64,000 nucleotides of DNA from Arenicellaceae bacterium. GTDB taxonomy: Bacteria; Pseudomonadota; Gammaproteobacteria; Arenicellales; Arenicellaceae. Under the pieces are notes generated by a model that ran no database searches, was not told the DNA's origin, and was given only the letters and a program-made list of their open reading frames with translations. Positions 1 through 64,000 of this stretch are shown in pieces; the first letter of the stretch is position 1, and the number at the start of each line of letters is the position of its first letter. The position numbers and the translations under genes are program-made. The stretch covers positions 1 through 64,000 of the forward strand of contig JAQWNC010000003.1 of the NCBI GenBank assembly GCA_029246505.1, read 5' to 3'.

Positions 1-140
1 TTAGTAGCTTCAGTACCACCGTACTTTTCAGACAACACTTTTGTCATCGCCGCCGTTAACGTCGTCTTACCATGATCAACGTGACCAATCGTTCCCACAT
101 TTACGTGTGGTTTATTTCTCTCAAACTTTTCCTTGGACAT
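1..140 (-). CDS. tuf: Elongation factor Tu, N-terminal part (cut by window edge)
   Basis: The first 46 codons of EF-Tu, the GTPase that delivers aminoacyl-tRNA to the ribosome, are present; the rest lies beyond the left edge. The protein begins [20 protein letters not shown] and the G1 loop GHVDHGKT is intact at about residues 19-26. A strong ribosome binding site (GGAGG, 8 bases before ATG) supports the start. It is the last gene of a tRNA-tuf operon (Thr, Tyr, Gly, Thr, then tuf), the same order as E. coli tufB, so it is probably co-transcribed from the promoter at 981-1009. The stretch between tRNA-Thr and tuf holds no other gene. Confidence 0.96.
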
Positions 141-334
141 ATATCTAGCCTCCAAAGTTATTTCGATCATTATGTTCGAAATCAATTATAAAAAATTGTG
201 CCGCAGGCAATCTATATTACTTGTGGCGCCATACTACTTTACTGTTTAAAACCTTACGTTAGTAATATAACTAAGGTCTTGAAACTAGCTTACTGCTTAC
301 AGCTTTCTCAGCTCAAATGCACTGAGCAATTTAG

Positions 335-410
<76 letters not shown>

Positions 411-484
411 CCTGATCAATGCGGCTAACGCCATCCAGCTCTTAACAAACGAACTCTACTACCGTCAAACACGTACACAGCAAA

Positions 485-558
<74 letters not shown>

Positions 559-691
559 ACTATACCAATACTACAAGCCACACTTTCATCAAACTCCACG
601 TGATTACGCATACCAAACCGACACAAATTCCTCCCGCCCAGCAAACGTAAAATCGAACAAACCTGAGCTCGATTAGCTACAGCTAACCCGA

Positions 692-776
692 TGGTGGAGG
701 GGGGAGGATTCGAACCTCCGAAGGCTGAGCCAGCAGATTTACAGTCTGCCCCCTTTGGCCACTCGGGAACCCCTCC
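692..776 (-). tRNA. tRNA-Tyr (anticodon GTA)
   Basis: Minus-strand class II tRNA of 85 bases with a long variable arm, anticodon GTA in the loop CTGTAAA, acceptor GGAGGGG pairing with CCCCTCC, and encoded CCA. Second tRNA of the operon. Confidence 0.97.
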
Positions 777-865
777 AAATATCGGGAAGGCGCGGATTGT
801 CTAGTGTTTTCAAGTGCATGTCAATCCACGCAAAGGTATAGAAAACACAACAAAAACCGAGAAAA

Positions 866-941
866 TGGAGCCCGTAGTCGGAATCGAACCAACGACCTAC
901 TGATTACAAATCAGTTGCTCTGCCTACTGAGCTATACGGGC
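866..941 (-). tRNA. tRNA-Thr (anticodon TGT)
   Basis: Minus-strand cloverleaf of 76 bases. The acceptor GCCCGTA pairs with TACGGGC, the anticodon loop is TTTGTAA, and CCA is encoded. First gene of the tRNA-tuf operon, about 40 bases downstream of the promoter at 981-1009. Confidence 0.97.
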
Positions 942-980
942 GTACTTTTGGTATTCGCTTCATGCGCTTTAGCGGCGCGA

Positions 981-1009
981 ATTGTAGGGTTATGGCACGT
1001 ATTGCGCAA
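981..1009 (-). promoter_or_regulatory. Sigma-70 promoter of the tRNA-tuf operon
   Basis: On the minus strand a -35 box TTGCGC (1004-1009) and a -10 box TACAAT (981-986) are separated by exactly 17 bases. The stretch just after the -10 box is very GC-rich (TCGCGCCGC), the kind of discriminator known from stringently controlled stable-RNA promoters. The regulation is inferred; the boxes and spacing are seen. Confidence 0.75.
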
Positions 1010-1094
1010 TGCCTATTTCCAACAACCTTCTATACACGAATTTTAGTTCAGAATTGATTGATTTGCACCCCAACAATCTGCAATACAATGATAA

Positions 1095-1886
1095 CTAGTT
1101 CTCAGTCAGATTCACTTCACCATCACCGTCAGCGATTAATGGGGCACTGCAAGGAGATACGCTTAATTCAACGCCACTTTCATGCCAAGGGATTGTTAAA
1201 AGCCTGGCCGATTCGGTTTTGCTTAAGTTTTCATACTCAACAATCACCCAGGATCCTGGAGGAATCTCTCCGTACTCGACCCTTAACTTAACACTCGGGT
1301 CACGCCGTTTGAGCAATAATAATCGTTGCTCTGCGCGATCACGCTCTACAAACACACCCATCGATAACAGCCACGTTGCGCCATCTGGCTTTATAAAATG
1401 ATCCATTAGGCCGCGTTCCCGTAGCCCGGATTTTGCAGCTTCTGCCTGCGCATAAGATTCGTACGGACCGGCATATAATCGCACGACGGTTCCAGAGCGT
1501 GGACCAACCTGTCCCAAAGTGAAAGGTATTTCCAGCTTATCCAATCGCGCTCGTGTCATGGTAAACGCATTGATACTGACGAACGGACCAATTTTGTAGC
1601 AGCTGGATTCTGTATTAGGTTGATCAACTGTTGCGATTCTCTGTGGCCCACTTTGTCGCTGCAACGCTTGGTCAGTTGTTGTTTCTCGTATCTCAGGTAC
1701 AACAGCTGCTAGCTGCTCGGCTGCCTCTTCAATCGGCTCAGGCCCGCGGACCTCAGATAACAGCTGCAGCTGACTGGCATTAACTTCAGGCGCTACCAAA
1801 TTAGAGCGATAGTCAGATTGCGGCCATAAAAACAGCACCAGATTCAACAACACCAAACCCAATGCCACCCATACTAACCTTGCCAA
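1095..1886 (-). CDS. SPOR-domain inner-membrane protein
   Basis: A 263-residue protein with one N-terminal membrane anchor (about residues 4-21, Leu/Val-rich) and a periplasmic remainder. Residues about 95-165, starting at SCYKIGPF, have the layout of a SPOR domain, the fold that binds denuded peptidoglycan strands. The C-terminal 90 residues match nothing I recognise. The start codon lies inside the 3' end of coaX (13-base overlap), so the two are surely translated from one message. In related genomes a SPOR protein often follows coaX before the tRNA-tuf operon. No enzymatic residues are visible; a cell-wall or division role is inferred from the domain only. Confidence 0.8.
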   Translation of the reverse strand: MARLVWVALGLVLLNLVLFLWPQSDYRSNLVAPEVNASQLQLLSEVRGPEPIEEAAEQLAAVVPEIRETTTDQALQRQSGPQRIATVDQPNTESSCYKIGPFVSINAFTMTRARLDKLEIPFTLGQVGPRSGTVVRLYAGPYESYAQAEAAKSGLRERGLMDHFIKPDGATWLLSMGVFVERDRAEQRLLLLKRRDPSVKLRVEYGEIPPGSWVIVEYENLSKTESARLLTIPWHESGVELSVSPCSAPLIADGDGEVNLTEN

Positions 1887-2623
1887 TTCAGCACCTCACT
1901 CATACCAATAAAAACCAAATTTGGCTCCAATATGTATTGTTTAGATAAATAGGGCGCAAGCATTTTCGAATCGCCGCCGGTAATTATGACACGCCATTCT
2001 CGTTTATGCTGTTTCTGGGCAAACTGTATAGATTTTTCTAGTGCACCAGTGAGCGCACTAATCACACCCGCTGAAATTACGGTGTCGGTTGACTCACCAA
2101 GCTGCCCATCAAACTTCGCCAAATCACCCAGATCCATCGCCGTACCAGCTGCCAAACTCTGATACATCAACATTCGGCCTGGCAATATCATTCCACCAAG
2201 GTATTCGCTACCTTCGGTGAGAAATTCAATATTAACTGCCGAGCCAAAATCGGCGATTGCCACGTTACCTTCAAGCAAGCTGCGTGCACCAATAACAACA
2301 AGCCACCGATCAACACCTAACTCTCTATCAGCATAATTACTATTAATGTCGTATGCCGTTTCTGTATTAATTAACAGTCGAACTTGCATACCCCATAGAG
2401 AATCGACTCGGTCTACTACCGCACTAGTTGCAGCTGAAGACGCAACACAGCTTAGGGCAACTCGACCGGGCTTTAGCAACTCTTTCCACAGTGGGCTGAT
2501 ACAGGCTTGGTAATCACCACCGTGCAGCAAGGGCTCCGCAAAGAACCACTCAGCCCCGGCGCTGGCTTCATCATGCGTTGCCCACTTAACTCGGCTATTA
2601 CCGATGTCGATTAATAAATCCAT
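1874..2623 (-). CDS. coaX: Type III pantothenate kinase
   Basis: Phosphorylates pantothenate in the first committed step of coenzyme A synthesis. The 249 residues are normal for the CoaX family (ASKHA fold). The N-terminal phosphate-1 loop is MDLLIDIGNSRVKWA, a central DRWL motif lies near residue 105, followed by the phosphate-2 motif DFGSAVNIE (family: DFGTAxT), then the G-rich IITGGDSK near the C-terminus. It is followed by the SPOR gene with a 13-base overlap. In many gammaproteobacteria birA stands directly upstream; here that place holds a 360-base non-coding stretch with short tandem repeats. Confidence 0.93.
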   Translation of the reverse strand: MDLLIDIGNSRVKWATHDEASAGAEWFFAEPLLHGGDYQACISPLWKELLKPGRVALSCVASSAATSAVVDRVDSLWGMQVRLLINTETAYDINSNYADRELGVDRWLVVIGARSLLEGNVAIADFGSAVNIEFLTEGSEYLGGMILPGRMLMYQSLAAGTAMDLGDLAKFDGQLGESTDTVISAGVISALTGALEKSIQFAQKQHKREWRVIITGGDSKMLAPYLSKQYILEPNLVFIGMSEVLNWQG

Positions 2624-2680
2624 GTTTCCTTATTGTCGTTTGGGTTCGACTTTTAATTTCAACTAAGGACAAGCGTTACT

Positions 2681-2750
2681 GTAGTGCAGGTGTTAATTAT
2701 AGTGAAGCCGTTAATTGTAGTTCAGCTTTTAACGTAGCGCAGACGTTAAT
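2681..2750. repeat. Degenerate 17-18-bp tandem repeat upstream of coaX
   Basis: Four adjoining units (2681-2698, 2699-2716, 2717-2733, 2734-2750) share the plus-strand pattern GTAGTNCAGNNGTTAAT; a weaker fifth unit may precede them near 2664-2680. The units lie in the 361-base gap between coaX and purA (2624-2984) and upstream of coaX in its direction of transcription. They do not form a reading frame. The rest of the gap shows no gene. Confidence 0.7.
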
Positions 2751-2984
2751 GTACCTTAGCAGGTAGCATCGGACCAAGTAAGCAGAACGAAGAGTCTGCA
2801 GCGCGCTTCAGCCCCACCGACGCCTATATTAGCCGCTAAACTAACAAATCTGGTATCAACCCTGCGGCTTTGCTACCTGGAAACACTTGATCTTCTAGAC
2901 TTTGTTTTGAAACGTGAAGATGATCATACAGCACGGCCTTAAAGATGCTCCGCATATCGGTAGTTGGAGCAAGTACAACGATAG

Positions 2985-5452
<2,468 letters not shown>

Positions 5453-5599
5453 AGCTATATTCTGACTGCTTTTGGTTCCACACGGCTTTATAGGGGGCTT
5501 TTATAAGAACTAAAATGTAAGGACTATAGCTAAGCCCTTTATCGAAATTTATCACAAGGTCTTCTACAAGTACTATAAACGTCGTCGATAAAATTCAGC

Positions 5600-5794
5600 T
5601 CAAGAGCGCGCGAGGGTCAACACTATAAGACCACCCATCATTAATGTAAAACCCATAGCTCGCAATTGCCCATCGGTTAAACCATTAATAATCGCTGCCA
5701 TGCGCCTAAATCGATCGGGGCCGGTTAATGGTGTAACACCCTCAATAACGAGCATCAAGCCAAAAGCCATGAATAACAAATTCCAATCAATCAT
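5600..5794 (-). CDS. DUF2065 family small membrane protein (YjeT-like)
   Basis: A 64-residue protein of two membrane helices: one near residues 5-20 (LLFMAFGLMLVIEG) and one at the C-terminus ending LIVLTLARS. The loop between holds the family pattern PDRFRRM and LRAMGF. I chose the inner ATG (MIDWNLL) because it gives the usual length and has TTGGA a few bases upstream; a frame eight codons longer exists. It sits between hflC and hisZ, where E. coli has yjeT between hflC and purA. Function unknown; the constant position beside HflKC suggests a role near that complex, which is inference. Confidence 0.85.
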   Translation of the reverse strand: MIDWNLLFMAFGLMLVIEGVTPLTGPDRFRRMAAIINGLTDGQLRAMGFTLMMGGLIVLTLARS

Positions 5795-5898
5795 CGGCGT
5801 CCAACACCGTTTATGCACGGCGATCTAGTTAATAGTGAATTGCGAGCTATATCGCAATTAATACCTTATCTATTTAGAAAAGCTAATTTGATAGAAAT

Positions 5899-6765
5899 CT
5901 AATTCTTGGCCTGATTAAAATACTTAAAGAAGTCAGAATTCGGATCAAGCACCATCAAATCGCCACCTTGATCAAACGTAGTTTGATAAGCACCGAGAGA
6001 ACGATAAAAAGAGTAAAACTCTTCATCTTGGCCATACGCATTCGCATAAATACGGGTCGCAGTGGCATCACCTTCACCGCGGGTTTCATTTCCATATCTT
6101 TCCGCATTCGCAAGTGTAATAGCTCGTGAACGATCAGCATTAGCCCGAATTTGTTCTGCTTCGTTTTCACCAGTAGCGCGCTTTTCAGAACCAATTCGGG
6201 CACGCTCAGACTCCATTCTCGCGAATAGCTCGCCGCGAATTTCGTCTGCTAAATCAACCCGCTTCAAGCGTACATCGATAACATCGACACCAATTGCTTG
6301 AGCCTCTTCACTAATCGCTTGCTGAACGATGCTCATAATTTCTGCGCGATCACCGGCAATAACATCAGGAATAGTACGTTTGGCCACTTCTGCCCGAAGA
6401 CTACTATTTACCCGCTGTGAAAGACGATTCTGCGCTGTACGCGAACTTCCACGCACCGATGTATAGAACTGCCTAAGGTCCGCAATTCGCCACTTGGCAA
6501 AGCTGTCCACCACTAACTCTTCTTTCCTTACGGTCTGAAAACGTTCGGCACGCTCATCCATCGTCTGAATACGCATATCAAACTTTTGCACGGTATTGAC
6601 TACCGGCCATTTGAATCTCAAACCTGGTTCTATTTCAGCACCAATGAACTCACCAAACTTAAATTTAACCGCTCGCTCCCACTCATACACAAAGTAAAGT
6701 GAGTTAGCTAACACTACGCCAATAATCGCTAGGACTACCAATACTGGGAATGCTTTCTGGTTCAT
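5899..6765 (-). CDS. hflC: HflC, modulator of FtsH protease
   Basis: SPFH/prohibitin-type protein of 288 residues that assembles with HflK into a large periplasm-facing cage around the FtsH protease. One N-terminal membrane anchor (about residues 6-24) is followed by the SPFH domain (EWERAVKFKFG onward) and a long Ala/Glu/Arg coiled coil (about 175-235). The start overlaps the hflK stop by one base (TAATG), so the two subunits are translationally coupled. Confidence 0.96.
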   Translation of the reverse strand: MNQKAFPVLVVLAIIGVVLANSLYFVYEWERAVKFKFGEFIGAEIEPGLRFKWPVVNTVQKFDMRIQTMDERAERFQTVRKEELVVDSFAKWRIADLRQFYTSVRGSSRTAQNRLSQRVNSSLRAEVAKRTIPDVIAGDRAEIMSIVQQAISEEAQAIGVDVIDVRLKRVDLADEIRGELFARMESERARIGSEKRATGENEAEQIRANADRSRAITLANAERYGNETRGEGDATATRIYANAYGQDEEFYSFYRSLGAYQTTFDQGGDLMVLDPNSDFFKYFNQAKN

Positions 6766-7976
6766 TATCGAATCTCCCTGCCACGCTCTGGCCGACCAAC
6801 AACACTGTTTTGGTCAACACCCGGTTCTATATTTGTAGTATTCGAACGCACAGGCACGTTCGAGGCATTACGCCCGCTATTCTCAACCAATTTATCTAAT
6901 GGAAGATACATTAAGCTATTGCCACCGCTCTGTTGATCAATCATCACCTTGGAAGTACTTGATAGCACTTGCTCCATGGTATCTATGTATAAACGCTCAC
7001 GTGTCACTTCCGGAGCTTTTTGATACTCCATTAGCACCTGCTCAAAACGAGAGGCTTCACCTTCAGCTTTGGCAACCACCGTTTCACGGTAGGCGTTTGC
7101 TTCTTGTTCTATACGTTTAGCTCGACCTTCAGCAATCTGTACCACGCTTAAGCCGTAGGCCTCTGCTTCATTCTTCAAACGCACATAGTCTTGATCGGCC
7201 TTTACTACATCATCAAAAGCATGCTGCACTTCTTGAGGCGCTCTAGATGCCTGCAATTCCACTGATAATACGTTGATACCAGTCTGATACCGATCCAGGA
7301 TATCTTGCAACAATAAGCGAGTATCAATTTCTACGGCGGTACGTTCATCAGTTAAAACGCCATCCATAGTTTTGGAACCGACCACCTCACGTAAAGCACT
7401 CTCGGTAGAGCCGCGAACAACCGCATCGATACCACCGCGAAAATCCACTTCAGCGACATTAAACACCAAATCTTCCGCGCTCTTAATGTTGTATTGAACG
7501 GTTAACTCTACGTCAACAATATTTTCATCGGTAGTGACCATTTGGGCTTCACCACGAACTGCCTGCTTCTGGTTTGCATCGGTTTCCCGATACCCGACAG
7601 TTAACGGGCGAACTGAATCAACGTCAATTATTCGTTTCTCTTCAATCGGCCAAAGCACCATATTCAATCCTGCACCGTAGGTGCCGGTATGTTTACCGAA
7701 ACGCAATTCGACCGAGTTATAGCCTTCGTCAACGATATAAACAGAATTGAACAACCAAGCCACAGCCAACAAGCCTACAATAATTGGCCAGCCCGGAAAA
7801 ATAGAATCTCCTCCGGCGCTACCAGAACCGCCACCGCCACCGCCAAAACGTTTGCGAACGCTCTGTATTACATCTTCAAGATCAGGCACATCGCCTGCGC
7901 GGCCAGTCGAACGACCGTTAGGCTTGCGTCCGCCGCCAGAATTATTACCACTTGAACCAGGTTCGTTCCAAGGCAT
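6765..7976 (-). CDS. hflK: HflK, modulator of FtsH protease
   Basis: Partner of HflC in the FtsH-HflKC complex of the inner membrane. The 403 residues begin with a flexible Gly/Ser/Asn-rich cytoplasmic tail (MPWNEPGSSGNNSGGG) with DLEDVIQSVRKRFGGGGGG, then a membrane anchor near residues 64-82, the SPFH domain (VDEGYNSVELRFGK onward) and a coiled coil. A ribosome binding site (GGAG, 8 bases upstream) supports the start. The upstream gap to hflX is about 200 bases and may hold a promoter of its own. Confidence 0.96.
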   Translation of the reverse strand: MPWNEPGSSGNNSGGGRKPNGRSTGRAGDVPDLEDVIQSVRKRFGGGGGGSGSAGGDSIFPGWPIIVGLLAVAWLFNSVYIVDEGYNSVELRFGKHTGTYGAGLNMVLWPIEEKRIIDVDSVRPLTVGYRETDANQKQAVRGEAQMVTTDENIVDVELTVQYNIKSAEDLVFNVAEVDFRGGIDAVVRGSTESALREVVGSKTMDGVLTDERTAVEIDTRLLLQDILDRYQTGINVLSVELQASRAPQEVQHAFDDVVKADQDYVRLKNEAEAYGLSVVQIAEGRAKRIEQEANAYRETVVAKAEGEASRFEQVLMEYQKAPEVTRERLYIDTMEQVLSSTSKVMIDQQSGGNSLMYLPLDKLVENSGRNASNVPVRSNTTNIEPGVDQNSVVGRPERGREIR

Positions 7977-8179
7977 TACTAATACTCCAATGTGGGTATA
8001 AAAAAAGGATCAAAAAACCAATGAATTGTAGCATGAGACAAAACGTTGTTTGCACTCTAAGAGTACCTATTTAAACATGGGGTTTGTTAAACAATTAACA
8101 ATAGGCCAAGTTATGTATTTGGTAATTAATCAGCGACTATTCGTAACTGACCCAAATACTTGCTCTATCTAGCTATAAC

Positions 8180-9571
8180 TCAATACGATGCAATACCTTG
8201 AACATTTGGTTGCTTACGCAGCCACCCTAGGGCTGAATCAGATAATTCTATTTCAATTTCCCAATCGCCCTGTTCGGTTTGCGATTCGGCTTTTACGGTA
8301 CCGCGTTCATATAATTTAGCTCTCAAAGCACCAGCACTTATGGGAAGTTGTACTTGATATCGCTGTCTGCAGGCAGCCAGTAGCCGGGAAATCGCAGCGA
8401 GTAAATCGTCGATACCACGGCCGTCATGGGCAGATACCCAGACTTTCTCGGTGATTTTTCCATCGAAGCTATTCATCGCCTTCCCACGAAACTCGGAATC
8501 GATCAAATCCGCTTTGTTGTACACCAATATTTGCGGAATATCACTTGCATCTATCTCATCTAATACTTTTTGCACTGCACGTATATTGTCATCTCGGCTA
8601 ATACCCGCAGCATCAACAACATGAAGCAGTACCTGTGCACTGCTAACCTCCTCAAGGGTGGACTGAAAAGCCTGCACCAGCGTGTGGGGCAAATCTCTAA
8701 CAAAACCAACCGTGTCAGACAAAATCACTTCTCCGTACTCAGGCACAGCCAAACGTCGCATGGTCGTATCCAAGGTCGCAAATAGCTGATCTTCTACGTA
8801 AACCATCGAATCTGTCAAACGATTAAATATAGTCGACTTTCCAGCATTGGTATACCCAACTAGAGACACGGTAGGCAACGGTACTTTTTTGCGTGCCCGC
8901 CGCCGCAAGCCACGTTGTGCTGATACTTTCACCAAACGTTCTTTTAACCTTCGAATACGGTCGCCAATTAACCGGCGGTCAGTTTCGAGCTGAGTTTCAC
9001 CTGGACCACGCAAGCCTATTCCACCTTTCTGACGCTCCAAGTGGGTCCAACCGCGAACCAAACGCGTGGATAAATACCGAAGTTGTGCCAGCTCGACCTG
9101 TAATTTACCTTCATGAGACTGCGCACGCTGCGCGAAGATATCTAGAATCAGTCCGGTTCGGTCGAGTACCCGACATCCAACTGCTTTTTCCAAATTACGT
9201 TCTTGAACCGGTGTGATCGCCTGATTAATCACCAATAGTTGAATATCGTGCTGCTTAACTACCTGCGCGAGCTCTTCTGCCTTACCCGAACCTACAAAGG
9301 TCGCTGGCTGGGGACTAGCGCGGCTAGCGGTAACCACTTTGGCTATTTCACCACCGGCAGATTCAACCAGCAGGCAAATCTCTGACACCGCTTCTTCACT
9401 GAGCGGGTCATACGCATCACTTTTCTGGCCAGTTTGACTCAATTGCGAGCCACCGTTTTGTTCGCCACTTTTTCCACTACCTATTCCATGGCGGGAATGC
9501 GCTCGCCTAGTGTGTCGTTGGCACACGACCAAAGTGCGTGTAGGTCGGTCAGCTTCTGTTAAATCAAACAA
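8180..9571 (-). CDS. hflX: Ribosome-associated GTPase HflX
   Basis: GTPase that binds the 50S subunit and splits stalled ribosomes, for example after heat stress. The 463 residues contain the HflX N-terminal domain (ATFVGSGKAEEL, near residue 92), the Gly-rich linker KGGIGLRGPGETQLE, and the G domain: G1 GYTNAGKS (about 249-256), DTVGF (G3), NKAD (G4) and SAHDG (G5). It has about 60 extra N-terminal residues, low in complexity (SGKSGEQNGGSQLSQ), compared with the usual start, so the true start could be further in. Lies between hfq and hflK as in E. coli. Confidence 0.95.
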   Translation of the reverse strand: MFDLTEADRPTRTLVVCQRHTRRAHSRHGIGSGKSGEQNGGSQLSQTGQKSDAYDPLSEEAVSEICLLVESAGGEIAKVVTASRASPQPATFVGSGKAEELAQVVKQHDIQLLVINQAITPVQERNLEKAVGCRVLDRTGLILDIFAQRAQSHEGKLQVELAQLRYLSTRLVRGWTHLERQKGGIGLRGPGETQLETDRRLIGDRIRRLKERLVKVSAQRGLRRRARKKVPLPTVSLVGYTNAGKSTIFNRLTDSMVYVEDQLFATLDTTMRRLAVPEYGEVILSDTVGFVRDLPHTLVQAFQSTLEEVSSAQVLLHVVDAAGISRDDNIRAVQKVLDEIDASDIPQILVYNKADLIDSEFRGKAMNSFDGKITEKVWVSAHDGRGIDDLLAAISRLLAACRQRYQVQLPISAGALRAKLYERGTVKAESQTEQGDWEIEIELSDSALGWLRKQPNVQGIASY

Positions 9572-9733
9572 AAGGCTTATTCACTTCACTTACGAATAAT
9601 TTGAAGATGAGATTGAAAAGCATAACTGTAGAGCTCAACAATTTTGATCGAGCCGAGTTAAAACAATCTTCAATTTAGCAAAATACCTTTGTGGTAAGAC
9701 CGGCCGGTTAGGAATCGTTGTCGAAGAAAAAAT

Positions 9734-9997
9734 CTAACTTTCGCCTTCGGCTTTACCGTCATCATTGTCGTCTTCGTGCGGAATTTTAACTGCGCGGGAA
9801 GGCACGACAGTAGAAATTGCATGCTTATATATCATCTGATTAACCGTGTTCCGCAATACCACGACAAACTGATCAAACGACTCGACCTGACCCTGTAATT
9901 TTATTCCGTTAACCAGGTAAACCGATACAGGAATACGTTCCTTACGAAGAGCATTCAAGAAAGGATCTTGGAGAGCGGCCCTTTTATGTTGTGCCAT
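9734..9997 (-). CDS. hfq: RNA chaperone Hfq
   Basis: Hexameric Sm-like protein that pairs small RNAs with messages. The 87 residues start [20 protein letters not shown]. The Sm1 region ([19 protein letters not shown]) and the Sm2 signature YKHAIST are intact, followed by a short acidic tail ([13 protein letters not shown]). The order miaA-hfq-hflX is the standard gammaproteobacterial one. The 162 bases before hflX contain a perfect 10-bp palindrome (9699-9708) but no clear terminator. Confidence 0.98.
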
Positions 9998-10085
9998 TTA
10001 ATTATCCCCTGTTTTTATTTTTTAAATACTAATTAGCGGTTATTTTTATTTGTTTCACCTTTTTATTACTAGAGAAACAGAATCA

Positions 10086-11033
10086 TTATATGCCAAAACC
10101 GGTCAGTTTTTCTGATACATATTTGGTGATAACATCATTATTGATGGAATTTAACCCATCAGACAAGAACCAGGTGATCCCCCGATGCTGTCGCAACCAG
10201 GTTAATTGTCTTTTTGCAAGTTGTCTTGTGGCCCCGGTAGCTGCGGCATTCATAGTTTCAAAAGCAGTATTTCCATTCAAATAATCAATCATTTGTCGGT
10301 AACCGATCATTTTCATCGCGATACAGTCTTCAGGAACGCCTTTTGACAATAAGACCTCTACTTCTTGCTGCAAGCCCTGCTCAATCATTTGCTCAAAACG
10401 CGTGCTAATGCGCTGATGTAAAACACTCCGGTCAGATATGGCTAAAGCCATCTTGATTAACGGAATACCTCCACGGGCTTGATCAGTTCCTGGCAATGGC
10501 ACTGTACTACCGGTCAGTTCGATAATTTCCAATGCGCGCTGAATTCGCTGCGCATCATTTGGATCAATCTTCGTTGCCCGCTTGGGGTCTAATTTGGATA
10601 ATCGCTTGTGCATCTCAGCCCAACCATGTTTCTTTGCCTGATCTGCAATCTGTTCGCGTAAAACAGGATCGGCCGCAGGTAGCTGAGGCAAACCGTTTTC
10701 TAATGCCGAAAAATAAAAGCTAGTACCCCCGACTAACAAGGGAATATTTCCACGCTGACGAATTTGATCAATCACCTGATTTGCATCTTTACAGAAATCA
10801 GCAGCCGAATATGTGTCTGTTGGGGCTCGAATATCCACCAAGGCATGAGGATACTTTTTTAAAAACTGGACTCCCGGCTTTGCAGTGCCAATATCCATTC
10901 CACGATACACTAATGAAGAATCAACACTCACTAATTCGATTGGTAGTACTTCAGTTAAAGCCGCAGCCAACTCGGTTTTACCTGTTGCAGTGGTTCCCAT
11001 TAATGCCAAAACTGGCTGGGTAGCGCTATCCAA
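10086..11033 (-). CDS. miaA: tRNA dimethylallyltransferase
   Basis: Adds the isopentenyl group to A37 of tRNAs that read UNN codons. The 315 residues carry the P-loop GTTATGKTELA (12-22), the DSSLVYRGMDIGTAKP substrate motif, VGGTSFYF, and DAQRIQRALEI. The C-terminal part ends with the tRNA-binding KRQLTWLRQHRGITWF. It follows mutL by about 100 bases in the same direction. Confidence 0.97.
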   Translation of the reverse strand: MDSATQPVLALMGTTATGKTELAAALTEVLPIELVSVDSSLVYRGMDIGTAKPGVQFLKKYPHALVDIRAPTDTYSAADFCKDANQVIDQIRQRGNIPLLVGGTSFYFSALENGLPQLPAADPVLREQIADQAKKHGWAEMHKRLSKLDPKRATKIDPNDAQRIQRALEIIELTGSTVPLPGTDQARGGIPLIKMALAISDRSVLHQRISTRFEQMIEQGLQQEVEVLLSKGVPEDCIAMKMIGYRQMIDYLNGNTAFETMNAAATGATRQLAKRQLTWLRQHRGITWFLSDGLNSINNDVITKYVSEKLTGFGI

Positions 11034-11133
11034 TTGATATGCTCATGGCTAGTATGATCTTAATTGGGCCCATGTTAAAAATTGTGCGCGGATCTAGACC
11101 TATGGGCCTAAAACTAAGATTCGTTCATGATTG

Positions 11134-13068
11134 TTACTGCCCGCGCTTAAACCAACGATCAAGCTCTTGAAGGCTAAGCTGTATCCACGTTGGCCGACCA
11201 TGATTACATTGACCGCTGCGTTCGGTATGTTCCATTTCACGTAACAGCCCGTTCATCTCTTCAATCGTTAATTTACGATTTGCCCGCACAGACCCGTAGC
11301 AGGCCATTGACGAAAGCGTTTCACTTATAGTCTGTTCAATTCGATCTGAGCTTCCCGCTTCAATCAAGTCAGACAACACGTCTCGAAGCAATTGCGCGAT
11401 ATCTGCATTCAATAGTAATTTTGGTACTGAACGAATCACCAAACCGGTGGCGCCTAACTGATCAATTTCTAACCCGAGTTTTGGAAATAATTTCTGGTTT
11501 GCCTCCCAGGTAGCAATTTCGCGCTCACTTATCACTAAGCTCACTGGCACTATTAAGGGTTGGCTGGATGATAATTGATCGAACGCCGCGTCACTGCTCG
11601 CGTCGTATTGTTGCTTTAGTTCTTCGTAAGTGATCCGCTCATGCGCAGCATGCATGTCGACAACCACCATACCGTGATTATTTTGCGCAAGGATATAAAC
11701 CCTGTGGAGTTGAGCAATAGCAAACCCAAGTGGTGGCATATCATCTGGAATTTGGTCAGGTTCACTGACTCCTTCGGGTAGCGCCGATGGATTGGCGTGT
11801 AAATCTCTATAAAACTGGGTCGATTGCTCTGTAGTCGCTCCAGTGGTTTGCTGGATACTAGAAAACTGAGTGTTAGAAGACTGTAAGCTGGATGATTGGC
11901 CAGAAGAACGGATGGAAGGAGAATAGGTGTTAGCCGAAAATACTGAGGCTTGCGCCGGTACCTGATTGATGCTGGTTTCGCTTACCACCACAGGTTTCAC
12001 ATAAGAGGTACTCAAGGATGGGCTGTCACCAACGCTGGCCCCAACCACCTCAGCAACCACCTTTTGAATAAATCCATGTACATCGCGGCTATCGCGAAAC
12101 CGAACCTCATGCTTTGTAGGGTGCACATTGACATCAACCCGAGCTGGGTCGAGCTCCAAATAAACCACATAAGCTGGCTGCCGGCCATGAAACAGCACGT
12201 CCTGATAGGCCCGGCGAATCGCATGCGATACCGTCGGATCACGAATAAGCCGCCCATTTAAGAAAAAATACTGCATATCACGCTGTGCACGCGAGAAAGC
12301 TGGCAACCCTAACCAACCGCTCAAATGCATCGCGCCTGAAGTCGCATCCAGTGGCACGCTGTTAACGACAAACTCATCACCCATAACGGTAGCTATGCGT
12401 TTAAGCGGCTCCATCGTCACATCTTCAAGGTGACGCCTTACTCGACCATTATGAGTGAACTCAAATTTTACGTTAAAACGCGACATCGCCAAGCGGCGTA
12501 ACGTTTGATCAAGCTGATTTAGCTCGGTTTGTTCGGTGCGTAAAAACTTTCGCCGCGCAGGCGTGTTATAAAAAAGATCTCGCACCTCGATCCAGGTACC
12601 GACTTGCATCGCAACCGGGACTGGGGCACTTATTTGATCATCTCCCTCGCTGTGTATCTCCCAGCCAGTGTCTTCACCCTGCGCTCTCGACCGCAACGTT
12701 AGCCGCCCTACAGATGCTATACTGGCCAAGGCTTCACCACGAAAACCAAGCGAGGCTACTGTTTCAAGATCATCCAGACTATCAATTTTACTAGTCGCAT
12801 GACGCGACAAGGCCAGCGCTAAATCCTGCTTCAAGATACCGCCGCCATTGTCTACTACCAATAAACGTTTAACCCCACCGCTTTCGGCAGTAACTTGAAG
12901 GCGGGTCGCGCCTGCATCAAGCGCATTTTCGATTAACTCTTTGAGCACAGATGCAGGTCGCTCAATAATTTCACCGGCAGCAATCTGATTGATTAACTGT
13001 GGCGACATCGCCTTAATGCGTGCCTCGGCGATTAGCGGGGAAGTATCCTGACCGGTGGGCGAATTCAA
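11134..13068 (-). CDS. mutL: DNA mismatch repair protein MutL
   Basis: Links mismatch recognition by MutS to strand removal. The 644 residues have an N-terminal GHKL ATPase: LIENALDAGAT, DNGGGI, HATSKI and GFRGEALASI. A variable Ser/Gln-rich linker runs from about 345 to 430, then comes the dimerisation domain. The C-terminal half carries DMHAAHERITYE near residue 470, fitting the endonuclease motif DQHA(X)2E(X)4E with Met for Gln, and CNHGRPTW near 622, fitting the CPHGRP metal-site motif. MutL should therefore nick DNA itself, as in species without MutH. Confidence 0.97.
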   Translation of the reverse strand: MNSPTGQDTSPLIAEARIKAMSPQLINQIAAGEIIERPASVLKELIENALDAGATRLQVTAESGGVKRLLVVDNGGGILKQDLALALSRHATSKIDSLDDLETVASLGFRGEALASIASVGRLTLRSRAQGEDTGWEIHSEGDDQISAPVPVAMQVGTWIEVRDLFYNTPARRKFLRTEQTELNQLDQTLRRLAMSRFNVKFEFTHNGRVRRHLEDVTMEPLKRIATVMGDEFVVNSVPLDATSGAMHLSGWLGLPAFSRAQRDMQYFFLNGRLIRDPTVSHAIRRAYQDVLFHGRQPAYVVYLELDPARVDVNVHPTKHEVRFRDSRDVHGFIQKVVAEVVGASVGDSPSLSTSYVKPVVVSETSINQVPAQASVFSANTYSPSIRSSGQSSSLQSSNTQFSSIQQTTGATTEQSTQFYRDLHANPSALPEGVSEPDQIPDDMPPLGFAIAQLHRVYILAQNNHGMVVVDMHAAHERITYEELKQQYDASSDAAFDQLSSSQPLIVPVSLVISEREIATWEANQKLFPKLGLEIDQLGATGLVIRSVPKLLLNADIAQLLRDVLSDLIEAGSSDRIEQTISETLSSMACYGSVRANRKLTIEEMNGLLREMEHTERSGQCNHGRPTWIQLSLQELDRWFKRGQ

Positions 13069-13127
13069 AGTGACATGCTTTAGTAAAGTAGCTTTCTAAT
13101 TAGGCTGTGAGATAGATGAATTATTCT

Positions 13128-13156
13128 AGCGCGCGGCACTCCAATTGCCACGCGCT
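13128..13156. other. Strong hairpin between amiB and mutL
   Basis: An 11-base arm (AGCGCGCGGCA) faces TGCCACGCGCT with a single mismatch and a 7-base loop. No T-run follows on either strand, so it is more likely an attenuator or message-stabilising hairpin than a classical terminator. It lies in the 225-base gap between amiB and mutL, which holds no gene. Confidence 0.5.
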
Positions 13157-13293
13157 ATTTATTACTGGTGCAAAATTTTTTCCACGTGTATTGAATGATA
13201 GGGACTCGACAACGCGGCTAGCGTCCAAACTAGGAACTGCTAAGGCACTAATCACCTGCCCCGCCTACCTACCTTCAGTTACCCTTAGCACAA

Positions 13294-14778
13294 TTAACGG
13301 GGAATACTTAACCTTTGATCTAACATCACCACATTGTTTCGAATTTTATTGTGCTGCTTTATCTTGCTCATAGGAACACGATATCGGTCAGCAATACCAG
13401 ACAAGGTATCGCCCCTTCGCACTGTATATGTGACAAAACTGTTAGTGCTTGCACCGGAGGAGCCATCACGCGCAATGTTTGCCGGCGGCTGAATTCCACT
13501 TTGATAAGCCTTCAAACCTCGATATATGGCCTTGGCTAAATTTTCCTGATGAGCTTTTTGAGTTAGCTTTTGCTCTTCATCTGGATTGGTAATAAAACCT
13601 GTTTCAACCAGCACCGATGGAAAATCGGGTGACTTAAGCACCATAAAACCAGCGGTTTCTACGCGTTTCTTGTGTACCTTACCAATCGAATCCAGTTGTT
13701 TAAGTACGTGAGCACCGACCTCTCGGCCATCACTGATTGTTTTCGTCATCGATAAATCGAGCAAAACTTCGGCAAGTAAAACATCTTTATCTTTAAGACT
13801 CACTCCACCAACCAGGTCTGAGGCATTTTCCTGGTTCGCTAACCAAAGCGCTTCTTCACTGGAAGCACCACGTTCTGACAATGCGTATACCGATGAGCCA
13901 CTTACACTTGCACTTCGAAAGGCATCAGCATGAATCGAAATAAATACATCAGTACCCTGATTACGTGCTATCTCGGTTCGTTTGCGTAAATTTATAAAAT
14001 AGTCACCATCTCTAATCAACACTCCGCGCATTTTCGGATCTGCATCGACGACCTTTTTTAACCGACGTGCGATTTCCATTGTTATTATTTTTTCGCGATA
14101 GCCCCTGGAACCGCTAGCTCCTGGATCTTCACCACCATGTCCCGCATCAATAGCGACGGTCATTATCTGAGCGCCTAGAGCAGAATTAATATTTCGCGAG
14201 GTGCGTATAGAGCTCTGAACTGAAGATGTCTGCACGTACGCGCTAGAAACTGGTAACGGTGATCCAATAGTTGATGTAGTAATCGATACAGTCGTCTTAC
14301 TACTGGAGCCATTATTGTCGCGGGCAATCTCGTTTAAATCGATAACCAAACGGTGTCCATACATATCATTTGGCTCGAGTTGAAAGATACTCGCACTTAC
14401 TTTCTGCTTAAGCTCCAGTACAAACCTGGTAATGCCCGGGCTAGGTTGCCCCGAACGAATGCCCTGTAAAAAAAAGTCCTCGCTAGCTGTAGCAGGCAAA
14501 TTACCCTTCCAACTTGTATCACTCAAATCAACTACCAGCCGCAGTGGACTATCTAATTTAAATGATTTATATGTAGCCTTGCCTCCAAGATCTAACACCA
14601 CGCGGGTGTGATCTGGCGCATTCCATACACGTATATTGCTCACACTAGTGGCAGCAATAGCCTGCCCTACCGGCAAGATAGCTTGCCCGATTAAAAGGAA
14701 TATAGTGCCAAAGAAGCTTGCCTGGCAGGTTTGAACCCAGCGAAAAAGCCCTATTCTATTTGTGTGCGGCGTAAGCAA
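13294..14778 (-). CDS. amiB: N-acetylmuramoyl-L-alanine amidase (AmiB type, AMIN-Amidase_3-LysM)
   Basis: Periplasmic zinc amidase that cuts septal peptidoglycan so daughter cells can part. The 494 residues run: signal sequence (about 20-43), AMIN targeting domain (about 45-135), Ser/Thr linker, catalytic Amidase_3 domain (about 205-425) with DAGHGGEDPGASG, TMEIARRL, FISIHADAF and VLVETGFITN, and a C-terminal LysM repeat (YTVRRGDTLSGIA onward) for glycan binding. Domain order and position between tsaE and mutL match E. coli amiB, with an added LysM. The start with LTPHTNRI leaves a long n-region; a later start is possible. Confidence 0.94.
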   Translation of the reverse strand: MLTPHTNRIGLFRWVQTCQASFFGTIFLLIGQAILPVGQAIAATSVSNIRVWNAPDHTRVVLDLGGKATYKSFKLDSPLRLVVDLSDTSWKGNLPATASEDFFLQGIRSGQPSPGITRFVLELKQKVSASIFQLEPNDMYGHRLVIDLNEIARDNNGSSSKTTVSITTSTIGSPLPVSSAYVQTSSVQSSIRTSRNINSALGAQIMTVAIDAGHGGEDPGASGSRGYREKIITMEIARRLKKVVDADPKMRGVLIRDGDYFINLRKRTEIARNQGTDVFISIHADAFRSASVSGSSVYALSERGASSEEALWLANQENASDLVGGVSLKDKDVLLAEVLLDLSMTKTISDGREVGAHVLKQLDSIGKVHKKRVETAGFMVLKSPDFPSVLVETGFITNPDEEQKLTQKAHQENLAKAIYRGLKAYQSGIQPPANIARDGSSGASTNSFVTYTVRRGDTLSGIADRYRVPMSKIKQHNKIRNNVVMLDQRLSIPR

Positions 14779-14899
14779 TCAGCTTATCCTCTGAATGTAA
14801 AATAATATTTATAAACAACTTGTTATAGCTAATATCTCGACTTTATATGTTTATTGACCGTAAATGCAAAAATTTTCTGCTATTTCACATAAAAAATAC

Positions 14900-15334
14900 T
14901 TACGTTGCCCTTGAAATTATTACACTTCTTTCATCATGGTCGGTGTAAAGGCACTCTATAAAGTAATTGGGTTGCGGCAAATGTTGTATCGCCTTTGCAG
15001 GCCATTCAATTAAAATTAGTGCTGAACTGGTATATATATCCTCAAAACCTAGTGCCACAATGTCAGACGGTTGCTCCAAGCGATATAAATCTAAATGACT
15101 AATCAAGCCAACATCAGCATCATATTGTTCCACCAATGTGTACGTCGGGCTAGTCACTACTTCGGACACGCCTAATTCCGCTAGAAGTCCCTGAACAAGC
15201 GTTGTTTTACCACTACCTAAATCACCTTTGAAATAAATGACTAACGGCTTATGAGCACTGGGAAACCATTGTTTGGCTAAACTTGCGCCAAAAGCTTGCA
15301 TGGCGTCGCCACCTTGAATCTTATTTATACTCAT
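14900..15334 (-). CDS. tsaE: tRNA threonylcarbamoyladenosine synthesis ATPase TsaE
   Basis: Small ATPase that works with TsaB and TsaD to make t6A37 in tRNA. The 144 residues show the P-loop GDLGSGKTTLVQGLL at about 38-52, the TSPTYTLVEQY switch, and LDLYRL. Its start overlaps the end of nnr by four bases (ATGA), so it is translated with nnr. Confidence 0.96.
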   Translation of the reverse strand: MSINKIQGGDAMQAFGASLAKQWFPSAHKPLVIYFKGDLGSGKTTLVQGLLAELGVSEVVTSPTYTLVEQYDADVGLISHLDLYRLEQPSDIVALGFEDIYTSSALILIEWPAKAIQHLPQPNYFIECLYTDHDERSVIISRAT

Positions 15335-16779
15335 TTTCCACTCACCAAAGAAGTAATCGCAGCTGGAATATGCTCAGTTATAGCAGATGCAGTCAGTCCG
15401 CGCTTACTGCACGAGATGGCCGCCATATCACCCGCAATAGCATGCAACAAAACAGCCTGACTGGCAGCGAGCATAGGAGTCATGCCTTGCCCTAACAAAG
15501 CTGCAATTATTCCCGCCAAAACATCTCCGCTTCCGGCGGTTGCCATGCCCGCATTCCCACGATCGCAAATATTCACCTGCTTACCATCACAAACCAGCGT
15601 ACCGGCACCTTTTAATACAGCCACACCACCAAATTTGTTTTGTAACTCCCGCACAGCCTTGAATCGATCTTGTTGAACTTCTTGGGTAGAGACCCCTAGT
15701 AAATTGGCAGCCTCGCCTGGATGAGGCGTGAGAATTCGTTGTTCGTCGCGGTTCAAGTGTTCTGCCAATAAAGCCAGAGCATCCGCATCTAGAACTTTCG
15801 GGCTAATCGATACCTGTACCGCAGTAAAAACTGCACGAGCCCATCTACTTTGCCCGGCACCAGGCCCAAACAACAGCGCATCACTTTGTGGCAGCGTATC
15901 GTCTTCACTCCACATGGCGGTCATAACCTCATTAACTTGGGTAACACCTACATCTGGAGTAAACGCGGTAACGAGCCCTGCACCCGCTTTCAATGCGGCG
16001 TGACTAGAAAGAAATATTGCTCCGCGCATACTGCGCTCACCGCCTAATGCCGCAACCCGCCCATAGTTTCCCTTATGCGAATCGGGCGAACGCTCTGGTA
16101 ACGACGGTTGTATCAATCGCGCCATAGGTTCAAAACGTTGGTAAAGCTCCGAGCTGACACCCAAATCGGAGAAATATAATGCACCCCGCACATTTAATGC
16201 TGGCCCGGTATACAAACCGACTTTGCGAGTAATAAAGGTAATCGTTGCGTCAGCATTGATGGCTTCGGGTGACACACTACCAGTATCTGCATCCACACCG
16301 GTTGGCACATCGATCGCAAGCACCGGAAGGTTCATATTATTGATTTCACGTACACAGGACAAATAATCGGTTCGCAGTTCGGCATTCAGGCCGATTCCCA
16401 ACAGCGCATCAACGACTAAGTCTGCATGTATTTCCAACCCTGACTGCCAATTATGAATCTCTACGCCCGCCCCCTCGGCATCTTGAGCTGCCCTGATAGC
16501 ATCATCGGTAGCGGCAGGCTTCATGCGATATATCAAGCTTTGAAAACCTGCCTGATGTAACAACCTCGCAAGTACATAGCCATCACCGCCATTATTTCCG
16601 GATCCACAAAATACAGCTACGCGCTTAGCTCTCCAATAGCGTGCCAGTAATAGCGAGAACGCCTGCTGGCCGGCTTGTGTCATTAATTCATAACCGTAAA
16701 TGCCCTGCGTTTCTATACACAAGGCATCCAATGCCTTACTGGTAGCGGAATCAAATAACGAGTAGTGATGATCAAACAT
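15331..16779 (-). CDS. nnr: Bifunctional NAD(P)HX epimerase / ADP-dependent dehydratase
   Basis: Repairs hydrated NAD(P)H. The 482 residues comprise an N-terminal YjeF_N epimerase domain (about 1-215; CGSGNNGGDGYVLAR, VDALLGIGL, DVPTGVDADTG) and a C-terminal ribokinase-like dehydratase (about 225-480; KGNYGRVAALGG, LTPHPGEAANLLG, and the catalytic AGSGDVLAGIIAALLGQG). Overlaps tsaE by four bases. Equivalent to E. coli yjeF; divergent from queG across an 80-base gap that must hold both promoters. Confidence 0.96.
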   Translation of the reverse strand: MFDHHYSLFDSATSKALDALCIETQGIYGYELMTQAGQQAFSLLLARYWRAKRVAVFCGSGNNGGDGYVLARLLHQAGFQSLIYRMKPAATDDAIRAAQDAEGAGVEIHNWQSGLEIHADLVVDALLGIGLNAELRTDYLSCVREINNMNLPVLAIDVPTGVDADTGSVSPEAINADATITFITRKVGLYTGPALNVRGALYFSDLGVSSELYQRFEPMARLIQPSLPERSPDSHKGNYGRVAALGGERSMRGAIFLSSHAALKAGAGLVTAFTPDVGVTQVNEVMTAMWSEDDTLPQSDALLFGPGAGQSRWARAVFTAVQVSISPKVLDADALALLAEHLNRDEQRILTPHPGEAANLLGVSTQEVQQDRFKAVRELQNKFGGVAVLKGAGTLVCDGKQVNICDRGNAGMATAGSGDVLAGIIAALLGQGMTPMLAASQAVLLHAIAGDMAAISCSKRGLTASAITEHIPAAITSLVSGK

Positions 16780-16859
16780 AATAAAATAAGCTAATTTACG
16801 AATATTGCGGCCCTCAACATTATATCGTTAATAAGCCCCAAGGCAGACCTGATAACGAT

Positions 16860-17936
16860 ATGATACGCGGTATGACCAGTGTTAAAAACCAGCCGAACCT
16901 GCAACTACTCTCGCAGCAGATTAAACAGTGGGCAACTGAACTTGGGTTTGATGAAACTGGCATCACAGACACTTCCTTGCATGAGCAAGAACCTCGGCTA
17001 CTAGATTGGCTGGAAAAAGGATTTAACGGTGAGATGGAGTATATGCGGCGCCACGGTACCAAGCGCAGCCGCCCCGCTGAACTGGTACCCGGCACAATCA
17101 GAGTGATTTCAGCCCGCATGAACTATATGCCTCACGACATGCAGCAAGCTGAAGCCGCATTAAAAGATTCCAATATCGCCTACATATCTCGCTACGCTCT
17201 AGGCAAGGATTACCACAAACTAATTCGAAAACGACTAGCGACGCTATCAGATCGCATCAATGAGGAACTGGTTGGCTTTCAATATCGAGCATTTACCGAC
17301 AGCGCGCCGGTTCTCGAAAAAGCTCTTGCAGAAAAAGCGGGCCTCGGCTGGATAGGCAAACACTCGAATCTATTGAACAGCGAAATTGGTTCGTATTTCT
17401 TTCTGGGTGAGATATACACGAATGTTCCGTTGCCAATAGACACACCAGCCACCAATCACTGTGGTAGCTGCAACGCGTGTATTGATGTTTGCCCTACTCA
17501 AGCAATCGTCGCACCCTATCAAGTCGATGCGCGGCGCTGTATTTCTTATCTAACTATAGAATTAAGAACCAGTATTCCGGAAGAATTTCGAACCGCCATG
17601 GGTAATCGAATTTATGGTTGCGATGATTGCCAACTGATATGCCCGTGGAACAAATTTGCGCAGCTCACTAATGAACCTAGTTTTTCACCACGCGACCAAT
17701 TAAACGATGCAGAACTTCTGACCCTTTTCGAGTGGAGTGAACAAGAGTTTTTAAAGAATACCGAAGGCAACGCTATTCGTAGAATAGGTTATGAATGTTG
17801 GCAACGAAATATTGCGATAGCCCTCGGTAATAGCGCAAAAAACGCTAAAATTAAAACTGCACTGCTAGACAAACGAGAAAACTCGACCGCTATGGTCAAA
17901 GAGCATATTGACTGGGCGTTAAGCCACTACACCTAA
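16860..17936 (+). CDS. queG: Epoxyqueuosine reductase
   Basis: Cobalamin- and iron-sulfur-dependent enzyme that reduces epoxyqueuosine to queuosine at the tRNA wobble position. The 358 residues include GWIGKHSNLL and two 4Fe-4S sites: CGSCNACIDVCPTQAI (about residues 201-216) and CDDCQLICPWNKF (about 258-270). Length and placement divergent from nnr match E. coli yjeS. Two possible ATGs lie four codons apart; the first is used. Confidence 0.95.
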   Translation: MIRGMTSVKNQPNLQLLSQQIKQWATELGFDETGITDTSLHEQEPRLLDWLEKGFNGEMEYMRRHGTKRSRPAELVPGTIRVISARMNYMPHDMQQAEAALKDSNIAYISRYALGKDYHKLIRKRLATLSDRINEELVGFQYRAFTDSAPVLEKALAEKAGLGWIGKHSNLLNSEIGSYFFLGEIYTNVPLPIDTPATNHCGSCNACIDVCPTQAIVAPYQVDARRCISYLTIELRTSIPEEFRTAMGNRIYGCDDCQLICPWNKFAQLTNEPSFSPRDQLNDAELLTLFEWSEQEFLKNTEGNAIRRIGYECWQRNIAIALGNSAKNAKIKTALLDKRENSTAMVKEHIDWALSHYT

Positions 17937-17956
17937 CAATACATTTAACCTCTGAG

Positions 17957-18637
17957 TCAATTGACCAATATCGATTTCCCTTCTTTAGTTTTACTCTTTT
18001 CTGCATCTTTGTCGGTTTGAATCTCCACTTGTTTAGGTACATTCAAACCCCGTTGCACCGCTGGCCGAGCTTCAATCGCGGCCAACCAGCGCAGCACATT
18101 AGGCAAATCATCCACTGGCACGCCAGCCCATTCATAGCGACGAACCCAGGGGAAGGACGCAATATCAGCAATAGAATAATCACCCACTAAAAACTCGTTA
18201 TCGGTTAGCTGCCTTTCCAGCACTTCATACAACCGACGCGTTTCCTTTTGATAGCGCTCAATCGCATAAGGAATTTTCTCGGGTGCATAACGATAAAATA
18301 CATGCGCCTGGCCTTGCATTGGTCCTATGCCACCCATCTGGAACATGAGCCACTGGACCACCTGAGAGCGCTTTTTTTCGTCGGCCGGGATCAGTAAGCC
18401 GGTCCTTTCAGCCAGGTAAAGCAGAATCGCTCCCGACTCAAACACCACAAAACCATCGTTGTCTTGATCAACAATGGTTGGAATACGTCCATTCGGGTTC
18501 AGCTCTAAATACCAATCTTCTTTCTGCTCAAGCTCACCCATTTGAATCGCATGAACATCATATTCAAGGTTCATTTCCTCAAGCGCAATAGACACTTTTT
18601 TACCGTTAGGCGTACCCACTGTATAAAGTTTAATCAT
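17957..18637 (-). CDS. YfcG/Ure2p-like glutathione transferase
   Basis: A 226-residue two-domain glutathione transferase. The thioredoxin-like N-terminus begins [21 protein letters not shown]; the TPNGKK stretch is the mark of the Nu/YfcG group, which uses glutathione disulfide and acts as a disulfide-bond reductase. NPNGRIPTI and [11 protein letters not shown] form the glutathione site; the helical C-terminal domain contains [14 protein letters not shown]. The last 20 residues are a charged Lys/Asp/Glu tail. The gene converges on queG with only 20 bases between. Confidence 0.9.
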
Positions 18638-18711
18638 AAAATTCCACCTTTCACTATGCCATTAACTTAATTAATAACCATTACACACCGTTACCAATAG
18701 CAGCGCCGTCC

Positions 18712-19113
18712 CTAGCTATAACCCCGGTACCACCCACTTGCGGTACCACCACCGGCATTTACCGCTCTAGCATCGCTTCCGTCGGCACCTAATGTGCCGC
18801 CACCGCCGCCCCCTATCCCTGTGCCGCCGCCTGCAGCCGCAGAAGCACCCCCAAGAATACCACTATCCGCAGCAAGATAACCTGCCTCATCTGCACCTAT
18901 AAACTCAGGGTCATAAAGGGCAAGAATACCATCGCGCGGTGGCCCGCCTTGAAAGATTTGGTTAACTGGAATACTAACCTCATCCGGTATAAAGCCATTC
19001 TTTTCGAAGGCTATGGCAACAGTACTAACAAAAGTACTCGCAAAAACGACGCTAAATATAAAAGCGATATATACTCGTCCTAAACGTAATTGTCTTAAAA
19101 GTATTCGTCTCCG
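18712..19113 (-). pseudogene. DUF3179 N-terminal fragment with a glycine-rich tail
   Basis: Minus-strand open frame of 133 codons with no ATG, GTG or TTG anywhere in it. It reads as a signal-peptide-like segment (VYIAFIFSVVFASTFVSTVAIA) followed by IPVNQIFQGGPPRDGILAL and DPEFIGADEAGYLAADSGILG, which matches the start of the DUF3179 domain as I know it (GGPPKDGIPA, then P-F and a valine/isoleucine-gly turn). The rest of that roughly 300-residue domain is missing; instead there are about 45 Gly/Ala/Ser-rich residues (AAAGGGTGIGGGGGGTLGAD and on) to the stop. An ATG lies 25 bases upstream in another frame (19136-19138), so a one-base change may have broken the start. It sits downstream of the sulfite-dehydrogenase-like pair. 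Confidence 0.7.
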
Positions 19114-19208
19114 CTATTATTAAGATCCTAGAATCCATTTTAAAATATCTCACTAGAAACAGACCCGCTAATAGTGGGGATCCTTGCGCCCGCCCATTGT
19201 ATTCAATA

Positions 19209-19556
19209 CTATGGGTAGCGGAGCCTGCCTCGGGCCTGAAACTCTTCTTTCCGTGCCTCAGGTGAGTAATGCTTACTCAAATAATCAACCACCAGTTTTT
19301 CCTTGTCATCGTCCATCGCTATCATGCTTTGTTCCTCCACCATCCACACCATTAGTTTCTCCCAGGCCGATCGAGTCAAGCCTTGTTGATTAACTATTTG
19401 CATAGAGTGGCAACGACTGCATTCAACGAACACCTCTAGTCGACCGGCATCAACCGGCATTTCGGTGAAGTCATCTGCAACAACAGTGTAAGGCAGCAGA
19501 AATGCCGTTATACAAACCAGTTTTAAGTATTTGCAGAGCTTATTTAAAACTTTCAT
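19209..19556 (-). CDS. Small periplasmic cytochrome c (SorB-like)
   Basis: A c-type cytochrome of about 115 residues with a signal peptide (MKVLNKLCKYLKLVC... cut near VVADD) and one haem site CSRCH. After the haem motif comes GLTRSAWEKLMVWMVEEQSM, typical of small monohaem cytochromes that pair with molybdenum enzymes, including a Met that could be the sixth ligand. It follows the molybdopterin oxidoreductase directly, so it is probably that enzyme's electron acceptor. A start 12 codons earlier, overlapping the upstream gene by 11 bases, is also open; the inner ATG gives the cleaner signal peptide. Confidence 0.82.
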   Translation of the reverse strand: MKVLNKLCKYLKLVCITAFLLPYTVVADDFTEMPVDAGRLEVFVECSRCHSMQIVNQQGLTRSAWEKLMVWMVEEQSMIAMDDDKEKLVVDYLSKHYSPEARKEEFQARGRLRYP

Positions 19557-19581
19557 ATAACAATGATCGCTGACTTGATAC

Positions 19582-20880
19582 CTAAGCAACATTGACCGCT
19601 ATCCGATGAAGTGCATTGTTTAAGTAGCCTTTTGGGTTCCAAGGAATCGCATGTGGCTGACTGATGCCATTAGAATCTGTCGCGCGAGCCCAAACCTCAT
19701 AATATCCAACCTCCGGGAATTCAACAGCCACTCGCCAGTTCTGCCAGGCATGAGAATTTACCGGCGCATCAAGCTCAGCACTTTGCCACGTCGCACCAAA
19801 ATCAATCGACACCGCAACAGCAGAGACTTCTATATCTCCCGCCCAGGCATGCCCACGCACTTGCAGTGCATCACCCTGTAGGTGTGAAATTCGATTCGCT
19901 GGCGTGGTGATTAACGACTTCACTGGCATTTCGTGAATAATTTCAAAATCTTCGGTGGCAACCTCTTCACCCGGGGCAACCGGACGATTTGGCACCCGGT
20001 ACGAAGTGCCCGTCATTTTAGCCCCATCGTGTACCTGATCCCGTAGCCAGATTCTGGTTAGCCATTTTTGCGAAAGCGAACCCGGCCAACCAGGCACAAC
20101 TAGTCGTAGCGGCGCACCATTCATCAGGTGAAGTGCTTCACCATTTTGAGCAAAAGCAATCAGGTTATCATCATCCATCGCCTTATCAATTGGCATACCA
20201 CGAGAAAGCGGACTCTTGATCGTATCGCCAGACAAATGAATGTCTGCACCTTCATGAGCAGTGTAAATCACGCCATCTCCAACGCCAGCAGCAAGCAGCA
20301 CGTCCTTGAGTCGAACGCCGGTCCATTCAGAACAAGCAACCGCACCAAATGTCCACTGGTTACCCAGCGCAGGCGGATAGAAAAACGCCCGCCCATTACC
20401 ACCGCACTCGATCACCAAAGCTTTGGTCACTACTTCAAACTGACTTTTTAAGTCTTCGATACTGAAAGTCATAGCCTGATCCACCAAGCCATCAACAGTC
20501 AGCGTCCAATTGTCTGCATCAACGCTAGCAGGAGCGCTACCATTATTTCGAATAAAGTGACGATTGGTTGGCGTTATATTGTCATCCAACATATGCACCG
20601 ACGTCTCCGCATTGAGCGGCCGGTCACTCAACTGTATCAAGCCATCCTTGCCAGCAATGCCTTCAGACTGTGCCAAAGCAGCTGGAATGAGACCCGCAGG
20701 CATATTTCTATGGAACGGTATAAAACCACCTACCAGCGCACCCATTGCAGCTAAGCCAGCGCCCCTTAAAAAACCACGTCGATCTTTGTGAGTGCGTCGT
20801 CCAAAAATCAGCTCATCTGCCAATTCACCATGCTCTGCATAGGCGTCAGTGATTTTCTGTTTATCTACCTTCATCTCCAT
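19582..20880 (-). CDS. Tat-exported sulfite-oxidase-family molybdoenzyme (SorA/SoxC-like)
   Basis: A 432-residue periplasmic oxidoreductase. It has a twin-arginine signal (DRRGFLRGAGLAA, about residues 34-46), then the oxidoreductase molybdopterin domain with the Mo-binding cysteine in IECGGNGRAFF, followed by the C-terminal Mo-co dimerisation domain (about 310-430; SVDFGATWQ, WRVAVEFPEVGYYEVWARATDSNG). This order is that of sulfite dehydrogenases SorA and SoxC. With the cytochrome immediately downstream it looks like a SorAB sulfite:cytochrome c oxidoreductase. The substrate is inferred from family and partner, not proven. Confidence 0.88.
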   Translation of the reverse strand: MEMKVDKQKITDAYAEHGELADELIFGRRTHKDRRGFLRGAGLAAMGALVGGFIPFHRNMPAGLIPAALAQSEGIAGKDGLIQLSDRPLNAETSVHMLDDNITPTNRHFIRNNGSAPASVDADNWTLTVDGLVDQAMTFSIEDLKSQFEVVTKALVIECGGNGRAFFYPPALGNQWTFGAVACSEWTGVRLKDVLLAAGVGDGVIYTAHEGADIHLSGDTIKSPLSRGMPIDKAMDDDNLIAFAQNGEALHLMNGAPLRLVVPGWPGSLSQKWLTRIWLRDQVHDGAKMTGTSYRVPNRPVAPGEEVATEDFEIIHEMPVKSLITTPANRISHLQGDALQVRGHAWAGDIEVSAVAVSIDFGATWQSAELDAPVNSHAWQNWRVAVEFPEVGYYEVWARATDSNGISQPHAIPWNPKGYLNNALHRIAVNVA

Positions 20881-20962
20881 CCTCTATGTATTCTTAAGAT
20901 AATTTATCAGAAACTAAATTTAGTTTCCGCCTGACAACTGAGCCTGGTTGAATGGGTGCCTT

Positions 20963-21202
20963 TTAATACACCGCGAGCGGACTCAATACCAGCAAAAATT
21001 TGCCAAACGTCCACGAAACATCTCGATAATACCAAAACACCCAAAATACGAGCAAGCAATTGCCTAAAGTTGCCCGTATCCAAATTACGTGTGTCCAATA
21101 GTGGCCTTTTGCCAATGCGTACCTTAGCCCGGTAACACAACGAACAATAGCGAATGATAGAACCAGAGAAAAGGCTATAACGATGTATTCAAATAAGGTC
21201 AT
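20963..21202 (-). CDS. Small membrane protein, probably C-terminally truncated
   Basis: A 79-residue protein with two or three membrane helices beginning MTLFEYIVIAFSLVLSFAIVR, and a Trp-rich middle (VFWVFWYYRDVSWTFGKFL). I recall a family of unknown membrane proteins that starts the same way but is roughly twice as long. Here the frame ends at PLAVY-stop and a neighbouring frame stays open for another 20 codons, so the 3' part may be lost to a frameshift. Lies between the sulfite-dehydrogenase-like operon and recQ. Function unknown. Confidence 0.5.
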   Translation of the reverse strand: MTLFEYIVIAFSLVLSFAIVRCVTGLRYALAKGHYWTHVIWIRATLGNCLLVFWVFWYYRDVSWTFGKFLLVLSPLAVY

Positions 21203-21395
21203 ACTCCTGCAGTACGCTGCTCCAGCTAATTTTTGCACTAGTTTAAGTGAAAAGTGGGCTAAGTGAGAAAGTAAGCTACTTTACCAAAAAACAAATTAGC
21301 TCGCTAAGCCACCTAGACAATAATTCCCTTATACTGCAAATCCCTATATTGAACCATTAATTCCTTTTTGGATTCGCCGCTTTGAACTCGACACC

Positions 21396-23213
21396 GTGAA
21401 CCTGGCTTCAAACCAAAACACCGACAGTCTGGAATCCATCCTGCAAAGCACGTTCGGCTATGCAACTTTTCGTCCTTCACAAAAAGAAATAATCCAAACG
21501 ATTATCAATGGCAACAACGCGCTGGTGTTGATGCCAACCGGGAGAGGTAAATCTTTGTGCTACCAAATACCCGCGTTAGCGATGCGCGGCTGCGGAGTAG
21601 TAATTTCGCCACTGATTGCTTTAATGCAAGATCAGGTCGATGCGCTGCGCGTAGTGGATGTTAATGCCAGCTTTCTAAATTCCACCTTGAGTGCTGCAGA
21701 AACCAGGCAAACAGAAACCGATCTACTGAACAATAACCTCGACCTGCTGTACATCGCACCTGAGCGACTTAAAACAGATCGCACTATGGAGCTGCTGCAA
21801 AAAGCAGAAATTTCTCTGTTTGCAATTGATGAGGCTCATTGTGTTTCGCAATGGGGTCACGATTTCAGGTCAGATTATCTTCGACTCAGCGTTCTGAATG
21901 ACCTCTTCCCTAATACCCCACGTATTGCACTAACGGCGACAGCAGATGAACGCACACGTATTGAAATTGCCAAATGCCTTACGTTAGAAAACGCAACGCA
22001 TTTTGTTACTGGTTTCGACCGACCAAACATTCGATATCGAATCACCTTAAAAAATAGTCCGCGTAACCAACTCCTCAAGTTCTTAAAAGAAGAACATCCG
22101 TATGACGCAGGCATTGTCTACTGCTTGTCGCGTAAAAAGACCGAAGAAACTGCCAGCTGGCTAAGTGCCGAAGGATTTAACGCCTTGCCGTATCACGCCG
22201 GCTTGCCTACCGCCACACGCTCCAACAATCAAGCAGCATTCTTAAGAGAAGAAGGCATTATTGTGGTTGCTACTATCGCTTTTGGTATGGGCATAGACAA
22301 ACCAGACGTTCGCTTTGTCGCGCACCTGGATATACCCAAAACAGTTGAATCGTACTATCAGGAAACCGGCCGTGCCGGACGTGATGGAGAAGCTGCCAAT
22401 GCCTGGATGGTGTATGGCTTGCAAGACGTCATCAAACTGCGCCAGATGATGCAAACTTCTGAGGGGAGCGAACAGTACAAGCGCGCCGAACAATATCGCC
22501 TGAACTCCATGCTTGGCTTATGCGAAATAACCAGCTGCCGGCGACAGTCCCTGCTCAATTATTTTGGCGAAGAACTGGATGAGCCTTGTGGGAATTGCGA
22601 TACCTGTCTGGAACCGGTTATCACCTGGGACGGCACCGAGGCTGCGCAAAAAGCGCTAAGTGCTGCCTACCGTACCGGCCAACGATTTGGTGCTAACCAT
22701 CTAATCGACGTACTTGAAGGCAATAGCACGGCGAAAGTTAATCAATTCGGCCACGACAAATTACCCACGTTCGGCATTGGCACTGAACTCAATGGCAATG
22801 GCTGGCGCTCAGTGTTCCGACAATTGGTTGCACGAGGTTATTTAACGGTCGATGTCGAAGGCTATGGTGCGCTGCTATTAGATGAGCAAGCCCGACCGCT
22901 GCTGCGTGGCGAACAAAAAATAGAGCTCCGTAAAGATACCCACAAAGCGAGTAAGTCCAAACAGGTGCGCCAAAAGCCGTTGGCCGACAATATCAATCCG
23001 GAATTGTTTGAGGCATTAAGAGCGCGTCGTACCAAACTCGCCACGCAACAAGGCGTGCCTCCCTATGTGATTTTTCACGATAAAACATTGCTCGAAATAG
23101 CCGAATATATGCCACAGGATATGGCACAATTCAGTCAAATTAACGGGGTCGGCGATAGCAAATTAGAAAAATACGGCGAAGAGTTTTTAACCGTAGTCCA
23201 AGACGCCAGCTAA
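21396..23213 (+). CDS. recQ: ATP-dependent DNA helicase RecQ
   Basis: 3'-5' DNA helicase for recombination and repair. The 605 residues start at GTG ([15 protein letters not shown]). Motif I is [17 protein letters not shown], motif [18 protein letters not shown], then TATAD, and motif [10 protein letters not shown]. The zinc-binding cysteines are in CEITSCRRQ and CGNCDTC, followed by the RQC winged helix and a C-terminal HRDC domain (about 525-600, [15 protein letters not shown]). Full three-domain RecQ, intact. A 7-bp perfect hairpin (23298-23320) lies in the gap after it but without a T-run. Confidence 0.96.
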
Positions 23214-23496
23214 CCCTACCTCTACCGCCACCCCTAAAGCGCCATTACAGAACTATTACAGGGGCACAATCTAAGTACCCCACCACTTACGGCTGCGGCT
23301 GCTCATATCGACAGAGCAGCATAAACTCGTACAGTTCTATCATCACACAAGGGTAGAATGATCATCAATGACAACTAACCAGTGTTGCGAGAATAATGGC
23401 CCAATATTTCGTACCAAACGAAAGAATAGCACCGGGAACATCGCATTAAGCTGAATACACTCTTTTAATAATAAGTACAGAAACCGGACTAAGACG

Positions 23497-24390
23497 ATGC
23501 CAATGCGAAGTGCTTACCTTTGCGTAATACTTATTTGGTCTACTACCCCACTCGCCTCGCAGTGGAGTATGCAGTCAGATTTTCTTTTTGCATTGACCGC
23601 ACGTTTGAGTATTGGCGCGGTGGTAGCGATGGTGATGATCGTACTGATGCGCAGAGAAGTAGAATGGCACCGCAAAGCACTCGCTGGCTACACCATCGCA
23701 GGCGGTACCCTGTGTCTAGCAATGGGGGCCATGTACTGGGCCATGCAATATATTCCGTCAGGTTGGGTTTCGGTTCTTTTCGGACTATCACCCATCATCA
23801 CCGCAGTATTAGCCTGGATGTTTCTCGATGAAGGCAGAGTAAATCTGCAAAGCCAGGCGGGTATCCTGTTCGGTTTCTTGGCTTTGTTTCTGATCTTTTC
23901 TTCAAGCCTCAATTTCACTCCCGAGAGCAGTGCAGGTGTCGCGGTTGCGGTGTTTAGCACTTTTACACACGCTGCCAGCGCAGTATGGTTAAAACGTCTT
24001 CAGCCGGTTAAATCAGCTCTGGTATTAAGCACCGGCGGTATGCTAGTTGCAGTACCCATACTAATAATCGTCGGTTCTTTTCTCGGTACCGATTGGACTC
24101 CCTCGCTGAGCCTACGGGAAGTTTCCGCCATTATTTATCTCGGGGTTATTGCATCAGCAATAGGGTTCTCACTTTATTACTTCGTGTTGCGAAACGTATC
24201 CGCCACCCGTGTATCACTAATCACGCAGATAACGCCGGTGGTTTGCCTGATTCTAGGTAGCTGGTTGAACAACGAACCGTTAGTAGCCAATGTCTGGATT
24301 GGTACAGCATTGATCAGCTTTGGCTTACTAATGTTCGAACTTAGTCAACGCAGACTGGTAGGACCTAACAAGGCCGCACCTCGTACGTAG
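23497..24390 (+). CDS. EamA/DMT-family transporter
   Basis: A 297-residue protein of about ten membrane helices in two EamA repeats (about 5-135 and 148-285); the repeat signatures are SGWVSVLFGLSPIITAVLAW and ATRVSLITQITPVVCLILG. The family exports or imports small metabolites such as amino acids and purines; the substrate cannot be told from sequence. It stands alone between recQ and the convergent SDR gene. A second member lies at 59043-59933 on the minus strand. Confidence 0.88.
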   Translation: MPMRSAYLCVILIWSTTPLASQWSMQSDFLFALTARLSIGAVVAMVMIVLMRREVEWHRKALAGYTIAGGTLCLAMGAMYWAMQYIPSGWVSVLFGLSPIITAVLAWMFLDEGRVNLQSQAGILFGFLALFLIFSSSLNFTPESSAGVAVAVFSTFTHAASAVWLKRLQPVKSALVLSTGGMLVAVPILIIVGSFLGTDWTPSLSLREVSAIIYLGVIASAIGFSLYYFVLRNVSATRVSLITQITPVVCLILGSWLNNEPLVANVWIGTALISFGLLMFELSQRRLVGPNKAAPRT

Positions 24391-24468
24391 GCTTCAATAA
24401 AACTATACTCAACCACGCAACAGCGCACTATTCAATCCATCTGTCACCAGGCGGTTTTTAATAGTCTG

Positions 24469-25281
24469 CTACCACACCCCTCGCTCGGCTTTATAATTCA
24501 CCAGCCAACCGCTATCTTCCATGGTCATATTATCGATTGTGTTAATCAGGCCACCAACAGCAATATCAACTTTCACCATCTGATCTTCCGCAAGGTGGCC
24601 GTGATCCAGATTTTTTTGCGACCAAACAACGCCAGGATTGATCGCCGCTACAATAACGCCATCCTCTTTAAGGTCCTTGGATAAAGTAATTAAAACCATA
24701 TGCAAAGCCGCTTTACTCATTCTATAGAAGTAACCTCCGCCCGTAGGTGGGCCGGCGCCAAACGAAGCCAAATTCGAAGACATGGCTACAATCACCTTGC
24801 GATCGCTCGACTTAACGTTGTCAATAAATGCCTCAGATACGGCTAATGCGCCTACACCGTTGGTACGCATGATGGTATCAAATGCATCGTAATCTAAAGT
24901 ACCCAGCGCCTGCGACGGCCCGCTAAAATTACCGGCATAGCCAGCATTATTCAGCAGCACGTCGATCGGCTGACCTGCCAATTTTGCGCCTAAAGCTCGC
25001 ACCGTATCCAACAGGGTAATATCCATATACTCAATGCTCACCTTTGGATATTCAGCCTGTAATTCAAGTAGAGATACAGGTGGCGTATCACGCCGATGTA
25101 TCGCAATTACACCCCAACCTTTAGCCGCATATTGCGTAGCAAACTCGAAGCCGATACCAGCGTTAGCGCCAGTAATCATAACGGTTTCGGCAATACTTAC
25201 ACTGCTAAATACACCACTGAATACAAAACCCAGTACTGCAATTAGTCGAATCATTTTTATTCTATTAATCAAGCCACTCAT
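24469..25281 (-). CDS. Short-chain dehydrogenase with N-terminal signal segment
   Basis: A 270-residue SDR: the cofactor motif TGANAGIG, NNAGYAG, the catalytic Ser region (VAMSSNLASFG) and the YRMSKAA site (Tyr-x-x-x-Lys) are all present. Unusually, a hydrophobic segment with a basic n-region (NRIKMIRLIAVLGFVFSG...SIAE) precedes the Rossmann fold, like a signal peptide. SDRs need NAD(P)H and are normally cytoplasmic, so this one is either membrane-tethered or exported. The first ATG has AGAGG upstream and is kept. No neighbour suggests a substrate. Confidence 0.85.
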   Translation of the reverse strand: MSGLINRIKMIRLIAVLGFVFSGVFSSVSIAETVMITGANAGIGFEFATQYAAKGWGVIAIHRRDTPPVSLLELQAEYPKVSIEYMDITLLDTVRALGAKLAGQPIDVLLNNAGYAGNFSGPSQALGTLDYDAFDTIMRTNGVGALAVSEAFIDNVKSSDRKVIVAMSSNLASFGAGPPTGGGYFYRMSKAALHMVLITLSKDLKEDGVIVAAINPGVVWSQKNLDHGHLAEDQMVKVDIAVGGLINTIDNMTMEDSGWLVNYKAERGVW

Positions 25282-25486
25282 TACTTTCAGCCTCTTCTTT
25301 TTATGTCGTTAATTAGATAGTTAATTAAAAAGTTTGATCTGTAAATAGTATCACCCTCGTACAAATATAGAGTAGCTCTCTATTACCAGTAAGTTAATGC
25401 TGTTAGGTTCAATGTAATGCCACGGTCTAAAATACTGGACGATACATCTAGAAACAAAAGAAACGCACAAAATATAATAAATACCC

Positions 25487-25792
25487 ATGAGCATCATTCC
25501 TGCAATAGCCATTATCGCGATCATCGGATTTATCGCCCAACGAATCGGGCTGTGCCTGGTGAATGCAACCACGCGCGCCATGGGTGGCGACATTAGTTTA
25601 TTAGTCGCAAAGTAATAAAACATACCTTCGCCAGTTGCTTTATAGGTATTGGCGGCAGTGCGGCATTCGGTGGCAACGACACACATTTATTGCTAGGTTT
25701 ACCTACTCTTTCCTTCGCAAGCGTTATTTGGCATGGTATGCGGCATTGCTATTGAAGGGTGGGCTTATGTAAAACTCACTGCCCGGCCGTAA
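25487..25792 (+). pseudogene. YeeE/YedE-family (sulfur transport) gene remnant
   Basis: Three frames in succession give family-like sequence. Frame 1 from ATG reads FIAQRIGLCLVNATTRAMGG, then stops at 25613. A second frame gives SAAFGGNDTHLLLGLPTLS. A third gives CGIAIEGWAYVKLTARP to a stop at 25790-25792. This matches the outline of YeeE/YedE membrane proteins, in which an AQR-G-C segment is followed by a GGNDxxLLxGLPxL segment. The middle of the protein is missing and at least two frameshifts are needed, so the gene is dead. A 111-residue frame on the opposite strand is only its shadow. Confidence 0.65.
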
Positions 25793-25851
25793 AACCCCGC
25801 TAGCTCGACGCCAATGGATTAAGTATAAAAAGTTAAAGAATAAAAGTAAGA

Positions 25852-25884
25852 ATAAAAAAAGGAGGCTAAACCCATTAGCCTCCT
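25852..25884 (-). terminator. Rho-independent terminator of the dienelactone hydrolase gene
   Basis: On the minus strand GGAGGCTAA pairs perfectly with TTAGCCTCC around a 5-base loop, followed by a run of seven T. It lies 68 bases after the stop of the gene at 25953-26834. Confidence 0.9.
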
Positions 25885-25952
25885 TCACTCCCTGTCTACG
25901 CGTTTGTATTAGCTATCAGCACTGGTAAATACTAATAGCTAATACATTCGGC

Positions 25953-26834
25953 TTAAGCCAATGCAGTACTATAAAGTGCCAGCAGTCGAGCCCATGCCTT
26001 TTCAGCTTGAGCTTCGTTATAAACCGGCGAGTCTGGCGGGCACCAGCCATGTAATGTGCCTTCATACACTTCGATCTCTGCGGGCACGCCAGCGGCAGCA
26101 TAAGCTTCTGCCAAAACTGTTTTAGCTTCTGGTTGTTTTTCATCGTCATTAGCCGCGACAGCATGCAAGATATGCGCTGGTGTTTTAGGAATCAACAAAT
26201 GCGGGCTGTCATCATTGTCTGTAACCAAACCACCACCGTGGAAAGAAGCAGCAGCACCTACACGATCTGGTAAAGCAGCAGCAGTACGCATAATTAGCGG
26301 TCCACCCATGCAATAACCGGCAGTACCAACTTTACGGTTGGTATCCACACTGGCTTGCTGATCCAACCAACCAATATAGTCAGTCGCATCAGACATCGCC
26401 GCATCTTGCGTCAGTTTTCCAGCCATTCCAAACAGAAATGCACGCGTGTCAGGGTCAGAAAATTCAGCTTCTGGTCCAACTACTGGCGCTTTCATGTCAC
26501 GGTAAAACGGATTCACCGCAAGCACAGAGTATCCAGATTCTGCCAGGCGTTTTGCCATGGCTTTAATCGCAGGTCGCAGACCTTTAATATCTGCCCAATA
26601 TAAAATGGCTGCATGTGAACCGCCGTCTGGGTGCACAAAATAGCTGTCAGAAACACCGCCGTTAGTCATTGGCACATCCACGTTTGATTCAGTAACAGTT
26701 TGCGCATTAGCCACCTGTGGCAACATTGCCGCCAGGCTTGCTGCGACTGACAGCTTGCCAAAATCTCGGCGATTAAAACTTTCCCCGTTTTTTACAAACT
26801 TCGCATTATCTTTTTCGGTTAATTCATCACACAT
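25953..26834 (-). CDS. Tat-exported dienelactone hydrolase family protein
   Basis: A 293-residue alpha/beta hydrolase. A twin-arginine signal (NRRDFGKLSVAASLAAMLPQ, about 21-40, cut near ANAQT) sends it to the periplasm. The nucleophile elbow GYCMGG carries the catalytic Cys typical of dienelactone hydrolases; the acid is in the EVYEGTLHGWCPPDSP region with the catalytic His in LHGW. The start has GGAG 7 bases upstream, and a perfect terminator follows. It is divergent from a DUF6152-like gene. Substrate unknown; family members hydrolyse lactones or small esters. Confidence 0.9.
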   Translation of the reverse strand: MCDELTEKDNAKFVKNGESFNRRDFGKLSVAASLAAMLPQVANAQTVTESNVDVPMTNGGVSDSYFVHPDGGSHAAILYWADIKGLRPAIKAMAKRLAESGYSVLAVNPFYRDMKAPVVGPEAEFSDPDTRAFLFGMAGKLTQDAAMSDATDYIGWLDQQASVDTNRKVGTAGYCMGGPLIMRTAAALPDRVGAAASFHGGGLVTDNDDSPHLLIPKTPAHILHAVAANDDEKQPEAKTVLAEAYAAAGVPAEIEVYEGTLHGWCPPDSPVYNEAQAEKAWARLLALYSTALA

Positions 26835-27023
26835 AGTATCTGCTCCAAATGGTTTTGATTGATTATGAAATTATTCTACCAAAATTAAGCCAAATTCGTT
26901 AAGCCTATTCAGATAGTTGGCGATTTAAGGTTTTCTGTTACTTAATGTTACTGCGCATTACCATATACCGGCTTATAACTTTGATCTAGAATAAAACGTA
27001 AGTAGGCAAATTTGGAGTACACC

Positions 27024-27446
27024 ATGAAACGACTATTAAATCGACTGACCCACAGCCCACGCGCTGTATCCGCCTCACTGCTTTTAATACTCGCATGCGT
27101 ATTCTTAAGCGCCAGTGCACATCATGGGTGGCGTGGCTACGCGCAGGATTTCAATATGACTGCCACCGTAGTTAACCTTAAATTTTCCAACCCACACGAC
27201 CAGATTTGGGTAGAAGATGAGCAAGGTAACGAGTGGAACTTTTTGCTCGCCCCGCCAGCGCGTAATCGCAAATTCGGTTTTGACGAGAACATTATTACTA
27301 TTGGCGACACGGTGGATATTTTTGGTCAACGATCTAAAACCGAGAACGAAGGCAAAATCCACGTTATGAAAAATTCTACTGGCGACACTATTTATACTTA
27401 CTATTACGATAGCGGTAAAACTAGTCTGGAGCGGCAAGGTCGCTAG
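27024..27446 (+). CDS. DUF6152-like exported protein, single-domain form
   Basis: A 140-residue exported protein. A long signal segment (about residues 15-33, LLLILACVFLSASA) is followed directly by HHGW, then a small beta domain with FSNPHDQIWVEDEQG and, near the end, DTVDIFGQRSKT and a Tyr-rich tail (IYTYYY). The HH after the signal and the NPH triplet are shared with the two longer relatives at 29688 and 56805. The start is set at the ATG with GGAG 6 bases upstream; a TTG four codons earlier is less likely. Function unknown. Confidence 0.8.
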   Translation: MKRLLNRLTHSPRAVSASLLLILACVFLSASAHHGWRGYAQDFNMTATVVNLKFSNPHDQIWVEDEQGNEWNFLLAPPARNRKFGFDENIITIGDTVDIFGQRSKTENEGKIHVMKNSTGDTIYTYYYDSGKTSLERQGR

Positions 27447-27645
27447 CTCGTCCTCTCCGACAAATTAACCGGCTGATACACTGTGTCGTCTGCATCCCTA
27501 CTAACGGTAGAATTATCTAAGTTCGAATAATCAATAAATACCTTTAAATATTACTTATCTTTTTTAGTTACGGGGCAAATGTACGCGAAAGCTAATTTAC
27601 CTAAGTGTAATGTATAATCTGAGTTGATCTCTTATTTCCTCGAGC

Positions 27646-28911
27646 TTACTCATTTTCCGGCTCACCTTCATCATCCAACTCCAACAAAGGCACTGACTGT
27701 ATCGCTGCCCCTGCAATGCCTTTAATCGAGCTGTGCATGTTTATGGTGTTGTTGAGTACTTTTTCTATTTGTTTTTCGCGTTTTTTCCAATGGCCTTGAA
27801 TGGATCGTTTTTCGCTATCCAGGTCTATTTGCATTTGGGTGAAGCCTTCGACGATGCCTTCTACCTGCAAACGAAATTCGTTACTGGTTAAAAAGCTATA
27901 CAACATTTCCATTTTCTCGCCTTTATTCTCCTGGCTGGCGCTGGCTTCGTTAATTAAAATGATGCTTTCACGTAACACCTGGCACAGGCCTTTAAATTCT
28001 TCGAAGGTACAAATCCACACGCCTTCGCGCATACCCATTCGGTCCATGTCTTGTGGCATGGCTTCGGTAACAATTACACCAATGCTGGCATTCTTGTTAC
28101 GGATATCGTTTTTAAACTTTTCTATCCAACTGGGTTGAAAGGCTTTGGTACGTTTGCTCTCGTAATAAACTGAGCCACAGTTTTGGTTTTGGCGGGTGTT
28201 AACTATTTGCAGGCAGTCGCCACCTTGTGCGCCCTTTTTAATTTCGTCGATGGTATCTAGTGGGAACTGCTGGGCCAGCCATTCTTCAATCGCGAGCTCT
28301 TGCACCTCACCCTGAATCTGCATGGAGCCTTGTTCGGCTTTGCGTTGGGCTTCTTTTAGCTGCTCGTGCAGCTGATTAATTACGTGGTCTTTTTCGCTGA
28401 CTTTAAGGGCGTTCTTTTCAGCCTCTGATTTGCTAATTTTTTCACGTTCTTCACCGATAAGTTTGGTGAGCTTTTGTTCGTTCTCTGCCAACAGGCTGTC
28501 TTTAAGTTGGTCTTTTTCGCGTTGCAGCTTGGCGAACTCTGCTTTGGTTTTGTTCAGCTCTTGAACCTTAGTGTTTTGTTCTGCTAACTCTGCCTGCAAC
28601 ATCTTGGTACTTTCGGCCTGCTCTTGCACGGCTTTGACTTTTTCTTGTTGTTTAATTTGCTCGCGCTCTGTGCTGAGCTTGGCAGTAATGCCTTCGGCTA
28701 TTTGTGTCTGTATGGCGGCTTCTTGTTTTTTTATCTCGTTAAGCTTTTTGGAGATGTCGGCTTGCTGTTGCTCAAGCTTGTGGGTCTCTTGCGCCAGCTT
28801 GTCGTTGTATTTTTTTTTAAGGTCGTCATCGAGCTTGTGATAGAGAATCTCGTTCACATCGATATCTTGCCCGCAGTTAGGGCATTCGATTCTGTTATCT
28901 GATCCACTCAT
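27646..28911 (-). CDS. DUF2130 domain protein with long coiled coil
   Basis: A 421-residue cytoplasmic protein. An N-terminal CPNCGQDI looks like half of a zinc knuckle; residues about 25-190 form a charged coiled coil rich in Glu/Lys/Gln; the C-terminal 220 residues are DUF2130, with GGDCLQIVNTR and VYYESKRTKAFQPSWIEKFK. The pattern of acidic and lysine residues (ESKRT) resembles a restriction-endonuclease-like core, and the domain is known from scattered bacterial and phage genomes. The function is unknown; a nuclease role is inference. It is a lone gene flanked by gaps of about 200 and 450 bases, consistent with an accessory gene. Confidence 0.85.
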   Translation of the reverse strand: MSGSDNRIECPNCGQDIDVNEILYHKLDDDLKKKYNDKLAQETHKLEQQQADISKKLNEIKKQEAAIQTQIAEGITAKLSTEREQIKQQEKVKAVQEQAESTKMLQAELAEQNTKVQELNKTKAEFAKLQREKDQLKDSLLAENEQKLTKLIGEEREKISKSEAEKNALKVSEKDHVINQLHEQLKEAQRKAEQGSMQIQGEVQELAIEEWLAQQFPLDTIDEIKKGAQGGDCLQIVNTRQNQNCGSVYYESKRTKAFQPSWIEKFKNDIRNKNASIGVIVTEAMPQDMDRMGMREGVWICTFEEFKGLCQVLRESIILINEASASQENKGEKMEMLYSFLTSNEFRLQVEGIVEGFTQMQIDLDSEKRSIQGHWKKREKQIEKVLNNTINMHSSIKGIAGAAIQSVPLLELDDEGEPENE

Positions 28912-29366
28912 GCTTTTATTATTCCTTATTCCCTTTGCCCCTCAATTCTTCAATGCGAGTTATTTAACTTCAACCAACTATAAATCCCAAATAAGCCACG
29001 CTATTGAAGCTAACCAGTTTGCGCTTGGTTGTTTGGATTATCAATAATAAAGCGGGTTTAGTTACGTGTTGTTGCTTTTAGATGGCCGTTGTTATGTACC
29101 AAGAGCAGCAAGCAGATAAACAAGAAATGCTGCACCAAAGCAGCTACCACAACCAAATAAGGCTATTGCTTGAAAAATCATTACTTACACCTGTTTATAA
29201 ATGCGGGCTATTGATACTCTGCGTTGATCGAAGGGTAGTATGGATACTACTAAGAAAAGGGTCGGTGACAAACAGAAATCGTTGTATATTATCATCGACC
29301 GCTTTTAATCTACTGCCCCTCTATCTTAAGTTGTGAGGAAAAATCAGTAAAATTTGTGAGGCTACT
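28912..29366. other. Intergenic stretch without a recognisable gene
   Basis: 455 bases between the divergent DUF2130 and phhB genes. An 84-codon frame here has no ribosome binding site and protein-like composition is poor. The last 20 bases hold the phhB ribosome binding site (GAGG, 6 bases before ATG). Confidence 0.6.
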
Positions 29367-29678
29367 ATGAAGCTCCAAAAACTAACTAGTAACGAATTAG
29401 AAGAATCACTGGCGAACCTTAATCGTGAAAAACCGGTTAGCTGGTATTTGGAAGATGAGAAGCTGACTAAGGTATTCAAGTTTACTGATTTTAATTTGGC
29501 CTTTGGATTTATGACTATGTGCGCTATTTACGCAGAAAAAGTCAACCATCATCCTGAATGGTTTAATGTATACGATACGGTTAAAATTCAGCTAACCACC
29601 CATCATGTTTCAGGCATTACTTATAAAGATTTTGAATTGGCAGATAAAATGGATAGCTTTGAGCGAACCGTTAAGTGA
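29367..29678 (+). CDS. phhB: Pterin-4a-carbinolamine dehydratase
   Basis: Recycles 4a-hydroxytetrahydrobiopterin and is usually linked to phenylalanine hydroxylase or molybdopterin metabolism. The 103 residues contain the active-site pattern [18 protein letters not shown] with paired histidines, a later THH, and the conserved [13 protein letters not shown]. The ribosome binding site GAGG is 6 bases upstream of ATG. A DUF6152-like gene follows after only 9 bases, so the two are probably one operon. No phenylalanine hydroxylase gene is in the window. Confidence 0.92.
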
Positions 29679-29687
29679 GGAGAAGGT

Positions 29688-30776
29688 ATGTATCGTATTG
29701 TCGCTTTAAAGGTTGCATTAACTGTTTCGTTAACTCTTTTAGTAGCTGTGGCTCTGCTGAATTCAGCTCCCAGCTTTGCCCACCACGGCTATGGCGGTAG
29801 ATATAACCAAGAAGTTATTCAAGAGCTGGAAGGCGAGCTGGTCAATGTACTTTGGCGAAACCCACATGTACGTTTAACCATTAAAGATGCGGAAGGCGGC
29901 CTTTGGAATATAGAGGCCGGCTCCCCTACTGTGATGTTACGTCGCGGAATTACCGAAGCCATGGTGAACGCTAGCAAACAGATAAAGATCGCCGGTTTAG
30001 GTTCCATGCGGGGTCGCAATGAGATGACTGCCAGTAATATATTACTGGCCTCCGGCGAGGAATTATTGCTAACAAGTGGCTCAAAACCGCGCTGGCAGAC
30101 CAGCAACTTAGTTGGTGGTGGTAACTTTTTAATCAATGCGGTGGGCGACAGCTCAAAACCAGAACTAGGTATATTTCGGGTATGGAGCACGGTGGTCAGC
30201 GACCCGGTAAGTAAGGGTATTTACCCGGAAGCTGCCGACCCTTCCTTGTCGTATCGATATCCACTCACCCCTGCTGCACTGGCTTATCTGGATAACTTTG
30301 ATCCGGCAACGGATAATCCTTTGGAGGCCTACTGCGTGAGTAAAGGCATGCCCATGGTTATGGATCAGCCTTTTCCAATGGAGTTTACCGATATGGGCGA
30401 TAACATTGTTGCCCGACTCGAAGAATATGACACAGTGCGTACTATCTATATGGGCAACTCTATGGAGGGCCAAGTAGACGGAGTACCCCAGCCAACCGAG
30501 GCATCTCTATTAGGGGTTTCCACCGGTAAGTGGGATGGCGATACGCTGGTGGTCACGACCAACCAAATTAGCTGGCCTTACTTTAGTCAGATGGGTATTC
30601 GTCAAAGTGGCGATATGGTTCTGGAAGAGCGCTTTACACCAGTGGAAAACGGCAGTCGACTAAATTACAAACTGACCGCGACGGATGCAGTGACGTTTAC
30701 CGAACCGGTGGTATTAGAAAAGTTCTGGATTTGGGACCCCAGCGTTGAAGTAGTGGAATATCGCTGCACCGAGTAG
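29688..30776 (+). CDS. DUF6152-like exported protein, long form
   Basis: A 362-residue secreted protein. Signal peptide about 1-30 (VALLNSAPSFA), mature end HHGYGGRYN, then a DUF6152-like beta domain with VLWRNPHVRLTIKDAEGG, and a C-terminal domain that ends with GDTLVVTTNQISWPYFSQMGIRQSG and VEYRCTE. It shares this whole layout with the gene at 56805, including the WRNPHV and WP-F-x-x-x-G patterns. It follows phhB by 9 bases. The repeated His patches could bind a metal; that is inference. Function unknown. Confidence 0.85.
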   Translation: MYRIVALKVALTVSLTLLVAVALLNSAPSFAHHGYGGRYNQEVIQELEGELVNVLWRNPHVRLTIKDAEGGLWNIEAGSPTVMLRRGITEAMVNASKQIKIAGLGSMRGRNEMTASNILLASGEELLLTSGSKPRWQTSNLVGGGNFLINAVGDSSKPELGIFRVWSTVVSDPVSKGIYPEAADPSLSYRYPLTPAALAYLDNFDPATDNPLEAYCVSKGMPMVMDQPFPMEFTDMGDNIVARLEEYDTVRTIYMGNSMEGQVDGVPQPTEASLLGVSTGKWDGDTLVVTTNQISWPYFSQMGIRQSGDMVLEERFTPVENGSRLNYKLTATDAVTFTEPVVLEKFWIWDPSVEVVEYRCTE

Positions 30777-31379
30777 AACTAGATTGGTTATATACTCAAA
30801 GGTGACTAAAATCTCTGCGCTGTCTCCTGTGACCACTGAATCGATCAGTAACCAGCTTTTGGGTTGCAGTACGGCCAGCAAGCCAAGGTTCTGCCCAAAT
30901 GAACGTCTGGCATCACGGATATCGACCCACATATCTTCTAGTTTTGCGGAAACCACACGACCCCGCCTTACGGAAACCGCAATGAAATTTTTAGCGCTAG
31001 GAGGACCAGGCGTTGGGCCAAGCTCTGCCAACACAACGTCCATATAACGGATTACCAAAGTTTCAGGGGTATCTTGGTCGTCAACGACAAGCGCTTCTGG
31101 TAGAGGGGTGGGCACCTTTGTTTGCGGGCCCTTAAAACCCACTATGAACCACTCACCTTTTTGAGCCACTAAATCGAAACGAGCTTCAATGGGGTCATAT
31201 TCGCGTGCGCGCACTACCCCACTCGAGGCGGTGGGAAAAAAGTTAACGCGAGCTCGCGCAAAATCACCCGCGATGCGCATATCATCAATAGTCCAAGCTG
31301 GTCCTAAACCCCGGCGCGTAACTTCACCTTTTAGGTTTTTAATGGGTAAAGATTTAATAATCACAAGATAGAAATACAC
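30714..31379 (-). pseudogene. Hypothetical protein gene, eroded at both ends
   Basis: The central 150 codons read like real protein (DDMRIAGDFARARVNFF, VAQKGEWFIVGFKGPQ, LVIRYMDVVLAELGPTPGPP, IDSVVTGDSAEILVTFEY), with the look of a small periplasmic domain. The only start is a GTG, and the same frame stays open and protein-like upstream of it (KYVAADRSGPDSNKASGK) into the start of purU, with no start codon. At the 3' end the last 20 codons are antisense to the DUF6152-like gene. I infer a gene remnant squeezed between two intact genes. The family is not recognised. Confidence 0.45.
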
Positions 31380-31440
31380 TTTACCGCTAGCTTTGTTAGA
31401 ATCCGGGCCGGAACGATCTGCCGCGACATACTTTCCTAGA

Positions 31441-32319
31441 ATGGCCGAATCTGATAGTAATAGATGTAATTATATCCTGACCGCAACCTGCCGAGCAGGT
31501 ACTGGTGTTGTTGCCGCCGTGTCTGGCTATTTGGCGAATAGAGATTGCTATATCTGCGCTCTCGAACAGTTCGATGATGAATCAACGGACAAGTTTTTTA
31601 TGCGAGCAGTATTTCGCCCTCAAGACAAGTCTCCAACTGTTGATGATATTCGTGAGGGGTTCTCGGCCGTCGCAGAAAAGCTGGATATGAAATGGCAGTT
31701 TCACAATCCACAAAACCCGACTCGCGTAATTATCATGGTCTCCAAATTTGACCACTGCCTAGACGACCTTCTCTACCGATGCCGAACTGGTGATCTACAT
31801 ATGGAAGTTACGGCGGTTGTTTCTAATCACACTGACCTTCAGCCTCTAGCAGAGCGCGAGAATATTCCCTTTGTCTATCTCCCGGTTGATGCCAACAATA
31901 AAGCAGCACAAGAAGAAGCCCTTCTTAAGTTGATTGATGAAACTGATGCCGAGCTGGTGGTATTGGCGCGGTACATGCAAATCTTGTCGGAAAACTTCAC
32001 AAATCAGTTAGCTGGCCGCTGTATTAATATTCATCATTCATTTTTACCCGGTTTTAAGGGCGCAAAGCCCTATCACCAAGCTTATGACCGCGGGGTTAAG
32101 GTTATCGGAGCAACGGCTCACTACGTTACTTCAGACTTGGACGAAGGACCAATTATCGAACAGATAGTTACTCGAGTTGACCACAACCACATGCCGGAGA
32201 ATTTGGTGCGCGTAGGTCGAGACAATGAGAACATAGCCTTGGCCAAGGCTGTGAAATACCACATTGAACGCAGAGTATTTTTAGACGGCAATAAAACCGT
32301 CGTATTTTTGGGCAACTAA
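31441..32319 (+). CDS. purU: Formyltetrahydrofolate deformylase
   Basis: Hydrolyses 10-formyl-THF to THF and formate, balancing one-carbon pools. The 292 residues contain an N-terminal ACT domain (YILTATCRAGTGVVAAVSGYL onward, to about 90) and the formyltransferase-like catalytic domain: VSNHTDL, LARYMQIL, catalytic INIHHSFLPGFKGAKPYHQA, and GATAHYVTSDLDEGPII with the catalytic Asp. A frame 16 codons longer exists, but MAESDSNRC fits the family start better. No terminator is evident. Confidence 0.95.
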   Translation: MAESDSNRCNYILTATCRAGTGVVAAVSGYLANRDCYICALEQFDDESTDKFFMRAVFRPQDKSPTVDDIREGFSAVAEKLDMKWQFHNPQNPTRVIIMVSKFDHCLDDLLYRCRTGDLHMEVTAVVSNHTDLQPLAERENIPFVYLPVDANNKAAQEEALLKLIDETDAELVVLARYMQILSENFTNQLAGRCINIHHSFLPGFKGAKPYHQAYDRGVKVIGATAHYVTSDLDEGPIIEQIVTRVDHNHMPENLVRVGRDNENIALAKAVKYHIERRVFLDGNKTVVFLGN

Positions 32320-32478
32320 AAGCAAGCTAACGAGGACTAAGACCATCAGTGTTAGCGGTATCTGGGCCCTTCGCAACTAGTTTTATTTGCCCGTCTAACT
32401 AAATCTGTTAGCTACAGTAGAATTCTTTAATAAGACGTTTTGGCAATGATTCAAACTTTTGACTTATCTCGATAAAAG

Positions 32479-33156
32479 CTAGCTAGCGTCTAGATCAATT
32501 TCATTTATAAGTTGAATGCCTTCGGCACGTGAATTTCCGACCGACTTTGCTACTGGATAAAACGATAACTCTGGCGGCTGGGCTTCCATCAATAAGTCTT
32601 TGGCATCTTTGGTTTGTTCGTTCATCCATTGCTCGGCCGCTTCCAAGGTTAATATCACGGGCATCCTGGGGTGAATACTAGCCAGCTGTTGGTTCGCAGG
32701 TTTGGTAATTATACTACAGGATAAAAGTGGGGCCTCGGTTGGGTCACCCTGCGCGAGCCAATTATCGTACAGCCCTGCCGTTACCAGCCCGGTATTTGCC
32801 TCACCACGTATGAAGTAGGGCTGCTTGCTTCCTTTAGGTCCGGTCCATTCGTAATAGCCCAACATAGGTATTAAACAATGTTGCGATTTTCCCCAGGCGG
32901 ACCTGAATGCAGGTTTTTCGTCGACAGTTTCCAATCGTGCATTAAACGTAGAATATTGGGTCGTAAACTCTTTAGCCCAAGCTGGCACTAACCCCCAGCG
33001 CATAGCTTCTCCTTTTGGGTTTTTGAATGCAGCCACCGGCTTGCTAGGCGCCACATTGTAACTAGCGCGGTAATCGGCTCTTTGCACTGGCCACTCATCA
33101 ATAAGCTTGGCCCAGGCTACCATTTTTGGAACATGATCTACGTAACGTCCACACAT
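32479..33156 (-). CDS. SRAP-domain protein (YedK/HMCES type)
   Basis: Forms a stable thiazolidine crosslink with abasic sites in single-stranded DNA, shielding them during replication. The 225 residues begin MCGRYV, giving the essential catalytic Cys2 after Met removal; the Asn (SYNVAPSKP), the acid in LGYYEWTG, and the catalytic His in IHPRMPVIL are all present. Complete and likely functional. Lies 50 bases downstream of the Fic-like gene in the same direction. Confidence 0.95.
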   Translation of the reverse strand: MCGRYVDHVPKMVAWAKLIDEWPVQRADYRASYNVAPSKPVAAFKNPKGEAMRWGLVPAWAKEFTTQYSTFNARLETVDEKPAFRSAWGKSQHCLIPMLGYYEWTGPKGSKQPYFIRGEANTGLVTAGLYDNWLAQGDPTEAPLLSCSIITKPANQQLASIHPRMPVILTLEAAEQWMNEQTKDAKDLLMEAQPPELSFYPVAKSVGNSRAEGIQLINEIDLDAS

Positions 33157-33205
33157 TGGCTTAGCTTAGCAAAATGCTGCGACTAGCGCTTTTCAAGCAA
33201 TAAGC

Positions 33206-34276
33206 CTAAGCGAACATGTCGATTGTTTTGCCGTAACACTCTGCGCAGAAATTTGCGAATGGCAGTATTGCAGATTCATCTGGCCAAATACCTGTAGCCT
33301 TGGTTAACTGGCCCAATTCGAATTGATAATCGGCTATCAGCTCTAAATATTCTCGTCGTCGATTTTGGTCGATCAACAACGGCGGTAAGCCTGCTTTAAG
33401 TAAAAGCATATTAGATACTAGCCGGGCCATTTGTCCATTAGCGTCGCTAAATGGCGCAATATGCGCTATGCCTAGGTGTAACTGAGCGTAGATCATATGC
33501 GCATTGTCTAGAGTAAGCTGGTTTAGGCCTGTGCGATTGATCACCCTGATCAACGATTGCATTAAACTACTCACCTGATCTGGAGCAGCGTACTCGATGA
33601 GCACAGCTTTGCCTTTAGTGGTGACCGAGGACAAATAATTTGGTTCTTGCTTCCAGGCACCTATTGGCTGATAACCATTGGCATTCAAATCTGCTTGCAC
33701 GGCTAAATCGCCTTTAAGAGCTTTATGCAGTTCGAATAGAGCCAATTCGCTTAACGGCGCGTTCACCAAGCCATATAACAACTCTATAGCCTGCGCATGG
33801 CCGAGTACTTGTTGATGTTCAGATTCTGATTTGCCTTCCACAGTCAGATCCAATTCCAAAATCGCATAAGTATCGCCTGGTGTGAGTGCGCAATTATCGG
33901 CTGAACCTTCTACTACATTCCCAATGGCTACTACATTTCCAATAACACCCTCAAGAGCAAGAGATGAGTGGGTCCATAAGTCACGCAATTGGGATAGCAG
34001 GACTTTACGTTTCGCGGAAGGGAGATGCTGAATAAATACAAGTTCCTCACCTGTCGGCTGCTCAAAGTTTATCCACCGGTACTTGGTTCCACGTTTTTGT
34101 CCGGTGCGTCTGAGCTGACCTATACTCGACCACGCAACTAACCAGCGTCGAAGTGTGCGTTCTGGAACTTTTATACCCGCTCCTTGCGATCGAAGCATTA
34201 TTTCCGGCAAGCCTAGGGGTCTGTTTAAGGCCTCTATGATAGATAATACGGCCTTTTTTTTCATAATTTTATCCAT
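33206..34276 (-). CDS. Fic-domain protein with degenerate active site
   Basis: A 356-residue protein with an N-terminal winged-helix-like segment (about 5-70; LPEIMLRSQGAGIKVPERTLRRWL) and a Fic fold. The inhibitory-helix pattern S-x-x-x-E-G is met by SLALEG near 103-108. The catalytic loop, normally HPFx(D/E)GNGRxxR, reads HIAPFSDANGQMAR near 270-283: Ala replaces the catalytic His, Ala replaces Gly and Gln replaces the first Arg. AMP transfer by the usual mechanism therefore looks impossible. It is intact over its length, which argues for a retained non-canonical role. Neighbours are SRAP (downstream) and a divergent PepSY gene. Confidence 0.85.
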   Translation of the reverse strand: MDKIMKKKAVLSIIEALNRPLGLPEIMLRSQGAGIKVPERTLRRWLVAWSSIGQLRRTGQKRGTKYRWINFEQPTGEELVFIQHLPSAKRKVLLSQLRDLWTHSSLALEGVIGNVVAIGNVVEGSADNCALTPGDTYAILELDLTVEGKSESEHQQVLGHAQAIELLYGLVNAPLSELALFELHKALKGDLAVQADLNANGYQPIGAWKQEPNYLSSVTTKGKAVLIEYAAPDQVSSLMQSLIRVINRTGLNQLTLDNAHMIYAQLHLGIAHIAPFSDANGQMARLVSNMLLLKAGLPPLLIDQNRRREYLELIADYQFELGQLTKATGIWPDESAILPFANFCAECYGKTIDMFA

Positions 34277-34448
34277 ATTCGGCTAATAATAGTTATTTAC
34301 GGCCACAATATCAAGTTATGGAACTTACAAACGTAAGATTTTAAGTTTCTAGGGTAGCAACTTGCTATCGATCACCCAAAGCCAACATAAGCCAAATAAA
34401 TAGAATTATGGTGATTTATTAAGGTCTTTATTCCTTTATCATGCAGCC

Positions 34449-35525
34449 ATGAAAATTATCTCCTTTTGTCGATCCGTGCATGCTTGGGGCGGATTCATTT
34501 TGGCACTACTTATTTTGCTTATTTCACTGACTGGTTCGCTGTTGGTTTGGAAAAAAGAATATTTATGGCTTACCGTACCCGAATCACGCGCGCCAACACA
34601 GATAACTGCCGAACTTGCGGCCACGGTTGCCGATGCCGCTCAGGCCCACTTTGGGCTGGACGTGTTGCTATTGCAGTTTGGCCACGAAAATCTGGCCCTG
34701 CATAAAGTATATATGCCCGATAGCCAATACGCCCTGCTAGACAACACAGGGGTAATCATAGACCAGTGGCGTTTAAACGACAGACCAGAAGAATGGTTAT
34801 ACGACCTGCACCACCGATTACTGCTGGGTAACACTGGCCTAAATATTGCGGGAATATCTGCACTAGCGATGCTGCTGCTGGTGTGTTTTGGTTTAATTGC
34901 CTGGTGGCCAAGCCGAAAATTATTTAACTGGCGATTATGGATTAGCGGCTGGCCGCGTAATAAATTATTAACCACACACCGTAACATTGGCGTTGTAGCT
35001 GCCCTGCCCACCTGTGTTTTGTTGTTAACCGGCGCTGTGCTTAGCTTTCCGTTCCAGGCACAAAAATTACTGCTAACGGATTATCACTATTCACAAGAGT
35101 ATAGTGATTTGTATACCGTTGGACTCGATGAGCTAAATGGCACCGAAAACGGTGAGCGACTCGTAGCTTTTAAACGCGCACAAGCAAGTTTCCCCGAGGG
35201 CGCTATACGTTCTGTAGAGCCGCCGTCGAGAATGTCGGGATATCGGCTTATAGGTATGCAGCAAAATGCTAACGAATGGCACCAAAGTGGCTTAAGCCGG
35301 GTTTATATAGCCCCGGACACTGGCTACATGGATATGCGACTGGATGCCGCCAGCCTGTCGATGGTCGAGCAGTTATATAACCTGAGCTACCCACTGCATA
35401 CTGCTAAGGCGGACCGATTGTGGTACCGAGTTGTGGTATTTATTTTCGGCATTGCGATGTGCCTCCTTAGCTTTTTAGGCTGCGTAAGTTTTGTGAAAAA
35501 ACTTACTAAAACGCCAAGCACCTAG
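34449..35525 (+). CDS. PepSY-associated membrane protein
   Basis: A 358-residue inner-membrane protein with four helices: about 9-33, 137-155, 180-200 and 325-348. The first helix starts with RSVHAWGGFILALLILL and the segment WLYDLHHRLLLGNTGL lies before the second; the paired His in LHHRL and HRNIG after it resemble haem- or metal-binding positions in PepSY_TM proteins, which are often ferric reductases or parts of siderophore uptake. Reading is consistent with that family; no uptake gene stands near. Ends 11 bases before the convergent GST gene. Confidence 0.82.
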   Translation: MKIISFCRSVHAWGGFILALLILLISLTGSLLVWKKEYLWLTVPESRAPTQITAELAATVADAAQAHFGLDVLLLQFGHENLALHKVYMPDSQYALLDNTGVIIDQWRLNDRPEEWLYDLHHRLLLGNTGLNIAGISALAMLLLVCFGLIAWWPSRKLFNWRLWISGWPRNKLLTTHRNIGVVAALPTCVLLLTGAVLSFPFQAQKLLLTDYHYSQEYSDLYTVGLDELNGTENGERLVAFKRAQASFPEGAIRSVEPPSRMSGYRLIGMQQNANEWHQSGLSRVYIAPDTGYMDMRLDAASLSMVEQLYNLSYPLHTAKADRLWYRVVVFIFGIAMCLLSFLGCVSFVKKLTKTPST

Positions 35526-35536
35526 GAAGACCAGAC

Positions 35537-36154
35537 CTAGCTAAAGCGGGTAAATGCTCGGGCTGCCGCGGGCCGTTCAAACATACGATCACGATAGTCA
35601 AGATACGGCTTTGGTATGTCTATCTTGAATCGAAAGGCCCAATGCACTGTATGCGCCAGCAGGCAATCTGCAAAGGTAAATGAATCGCCTAGCGCATATT
35701 CACCCAGCGGGTGTAAATTTCGAAACGCCTTTACTGCCTTATTAAACTCCCACTTAGCGGTATCGAACATGGCGTCTATACGTTGTTCTTCGGGTAGTGC
35801 AAAACGATGCTTACCGGTAGACCATAAAGGCTGCTCCAATTCGGACAATACGAAATAGCTGAATTCATCGTACTTTGCTCGGGCCTGCGCACCTTGCGGA
35901 ATAAATCGACTATCGGCTAGCTCGTCAATATAATTAACGATTGCGGCACTTTCGGTAAGCACAAAATCATCATGTTGTAATGTCGGCACCTTACCTTGTG
36001 AATTGAGTGCAACATAGTCTGGGTGCTGTGATCCGCCAGACTCGGCAGACTGAAACTTTAGTTCAATATAGTCAAAGTCCAAACCAGATTCTTCAAGCGC
36101 CCATAGGCAACGCAACGATCGTGAAGGCCCATAACCGTAAAGTGTTAATGACAT
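35537..36154 (-). CDS. Glutathione S-transferase family protein
   Basis: A 205-residue two-domain GST. The thioredoxin-like domain begins LTLYGYGPSRSLRCLWALEE with a Ser in the active-site turn; NSQGKVPTLQHDD and TESAAIVNYIDE bind glutathione; the helical domain contains YALGDSFTFADCLLAHTVHW. One of three GST-like proteins in the window. Substrate cannot be predicted. Convergent with the PepSY gene. Confidence 0.9.
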   Translation of the reverse strand: MSLTLYGYGPSRSLRCLWALEESGLDFDYIELKFQSAESGGSQHPDYVALNSQGKVPTLQHDDFVLTESAAIVNYIDELADSRFIPQGAQARAKYDEFSYFVLSELEQPLWSTGKHRFALPEEQRIDAMFDTAKWEFNKAVKAFRNLHPLGEYALGDSFTFADCLLAHTVHWAFRFKIDIPKPYLDYRDRMFERPAAARAFTRFS

Positions 36155-36304
36155 GTATCTACCCTCTTATTATCTGGCTGCCATGATATAGACGACCGAG
36201 TGATTAAAACAAGTACCGATATAAGCGTATACGGTAAGTCAAACTCCCTTAAGACCCGGTACTTGCTGTATTATGCGCGCCATAGTGATCAGTAACAAAA
36301 AATA

Positions 36305-37156
36305 ATGAAAGTCCCGAATAGAATCAAACCTTTGGTCGAGGATGGCCTGGTAGATGAAGTGATCAGTCGCTTGATGAGCGGTAAAGAAGCGGATGTTTTC
36401 GTGGTGTACTCGTTCGGTGAGATTCGCTGTGCAAAGGTTTACAAGGAGTCGTTGCAACGTGGGTTTAAGCAAGCCGTGCAGTATCAAGAAGGTCGTAAGG
36501 TTCGCAACACGCGGCGCGCTCGCGCTATGGAGCGAGGATCATCCTACGGTCGCAAGCAGAACGAAGAAGTTTGGCAGACAGCAGAAGTTGATGCGCTGGT
36601 TAAACTGGCAAACACCGACGTTCGAGTGCCAGAGACATTCGGCTGCTTTGAGGGTGTATTACTGATGGAGTTAATTACCGATGCTGAAGGCCACGTGGCA
36701 CCGCGCTTAGCGGATGTATCAATGACTGCCGAAGAGGCGATTAAAGGCCATGCGACGGTTATGGAATACGTAAAGAAAATGCTTTGTATCGGTATGGTGC
36801 ATGGCGACTTATCTGAGTTCAATGTGCTGGTTGACGAACACGGACCGGTGATCATTGACCTACCGCAGGCGGTTGATGCTTCAGCGAATAATCAAGCCGA
36901 AGAGATGTTGATTCGCGACGTGCGTAATATCAATAATTACTACGGGCAGTTTGCTCCACAACTTTTAAAAAATCGATCTGGACACGAGATGTGGGCATTG
37001 TATGAAATGGCTGAGCTTTACGAAGACACACCGCTTACCGGCATCCATGCCGAAGATACTTACCAAGCCGATATAGACGGAGTGGTGAGTGAAATTAAAT
37101 CTGTACTGGCCGAAGAAGCAAAACGGCAAGAACGACTTCGCGAGACAGAGGGTTAA
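36305..37156 (+). CDS. RIO1-type atypical kinase
   Basis: A 283-residue cytoplasmic RIO kinase. The ATP-anchoring Lys is in RCAKVYK near residue 42, after the glycine-poor loop MSGKEADVFV; the catalytic loop is HGDLSEFN near 164-171; and the metal-binding Asp is in IIDLPQA near 182. The N-terminal winged helix of eukaryotic RIO2 is absent, as in bacterial forms. In eukaryotes and archaea RIO kinases act in small-subunit ribosome maturation; the bacterial role is unknown. An RRM RNA-binding gene follows 56 bases later in the same direction. Confidence 0.92.
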   Translation: MKVPNRIKPLVEDGLVDEVISRLMSGKEADVFVVYSFGEIRCAKVYKESLQRGFKQAVQYQEGRKVRNTRRARAMERGSSYGRKQNEEVWQTAEVDALVKLANTDVRVPETFGCFEGVLLMELITDAEGHVAPRLADVSMTAEEAIKGHATVMEYVKKMLCIGMVHGDLSEFNVLVDEHGPVIIDLPQAVDASANNQAEEMLIRDVRNINNYYGQFAPQLLKNRSGHEMWALYEMAELYEDTPLTGIHAEDTYQADIDGVVSEIKSVLAEEAKRQERLRETEG

Positions 37157-37212
37157 TCTTGTACAGCTTGGCCAAGCCGTTAAGTCGAATTAAATCCCAC
37201 TAAATTCACACT

Positions 37213-37485
37213 ATGAAACTACTAATCCGAAACCTCGACCGCACTGCCACTGAAGCGGAACTGAAAACATTATTTGAACCAATCGGCGCCGTGCAGCCGT
37301 GTTCAATAATCATGGACAAAGAAACCGGAAAATCAAAAGGCTTTGGCTTTGTAGAAATGCCTAAAGTTGGAGAGGCCAAGGCTGCGATGCAGAAATTAAA
37401 TGGCCGCTTGGTCGGCGAGAATAAAATTAGGGTTAAGAAAGTGGAAGTTAAGGTAGGTAAGCCTCAACCTGAAAATGGAACCTAG
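37213..37485 (+). CDS. RRM-type RNA-binding protein
   Basis: A 90-residue protein that is a single RNA recognition motif: RNP2 LLIRNL at 3-8, RNP1 KGFGFVEM at about 42-49, then a basic tail (KIRVKKVEVKVGKPQPENG). Small RRM proteins in bacteria bind RNA and are often cold- or light-induced. It lies right after the RIO kinase gene and is probably co-transcribed. Confidence 0.93.
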   Translation: MKLLIRNLDRTATEAELKTLFEPIGAVQPCSIIMDKETGKSKGFGFVEMPKVGEAKAAMQKLNGRLVGENKIRVKKVEVKVGKPQPENGT

Positions 37486-37645
37486 TTAAGTAGTAGTTGA
37501 ACTTTAGTTTACTCAACTGGTTGGTATTACATCCCCTCTATTGCACACCCTGAACCTATGATAGTCTAATATTTATCGGCTAGCGTCATGCTAATTATTG
37601 AAATTAAACGAACAACCGAAACAGTATCAAACTGGAGCGCCAATC

Positions 37646-38185
37646 ATGAAGTCACTTATTAAAATCACTCTAACCAGCCTATTATTACTGTTAATAGCCG
37701 GCTGCTCCATGACCGCAACTCAGGATACGCTCAACGTTTCCGCAATCGAAAACGCTGAAATTACGAACCTTTATCACCCTGAAGCCACTGTATTTGCTGC
37801 AGGTCAGCCAACGCAAGATCAACTAGCAACACTTGGCAATTCTGGCATTAAGCATGTAATTAGTTTACGCCCTGCGAGCGAGCTTGATTGGAACGAACAG
37901 GAGTATGTTGAATCACTGGATGGCGTGACTTACCACAACATTCCCATTGATAGCAGCGCTGGTGATATTAATCCGGTGAACGCGGCTACTTTACAGTCAT
38001 TACTAAAAACTTTTGGAAATGAGCCTGTGCTGGTTCATTGCGGAAGTAGTAACCGCGTTGGTGCATTGGCCGCTATATCTGCAGCGCAAGAAAACGGTGC
38101 AAGTACTGACTCCGCTATCGAGGAAGGTAAGCGTTGGGGCTTAACCAAGCTCGAACCAGCGGTACGAACAGTATTGGGAGAATAA
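37646..38185 (+). CDS. Lipoprotein phosphatase of the DUF442 (BLH-phosphatase) group
   Basis: A 179-residue protein with a lipoprotein signal (LLLLLIAGC, lipobox Cys at about 20) and a cysteine-phosphatase domain. The P-loop HCGSSNRVG (about 132-140) fits HCx5R, and AAGQPTQDQLATL plus ISLRPASE are typical of the DUF442 group, which resembles the phosphatase half of sulfide-metabolism proteins. The start is set at the inner ATG, with GGAG 8 bases upstream, giving the clean signal; a TTG 16 codons earlier is open. The followed hairpin at 38224 is its terminator. Confidence 0.85.
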   Translation: MKSLIKITLTSLLLLLIAGCSMTATQDTLNVSAIENAEITNLYHPEATVFAAGQPTQDQLATLGNSGIKHVISLRPASELDWNEQEYVESLDGVTYHNIPIDSSAGDINPVNAATLQSLLKTFGNEPVLVHCGSSNRVGALAAISAAQENGASTDSAIEEGKRWGLTKLEPAVRTVLGE

Positions 38186-38223
38186 TACTGAGGAAATAGT
38201 TCGGTCGTAAAGATGGAAGGTAT

Positions 38224-38260
38224 AAGGGGGTGGCCATCGTTGTCTACTCCCTTCTTTTAT
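38224..38260 (+). terminator. Rho-independent terminator
   Basis: AAGGGGGTGG pairs along all ten positions with CTACTCCCTT (two G-U pairs in RNA), loop of ten bases, followed by CTTTTATT. The wobble pairs only form on the plus strand, so it serves the phosphatase gene. Confidence 0.7.
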
Positions 38261-38274
38261 TAGTGCTCTCTTCT

Positions 38275-39150
38275 TTACTCCAATCCGGACAGCGGTGGCA
38301 CTGATCGAAGATAAGCGATCATGGCATTCATATCTTCTTCATTGATATTTTTGTAGTAAGGATAGGCCATAATTTTGGCTAATTCTCGGCCGTTACGACT
38401 TACACCGTCTGTGATTGCGCGTTCAATTTCCTTATCGGACCATTCGCCAATCCCTGCGGTGAGGTGAGGAGTAATATTCATAGAAACCGCGGTAGTAGCA
38501 ATACCAAAAACATTAGGCATAACGCGCCCGCCAACATTCAAACGACTAAAGTCGAAATGCCCTTCACTCATCGGTGTGTGGCACTCAGTGCAATGGCCGA
38601 GGGTATGGGTGACGTAGCGCCCATAGGCGATTAGATCGTCTTTACTTACTTCAGGAACGCTCTCAACCTTTGGACCGTAATTTGGCGGTAGAGGGATTGT
38701 GTATTTTGATTTCTGAACCACGTTTTTAACCGGCGTTACGGTTCTTAAATAGGCGACGATCGACTGCACATCGTAATCAGACATGGTCGCATAAAATGGA
38801 CTGGGCATCGGCGGACCGATCAAGGTTCCATCTGGTCTTAGCCCATCGCGTATAGCAGTAATAATTTCTTCGTCTGTCCAACCGCCTATTCCGGTCTCGA
38901 TATCCATGGTGATATTCGGAGCAAATGCATTCAACCCCTCTTCTTTTATCGTAAAGGCCCCGGCAAAGGCCATACCCTCAAGTGGTGCACCGAGATTCTC
39001 CGGATCTCTAGGTGTATGACAGTTCCCACAAGCGACAATACTCTCCATCAAGTAGGTGCCACGGGCCATCAAGGCATCATCGGCAGCTAGCGCTATCGCA
39101 CCATACAGTGACCCTATAGCTATAAGTAAGCTTAATATTCTTCTTGTCAT
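38275..39150 (-). CDS. Dihaem periplasmic cytochrome c
   Basis: A 291-residue cytochrome with a signal peptide (MTRRILSLLIAIGSLYGAIALA) and two haem-binding sites, CGNCH near residue 40 and CTECH near 190, each with a downstream ITMDIETGIGGWTDEEI or ITPHLTAGIGEWSDKEI stretch, typical of the alcohol- and aldehyde-dehydrogenase cytochrome subunits. It follows iorB-like and iorA-like genes in the same direction, so it most likely carries their electrons to the respiratory chain. A frame 40 codons longer, overlapping the upstream gene, has no signal peptide at its start and is not preferred. Confidence 0.9.
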   Translation of the reverse strand: MTRRILSLLIAIGSLYGAIALAADDALMARGTYLMESIVACGNCHTPRDPENLGAPLEGMAFAGAFTIKEEGLNAFAPNITMDIETGIGGWTDEEIITAIRDGLRPDGTLIGPPMPSPFYATMSDYDVQSIVAYLRTVTPVKNVVQKSKYTIPLPPNYGPKVESVPEVSKDDLIAYGRYVTHTLGHCTECHTPMSEGHFDFSRLNVGGRVMPNVFGIATTAVSMNITPHLTAGIGEWSDKEIERAITDGVSRNGRELAKIMAYPYYKNINEEDMNAMIAYLRSVPPLSGLE

Positions 39151-39262
39151 TGTTATTATTATTTCCAATTTGGTACACGAGTTTATAGTTTCCGATTTCT
39201 CATCAAGAAACAACTCTTTGGAGGTAAATATTAGTTTAAGTAATAAATGCCATCTACAAAAG

Positions 39263-41527
39263 CTAAGCATTTAACTTGGCTTTAACAATTTCTGGTGTCA
39301 ACGGTAAATGACGAATACGCTTGCCTGTTAAATCTACCAAAGCATTAGCTATTGCTGGCCCAATCATCGCGAGCCCAAGCTCTCCACAGCCCGAAGATGG
39401 GTGTTCCGTTAGCAATACCTTGCAATCGAGTTCAGGCACTTCGGACATTCTTAAGATAGGATAGGTATTGAAATTGGCTTGCTGTACCACGCCAGCTTCA
39501 ATGGTGATCCGCTCTCTGAGCACTGAACTTAGCCCAAAGATAATATTACCCTCTAACTGAGCGGTGGCATTTTTTGGTGCGACAATTAGACCAGCTTCAC
39601 CAACCGCCCATACCTTATGCACAGTGATTTTACCGGTACTCGGCTCGAGTGATATTTCTACAACGCCTGCAGAAAGCGAACGACTGTAGCCCGAAATAGC
39701 GACGCCTCTGGCCCTACCCTCGGGAACAGTTGCTTCGCCCCAGGCAGACATAGCCTTTAGTTCATTCAACACATTACTCATGCGTGAATTGTTATGGCAA
39801 AGCTGTAAACGGTATTCCATTGGGTCCAGCTCAAGGTGCTCGGCTAGTTCATCAATAAAGCATTCCACCGCAAATTTGGTGTAACTAGTACCAACACCAC
39901 GCCAGGCACAGACACGTGCCTCACGCTCTTGCACTACATGTTCGGCTTGATGGTTCGGTATGTCATAGGTAGTACTTTCACTACCTAGCATAGTGATCAC
40001 ATCTTTGGGTGCTGCATCTGCCCAACGCAAAGGGTTCATGGTAGGTAAATTATTTGGAGCGCTAACCCGGTGATGCATGGCGGTAAGATTCCCATCGGCA
40101 TCAAATCCCGCGCGCATATACTGAGCTGTTGCAGTGCGGAATAAGCCCGACTCCATGTCATCTTCCCGGCTCCAAATTACTTTGATCGGCCGCTTCAGCG
40201 CTCTGGAAATTAACAATGCATCGTCGATGTATTGCTGATGTAGAGTGCTTCGTCGACCAAAGCCACCGCCCATAGTTAACGGGTGTAAAGTAATCTTGTC
40301 GATGGTGGTACCCAAAGTTTCCGCCGCACCCAATACGCTTAAACTTTGCGTCTGTGTACCTACCCAGATTTCAGCAGAAAGGCCATCGTCAGCCACGTGC
40401 GCGGTAGCATTTAACGGTTCCATCTGCGCGTGGTAAACCGGCTCAGACGTATATAGTGCATCGACGATCTGGTCAGCAGAATCAAGCGCTTGCTTTACAT
40501 CTCCGGTTTCGTTCCAAACTGGTCCACTAATAGTTAAATCAGTTGCCGCTTTCTTATATTGCTCTAGCGTAGCTTGTGATTCTGATTGACGAAAACGAGA
40601 GGTTTCACTCCAGCTAATATTTAACTTTGCTTTACCCCATTTTGTCGCTTCGACACTATCGCCGACTATGGCGATCATATGACCCATATTAATAATATTG
40701 GTGACACCTTGGACTGCCAGCGCTTCCGCATCATCCACTGATAAAGCGGTTTCATCCTCAACCGGTGCTCGAACCACCGCAGCGTAAGACATTCCTTCGA
40801 CCTGCACGTCCATACCGTAGTGAGCTTTACCAGTTGATTTATCAGCCACATCGTCGCGAATCAAATCTTTTCCGATATAACGGAACTCAGCAGCGGGTAT
40901 GTAGTCACTTTCTTCGAGTTCAGCGACCTCGGTCGGTAAACTCAACGTTGCGACGATATCGCCATAAGAAATCGTTCTTGCGGAAGCAGCATGCGATACC
41001 ACACCTAAATCAGTAGTCAATTCATTTACCGGCACACCCCAATCTTCTGCGACGGCATATAATAAGAATTTGCGGGCTTGCACACCGGCTACTTTCATTT
41101 TTTCACTAAACACCATGATCATGGTGCTGCCAGCGGTATAGAGATTGTTCTGAAAAAACGGGTTCCCGTAACGCTGGTCGTGAGTGGTCATTGTATCTAC
41201 CTTGACGTTCTGCCAATCCACATCGAGGTATTCCGCCAAAATCATTGGCGTATGAGTACTTGAACCCTGCCCCATTTCGGTACCCGAATACTTAATTTCT
41301 ACTGTGTTATCTGGGAATATTGTCACCCAAATATTTGGTGTATAGGAATTACTGGAAACTACAGGCGGCGCAGTACTTGTTGCAGCGTCTTCGCTGCTGC
41401 AGGCGCTGATGACTCCGCCAGCGCCGATCATGAACGTTACTCCGGCGGATCGATTTAAAAAATCACGACGCGTAAGTGCAGGAGTAGTAGTTTGCTCACT
41501 AGACTTGGATTTGTGTAAGGTAGTCAT
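39263..41527 (-). CDS. Molybdenum hydroxylase large subunit (IorB-like)
   Basis: A 754-residue xanthine-oxidase-family subunit that binds molybdopterin. A twin-arginine signal (TRRDFLNRSAG, about 19-29) with a following Cys-containing hydrophobic stretch predicts export. The MoCo-binding glycine loop TMGGGFGRRS lies near residue 425 and the catalytic Glu is in GCGELGLAMIG near 715. Domain order and Tat signal match isoquinoline 1-oxidoreductase beta and related periplasmic aldehyde dehydrogenases. It overlaps the 2Fe-2S subunit by one base. Substrate unknown. Confidence 0.9.
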   Translation of the reverse strand: MTTLHKSKSSEQTTTPALTRRDFLNRSAGVTFMIGAGGVISACSSEDAATSTAPPVVSSNSYTPNIWVTIFPDNTVEIKYSGTEMGQGSSTHTPMILAEYLDVDWQNVKVDTMTTHDQRYGNPFFQNNLYTAGSTMIMVFSEKMKVAGVQARKFLLYAVAEDWGVPVNELTTDLGVVSHAASARTISYGDIVATLSLPTEVAELEESDYIPAAEFRYIGKDLIRDDVADKSTGKAHYGMDVQVEGMSYAAVVRAPVEDETALSVDDAEALAVQGVTNIINMGHMIAIVGDSVEATKWGKAKLNISWSETSRFRQSESQATLEQYKKAATDLTISGPVWNETGDVKQALDSADQIVDALYTSEPVYHAQMEPLNATAHVADDGLSAEIWVGTQTQSLSVLGAAETLGTTIDKITLHPLTMGGGFGRRSTLHQQYIDDALLISRALKRPIKVIWSREDDMESGLFRTATAQYMRAGFDADGNLTAMHHRVSAPNNLPTMNPLRWADAAPKDVITMLGSESTTYDIPNHQAEHVVQEREARVCAWRGVGTSYTKFAVECFIDELAEHLELDPMEYRLQLCHNNSRMSNVLNELKAMSAWGEATVPEGRARGVAISGYSRSLSAGVVEISLEPSTGKITVHKVWAVGEAGLIVAPKNATAQLEGNIIFGLSSVLRERITIEAGVVQQANFNTYPILRMSEVPELDCKVLLTEHPSSGCGELGLAMIGPAIANALVDLTGKRIRHLPLTPEIVKAKLNA

Positions 41528-41982
41528 TACGCTTCTCCCTTGGCAGCAAGCTGAATCGCCTTAACAATTCTGGGGTAAGTTCCACACCGACATAAATTGG
41601 TATTCATGTGAGCGACAATTTCTTCGCGGCTAGGATCGCTATTATTCTCTAGCAAATTAGCAGCACGCATTATCTGGCCCGACTGGCAGTAGCCACATTG
41701 CGGCACTTCCTCTGCTATCCAGGCTTTTTGCAAGGGATGATCATCATCTTCTGACAGGCCCTCGATTGTTGTGACTTCCTGACCCTCGACTATCGAAACT
41801 GGTGATACGCAAGCATAAATGACATCGCCATTTAAATGCACATTACATGCGCCGCATTGGGCTAATCCACAACCAAACTTGGTGCCAGTAAGCTTTAGAT
41901 GTTCGCGAATAACCCACAAGAGAGGGGTTTCCGGACTAACATCTACGTCGACCTGTTCACCATTAATTTTAAAACTTGCCAC
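41527..41982 (-). CDS. 2Fe-2S subunit of molybdenum hydroxylase (IorA-like)
   Basis: A 151-residue iron-sulfur protein with a plant-type cluster (GCGLAQCGACNVHL and a later YAC) and a second four-Cys cluster (CGYCQSGQ and LCRCGTYPRI). Passes electrons from the molybdenum centre to the cytochrome. First gene of the three-gene unit; no signal peptide, so it is presumably exported in complex with the Tat-bearing large subunit. Confidence 0.93.
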   Translation of the reverse strand: MASFKINGEQVDVDVSPETPLLWVIREHLKLTGTKFGCGLAQCGACNVHLNGDVIYACVSPVSIVEGQEVTTIEGLSEDDDHPLQKAWIAEEVPQCGYCQSGQIMRAANLLENNSDPSREEIVAHMNTNLCRCGTYPRIVKAIQLAAKGEA

Positions 41983-42063
41983 TTTGTACTACCTCCCCCA
42001 ATTACTATGCCAGATATACCGACCCGACATACCTAAATAAAAATTGCAAAATGAAACAATAAT

Positions 42064-42075
42064 GCAAACGTTTGC
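42064..42075. promoter_or_regulatory. Perfect 12-bp palindrome, LacI-family-like operator
   Basis: GCAAACGTTTGC is a perfect palindrome with a central CG, the form bound by many LacI/GalR regulators. It lies in the 360-base divergent gap (41983-42342) between the iorA-like gene and the glutathionyl-hydroquinone reductase gene, 82 bases from the former. A second palindrome CCCGCGCGGG is at 42103-42112. No LacI-type regulator gene is in the window. The gap holds no gene. Confidence 0.55.
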
Positions 42076-42342
42076 GTAGTGATTTATACCACATTGACCT
42101 AGCCCGCGCGGGAATTTGTTTTCGCACCTATCAGGCTTTTATTGGCTGCCAATTACTGAAACGCGCTATGACACAATGAGTATGTTAATCAGGCCTTGAA
42201 CCGGTAAAATCGGTTACCGTATAAAGTTCAGAGAGGCGGCTCGTCGTTTGATTTTCTCTGGTGCTCGCATTAGTAGTATTTACTTTCATAGCACTTACAT
42301 TAGTGCTTCAACAGCACGTAAACCTTACAAAGGAGTTCCTCA

Positions 42343-43239
42343 GTGACTAATAGCGGTGAATTTGTCAGACAGCAAAGTATCATGCGTGAATGGATTACTG
42401 CAGACGGTTCATCTGGGTATCCCGCGGCTAAAGGGCGATACCATTTGTATGTTTGCTACGCCTGCCCTTGGGCTCATCGCACAATCATCATGCGCAAACT
42501 GAAAGGTTTGGAAGACGTTATTTCACTCAGTGCTACCAACCCAGTAAGAGAAAACAACATTTGGGTATTTAATGAAGAATTTCCAGACGAGGTTAATAAC
42601 TTTGCTTTGATGACCGAACCGTATTTGATTACGGACCCCGGCTACCCAAAGCGCTGTACGGTACCAATACTATGGGACAGGGAGTCCGGCAGGATATTAA
42701 GCAATGAGTCAGCTGATATTATTCGGATGTTTAATGCGGAATTTTCGGAGTTTGCTTCCAATACACACGATTATTACCCGGAAAATCTTTGCAATTCGAT
42801 TGATGCTGTAAACGACAAGATCTACCAAAATTTGAATAACGGCGTCTATCGATCAGGTTTTGCCGAAACCCAGGAAGCCTATTCTGACGCTTGCGCTAAA
42901 GTATTCGAAACTTTGGGTGAACTAGAGCAAATCCTTGGCCAAAATCGTTATCTTACAGGCACGCAAATTACTGAAGCTGACTGGCGACTGTTTCCGACCT
43001 TAGTTCGATTTGATTCGGTGTATTACCTACATTTTAAATGTAACAAAAAGCGGTTGGTTGACTACCCCAATCTTTGGCCTTATACGCGTGAGCTGTACCA
43101 AATTCCGGGTATCGCCAAAACGGTTAAATTGGATCAAATCAAACTAAGCTATTATAGCAATCATCCATCTGTCGACCCCTTAGGCATCATACCCTTGGGG
43201 CCAGACATTGATTTTCTTGAACCGCACGGCCGGGGCTAA
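42343..43239 (+). CDS. Glutathionyl-hydroquinone reductase (YqjG/ECM4 type)
   Basis: Xi-class glutathione transferase that reduces glutathionyl-hydroquinones. The 298 residues contain the active-site Cys in YACPWAHRT (about 36-44), the SATNPVREN and KRCTVPILWD stretches, SNESADIIRMFN for glutathione binding, and the helical domain TEADWRLFPTLVRFD. The start is GTG with a strong AAGGAG eight bases upstream. Divergent from the molybdenum hydroxylase genes across a gap with an operator-like palindrome. Confidence 0.92.
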   Translation: MTNSGEFVRQQSIMREWITADGSSGYPAAKGRYHLYVCYACPWAHRTIIMRKLKGLEDVISLSATNPVRENNIWVFNEEFPDEVNNFALMTEPYLITDPGYPKRCTVPILWDRESGRILSNESADIIRMFNAEFSEFASNTHDYYPENLCNSIDAVNDKIYQNLNNGVYRSGFAETQEAYSDACAKVFETLGELEQILGQNRYLTGTQITEADWRLFPTLVRFDSVYYLHFKCNKKRLVDYPNLWPYTRELYQIPGIAKTVKLDQIKLSYYSNHPSVDPLGIIPLGPDIDFLEPHGRG

Positions 43240-43332
43240 ACTTGATTCCAGTATGTTTTAAGAATCCGAGCCTGAGGCGTAGACCACTACCTAAAAAATT
43301 AAAGTGCCTCACTCACCTCCTTGAGAGGTAGA

Positions 43333-43519
43333 CTAGGCGGCTATTTTCGAATCACATTCAAAAGGTACAAGTTCCGTACCATCAGCAAGATGCTTCCATA
43401 CGGTACTATTCGAAAACGTTGTAGTGAGAAATGTCGGATCTTCAACCGTATACTCTGCCGTTAACGCTAATTGGTGCTGCCATCAAGGTACACACAAGAA
43501 CTCCAATTTTAATCTTCAT
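43333..43519 (-). pseudogene. Small secreted protein gene with a one-base frameshift
   Basis: An ATG with GGAG 8 bases upstream opens a signal peptide MKIKIGVLVCTLMAAPISVN, which soon stops in frame (near 43444). Removing one G at about 43464 joins it to AEYTVEDPTFLTTTFSNST and ends LVPFECDSKIAA, a total of about 61 codons. The signal cleavage site would fall exactly at the join (VNA then EYTV). This looks like a recently broken gene for a tiny periplasmic protein. The other bases of the 351-base gap between the flanking genes hold nothing I can name. Confidence 0.55.
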
Positions 43520-43590
43520 ACCTTTTTCTCCAGAATATTAAGATTCAATCGGCCTCTAACTTTATCACTTATCTCGGATATCTAACCAAT

Positions 43591-44772
43591 CTACTCGGTC
43601 GGAACAAGCGAGTATCGACCATCAGATGCCAGAGACGTTGCCTCTGGTAAGCCAAGTTCACGCTTAACAATATTAGCGCCTTGAACCAATGCCGACATCT
43701 TATAGCGCGCATGACGACGGCTCATACCTTCTCGCCCCATTCCGCAGTCAGACGAAAGAATTAATCTTTCGGCAGGAATATGCTTCAGCGTATCTTTGAT
43801 TCGCGTGGCAATATCTTCCGGTTTCTCAATTTGTAACGAGTGATGATCAATCATCCCAATAGCAATTTTCTTCTCGGTAATGATCTTGCCTATAGCCGGA
43901 ATATCCTGCATTGCGGAACTGCAAGACTCAAATGTTAGAACGTCGGCGTCGACCTGATTCAAAAACTCCAACGACGGTTCATAACTCTGAATCTCTTTGA
44001 ACATTCGCTGCTGTGACGGATTACCCCAACACGTATGACACCAGACTTCTGTTTTGTCACCAAGGCCCTTAGTTGTATTATTGAACACGTCGACCATTGC
44101 CTTCATATCAAGCTTACCAAAAACGTTTCCTCGCGCTGGAATCATATGAATCTGCGGTTCTTCCAACTGAATAATCGGACAACCAGCATCTGCTAATTCG
44201 TTTAGTTCTTCATTAATCGCATTACTTAACGCCATCACCCTTTCGACGGGATCTTTATAGTATTTATCATCCACAGCCGCAGCGAGAAGTTCAGGTGTGA
44301 TCGTTCCGAATTTGACCGGCTTGGAAGTCATTCGCTGCGCCGTCTTCCACATTGCCGTGTATTGTAAATCTCCTCGACCAATCGGCCCGACAATCTTGGG
44401 CATAACCCTTGCTTCGAGATAATCATGAAGAATATGCCCCATCGGGAAAGCAACACCACCAGTCCGCATAATAGCGGCTTGCGGGTTCGCCTTATCAAAT
44501 CCTTCCATATGGTACAAAGGATAACTTGTCCAACTTTGCCCACCGACTTCTTCATCGTAATGAGCATCACCATCAGTGCAAATATCCAGACCGACGGCCT
44601 CTTGATCGGTAAGATGCACGGCCACCGCGTCAGTGTATTGCTCTCGATAACGGGAATTCATCATGGAGCGAAGAAAAGTGTTCGATCCAATATTTTCAGT
44701 AAACCAACTTGGTCTCGGAAGGGAACCAATGATAGTCGTAGGTAGAATTAGGCCTTTAGTCGCGTTGTACAT
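43591..44772 (-). CDS. Cobalamin-independent methionine synthase-like (MetE C-domain family)
   Basis: A 393-residue TIM-barrel protein with the layout of the MetE C-terminal domain alone. It begins LPTTIIGSLPRPSW (family: TTxIGSxPR), and carries the zinc ligands: His and Cys in WCHTCWGN, Glu in IQLEEPQI, and Cys in SSDCGMG. Short core forms use a methyl donor other than the polyglutamate folate, or act in methyl-transfer pathways of unknown type. It has its own ribosome binding site (GAGGAGATATATG) and lone position; flanked by gaps of over 300 bases. Confidence 0.85.
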   Translation of the reverse strand: MYNATKGLILPTTIIGSLPRPSWFTENIGSNTFLRSMMNSRYREQYTDAVAVHLTDQEAVGLDICTDGDAHYDEEVGGQSWTSYPLYHMEGFDKANPQAAIMRTGGVAFPMGHILHDYLEARVMPKIVGPIGRGDLQYTAMWKTAQRMTSKPVKFGTITPELLAAAVDDKYYKDPVERVMALSNAINEELNELADAGCPIIQLEEPQIHMIPARGNVFGKLDMKAMVDVFNNTTKGLGDKTEVWCHTCWGNPSQQRMFKEIQSYEPSLEFLNQVDADVLTFESCSSAMQDIPAIGKIITEKKIAIGMIDHHSLQIEKPEDIATRIKDTLKHIPAERLILSSDCGMGREGMSRRHARYKMSALVQGANIVKRELGLPEATSLASDGRYSLVPTE

Positions 44773-45075
44773 ATATCTCCTCGTAGGGTCAGCTTACTAC
44801 TACAAATGTATCCAAATATTATAGTACAGTTCTCAATAATGAGCTTTCATCATATTTTAACCTACTATTGTTATATTTTAAATAAAGGCGCAAAGAAAGT
44901 AATCCTGGTTTCCAGTAGAGTTCCCGATAATTGCACTAGCTGTTACGACATAAATTTTTATACCAGATAATTAGTCACTCAAAAATAGCCCAATATCTGT
45001 AGGGTATCGATCACAAACTAGGTGATGTATAGCAGTAGGACACTGCCTTATTACGACTGACCTACTACAGTAGGG
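44773..45075. other. Intergenic stretch without a recognisable gene
   Basis: 303 AT-rich bases between the MetE-like gene and orn. No frame of interest. It ends with an imperfect inverted repeat (GTAGG...CCTAC, about 45025-45057) just after orn. Confidence 0.5.
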
Positions 45076-45624
45076 TTAAGGAGCTAAAAACAACCGCTCT
45101 CGCAAGAATCGAAGTTCCTCTATCGATTCCATGATGTCATCCATTGCTGTGTGGTTCGAGCGTTTGGTATAGCCGTCGATCATTTCGGGCATCCAGCGCA
45201 CGCCAAGCTCCTTAACTGAGCTTACGTCTATATTCCTATAATGCAGCCATTCGCTGAGCTCGGGCATATATTTATACAAAAACCGTCGATCCTGACAGAT
45301 ACTATTTCCACATAGTGGGGCTCGATTCTTGGGCACGTGACGCTGAATAAAATCCAAAGTTTCGATTTCAGCCTGCCGCTCAGTTATCGCTGAAGCTTTT
45401 ACTTTTTCGGTTAACCCGGTTCGGCCATGAGTTCGAGTATTCCACTCGTCCATACCATCAAGCAGTTCGGTGGGCTGATTAATCGCGATTACTGGCCCTT
45501 CGGCAATAATCCGTAGATCGCTATCAGTAATCACGGTTGCCATTTCTATAATTCGGTCTTTTTCCGGATAGAGACCCGTCATTTCAAGGTCCATCCAGAC
45601 CAACGATCTTCCGTCTTGTGCCAC
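45076..45624 (-). CDS. orn: Oligoribonuclease
   Basis: Degrades two-residue RNAs including pGpG, clearing c-di-GMP breakdown products. The 182 residues of a DEDDh exonuclease contain VWMDLEMTGLYPEKDRIIE (first Asp and Glu), GNSICQDRRFL, and the terminal His-Asp pair in NHTAMDDIMESI. Complete. Precedes no operon partner; recR lies upstream in the same direction. Confidence 0.97.
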   Translation of the reverse strand: MAQDGRSLVWMDLEMTGLYPEKDRIIEMATVITDSDLRIIAEGPVIAINQPTELLDGMDEWNTRTHGRTGLTEKVKASAITERQAEIETLDFIQRHVPKNRAPLCGNSICQDRRFLYKYMPELSEWLHYRNIDVSSVKELGVRWMPEMIDGYTKRSNHTAMDDIMESIEELRFLRERLFLAP

Positions 45625-45682
45625 TAGTTTTTAATCCTGTTTTGTTGGTTATGTTGGCCGATCTTCTACCGGTGCCAATGCC

Positions 45683-46285
45683 TTAAACGCTAACTCTGCG
45701 TCTGTCTCGCATCGCCTGTCCAACGGTGCGTTGATCCATATACTCCAGCTCGCCGCCAATAGGCACTCCACGAGCAAGCCGCGAAATCACGATACCATAG
45801 GGCCGGATCAAATCCTGCAAATATTCCGCAGTTACTTCACCTTCTGCGGTTAAATTTGTAGCAATGATTATCTCTTCAAACTCGTCACTATTAAGCAGCT
45901 TGACCATCTTATCTATACCCAGTTTATCTGGGCCCACCCCATCAAGCGGTGAAAGCTGCCCCATCAACACAAAATACAATCCTTCGTATACGCCAGATTG
46001 CTCCATAGCCTCGAGATCGACAGGCGTTTCGACCACACACATCAAAGACTTATCTCGTTTTACGGAGCTGCATATATCGCACAAGTCAGTTTCGCAAAAG
46101 GTATTGCAACGGTCACAAAACCTTACTTTTTCCAACGCATCTAAAAGCCTGGCCGCTATCTCTGCCGCACCTTCCCGATCACGCTCCATTAAATAAAACG
46201 ACATTCGTTGAGCGGTACGTGGCCCAACTCCAGGCAAGCACTTAAGCGCCTCGCGTAATTCATCAATAGCTTTAGAACCGCTCAT
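45683..46285 (-). CDS. recR: Recombination protein RecR
   Basis: Loads RecA with RecO and RecF at gaps. The 200 residues contain the N-terminal helix-hairpin-helix (CLPGVGPRTAQRMSFYLM), the zinc finger CDRCNTFCETDLCDIC, and the Toprim domain (LMCVVETPVDLEAMEQ onward; LSPLDGVGP, ATNLTAEGE). Third in the dnaX-ybaB-recR order typical of gammaproteobacteria. Confidence 0.97.
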   Translation of the reverse strand: MSGSKAIDELREALKCLPGVGPRTAQRMSFYLMERDREGAAEIAARLLDALEKVRFCDRCNTFCETDLCDICSSVKRDKSLMCVVETPVDLEAMEQSGVYEGLYFVLMGQLSPLDGVGPDKLGIDKMVKLLNSDEFEEIIIATNLTAEGEVTAEYLQDLIRPYGIVISRLARGVPIGGELEYMDQRTVGQAMRDRRRVSV

Positions 46286-46324
46286 CAGAATCTGTAATTA
46301 ACTAAACCCAAGAGAATTAGAAAA

Positions 46325-46648
46325 CTAAAACGGCATCTTTATGCCGGGAATATTCAAACTACCTGCTAGCCCGCCCATTTTTTCTTGGGTGGTAGCTTCT
46401 ACTTTACGGGTAGCATCGTTCATTGCAGCGGCGACCAGATCTTCCAATACTTCTTTGTCTTCAGGGTCGACCAAATCTGTGTGGATTTCTACCTTACGCA
46501 CGTCATAACGACAGGTCATAACCACCTTGACCAGTCCTCCGCCACTCTCGCCGTGGACTTTCAGATTTGCTAATTCCTCTTGTGCACGCGCCATGTTTTC
46601 CTGCATCTGCTGCGCCTGCTTCATTATATTTCCAAGACCGCCTTTCAT
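46325..46648 (-). CDS. ybaB: YbaB/EbfC nucleoid-associated protein
   Basis: A 107-residue dimeric DNA-binding protein that coats DNA. It begins [19 protein letters not shown] with an N-terminal helix, then a small beta sheet ([14 protein letters not shown]) and a C-terminal helix ([17 protein letters not shown]). Between dnaX and recR, spaced by about 40 bases on both sides, as in most gammaproteobacteria. Confidence 0.97.
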
Positions 46649-46685
46649 TTATAACTCCTATTTGATCTTTAAATCTCTCGTGTAT

Positions 46686-48557
46686 TTAGTCTTCTGGGGC
46701 TGCTGGTTGAATCGAAGATTCTCGCAGACTCGCACCAAATTCATTCATCAGGTCATTTACAACAGGGCTATTTAGCATCGAATCTTTAGTAGTTGCCAAG
46801 CGCTCGTCCTCTATACGCTGGCGTCGTCCTGCAGGACTTTTTGGAGCCACATTAGCCACTTTCAAGTCTACCTGACATTCGCTGCCGAGATACTTTGCCA
46901 AAGCTGTTTGAATCGCCACTTTGCGCGAGTCAGATAACAACTGCTGATCTGACTCGTTAATAAATAATTTTGCCCTTCCATCTGACAATTCGCTTAACAC
47001 ACAGTGCATCGCCAATTCTTTTGCCAGGCCCTTTACTTCCAATTGCTCAACCAACTCATACCAGGGCATCCCATTAAAAAGCTTGTCGTCTACCACTTCC
47101 ACTGGCTCTGCTAGTTGCTCCTCTGATAATACTTCTGTTAGTTCGTCAGCGTCTACAGTCTCAGATTCTTCTGCCTGCGCTGCGACTTCGGTACTTTCAG
47201 ATGTGCTTTCAGAAACTTCAACGGAAAATTCTTTACGCGGTTCCTGAACGGCTCTTTCGCTTGATTCTTGCGCAGTTGTTGCAGGCTCGGTAGCGAATGA
47301 GGCATCTGCGATATCAACTGTTTGGGTTTCGGCTTGTAACTCAGTTGGTTTAATTACTTTTTCGCTGGCTGTCACGCTGGTTGTCGTATTGGGTTTAGTA
47401 CTGGATTCAGCCCCTGCGCTAGAACTTGTCTGCGCACTACCATTCGTTTCATTCACCTCCGAACTATCGGAATTGCCGAGCTCAAACGCTAACATGCGCA
47501 GCAAAGTCATCTCCATGCCAGTCCGCAGATCCGGTGCAAGGTGCAGATCTCGTTTTCCGACGACACCTATTTGATAAAGTAATTGTAGATGTTCGGAAGA
47601 AAATCGTTCCGATAACATAGCTACCGCATCATCATTTCCATCCAGCGCAGCAAAAGCTTCAGCCGACACTTTATTCAATGAGGCGTGATAAATATTTACT
47701 AGTAGCTCGTTTAACGCTTTAGCAAAATCTACCGACATGCCAACCATATTACCGACTAGTTGTGTCATCGCTAACGCGTCATTTTGACACATTACTTCTA
47801 CGAGTTTAAGCAGTTGGCTACCACTAATGGTACCTAACATGTCTCGCACCGATTCCTGCTCTACTTTATTAATACCTTGGGCGATGGCTTGATCAAGCAA
47901 GCTTAGACCATCGCGCATGCTCCCTTCGGCTGCGCGAGCTAAAAGTTGCAATGCTCCTGCTTGGTACTCGATGTTCTCTTTTTTGAGGATATTCGCCAGT
48001 TGCTTTTCAATTTGCTCTGGACGAAGTGCGCGCAATCCAAATTGTAGGCAACGAGAAAGTATTGTAACCGGTAATTTTTGCGGGTCTGTAGTGGCAAGTA
48101 AAAATTTTACGTGCTCGGGTGGTTCTTCTAGAGTCTTTAACAGAGCATTAAAGCTATGGGTCGAGAGCATATGCACCTCATCGATCAAATAGATTTTGTA
48201 GCGACCACTACTCGGTGCGTACTGCACGTTATCTAACAACTCACGAGTATCGTCTACTCTGGTTCGCGAAGCTGCATCAACTTCCAGCAAGTCAACAAAG
48301 CGGCCTTCATCGATGGCTTTACAAGCAGAACACTCACCACAAGGGGTTGAACTAACGCCTTGCTCACAATTTAGTGCCTTGGCAAAAATTCGCGCAATAG
48401 TTGTTTTTCCAACCCCACGCGTACCTTCAAACAGAAATGCGTGATGTACACGCCCACTGTCCAGCGAATTTCCTAGAGCTCGTACAACATGCTCTTGCCC
48501 TACTACATCGTTAAAATTTTGTGGCCGCCATTTGCGCGCCAAAGCCATATAGCTCAT
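46686..48557 (-). CDS. dnaX: DNA polymerase III subunit tau (and possibly gamma)
   Basis: Clamp-loader ATPase. The 623 residues start MSYMALARKWRPQNF; a TTG four codons earlier is open but the ATG matches the family. Walker A is GTRGVGKTTIAR, the zinc module CEQGVSSTPCGECSAC, then DEVHML and SRC. A long acidic, Ser/Thr/Glu-rich linker (about 370-500) joins the tau-specific C-domain that binds polymerase and helicase. In the linker near codons 399-400 the message has C GAA AAA GTA, where a -1 slip would stop two codons later and give a gamma-like form of about 402 residues. The 4.5S RNA gene lies just upstream. Confidence 0.95.
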   Translation of the reverse strand: MSYMALARKWRPQNFNDVVGQEHVVRALGNSLDSGRVHHAFLFEGTRGVGKTTIARIFAKALNCEQGVSSTPCGECSACKAIDEGRFVDLLEVDAASRTRVDDTRELLDNVQYAPSSGRYKIYLIDEVHMLSTHSFNALLKTLEEPPEHVKFLLATTDPQKLPVTILSRCLQFGLRALRPEQIEKQLANILKKENIEYQAGALQLLARAAEGSMRDGLSLLDQAIAQGINKVEQESVRDMLGTISGSQLLKLVEVMCQNDALAMTQLVGNMVGMSVDFAKALNELLVNIYHASLNKVSAEAFAALDGNDDAVAMLSERFSSEHLQLLYQIGVVGKRDLHLAPDLRTGMEMTLLRMLAFELGNSDSSEVNETNGSAQTSSSAGAESSTKPNTTTSVTASEKVIKPTELQAETQTVDIADASFATEPATTAQESSERAVQEPRKEFSVEVSESTSESTEVAAQAEESETVDADELTEVLSEEQLAEPVEVVDDKLFNGMPWYELVEQLEVKGLAKELAMHCVLSELSDGRAKLFINESDQQLLSDSRKVAIQTALAKYLGSECQVDLKVANVAPKSPAGRRQRIEDERLATTKDSMLNSPVVNDLMNEFGASLRESSIQPAAPED

Positions 48558-48592
48558 ATAAGTAGCCAATTACCAGCGTAGAAAAGTACAAT

Positions 48593-48692
48593 GCCGCCGA
48601 GCCTTATCCAGGCACCCGAATCGACTGCTGCGGCTGCTTCCTTCCGGATCTGACCGGGTTCACATCCTATCGCCACCAGGGGGCACGGCGAC
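48593..48692 (-). ncRNA. ffs: 4.5S RNA of the signal recognition particle
   Basis: The minus strand carries the SRP apical hairpin: GGTCAGATCCGGAAGGAAGCA, with GGTCAG, the GGAAGGAAGCA core and adjoining stem, as in E. coli 4.5S RNA. The ends GTCGCCG and CGGCGGC pair fully, giving a length of about 100 bases. Position directly upstream of dnaX is common in gammaproteobacteria. Its ends are set by the terminal helix. Confidence 0.93.
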
Positions 48693-48703
48693 ATTGCATA
48701 GAG

Positions 48704-48709
48704 ATTATA
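48704..48709 (-). promoter_or_regulatory. -10 element of the 4.5S RNA promoter
   Basis: A perfect TATAAT on the minus strand, about 12 bases before the first base of the 4.5S RNA. A -35 box is poor (GTTTAT or TTTATC at 16-17 bases), so only the -10 is firm. Confidence 0.5.
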
Positions 48710-48847
48710 GCGTGTTGCTCAAACAGATAAACCAAAAAAGTGGCTGTTATTGATTAGAAAGTTCGTTGTGAAGTGACTATCGATCAAACATGCCAACAGA
48801 ACTAATTATCAAACCCTAACAGATGCAACTGCGATAGTATCGGCCCT

Positions 48848-49570
48848 ATGTTTGAAGAACTTGATTATCAGGAAACTCCCAATGGAGCAATTAGCCTGCG
48901 TCGACGAGCCGAGCCTCGTCTAAATGGACGAGTGCTGTACGAAGTTAAGTTGAATGAGGAATGGCTAATGTCCAGCCTGTTTACCGAAGCCGAAATTCAA
49001 CTGGCACATTTGGGCCTATCGTTAGCGCGAAAATCAATACCCACCAATTTAAAAGTAGTGGTCGGAGGTTTGGGGCTTGGTTATACAGCTGCAGCGGCGT
49101 TAGAAAACTCAGCGGTAAGCCAACTATGCGTGATCGATATAATGCAACCAGTGATTGATTGGCATCAAAACCACCTGGTGCCATTGGGCGAAGTGCTCAC
49201 CTCGGATTCCCGCTGTACTCTCACACACGGCGATTTTTTTGCGATGGCCACGCGCGAAGAGCCTGGATTTAGTATCAAAATGGATTATGCAGTCGACGCG
49301 ATTTTGTTAGATGTAGATCATTCTCCCAGTCATTGGTTAAATGTCGAAAATAAAAGCTTCTACTCGGCAGCATCATTAATAAAAATGGCAAGCAAGCTCG
49401 CCCCTGGCGGTGTATTTGGGTTGTGGTCAAACGACCCACCTGATGCGGATTTTCAGACGTTGCTCGACAGCATATTTGATACGACCGAAACGCACGACGT
49501 TCATTTTTCTAATCCTTACACGAACGGTGAATCTTCAAATACGGTTTACTTGGCAGCTTTAAGTAATTAG
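48848..49570 (+). CDS. Spermidine-synthase-fold methyltransferase-like protein
   Basis: A 240-residue Rossmann protein. The cofactor loop is VVVGGLGLGYTAAAAL near residue 75, followed by an acidic beta end (VIDIMQPVIDWH), a second acid at THGDFF, and ILLDVDHSPSHWL near 155. This is the arrangement of spermidine synthases, but the family includes uncharacterised SAM enzymes, and the polyamine-binding residues cannot be confirmed. Transcribed away from the 4.5S RNA and convergent with rhlE. Confidence 0.8.
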   Translation: MFEELDYQETPNGAISLRRRAEPRLNGRVLYEVKLNEEWLMSSLFTEAEIQLAHLGLSLARKSIPTNLKVVVGGLGLGYTAAAALENSAVSQLCVIDIMQPVIDWHQNHLVPLGEVLTSDSRCTLTHGDFFAMATREEPGFSIKMDYAVDAILLDVDHSPSHWLNVENKSFYSAASLIKMASKLAPGGVFGLWSNDPPDADFQTLLDSIFDTTETHDVHFSNPYTNGESSNTVYLAALSN

Positions 49571-49596
49571 TGGTGCTTGCTGCTAGATAAAATTTA

Positions 49597-51120
49597 TTAG
49601 GCTGCGCCCTGTCGAAATTGCCCGCCACTATTTCCCTCGTAACTGTGACCACCAGCCTGTGTCGACTTTCGTCGCCGATTATTGCAACGGCGCGATGGAT
49701 TGTTTGCATCGGCTTTTGAGGCCTGGTTGCTGCTGTTGTTTTGGCTATTGTTTTGACTTTGCTTTTGACCATCTGACCTTGTTTGGCTTAGCTTACCTTG
49801 GGTAGACTCACCTTCGGATTGTGTTCGACCGCCTCTATGGAAAGGTTTATGGCCACCATGTTTTTTCTTACTACTATGGTGTCCACCACCACCTGCTTTA
49901 CCAAATGCAGGTTTGCCCCCTCGTTTATGAGCGGCACCACTAGCTGATTTTTTCTTACCGCCAGACGGTCCCGACACAGGAACCGTATGTATCGGGTCAA
50001 ACCCATCGACAATCTCGCGAGTAAATGCTTTTTTCGTAAGACGCTCTATATCAACTAATTGCTGTATTTCATCCGCACTTACCAGTGAGAAAGCTTCGCC
50101 AGTCATGCCAGCGCGCCCGGTACGACCAATACGATGCACATAGTCTTCGGGCACATTCGGGAGATCAAAATTCACAACGTACGGCAATTGTTGTATATCC
50201 AAACCTCGAGCAGCGATATCAGTCGCAACCAACACCTGCACCTTGCCAGCCTTAAACTGTGCCAATGCTTTTGTGCGCGCACCTTGGCTCTTGTTACCGT
50301 GAATAGCACTGGAATGTATACCGGCATTCTCCAATTTCTTAGCAAGTTTGTTGGCGCCATGCTTAGTGCGAGAAAAAACTAACACTTGAGATAACTGCCG
50401 AGTCTTTACCAAATGCAGCAATAGTTCAGCCTTACGAGCTTTATCCACTGGAAGTATATGTTGCTCAACCGTGTTCGCTGTGGCATTACGTGGGGTAACC
50501 GATATTTCTACAGGGTTGTTCACCAATGTCTTGGCAAACTTACGTATATCATTAGAAAAAGTCGCTGAAAATAAAAGGTTTTGGCGCTGTTTAGGTAAAG
50601 CGGCGAGTATTCGTCGAATATCAGGCAAAAACCCCATATCGAGCATGCGATCTGCTTCGTCTAACACCAAAATTTCTAAATGATCAAAACGAACGGCTTG
50701 TTGGTTATATAAGTCCAATAAACGACCAGGGGTCGCCACCAGAACATCAACACCGCAATTCAAGCGCGCTATTTGGGGCTTGATCTTCACCCCACCAAAT
50801 ACCACCGTCGAGGTCAGCGGTAGGTATTTACTATATGTTTCCACACTTGCATGCACTTGCGCCGCCAGCTCTCTGGTCGGCGTCAATATAAGTGTTCGCG
50901 CCTGCTTTGATGCTGCTCGTTTGCCAACGCTTAAGCGTTCAAGTATCGGTAGAGTAAATCCGGCTGTTTTACCTGTGCCGGTTTGTGCGGCGGCCATTAC
51001 ATCGTGACCTTCAAGCACAGCAGGAATTGCCTGGGCCTGAACTGCAGTGGGTTCGTCGTAGCCGTATGCTGCCACGGCTTGTAGGATGTGGGCCGACAGG
51101 CCCATAGAAGAAAAATTCAC
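49597..51120 (-). CDS. rhlE: DEAD-box RNA helicase, RhlE type
   Basis: A 507-residue RNA helicase starting at GTG ([15 protein letters not shown]); a longer frame exists 40 codons upstream but the family starts here. Motifs: [40 protein letters not shown], and HRIGRTGR. The last 130 residues are a disordered tail rich in Gly, Lys, His, Gln, Asn and Ser ([25 protein letters not shown]), as often found in RhlE proteins that bind RNA during ribosome assembly or cold stress. A short gap separates it from the convergent 48848 gene. Confidence 0.93.
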
Positions 51121-51335
51121 TATATTCTCACTGAGTAGGATAAGCCCGTTATCACGCGGCTCGTTGCGCGCCGGACGATACAGTAAATGGTCTGGCACTA
51201 CCAGCCATAGTTGCCTGTGTACTGAACGATAAATTCTCAATAAAAATCGGCACTTAGTCGCTTTTTACACTCTGGTTTTACTCTGATTAGAATCTGGTTT
51301 AAACGAGCTATGGCAAAGGTGCCAATAGAAAGACC

Positions 51336-51370
51336 AAAAAAAGCGCACTGAATAGAACAGTACGCTTTTT
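51336..51370 (-). terminator. Rho-independent terminator of the Bax-inhibitor-1 gene
   Basis: On the minus strand AAAAAGCGTACTG pairs with CAGTGCGCTTTTT (one mismatch or wobble) around a 7-base loop and runs into seven T. It lies 20 bases after the stop of the gene at 51391-52098. Confidence 0.88.
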
Positions 51371-51390
51371 CACTAAAACCTTGAGCTAAA

Positions 51391-52098
51391 TCAATCGCCA
51401 CTCAGATTCATAAAAAAGAACACCAAGTAGTAGAACATCATGCCTACCGAAGCGAACAAGCTAAGAGAAGCAGCAACGTGCTGACCAGTGTGATAATGGT
51501 GGATCATATTCGAAGTTGTATAAAGAATGCTGCCTGCCGTCAATAAAATCATGGCACCAGCAAACACCAAGCCAAGCGAAAATCCAAAGATCATACTGGC
51601 AACAATCAAACCTAAAGCAACCATACCGCCTATAGCCAAGGCTGGCGCAAGAAAAGAAAAATCCTTCTTAGTGCTAAACGCAGTGAACGTTAAACCGGCA
51701 ACCAATGCTACTGTCGCCACGCCCGCTTGGGGAATCACGTCCGGAGCGTAGGTTGAAGCGATATACAACATTGGCATAAAAATAATCGCTTCAGCAACTA
51801 CAAACAGGCCTAAACCCGCGTACTGCATTTGCGGTGAGACTTCACTTCGCGCCCATTTATCAGCAACGTAAGATATACCCATAAACGCGGCCAACACCAA
51901 AAACCAACTCATGCCAGAGGTAGACAAAACGCCCATAAAACTGGCAGCGATTCCGCTACTAATAAAATAAGACTCAAGCGCGGCAAATACAGCAATTGCG
52001 CCAGCTACATGCAAGTAAGTACGCCGAAGAAATGCCGTCCGCTCAGAAGCTGGTGCCTGAGCTACAACTTGACCACTACTCATATCCAAATAAGACAT
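51391..52098 (-). CDS. Bax inhibitor-1/YccA family membrane protein
   Basis: A 235-residue inner-membrane protein of seven helices. After a short N-terminus (MSYLDMSSGQVVAQAP) comes the family pattern RTAFLRRTYLHVAGAIAVF, then repeated hydrophobic segments to the C-terminus YYLVFFFMNLSGD. The BI-1 family is thought to form pH-gated calcium leak channels; E. coli YccA also dampens FtsH. The start is set at the ATG preceded by TGGAG; an earlier TTG includes that site. A perfect terminator follows. Confidence 0.9.
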   Translation of the reverse strand: MSYLDMSSGQVVAQAPASERTAFLRRTYLHVAGAIAVFAALESYFISSGIAASFMGVLSTSGMSWFLVLAAFMGISYVADKWARSEVSPQMQYAGLGLFVVAEAIIFMPMLYIASTYAPDVIPQAGVATVALVAGLTFTAFSTKKDFSFLAPALAIGGMVALGLIVASMIFGFSLGLVFAGAMILLTAGSILYTTSNMIHHYHTGQHVAASLSLFASVGMMFYYLVFFFMNLSGD

Positions 52099-52268
52099 TT
52101 TTAACTCCAAATTATTAGATAATTAAACAACAATGTATACTTTAATACGATATCCGAACTGAGAATGATTCACAAGAAATCTTGCCAATCTTTAAATATT
52201 AATAGTGATCGACCATAACAGTTGCATATTGATCCTTCGGCACAATTCCGATACCCTGCGCGCCCGCA

Positions 52269-52358
52269 GGAGAGGTGTCCGAGTGGCTTAAGGAGCACGC
52301 CTGGAAAGTGTGTATACGTTAACGCGTATCGAGGGTTCGAATCCCTCTCTCTCCGCCA
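52269..52358 (+). tRNA. tRNA-Ser (anticodon GGA)
   Basis: Plus-strand class II tRNA of 90 bases, acceptor GGAGAGG pairing with CTCTCC, anticodon loop CTGGAAA, long variable arm, T loop GGTTCGAATCC, encoded CCA. Marks the left end of a loose, gene-poor stretch. Confidence 0.96.
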
Positions 52359-52458
52359 TTTCATTAATATAAACTATTGATTTATATCATTAGTTTATAT
52401 TTGGTATATTATCTACTCCCTATTTTACCCACCATACCGTTCGCGCTAGCCCTTAGCT

Positions 52459-52470
52459 TCTCTCCGCCAT
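52459..52470 (+). repeat. Second copy of the tRNA-Ser 3' end (12 bp)
   Basis: TCTCTCCGCCAT occurs at the very end of tRNA-Ser (52348-52359) and again at 52459-52470, 111 bases downstream. Direct copies of a tRNA 3' end are what integrases leave behind at attachment sites, but 12 bases is short and no integrase is visible. Confidence 0.4.
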
Positions 52471-53275
52471 CTAGGCAATATTTTGGCTAAGAACAGGGGT
52501 GGGGAATCCCCTCGTGAGGTCTAAACACTAGTGCTATTATGCACCTGTATTCCAGCCACCTGAGATAGGGATTTAGGGTGGGAATGCTAATGTTTGGACA
52601 CGTATAAGCTTCCAACCCAACAAAGCTCAACTATCCGACATGATTTTGCTCTACCTGACGCCATAATTAATAAAAGGATGGGGGGTGTATTAACAGAGGG
52701 TGAGGTCCAAAATTGGCTTGTATTCGAATAGGGAGTGGTACCCCCTTCTCATACTTACTACAGTTTAAAAAGCGCTCTATAAATGTCAGGTTTTAGATAA
52801 CTAACTGAAACACGCGAATGGCTGTTTATTGCCCAAAGCGGTCATTAGTAATCATTCATAAATAGAAATTCTAGACTCTAGTGCCACGCGATGAGCCCGG
52901 TGGACTAACTGTCGATTTGGAGCAAATATACCATGGCACCGAGTCAAGTTGATTATCGGTTTATGCAGCAAGGCAGCTAACCTAGCCATGAAGCTCAACC
53001 CTTCAGAGACGATGTGCGTTAATAATCAACTCACGAGTGTTGTGGGGAAACCAGGATAGTCTCCCCACCGTTTAGAAAAGATCCCTTAGCTTGTTTTCAC
53101 CAGGCTATTGCTGAAATTAAATGTGCATCACGCTGGCGACAACTGTGCAAGTTTCAGATTCCTAACAAGAGTATGACCTGTTTTCTATAGGTTCAATATC
53201 ACAGCTCATGTTGTACCTTACTATCTAAACGTATAATTTACGTACGTTCTTTTATAAAGCGTGGTCTGCCCCCAA
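52471..53275. other. Gene-poor stretch after tRNA-Ser
   Basis: About 800 bases without a supportable gene. It contains one REP-like hairpin (52816-52847), a 7-bp perfect hairpin GTGGGGA...TCCCCAC (53041-53069), and an inverted pair GTGCCA...TGGCAC (about 52880-52939). No coding frame is convincing on either strand. Confidence 0.6.
52816..52847. repeat. REP-like hairpin, copy 1
   Basis: GAATGGCTGTTTATTGCCCAAAGCGGTCATTA. Arms GAATGGCTG and CGGTCATT fold together imperfectly. It shares the middle GCCCAAAGCGGTCATT exactly with copy 2 at 53631-53662. Confidence 0.6.
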
Positions 53276-53572
53276 TTACTCAGTAGCTTCTTCTACAACA
53301 TCATCTGCCGCTTCACCGGTCGCATCCGCTACATCTGATGCCATTTCTGCCGCAGAATCTACCGCTTCTCCTGTTGCATCCGCTGCATCTGATGCAACCT
53401 CTGTGGCAGCCTCTACTAAGTCGCCAGCTGCTTCTGTTGTTGCATCAACCGCATCCGATGCCATTTCTGCCGCAGAATCTACCGCATTAGATGTGTTTTC
53501 TGTGATTGATTCATCACCGCAAGCTACCAATAATAGTGATAAAGAAGATATGTAAATCAGTTTACGTAACAT
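53276..53572 (-). CDS. Alanine-rich repetitive lipoprotein
   Basis: A 98-residue lipoprotein: signal with lipobox LLLVACGD (Cys about 18), then an acidic, alanine-rich rod without Pro. The repeats follow a pattern like AVDSAAEMASDAVDATTEA with a period of about 40 residues: the same 29 bases occur at 53337-53365 and 53457-53485. The rod should be an amphipathic helix or coiled coil, a bit like LEA-type proteins or Lpp. No Lys-anchor to peptidoglycan is visible. Function unknown; the composition suggests an envelope spacer or stress protein. Confidence 0.78.
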   Translation of the reverse strand: MLRKLIYISSLSLLLVACGDESITENTSNAVDSAAEMASDAVDATTEAAGDLVEAATEVASDAADATGEAVDSAAEMASDVADATGEAADDVVEEATE

Positions 53573-53630
53573 TTATCGTACTCCAAAATTAGTGGAAATA
53601 GATTAGGTAGTATAAAGCATTTGTTCCATT

Positions 53631-53662
53631 GAATGACTGTTTATCGCCCAAAGCGGTCATTC
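53631..53662. repeat. REP-like hairpin, copy 2
   Basis: GAATGACTGTTTATCGCCCAAAGCGGTCATTC. GAATGACTG pairs with CGGTCATTC (one G-T) around a 14-base loop. Placed just upstream of the repetitive lipoprotein; copy 1 lies downstream of it, so the gene is bracketed by the two. Confidence 0.65.
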
Positions 53663-53755
53663 CCCGGTCTCACTGGATCACGATGGCCACAAACAGAGGT
53701 CGGCGTTCATTGATAACCATATTGAAGTAACCTGTTCTTGATTAGCCAGTTTTTG

Positions 53756-54346
53756 TCAATTAGCGCGAATTTTACCCAATACTTCAAGAGCTCCGTCTGC
53801 TGCCACACTGACAATAATCATATCGCCCTCTCCAGCGTATTCGCCTGTTAAGTCGGTGATGTTTACCTGGTGCGTTACCAGCACGGTAGGCCGATCAAAA
53901 TCCTGCCCAGCTAGCCATTTTTGCATGTCTGAGCTTCTATCCCTCGCAAGTTGGTTTGGCACATTTTGATAAAGCGAACTAATAGACAATAGTTCGTTAA
54001 CGGGACCTAGATTCATTAGTTCTGAGGTCTCCATGCAGCGACACCAAGGACTCGAATATATATCTGCGGCATCAATTCCATTGTCGCGAAAATGGCCCCC
54101 TATGAGCCTTGCCAGTTCACGTCCACCTAGCGATAAGTTACGTTGGGTACTGCAATCCCCAAGTTGAAAATTTGACGGATCATCAGAACCCGGTGCGGTG
54201 GAATGTCGCATCAAAGCTATGTGCTCCTTGGTATTAATCGCGCGCCATAATTCGAGCTCTGATTCCTGTGCGGAGATCAAGGGTGCGCAGATTACACTAA
54301 TCGCTATTAATGCGATTACCCTCCTTAACGTTACGACTTTAACCAC
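53756..54346 (-). CDS. Exported histidine phosphatase family protein
   Basis: A 196-residue phosphoglycerate-mutase-fold protein with a signal peptide (ALIAISVICAPLISAQ, about 11-26). The catalytic arginine-histidine pair is in ALMRHSTAPG, the second arginine in SSPWCRCMET, and the second histidine in VLVTHQVNI. Family members remove phosphates from sugars or proteins; this exported type is seen in many Gram-negatives without a known substrate. Confidence 0.88.
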   Translation of the reverse strand: MVKVVTLRRVIALIAISVICAPLISAQESELELWRAINTKEHIALMRHSTAPGSDDPSNFQLGDCSTQRNLSLGGRELARLIGGHFRDNGIDAADIYSSPWCRCMETSELMNLGPVNELLSISSLYQNVPNQLARDRSSDMQKWLAGQDFDRPTVLVTHQVNITDLTGEYAGEGDMIIVSVAADGALEVLGKIRAN

Positions 54347-54857
54347 AGTAATGATCCCCGCATTAAATTGAAACTCGTATTACATTTTAGCCACTGATAG
54401 CGGCATGAGCGTTATAGTTTTCGATCACAGTAAATGAATATATTATTGTATATGAGTTTCAATATTATTTTGGACTACGTTTTATGTGAGCTTTTCGAAA
54501 CTGAAAACTAAGGTAAGGCACGTGGAGGACAAAACCAAACTGCCGACACGGGAATTTTCAGCCGTAGCGGTTTTTATTTATAGGTTACCAATGACGGCTT
54601 ATTGTTCGCGATCAAAGAACGCTTAGGGCTTACTTAGATAATTTACTAACCACCGCATACTTAATTACAATAACGGTAGGCTATCCAACTTCTGAGTGAT
54701 GCGCTAGCAATTATTACCGAACGCACGTTTAATGCCCTAGCACGGGATTACACTTTTTCCTCTTTTAATCTCTATTTGAAAAATGCAGCCGATTTACGGA
54801 AGTATTCGCCTGGAGTGATATTTGTAAGACTAGTTACATTTGAAATAGTAGAAAAGC
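54347..54857. other. Intergenic stretch without a recognisable gene
   Basis: 511 AT-rich bases upstream of the exported phosphatase. No hairpin or frame worth naming was found. Confidence 0.55.
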
Positions 54858-55028
54858 ATGAAACTAAAAGACATAGGTAACCTAGTCAATTTAATTGCTG
54901 ACGTAGGCGTATTAGTCTCCCTCATGTATCTGGGTTTTCGGGTCGGCCAAAATACGTCAGAAGTGGGGGCGGCAACCCGACATGATTTGGCCAACGCTCG
55001 TCTTGCACTGTCACTTGCTCTTACTTAA
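54858..55028 (+). pseudogene. Truncated N-terminus of a membrane-anchored family
   Basis: A 56-codon frame reads DIGNLVNLIADVGVLVSLMYLGF then RVGQNTSEVGAATRHDLANA. Its pattern of a helix followed by R-x-x-QNT resembles the start of unnamed marine gammaproteobacterial proteins (anchor, then VRQNTK), which I recall as about 150 residues. Here it stops early at TAA (55026-55028). It is either a remnant or a very short real peptide. Confidence 0.45.
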
Positions 55029-55236
55029 TAAGACTAGTGCCGTAAAGAGGCAAAAAAACAGGCCATAGCCATAATAAGCATTAGCAAAGGATATAAATTG
55101 GCCCCGATTATTTTATTTATGATGTTCAAGTGATTCTCCCCAATATATTGCAGCCCACATAAACGTATCCATCCTAAAGAATAGAAATTATACAGCACAC
55201 GTCGCCACAGACACCTACCTTATTTTTTATCGAAAT

Positions 55237-55467
55237 ATGACAGGACTGACGACCGCCTATATAATTAAGGCTTACATATATTTAGCTTTATCTTTCGGCG
55301 CTCTGGGTTTACTCCAGGAAATCAATTGTTGGCTAATGAATCTTTTGCTACCCAAGCAATTACCCAGACAATTCGTATCGTTGCATATGATCTGTCTAAC
55401 CATCGGTGGTTTTTACATGCTGGTAAATTTTATATATGCCGCGCCACCTGAAAACCAAAAGTTGTGA
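55237..55467 (+). CDS. Small membrane protein coupled to a GT-C glycosyltransferase
   Basis: A 76-residue protein with two membrane helices (about 8-26 and 46-66). Its stop overlaps the next gene's GTG start as GTGA, a sure sign of coupled translation, so it is probably real. Nothing in it is recognised. It may serve as a partner or accessory subunit of the glycosyltransferase. Confidence 0.65.
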   Translation: MTGLTTAYIIKAYIYLALSFGALGLLQEINCWLMNLLLPKQLPRQFVSLHMICLTIGGFYMLVNFIYAAPPENQKL

Positions 55468-56633
55468 ATTCTATCTCCTCACTAAACACTAATTTTTCTT
55501 GGGCCAAAAATCGGCCACTACTGTCCTGCCTATTCGTGTGGGGAATTGTAAATGTATTACATTATGCCTATCTCGGCATACGTACCGGAGGAGATACGGG
55601 AAGGTACACCGGCTCTGCAATTGAAATATTGAATGGGAATTGGCCGGCCGGGAAGGCTGTGGAATACATGGGATACAATATTTTTGTCGCATTTTCGCAG
55701 CTAATAAGCCCTTCTTATTTGTTCGAAACGATAGTCGTACTGCAAGTTCTGGTATCTGCAGTAGCCGTTATTTGCTTGTACAAAATCGCTGAAATCTATG
55801 GCAGCACATTAGTCGCCATATTTGCAAGTTTGGCCTGGATAATCTTCCCTGACACTCAGTACTGGAATTTCCTCATACTTACGGAATCTCTATTTGTAAG
55901 CGCATTACTTATTAGCCTATACGCAATATTACGTTCAGAAACTAGGATGCAGGTTGCGATCAGTCTTGTTATTGTTATTTTTACTGCAAGTATTCGACCT
56001 AATGGGTTAATAGTGCTTGTTGCGGCTTATTGCTACTTCTTGGTGGCCTCTTTCATCAAGAAAGATTACTTGGCCCTAAGTGCAATAGTCTTTATGGGGC
56101 TACTTGGTCTTACCGTTAGCGTAAACATGCTTGGAGCTATCGTTGAGAGACAAGAAATTGTTGAATCTTTTATTAAGGGTGAAACTATCTGGGGCTACCC
56201 ACAATCCTACAACCCCCTACCTGATTCTTCATCTGCAAGCCTAATTGACGGCGTAAAAGGCATACCGGCACTTTTTAATTTAGTGCTTGCAGAACCAATT
56301 TACTTTATAGAGGTAGTATTCACGAAACTATTCTATTTGCTTAGCCATACGAGACCCTACTGGTCTACATATCACAACATCTATGCACTATTTTTTATAC
56401 TACCTTTATATGCCTTGCTAATTTATGGCATATTTTATCGTACGGCACCGATTGACGTAGTAAGCTTCGCTTACCCGTTAATAACTACTCAATTACTAGT
56501 TGTTGCTTTTAGCTTTGCCGATTGGGATGGTCGGCACCTATTACCAATTTATCCTTTTTTCTGCCTGCTTGCCGGGTTTAGCGCAGCCAAATTATTCGGC
56601 TTCCTTTCACTCCAAGGCATTGGTGCAAAGTAA
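55464..56633 (+). CDS. GT-C type membrane glycosyltransferase
   Basis: A 389-residue protein with about ten membrane helices. The first periplasmic loop has RTGGDTGRYTG (about 39-49), with an acidic residue in the place used by ArnT/PMT-type enzymes, and LILTESLFVSALLISLY in the next part fits the family's second motif. Starts at GTG inside the stop of the upstream gene (4-base overlap). It probably moves a sugar from a lipid carrier to a lipid or protein outside the membrane. The acceptor cannot be told. Confidence 0.75.
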   Translation: MNSISSLNTNFSWAKNRPLLSCLFVWGIVNVLHYAYLGIRTGGDTGRYTGSAIEILNGNWPAGKAVEYMGYNIFVAFSQLISPSYLFETIVVLQVLVSAVAVICLYKIAEIYGSTLVAIFASLAWIIFPDTQYWNFLILTESLFVSALLISLYAILRSETRMQVAISLVIVIFTASIRPNGLIVLVAAYCYFLVASFIKKDYLALSAIVFMGLLGLTVSVNMLGAIVERQEIVESFIKGETIWGYPQSYNPLPDSSSASLIDGVKGIPALFNLVLAEPIYFIEVVFTKLFYLLSHTRPYWSTYHNIYALFFILPLYALLIYGIFYRTAPIDVVSFAYPLITTQLLVVAFSFADWDGRHLLPIYPFFCLLAGFSAAKLFGFLSLQGIGAK

Positions 56634-56680
56634 CCCAAGCTTCACACGAGTACTAAATCAAGTTCAAAGGTTAGCTAATT

Positions 56681-56708
56681 AAAAGGAAGCAATGTATTCT
56701 CCTTTTTT
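56681..56708 (+). terminator. Possible terminator after the glycosyltransferase
   Basis: AAAAGGA pairs with TCCTTTT around a 12-base loop and runs into TT. The stem is AT-rich and weak. Confidence 0.4.
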
Positions 56709-56804
56709 GGCTTAAATGGCCTGCAAAGTACCTGTATATTCTAAAAAGCACTGATGACATCAAAAACTGGAAAAATGCTAATTCCGCTACGAGAGGATTT
56801 GTAA

Positions 56805-57830
56805 ATGAGTAAATCTAATTTTATTCTCCTATTTTATCTAACCCCAGTTTTAGCGCTGGGGCATCACTCCAATATAGAATACGATTTCAATGAAATCTAC
56901 GAGCTTCAAGGGGAAGTAACACACGTTTCGTGGCGAAACCCTCATGTCGAGCTGAGCCTGCGCACAGAACAGAATGATGGCGAAGAATCAGTTTGGGAAT
57001 TGGAAGCAACAGATATCAACTCACTTTCACGCAGTGGCCTGAATGGCGAGATGGTCAAGATTGGCGATATCGTTAGGGTCGCTGGCCATGTTTCTATGCG
57101 CCGGGCCAATAACTTGTCGGTCAGCAATTTGCTGCTTCCGAATGGAACCGAGATTAGACTACGTGGAAACCCAGCACGCCGATGGTCGACCGAGAAACAT
57201 ATAGGGTTCGAACGGATCACTGCGGAACAGGCACGTGCCAAAGCTGGTGTAGGACAGGGGCTATTTAGAGTTTGGATGAACGCTGGGCCGATCACTGCGG
57301 GTGGTTTCCCCACACAGTTGCCACTAACTACCGAAGCACGCAAAGCACAAGCCAGCTGGGATGCTGCTGACGACCTGACCATGCAATGCATAACGTCAGG
57401 AATGCCGGCGGCAATGCGACTTTCACCTCCACACCCAATTGATATTGCTATGCATGATGGCAATATTATGTTGCGTGTAGAGCTATTCGACATTACACGG
57501 ACTATTCATATGAACTCAAATGCTACGGTAACTGACCAGCCAGCCTCGGCGTTAGGGTACTCGGTCGGCCGCTGGGAAGACGGTACGCTGGTGATTAATA
57601 CTACTCGTATCAATTGGCCATTTTTCGATCACCAAGGAATCATCCCACAAAGCGATATGGTTGAGGTTATTGAGCGGCTAAGTATTGGCGATGACGAAAA
57701 CCAAATGATTTACGAAATTACTGTAGCCGACCCGACCACCTTTACACAGCCAATATCAGGGCGCTGGATAATGGGGTGGCGACCAGACATGCAGGTGGAG
57801 CCCTATGAATGTATCGCGCCTAGTGGTTGA
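56805..57830 (+). CDS. DUF6152-like exported protein, long form (second)
   Basis: A 341-residue protein related to the one at 29688. Signal peptide about 1-19 (PVLALG), mature end HHSNIEYDF, DUF6152-like domain with VSWRNPHVELSLRTEQ, then the C-terminal domain with GTLVINTTRINWPFFDHQGIIPQSD and QVEPYECIAP. Start ATG has GAGAGG upstream. The shared HH, RNPHV and INWP-F-x-x-x-G patterns mark this as a conserved family. Function unknown; it stands alone between a glycosyltransferase and YtoQ. Confidence 0.84.
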   Translation: MSKSNFILLFYLTPVLALGHHSNIEYDFNEIYELQGEVTHVSWRNPHVELSLRTEQNDGEESVWELEATDINSLSRSGLNGEMVKIGDIVRVAGHVSMRRANNLSVSNLLLPNGTEIRLRGNPARRWSTEKHIGFERITAEQARAKAGVGQGLFRVWMNAGPITAGGFPTQLPLTTEARKAQASWDAADDLTMQCITSGMPAAMRLSPPHPIDIAMHDGNIMLRVELFDITRTIHMNSNATVTDQPASALGYSVGRWEDGTLVINTTRINWPFFDHQGIIPQSDMVEVIERLSIGDDENQMIYEITVADPTTFTQPISGRWIMGWRPDMQVEPYECIAPSG

Positions 57831-57895
57831 GGCTATCCTCGCACTAGTAATTCCTCTAAAAATGCGGAGAGAGGAAGTGTAGTGATTGCTAAAAC

Positions 57896-58066
57896 TTGAT
57901 TTCAGGATTACTTATAACTTTTTTTATAATTGTCTTTGCTGCACTAACCCGCGTAGCCGGCCTGGTAATGGTTGTGAATCCAAATGAGATTTTTGGCCCC
58001 TTACAAAAGCATTCTACAAAGCTTGGATTTTTCTATAAAAATTATTCGATATACCAAACTAACTAA
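57896..58066 (+). other. Short hydrophobic frame, possible membrane protein remnant
   Basis: From a TTG, a 56-codon frame reads ISGLLITFFIIVFAALTRVAGLVMVVNPNEIF, then fades to a Lys/Tyr-rich end. The first part resembles one helix of a DUF4345-like protein. No good ribosome binding site. Weak. Confidence 0.25.
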
Positions 58067-58126
58067 ATCATTGCTCATTTGGACCCATATAGGCATGATT
58101 TTAAAATAAAATTTATGAGGCAAATA

Positions 58127-58576
58127 ATGCACTGGAATATTTATCTCTCCGGCGAAATACACACTAGCTGGCGACAGCAAATAAAAGAAGGTTGCAAAAA
58201 ACTTGAGCTGCCTGTTTCATTTTTTTCTGCGGTCACTGATCACGCCGCAAGCGATGCAGCCGGTGATTTGCTTGGCGTTGAAGATAAACAATTCTGGCGT
58301 GACCATAAGTCTGCCAAGGTTAATAGCATTCGGACCAAGACATTGATCGAAAACTGCGATTTAGTCGTAGTGCGGTTTGGCGAAAAATTCAAACAATGGA
58401 ATGCGGCTTTTGATGCTGGTTGTTGCTCCGCATTGGGTAAGCCATACATAACCCTGCACGATGATGATAGCACTATCATTCACGCCCTAAAGGAAGTCGA
58501 TGCCGCGGCAATGGCATGGGCAACAACCCCAGATAAAGTTGTCGAAATCTTGAAATATGTGATCGGTAAACAATAA
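58127..58576 (+). CDS. ytoQ: YtoQ family protein
   Basis: A 149-residue protein matching Bacillus YtoQ: YLSGEIHTSWRQQIKEGCKK at the start, and FRTKT-like, FGEKFKQWNAAFDAG and KPYITLHDD further on. It looks like a nucleoside 2-deoxyribosyltransferase-type fold, but function is unknown. The start is set at the ATG with GAGG 6 bases upstream and matching the family; longer frames begin 12-16 codons earlier. Lone gene. Confidence 0.85.
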   Translation: MHWNIYLSGEIHTSWRQQIKEGCKKLELPVSFFSAVTDHAASDAAGDLLGVEDKQFWRDHKSAKVNSIRTKTLIENCDLVVVRFGEKFKQWNAAFDAGCCSALGKPYITLHDDDSTIIHALKEVDAAAMAWATTPDKVVEILKYVIGKQ

Positions 58577-58599
58577 AATAAATATAATAGGAACACCTT

Positions 58600-58968
58600 A
58601 TGCCTGTTCACATTATCGCGATGTTCACTGCAGTACTTGTACTACTGCAAATTTACTGCTCGTTCAAGGTCGTCCGACGGCGTCGTGCACAACAAAGCTC
58701 ACTGGGAGGCACAGGTGATAAAAAGTTGTAGAAAAGAATTTATGCGCATGGAAATTTTATTGAAAGGGTCCGATGGCCTTGCTGATGTCGTTGATAAACA
58801 AGTTGCAAGGTTTACCCGAAACCGGCTTTATACCTTGGGGGCTCTTATGATTGGCCACATCAGTATTTTATAGCGCTCACCCAAAAGGGCTCTATTTAGT
58901 TTTGAGTTTTTGGCATGGCGACTACACTTCTGGTTATGCTCATAATGGCCATTTTGCTCGTCGTATAA
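58600..58968 (+). pseudogene. MAPEG-family gene, disrupted
   Basis: The frame begins MPVHIIAMFTAVLVLLQIY and continues SFKVVRRRRAQQSSLGGTG, the MAPEG start, but a TAG (58729-58731) interrupts it at GDKKL-stop. Reading on in the same frame gives KRIYAHGNFIERV, which is the next MAPEG segment; a shift is then needed to reach PMALLMSLI and another to reach VFGMATTLLVMLIMAILLVV at the end (stop 58966-58968). So one nonsense change and at least two frameshifts separate it from a working gene. Two overlapping frames at 58637 and 58851 are shadows. Confidence 0.75.
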
Positions 58969-59042
58969 GCGATGCTGTAATAAGTGTAGCCGGTATAGGT
59001 ACTAGTAATTTAAGTGTACGTATAAATGATTTAAATATGCAC

Positions 59043-59933
59043 TTAATCTTCGACCCCGGAGCCCCTATCAGGCAAAACAACTACTCCGGTTGCCAGTCCG
59101 ACGCCCAGCAAAATCAAACCGCCACCAATTAGCATTGCCATAGTAATCGGTTCAGCTAATATCGCGTATCCCAACGCGATAGCAAATACTGGCATCAAGT
59201 AAGTTAATAATACAGTCCGTACAATTCCTATACTTTTGAGCAACCGAAACATTAATATATAAGCCAGACCGCTATTAACGATACCTAAAACTACTGCGGC
59301 TCCCCAGGCAGTGTTACCCGGGCTTATATTTGGCCAGTACAGTACCGCCAACGGTAACATCGTAATCGCTGCGAAAGTTTGACATCCGGCAGCCGTTACA
59401 ATTGGATCAACATCCACTAGGTAGCGTTTATGATAAAAGCCCGTAAGCGCATACATTAAGGTTGCCAGTAACGCGGCCACAACCGGTAATGTGATAGACA
59501 CGCTCAGAGACATCGCATCATCCCCACACAATACCCACACACCCCCAAAACCGAGTAATATTCCCAATAAACCGGCTTTCGAAACTTTCTCGCTAAAGAG
59601 TAGTAATCCTAATAATACTGTCCATATTGGAATTGTCGCATTCAAAATAGACGCGAAACCCGTGGTGACATGCTCTGCGGTGTAAGCAAATAATGAAAAT
59701 GGAATACTGGATGCCAACAAGCTCAGTACTAAAATATGTTGCCAGTACTCTTTAATTCTCAATAGATTGCCACGTAGGTAGACTATAGGCAGCAAAATAA
59801 GACCGGCAGCCGCGGTGCGCACAAAAACTAATGCAAAGGCACCAAACTCGGGCACTGCCAATTTGATGAATAAGAAAGAAGCCCCCCATACCGCAGACAG
59901 CAGTAAGAGCTCCAAAAGGTGTTTTAGTCGCAA
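59043..59933 (-). CDS. EamA/DMT-family transporter (second)
   Basis: A 296-residue protein of about ten membrane helices in two EamA repeats (about 4-135 and 150-285; ILNATIPIWTVLLGLLLFSE and RTVLLTYLMPVFAIALGYA). Differs from the DMT protein at 23497 in length of loops and is not a recent duplicate. Substrate unknown. Its end lies 75 bases from the MAPEG remnant. Confidence 0.9.
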   Translation of the reverse strand: MRLKHLLELLLLSAVWGASFLFIKLAVPEFGAFALVFVRTAAAGLILLPIVYLRGNLLRIKEYWQHILVLSLLASSIPFSLFAYTAEHVTTGFASILNATIPIWTVLLGLLLFSEKVSKAGLLGILLGFGGVWVLCGDDAMSLSVSITLPVVAALLATLMYALTGFYHKRYLVDVDPIVTAAGCQTFAAITMLPLAVLYWPNISPGNTAWGAAVVLGIVNSGLAYILMFRLLKSIGIVRTVLLTYLMPVFAIALGYAILAEPITMAMLIGGGLILLGVGLATGVVVLPDRGSGVED

Positions 59934-60059
59934 CAGAGCCTCAGCAAAACTATTCAGTTAGCTCGTAATGAATTCGTCCATAATGTAACATTAAAGTTAT
60001 AAAATTAGGCCAGAGCCATAATGGAATATAACTATAAGTTATTAAGCAGAGAATGAAGG

Positions 60060-60314
60060 CAAAATAAGAAAAAAGAAATTAGCGAAATTTTTGAGCTCGC
60101 ATCAAAGAATGATTTGGACGGTATATTGAGTTACGAAGAACGACCTTTGGTATCTATTGGCTGTAGATCTGATGTGCGCTCAGCAACATTAGATGCTGAG
60201 TTCACTGCGATCATCAATGATACCCAGCTAAAGGTATGTGCCTAGTACGGCAATGAATGGGGCTACGCCAATCGAGTCGCCGATTTAGTCAATTTGGTGA
60301 ATAAACATCAATGA
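60060..60314 (+). pseudogene. C-terminal fragment of a glyceraldehyde-3-phosphate dehydrogenase gene
   Basis: An 85-codon stretch reads DLDGILSYEERPLVSIGCRSD, LDAEFTAI, and after a TAG (60243-60245) YGNEWGYANRVADLVNLVNK to the stop. This is the GAPDH C-terminus (GILGYEERPLVS, then WYDNEWGYANR), with the conserved Trp codon changed to a stop and the first 250 codons missing. No full gene is near. Lies in the 488-base gap between the second DMT gene and the DUF2937 gene; the rest of that gap holds nothing. Confidence 0.85.
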
Positions 60315-60421
60315 CCTCATATCAATATATCGGCCCTATCAATACATCGCACCTATAGGCATACACCAGCTAACTCTCATATTGACCTATACATTAATAT
60401 ACGTCACGATTAAAAGTAACC

Positions 60422-61015
60422 ATGAGTAGAGTTCAACATTATATATCATTGATCGTTTTTACTGCCGGCTTCGTGCTCGGTGTGCAAATACCCAATTTTA
60501 TTGATCAATATAGCAAACGTGTTGACGCCCATTTGATCAAGGCACTAGCAGATGACCAGCTAGGCGGTGACATTAACGAGCTAATTTTAAAACACGAGAC
60601 TACTAGAGACGTTACACTTCGTGCCGAAGCCACACTGATTCGCGGGCTGCAATCAAATATTGAAAGCTACCAGGAAGCAGCTATAACTTGGGCTAAAGGC
60701 ATCTGGCCCAGTTTAATTCATATTGCTCTAAAAGAATCAGCTACTTTGCGGCAGGAGACTATAAATCAAGATTTAGCAATCCTACCGCTAAATCTCGACG
60801 CTATGTCTTATGGTTTTATAATAGCGATACTGTTCTCTATTCTATGGGAGCTAGTATCGCTGCTATTGCGGGGTATATCTCGCTGGCACAGTCGGCGGCA
60901 ATTCAAGCTCCAGTGGGCCAAGCGCGAGGCTTCAATGAGCTCACAAAGCCGCGAGGACGGCCCCAATCGACACGCCGAATTGGCACACGACGTAAAGGCA
61001 ATGAGTCGCTACTAG
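60422..61015 (+). CDS. DUF2937 family membrane protein with an ispG-derived C-terminal tail
   Basis: A 197-residue protein. An N-terminal helix (LIVFTAGFVLGVQIPNF) and FIDQYSKRVDAHL, GGDINELILKHE and ESATLRQETINQDLAI fit DUF2937; a second helix lies at about 131-150. The family normally ends soon after; here a charged tail continues (SRWHSRRQFKLQWAK) and closes with ELAHDVKAMSRY. Those 12 residues are coded by 36 bases nearly identical to a stretch of ispG 1 kb downstream (62009-62044). Function of DUF2937 is unknown. Confidence 0.82.
   Translation: MSRVQHYISLIVFTAGFVLGVQIPNFIDQYSKRVDAHLIKALADDQLGGDINELILKHETTRDVTLRAEATLIRGLQSNIESYQEAAITWAKGIWPSLIHIALKESATLRQETINQDLAILPLNLDAMSYGFIIAILFSILWELVSLLLRGISRWHSRRQFKLQWAKREASMSSQSREDGPNRHAELAHDVKAMSRY
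60977..61012 (+). repeat. 36-bp direct repeat, copy 1 (3' end of DUF2937 gene)
   Basis: GAATTGGCACACGACGTAAA then GGCAATGAGTCGCTAC, identical to 62009-62044 at 35 of 36 positions (G to A at position 22). Ends 3 bases before the stop codon of the DUF2937 gene; same frame in both genes. Confidence 0.95.
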
Positions 61016-61114
61016 CAGTAATAATACACAGGAAGAATCAACGGGGAAATTCACAACTAGAATCACCACTACCCGACGTCAGCAACATCCAATACGGTCG
61101 ATTATAGAATTATC

Positions 61115-62251
61115 ATGGACATAACTCGCAATCCAACTCGCGCAGTAAAAATTGGCAACTCGATATTAGGTGCAGGTAACCCTATTCTAGTGCAAAGCAT
61201 GTGCGCAACACGCACTCAGGATATTCCGGCCACTGTAGCGCAGGTAAATGCCCTACATGCTGCGGGTGCCGGTGTGGTACGTATCGCAGTCGATAATAAA
61301 AAAGATGCCGCAGCGTTAACTCAAATCGCCTGCGAAACAGATGCAATCCTGTCAGTGGATTTGCAAGAGAATTACCGCATGGCCGAGATCGTGGCGCCGC
61401 ATGTGCACAAAATCAGGTACAACCCTGGCCACTTGTATCATCACGAACGTAAAAAACATTGGACTGAAAAGGTTCAATACCTGGTAGATATCGCTGGAAA
61501 AAATGACTGCGCAATGCGAATTGGTGTTAACTGCGGATCTTTAGATCCTGCGCAGGCAGACAAGTACCCCAAGGAAGACTCAATTTCGCCAATGCTCGAT
61601 AGTGCGCTGGAGCATTGTGCTTTTCTGGATAGTATTGGGTTCGAACGATATTGCCTATCGCTGAAAGACTCCGACCCCAGCAAAGTTATCGAAGCAAATA
61701 CTCGCTTCGCCCAGATCAGGCCCGAGATTCCACTACATCTAGGAGTTACCGAAGCAGGAATGCCACCAGAGGGTGTCACTAAAACGCGTATCGCCTTTGA
61801 ACAGCTGCTTGGGCATGGCATTGGCGATACCGTGCGGGTTTCCCTGACGCTCCCATTTGCCGACAAACCAAAAGAAATTGAAGCCGGCCAAACAATTATT
61901 GCCGACATATTCGCAGGAAGGGTACGCAGTGTAGTCGCCTTTGATCCAAACAAACTAAATATCATCTCTTGCCCGAGTTGTTCCCGTGTGGAAAATGAGG
62001 CGTTCATTGAATTGGCACACGACGTAAAGACAATGAGTCGCTACGCTAAAGATCACAATATAACCATCGCGGTGATGGGCTGCCGGGTAAATGGCCCAGG
62101 CGAAACCGACGATGCAGATCTCGGCTTATGGTGCGGTCCTACCACTGTAAACTTAAAGCGCCGCGGTGAAAAATTAGGGACCTTTCCGTACGATAAAATT
62201 CTGGGCAAGCTAAAAACTGAATTGGATTGTATGGTGCTGCAACGACCATAA
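61115..62251 (+). CDS. ispG: 4-hydroxy-3-methylbut-2-enyl diphosphate synthase, divergent form
   Basis: IspG makes HMBPP in the non-mevalonate isoprenoid path using a 4Fe-4S cluster. The 378 residues show the TIM barrel ([48 protein letters not shown]) and the cluster site IISCPSCSR and [16 protein letters not shown], with three Cys and Glu in place. The barrel differs from the usual gammaproteobacterial type: the parts [24 protein letters not shown] and VNCGSLDP replace the standard ones. The wording is close to what I recall of planctomycete IspG. It is not in the usual rodZ-ispG-hisS setting. Confidence 0.9.
62009..62044 (+). repeat. 36-bp direct repeat, copy 2 (inside ispG)
   Basis: Codes for [12 protein letters not shown] in IspG, just after the first cluster cysteines and before the second part of the cluster domain. 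Same frame as in copy 1; the copy in ispG is followed by AKDHN, the copy in the DUF2937 gene by a stop. Confidence 0.95.
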
Positions 62252-62510
62252 AATTTTACCCTCATCTATATCAAGTATCGAGCATATCTCCTCTAAAAAA
62301 GTAAAAAAAAGCCCCCCGGAAGAGGCCCAATTTTTTCGTACTCCCCGACTGCTAATGGTCGTTTAATTAATCTAACGTTTATCTTTCAAAGCCCAAAATT
62401 CGCACGAGTAGTATGTTCACCGCTCTCGTTTTCGATGAAATAAGGGCTAATGTTATTATTCTCAACTATTTTAGTTTAGTTATTTCAATTGACCATAATT
62501 GGCGAATTAA

Positions 62511-63110
62511 TTATTGGAGTGTCGCTGCAATGATGCCGTTTTCAATAATAAAGTCAGCTTGTAAACCGGATTGATTACAGGTGCCGCTACCGGTAATCGT
62601 GCCAGATATTGCTGAGGCTCCAACCGACAAAAAAAGCTGCAAAGTTCCTACGCAGCGCAGATCACCATCGACCTCATCGAACGGCACGTTCGCATTAACG
62701 GTCCCATTACTGATCGCGCTAGTCTCGCTATTTCCATCCACGGTTACAGTAGCTAAATTGTTTTCATCAATAACTACGGTAAACGATTCAGCAAATGGTT
62801 CAGTAATCAAGCCACCGCCAACGGATATAGTCCCTGAAGCATTCCCAACATAGGTGCCTATCAAACTCGAAGGTTCGGCAGGTGATAAATTACTGGAACT
62901 TGGTGTAGCCGGTGTAGCCGGTGTTGATGTGATGGTTGCTGGTGTTGATGTGATTGTGGCTAGTGTAGCTGTCGCAGCAGAACCACTACTAGCTAGAGTG
63001 GTGGTTTCCGAGGAACTCGAAGCCGATTCGGAGCCGCCACCGCTAGTGCTATCACCGCCACCGCAAGCGTACAAAAATGCCGTTAAGAGTATGATAGGTA
63101 ACTGTCTCAT
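62511..63110 (-). CDS. Lipoprotein with low-complexity linker
   Basis: A 199-residue lipoprotein: signal with lipobox LTAFLYACGGGD (Cys about 16), a Ser/Thr/Gly/Ala-rich linker with repeats of TSTPAT (about 55-68), then a beta-rich C-domain (GTYVGNASGTISVGGG onward, ending FIIENGIIAATLQ). Looks like an outer-membrane lipoprotein with a flexible tether. No family recognised. The gap to ispG holds a weak hairpin near 62311-62336. Confidence 0.7.
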   Translation of the reverse strand: MRQLPIILLTAFLYACGGGDSTSGGGSESASSSSETTTLASSGSAATATLATITSTPATITSTPATPATPSSSNLSPAEPSSLIGTYVGNASGTISVGGGLITEPFAESFTVVIDENNLATVTVDGNSETSAISNGTVNANVPFDEVDGDLRCVGTLQLFLSVGASAISGTITGSGTCNQSGLQADFIIENGIIAATLQ

Positions 63111-63217
63111 GGGGCTTCTCCTGAATAGGGATTACCTATATTTTAAATATATAAATCCAATTTAACAGAAACTTATATAATATATCAAGTTTTTACTTTA
63201 ATATGGGAACCCAACTG

Positions 63218-64000
63218 TTAATAAAATAGATTAAGAAGTAAAACAGTTACTACCAAAAATAAAATGGTCATTCCTCCACCAGCACGCAAAAAATCTAATA
63301 CTCGGTATCCGGCCGGCCCCATAATAAGAGCATTAACCTGATGTGTCGGGATTAAAAACGAGTTAGACGCACATAACGCTACGGTCAACGCGAACATCGC
63401 AGGATTAGCCCCCACCCCCAAAGCTATTTGAATTGCGATAGGTACTAACAATACTGTCGCACCTACATTGGACATAACCAATGTAAATATGGTCGCTAAT
63501 GTACCCAGAGCAAACTGAACTTGCAAAACCGAAGCACCATCTAAAATATACAAGGCCTCGGATGCCAGCCAGGCTGCGGCACCTGTGGTTTCCATCGCCA
63601 AACCAAGAGGAATCAAACAGGCCAACATAAAGACCGTCTGCCAACTAATTGCCGCATAAGCCTCATCAATTTGAATGACGCCCGTAAGAATCATCCCGAT
63701 TGCCCCAGCCATCAGAGCAACTGACAAAGGTAAGGCAGTAAAAAGCACTAAGCCAATGGCTAGTGTGAAACACACGGATGCATAGATTAGTTTATTAGGT
63801 CTAAACGTTTCGCGAGGAAAATCAGTTACAACAGCAAAATCTCTACTATCTGTAACAGCAGTCAATTCGTGCCATCGTGAATGCAGAAGTAAGGTATCGC
63901 CCGCTTGTAATTCAACGCTCGAGATATTTTCGTCGATAACATGATCAATTCGATATATCGACAATATTCGAGCGCCGTATCTACGTCGAAACTGTAATTC
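63218..64000 (-). CDS. SLC13-type transporter, C-terminal half (5' end beyond window)
   Basis: The frame is open to the right edge and its first bases read FRRRYGARIL, then QAGDTLLLHSRWHEL: a TrkA_C (RCK_C) domain as found in the middle of large SLC13/citrate-type carriers. The rest is the second membrane half, with AGAIGMILTGVIQIDEAYAAISW and ASNSFLIPTHQVNALIMGPAGY as in that family. Ends at a stop at 63218. The substrate (sulfate, dicarboxylate or another anion) cannot be told from this half. A TTG within the window is not taken as the start. Confidence 0.88.
   Translation of the reverse strand, partial: ELQFRRRYGARILSIYRIDHVIDENISSVELQAGDTLLLHSRWHELTAVTDSRDFAVVTDFPRETFRPNKLIYASVCFTLAIGLVLFTALPLSVALMAGAIGMILTGVIQIDEAYAAISWQTVFMLACLIPLGLAMETTGAAAWLASEALYILDGASVLQVQFALGTLATIFTLVMSNVGATVLLVPIAIQIALGVGANPAMFALTVALCASNSFLIPTHQVNALIMGPAGYRVLDFLRAGGGMTILFLVVTVLLLNLFY

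What the first reader, a model, noticed from the sequence alone, without database searches (positions are those of the whole stretch)
33206..34276. Fic protein with the catalytic histidine lost but inhibitory helix kept
The core loop reads HIAPFSDANGQMAR: the positions of catalytic His, the second Gly and first Arg hold Ala, Ala and Gln. The S-x-x-x-E-G inhibitory pattern (SLALEG) and the whole reading frame are intact. A kept regulator with a dead active site suggests a binding or antagonist role, or a changed chemistry like that of some Fic relatives that transfer phosphocholine or phosphate.
Basis: partly seen in the sequence, partly recalled or inferred. Interest (0 to 1): 0.58.

Follow-up and report, generated by a model that had tools for sequence, protein, structure and literature searches.

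The report
Dead Fic enzyme with DNA-binding head
A marine bacterium carries an intact gene for a Fic protein whose catalytic site has been lost while its DNA-binding head, folded core and own promoter signals look preserved; it is most likely a leftover self-regulator of a former protein-modifying toxin gene, one of several losses of this gene among its relatives.

Summary
The lock letters S105, E109, R285 remain, but an 18-aa insertion follows EG and the next conserved Asn is Cys. The protein is an N-terminal winged-helix (wHTH)-Fic fusion. All 6 full-length orthologues found have the intact motif. In the window's order (109 genomes) the gene occurs in 4: intact in one, dead here, cut to the 76-aa wHTH in the same-genus sister, 5' half lost plus His to Leu in the fourth. 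The window copy deviates at 17 of 94 columns invariant in the others, with the excess in the first half of the Fic domain and in the motif; wHTH and C-terminal core are constrained as in active relatives, overall rate is ordinary, and the predicted fold is kept. Upstream lies TGGCCGTA between -35 and -10, a repeat shared by most orthologues; a DNA-only scan also found it before four other wHTH-Fic genes. So: a catalytically dead, probably still DNA-binding autoregulator, or early decay. Changed chemistry is unlikely. Stable His-less wHTH-Fics (Q-clade) and FIC-HTH autorepressors (CccR) are known, so this is a new variant of a known kind.

The parts
33206..34276 (-). wHTH-Fic ORF, 356 aa, with degenerate FIC motif
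   Evidence: Pfam Fic 35.6 bits against cut-off 24
34067..34276 (-). N-terminal winged-helix domain (residues 1-70; helices 3-17, 23-32, 39-51, strands 55-58, 65-68)
   Evidence: AF2 model; conserved in 6 orthologues and in the 76-aa remnant of G001
33209..34036 (-). Fic domain with preceding helix (residues 81-356)
   Evidence: alignment, AF2 and Foldseek to 3cuc, TM 0.75 by target length
33947..33964 (-). S105-L-A-L-E109-G110, S-x-x-x-E-G inhibitory motif letters
33893..33946 (-). 18-aa in-frame insertion (111-128) directly after EG, holding two 18-nt tandem units; predicted disordered
33704..33721 (-). 6-aa in-frame insertion (residues 186-191) absent from orthologues
33422..33457 (-). FIC motif A274-P-F-S-D-A279-N-G-Q282-M-A-R285 (H, first G and first R lost)
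34309..34314 (-). -35-like hexamer TTGATA
   Evidence: 10 of 12 with the -10, best of 6 found; 2.8 expected in shuffles
34298..34305 (-). TGGCCGTA, putative operator copy between -35 and -10
34286..34291 (-). -10-like hexamer TATTAT, 9 nt before the ATG
34278..34285 (-). TAGCCGAA, second operator copy with 2 mismatches, 20 nt from the first
34247..34254 (-). AGGCCGTA, intragenic one-mismatch copy

Best explanation
The gene descends from an active, self-contained wHTH-Fic AMP-transferase that repressed its own promoter through the N-terminal wHTH and held its own active site shut with the S-x-x-x-E-G helix. On the window's lineage catalysis was lost: His (base), first Gly (phosphate loop) and first Arg are gone. 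What remains under visible constraint is the wHTH, the helical core and the S105-E109-R285 lock, which would now hold the helix in place structurally. The most likely present activity is non-catalytic: the protein binds TGGCCGTA at its own promoter and represses itself, with the Fic part as an inert or ligand-binding scaffold. Shown here: the sequence changes, the orthologues, the syntenic and related losses, the promoter repeats, the predicted fold. Inferred: loss of AMPylation, DNA binding, autorepression, a benefit to the cell.
For: Motif intact in 6 of 6 full-length wHTH-Fic orthologues and 5 of 5 wHTH-less near relatives, three positions lost here. Ala274 is GCG, differing from both His codons at all three bases, and a His-to-Ala change needs at least two. 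Constraint is uneven: wHTH 2 of 14 invariant columns deviate (other six pooled 10 of 82), C-half of Fic outside the motif 2 of 28, both I/L swaps (others 12 of 168), but first half of Fic 10 of 42 (others 7 of 199, P 7e-5) and motif 3 of 10. No overall rate excess over L048 outside the motif, e.g. 39 against 33 unique changes with L043 as outgroup. Both insertions are in frame; under purely neutral substitution an uninterrupted ORF survives in 17% to 4% of simulations for 8 to 14 excess deviations, indels not counted. AF2 pLDDT 85.2, similar order of elements as the active orthologue L043 (90.3), both with 3cuc on top. TGGCCGTA lies between -35 and -10 and the repeat recurs at most orthologue promoters; a pattern scan of 369 genomes with no protein input hit 8 genomes, in 4 of them directly before a wHTH-Fic gene or its remnant. 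Precedents: CccR, FIC plus HTH, represses its own promoter, and its S59, E63 and R203 form the lock (PMC9755527 passages); BepC's actin phenotype survives loss of the catalytic residues (PMC7842960 passages).
Against: 14 of 84 invariant columns outside the motif deviate, above the other six pooled (29 of 449; P 0.003, whose printed label says 446 by a slip of mine), and deviations are not significantly concentrated in the motif (P 0.26). The same-genus sister has lost the whole Fic domain and G028 is broken. The second operator copy has decayed (2 mismatches); the window promoter scores only 2 in the generic repeat test, like controls; TGGCCGTA is not enriched in the window as a whole (3 found, 1.9 expected). 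The operator motif was first seen in the same promoters later counted. No DNA-binding or expression data. His to Ala left some activity in IbpA according to PMC4454073.
Confidence: 0.52

Rival explanations
1. Early pseudogene: the Fic part is under no selection and simply has not yet met a stop codon; the wHTH may or may not be kept.
For: 3 of 4 copies in the order have lost the Fic function: window motif, G001 cut to 76 aa, G028 with the 5' half missing next to a transposase ORF plus His to Leu. Excess deviations outside the motif. Two insertions, one beside the inhibitory helix. The second operator copy has decayed. A broken wHTH-Fic also stands in G402.
Against: Ordinary overall rate and normal constraint in wHTH and C-half core; intact frame and in-frame insertions; confident fold; promoter hexamers present.
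Confidence: 0.34
2. Changed chemistry: the altered loop transfers or removes another group, as in AnkX, AvrAC or Doc.
For: D278, N280, G281 and R285 remain, and divergent Fic motifs are linked to other chemistries (PMC4454073 section 6; PMC8401265 passages).
Against: The catalytic base is gone and no replacement residue is conserved, since no orthologue found shares the change. The changes spread to the Fic N-half. No match to those families over their cut-offs.
Confidence: 0.05
3. Antagonist: the dead Fic binds and blocks the other Fic of the genome or its target.
For: The genome has one other Fic, 176 aa with HPFPNRNGRHVR. Fic proteins can act as antitoxins for other Fics (Fic1 for the degenerate Fic2 of C. 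fetus, PMC5651007 passages).
Against: The other Fic is on another contig, of the mobile mystery protein B type by my reading, and unlike this one in sequence: a search with the window protein returned only itself in this genome. Neighbours of wHTH-Fic genes are not conserved, so no partner is seen.
Confidence: 0.05

Closest known systems
Active-motif wHTH-Fic orthologues (L048, L043, L042, L044, L045, L046)
   Same: Same architecture, wHTH plus Fic, 42-49% identity, inhibitory motif, promoter repeats in most
   Different: All six have HPFxDGNGRxxR, EGN, and neither insertion
Q-clade wHTH-Fic proteins (motif Qx[F/Y]x[D/E][G/V]NKR, as in clade D2 of PMC4454073)
   Same: N-terminal wHTH, S-x-x-x-E-G-N and second Arg kept, catalytic His replaced
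   Different: His is Gln, loop is NKR, and the state is conserved in 30 of 30 loci looked at; the window protein groups with the His clade at 42-49% identity
CccR of Yersinia pseudotuberculosis (PMC9755527)
   Same: One protein with FIC and HTH; represses its own promoter at sites near -35 and -10; S-E-R lock
   Different: HTH is C-terminal, FIC active, operator palindromic
BepC and other Bartonella Beps with non-canonical motifs (PMC7842960, PMC8401265)
   Same: Fic fold kept while motif residues are dispensable or lost; BepC works by binding
   Different: Secreted effectors with a BID domain, no wHTH known to me; BepC keeps the His

Membership tests
Fic/Doc (Fido) fold family, PF02661 | Pfam Fic match over the curated cut-off | tested here: met
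   35.6 bits against 24
Fic/Doc (Fido) fold family, PF02661 | Fic helical core | tested here: met
   AF2 pLDDT 85.2; 3cuc on top, TM by target 0.75-0.76
Fic AMP-transferase (active) | HxFx(D/E)GNGRxxR | tested here: not met
   H274A, G279A, R282Q
Fic AMP-transferase (active) | AMP transfer | not testable with these tools
   needs an enzyme assay
Class II Fic (own N-terminal inhibitory helix) | S/T-x-x-x-E-G/N before the Fic core, facing the second Arg | tested here: inconclusive
   S105, E109, G110 and R285 present, but T106L, an 18-aa insertion and N129C go with it
wHTH-Fic orthologue group (His clade) | N-terminal wHTH plus Fic, nearest relatives in that group | tested here: met
   49% to L048, L043 and L042; tree places it beside L048, support 86/88
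Q-clade (D2-like) Fic | Gln for His and NKR loop | tested here: not met
   Ala and NGQ
Fic-HTH autorepressor (CccR-like) | candidate operator copies at the own promoter | tested here: met
   TGGCCGTA between -35 and -10, shared with relatives
Fic-HTH autorepressor (CccR-like) | protein binds that DNA and represses | not testable with these tools
   needs EMSA and a reporter
Phosphocholine, UMP or phosphate-transferring Fic (AnkX, AvrAC, Doc) | motif His and family match over cut-off | tested here: not met
   His absent; XopAC 20.5 bits against 450, mob_myst_B 16.6 against 124.4, no AnkX or Doc match listed for it up to E 0.1
Pseudogene | broken frame or uniform loss of constraint | tested here: not met
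   intact ORF; constraint lost only in part; an early stage is not excluded

The most novel reading that the evidence does not exclude
wHTH-Fic proteins are a family of single-gene, self-repressing regulators with lineage-specific repeat operators and, in the His clade, probably leaderless transcripts. In this family the Fic site has repeatedly been turned from an enzyme into a non-catalytic sensor or scaffold domain (stably in the Q-clade, freshly in the window), with the S-E-Arg lock kept as the switch that links ligand state to DNA binding.
Probability: 0.2. Interest if true: 0.65.

Novelty: new variant of a known kind. Interest (0 to 1): 0.42.

Why it matters
Groups of Fic proteins lack the catalytic His and their role is not known (PMC4454073 section 6). 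A gene caught after a loss of the site, beside orthologues with the intact motif that share its DNA-binding head and promoter repeat, lets one ask what the Fic fold and its so-called inhibitory helix do without catalysis. The promoter repeats make one answer directly testable: that wHTH-Fic proteins repress themselves. If the decay rival is right instead, the case shows how readily such genes lose their catalytic half.

Tried and rejected
Orthologues sharing A274 and Q282: none seen among 61 relatives, 369 class, 109 order and 398 phylum genomes (overlapping sets; not every weak Fic match was inspected), nor in genome contigs (one search found none, with a wHTH-only query that cannot favour any FIC motif, gave 10 loci, 6 of them full-length His-clade orthologues, all with intact motif). 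Plasmids: 4 records at 33-38% identity, motifs not inspected; phages: none at the limit set.

Shared loss with G028 (H to L): not favoured, because the C-terminal tree puts L004 with L042 and L043 rather than with the window, though support is weak, and the codons differ.

Regulon of the wHTH: in the own genome only the window's own promoter fits the 20-nt-spaced double repeat with up to 2 mismatches (the reversed control gave 2 hits); the 21-nt-spaced exact hit at C20 lies inside a long ORF.

Conserved partner gene: neighbours differ in the loci looked at. dN/dS with the sister: only 68 codons alignable and synonymous sites near saturation (NG86 dN 0.42, dS 1.95), so not decisive. Motif concentration of changes: not significant (P 0.26). 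Pfam gave no wHTH family for the window protein; its wHTH rests on the AF2 model and the orthologues.

Full report
What is there. The ORF at 33206-34276 (-) encodes 356 aa without a stop. A search with it returns only itself in its 2.64 Mb genome, which holds one other Fic gene on another contig. The protein has an N-terminal winged helix (residues 1-70) and a Fic domain (81-356) by AF2 (mean pLDDT 85.2, pTM 0.77), with the Fic structure 3cuc as best PDB match (TM 0.75-0.76 by target length). The orthologue L043, with intact motif, gives a similar order of elements and the same best match (pLDDT 90.3; TM 0.78-0.79). These models come from a 14-row alignment.

The motif. Aligned with six full-length wHTH-Fic orthologues the loop shows H274A, G279A (first Gly) and R282Q; P275, F276, D278, N280, G281 and R285 are kept. 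All six orthologues, and five relatives without the wHTH, keep HPFxDGNGRxxR. Ala274 is GCG, so all three bases of the His codon differ. S105, E109 and R285 remain; in CccR S59 and E63 bond with R203 to keep ATP out (PMC9755527 passages; that these positions correspond to S105, E109 and R285 is my reading). Directly after EG there is an 18-aa insertion containing a tandem 18-nt repeat, predicted disordered, and the following conserved Asn is Cys; a second, 6-aa insertion sits at 186-191.

Loss in relatives. The order has 109 genomes held; four carry the gene at E 1e-15: the window (dead motif), G444 (intact), G001 of the same genus and G028. In G001 the syntenic place beside the PepSY-like gene has only the first 76 aa, followed by an unrelated gene. 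In G028 only residues 187-327 of the L043 query match, next to a transposase ORF, with His replaced by Leu, and the 5' half was not found in the assembly. So Fic function looks lost in three of four copies, by different routes.

Decay or constraint. Of 94 columns invariant in the other six, the window deviates at 17 (3 of 10 in the motif, 14 of 84 outside); the others deviate at 2 to 9 of 79 to 86 in the same leave-one-out test. The excess lies in the first half of the Fic domain (10 of 42 against 7 of 199 pooled, P 7e-5) and the motif; the wHTH (2 of 14 against 10 of 82) and the C-half outside the motif (2 of 28, both I/L exchanges, against 12 of 168) are as in the relatives. Relative-rate counts show no overall acceleration over L048 with five outgroups (smallest P 0.23 for the whole protein outside the motif; N-half smallest P 0.08). 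The full-length tree gives the window a longer end branch than L048 (1.01 against 0.66), the C-terminal tree does not (0.68 against 0.72). A neutral substitution simulation leaves the frame open in 17% (8 excess deviations) to 4% (14) of runs without counting indels. I read this as a shift of constraint away from catalysis rather than uniform decay, but the sample is small and decay keeps a third of my belief.

Promoter. The best sigma-70-like site found in 33100-34500 is on the minus strand, TTGATA-17-TATTAT at 34314-34286, and TGGCCGTA lies between the two hexamers. A copy with two mismatches follows 20 nt downstream and a one-mismatch copy lies in the gene. The same octamer, exact or with one mismatch, occurs 2-3 times in -110 to +45 of six of the eight His-clade genes counted (window, G001, L043, L042, L048, L044; at most 1 of 500 shuffles reaches this in each); L045 and L046 instead carry TTGTCCGTA once each, with 21 and 7 of 500 shuffles reaching it. 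Because the motif was seen in these promoters first, the independent test is the pattern scan: TGGCCGTA-N11-13-TGGCCGTA exact in 369 class genomes gave 17 places in 8 genomes; the reversed control gave 14 hits. Seven of the 17 places, in four genomes (G174, G248, G110, G402), lie directly before a wHTH-Fic gene (in G402 a wHTH ORF whose Fic part looks broken); the other ten are a tandem array in G144 (7) and single sites in G000, G183 and G299. A generic repeat score was at least 4 in 24 of 43 wHTH-Fic promoters, 4 of 177 control upstream regions and 5 of 860 shuffles; rows are related, at least one gene is counted twice, and the window itself scores only 2. In all eight His-clade genes a -10-like hexamer lies 5-9 nt before the start used (for L042 my start was one codon early), which predicts leaderless transcripts.

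Family setting. Q-clade wHTH-Fics, in which Gln replaces His, were found in 38 of 369 class genomes at E 1e-50. The 30 loci kept all carry the Q motif and the S-x-x-x-E-G-N motif; they were picked by similarity to one Q-clade protein. A Q motif clade of unknown function was described as D2, there said to be usually single-domain (PMC4454073 section 6). So 'His lost, lock kept, wHTH kept' exists as a stable state, which makes a retained role for the window protein believable, though the window protein belongs to the His clade and lost its site separately.

Literature seen. PMC4454073 (passages and section 6), PMC7842960, PMC5651007, PMC8401265, PMC9755527, PMC2686095, PMC2701414 and PMC10628234 (passages). 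Fusions of Fic with HTH domains that may regulate fic expression were noted in 2009 (PMC2686095), and CccR shows it for a C-terminal HTH. In the listings of searches I saw no title on N-terminal wHTH-Fic operators; that is the extent of my novelty check, in an open-access library only.

Verdict. A real Fic with a lost catalytic site and an intact frame; most likely a non-catalytic autoregulator left after the enzyme was shed, with early decay as the main rival. New variant of a known kind.

Noticed in passing
L012, L014, L020, L049, L058-L087 (promoters of Q-clade genes): Many Q-clade wHTH-Fic genes are preceded by clusters of lineage-specific 8-9 bp repeats (such as GCGACAAATA, TTGCGCATA, TGGCGTAA, TATGTCCTAA), suggesting an operator that changes with the wHTH.
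   Followed up: partly
L012, L014, L058-L065 and the eight His-clade genes: A TATAAT-like box 5-9 nt before the ATG predicts leaderless transcripts: 18 of 45 wHTH-Fic starts scanned had one within 12 nt.
   Followed up: partly
L036:5560-5790: The same-genus sister G001 keeps a free-standing 76-aa wHTH with four TGGCCGTA copies around it (three upstream, one inside) after loss of the Fic domain; possibly a solo repressor.
   Followed up: partly
L002:1354-1884: Second Fic gene of the genome, 176 aa, HPFPNRNGRHVR, resembling mobile mystery protein B (my reading of the motif).
   Followed up: no
L091:1520-2419: A wHTH-Fic locus in G402 with the double TGGCCGTA repeat and a Fic part that looks broken into separate ORFs.
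   Followed up: no
window 33893-33946: The 18-aa insertion is built from a near-perfect 18-nt tandem repeat (ATTGGRAATGTAGTAG twice) found nowhere else in the window at up to 2 mismatches.
   Followed up: partly
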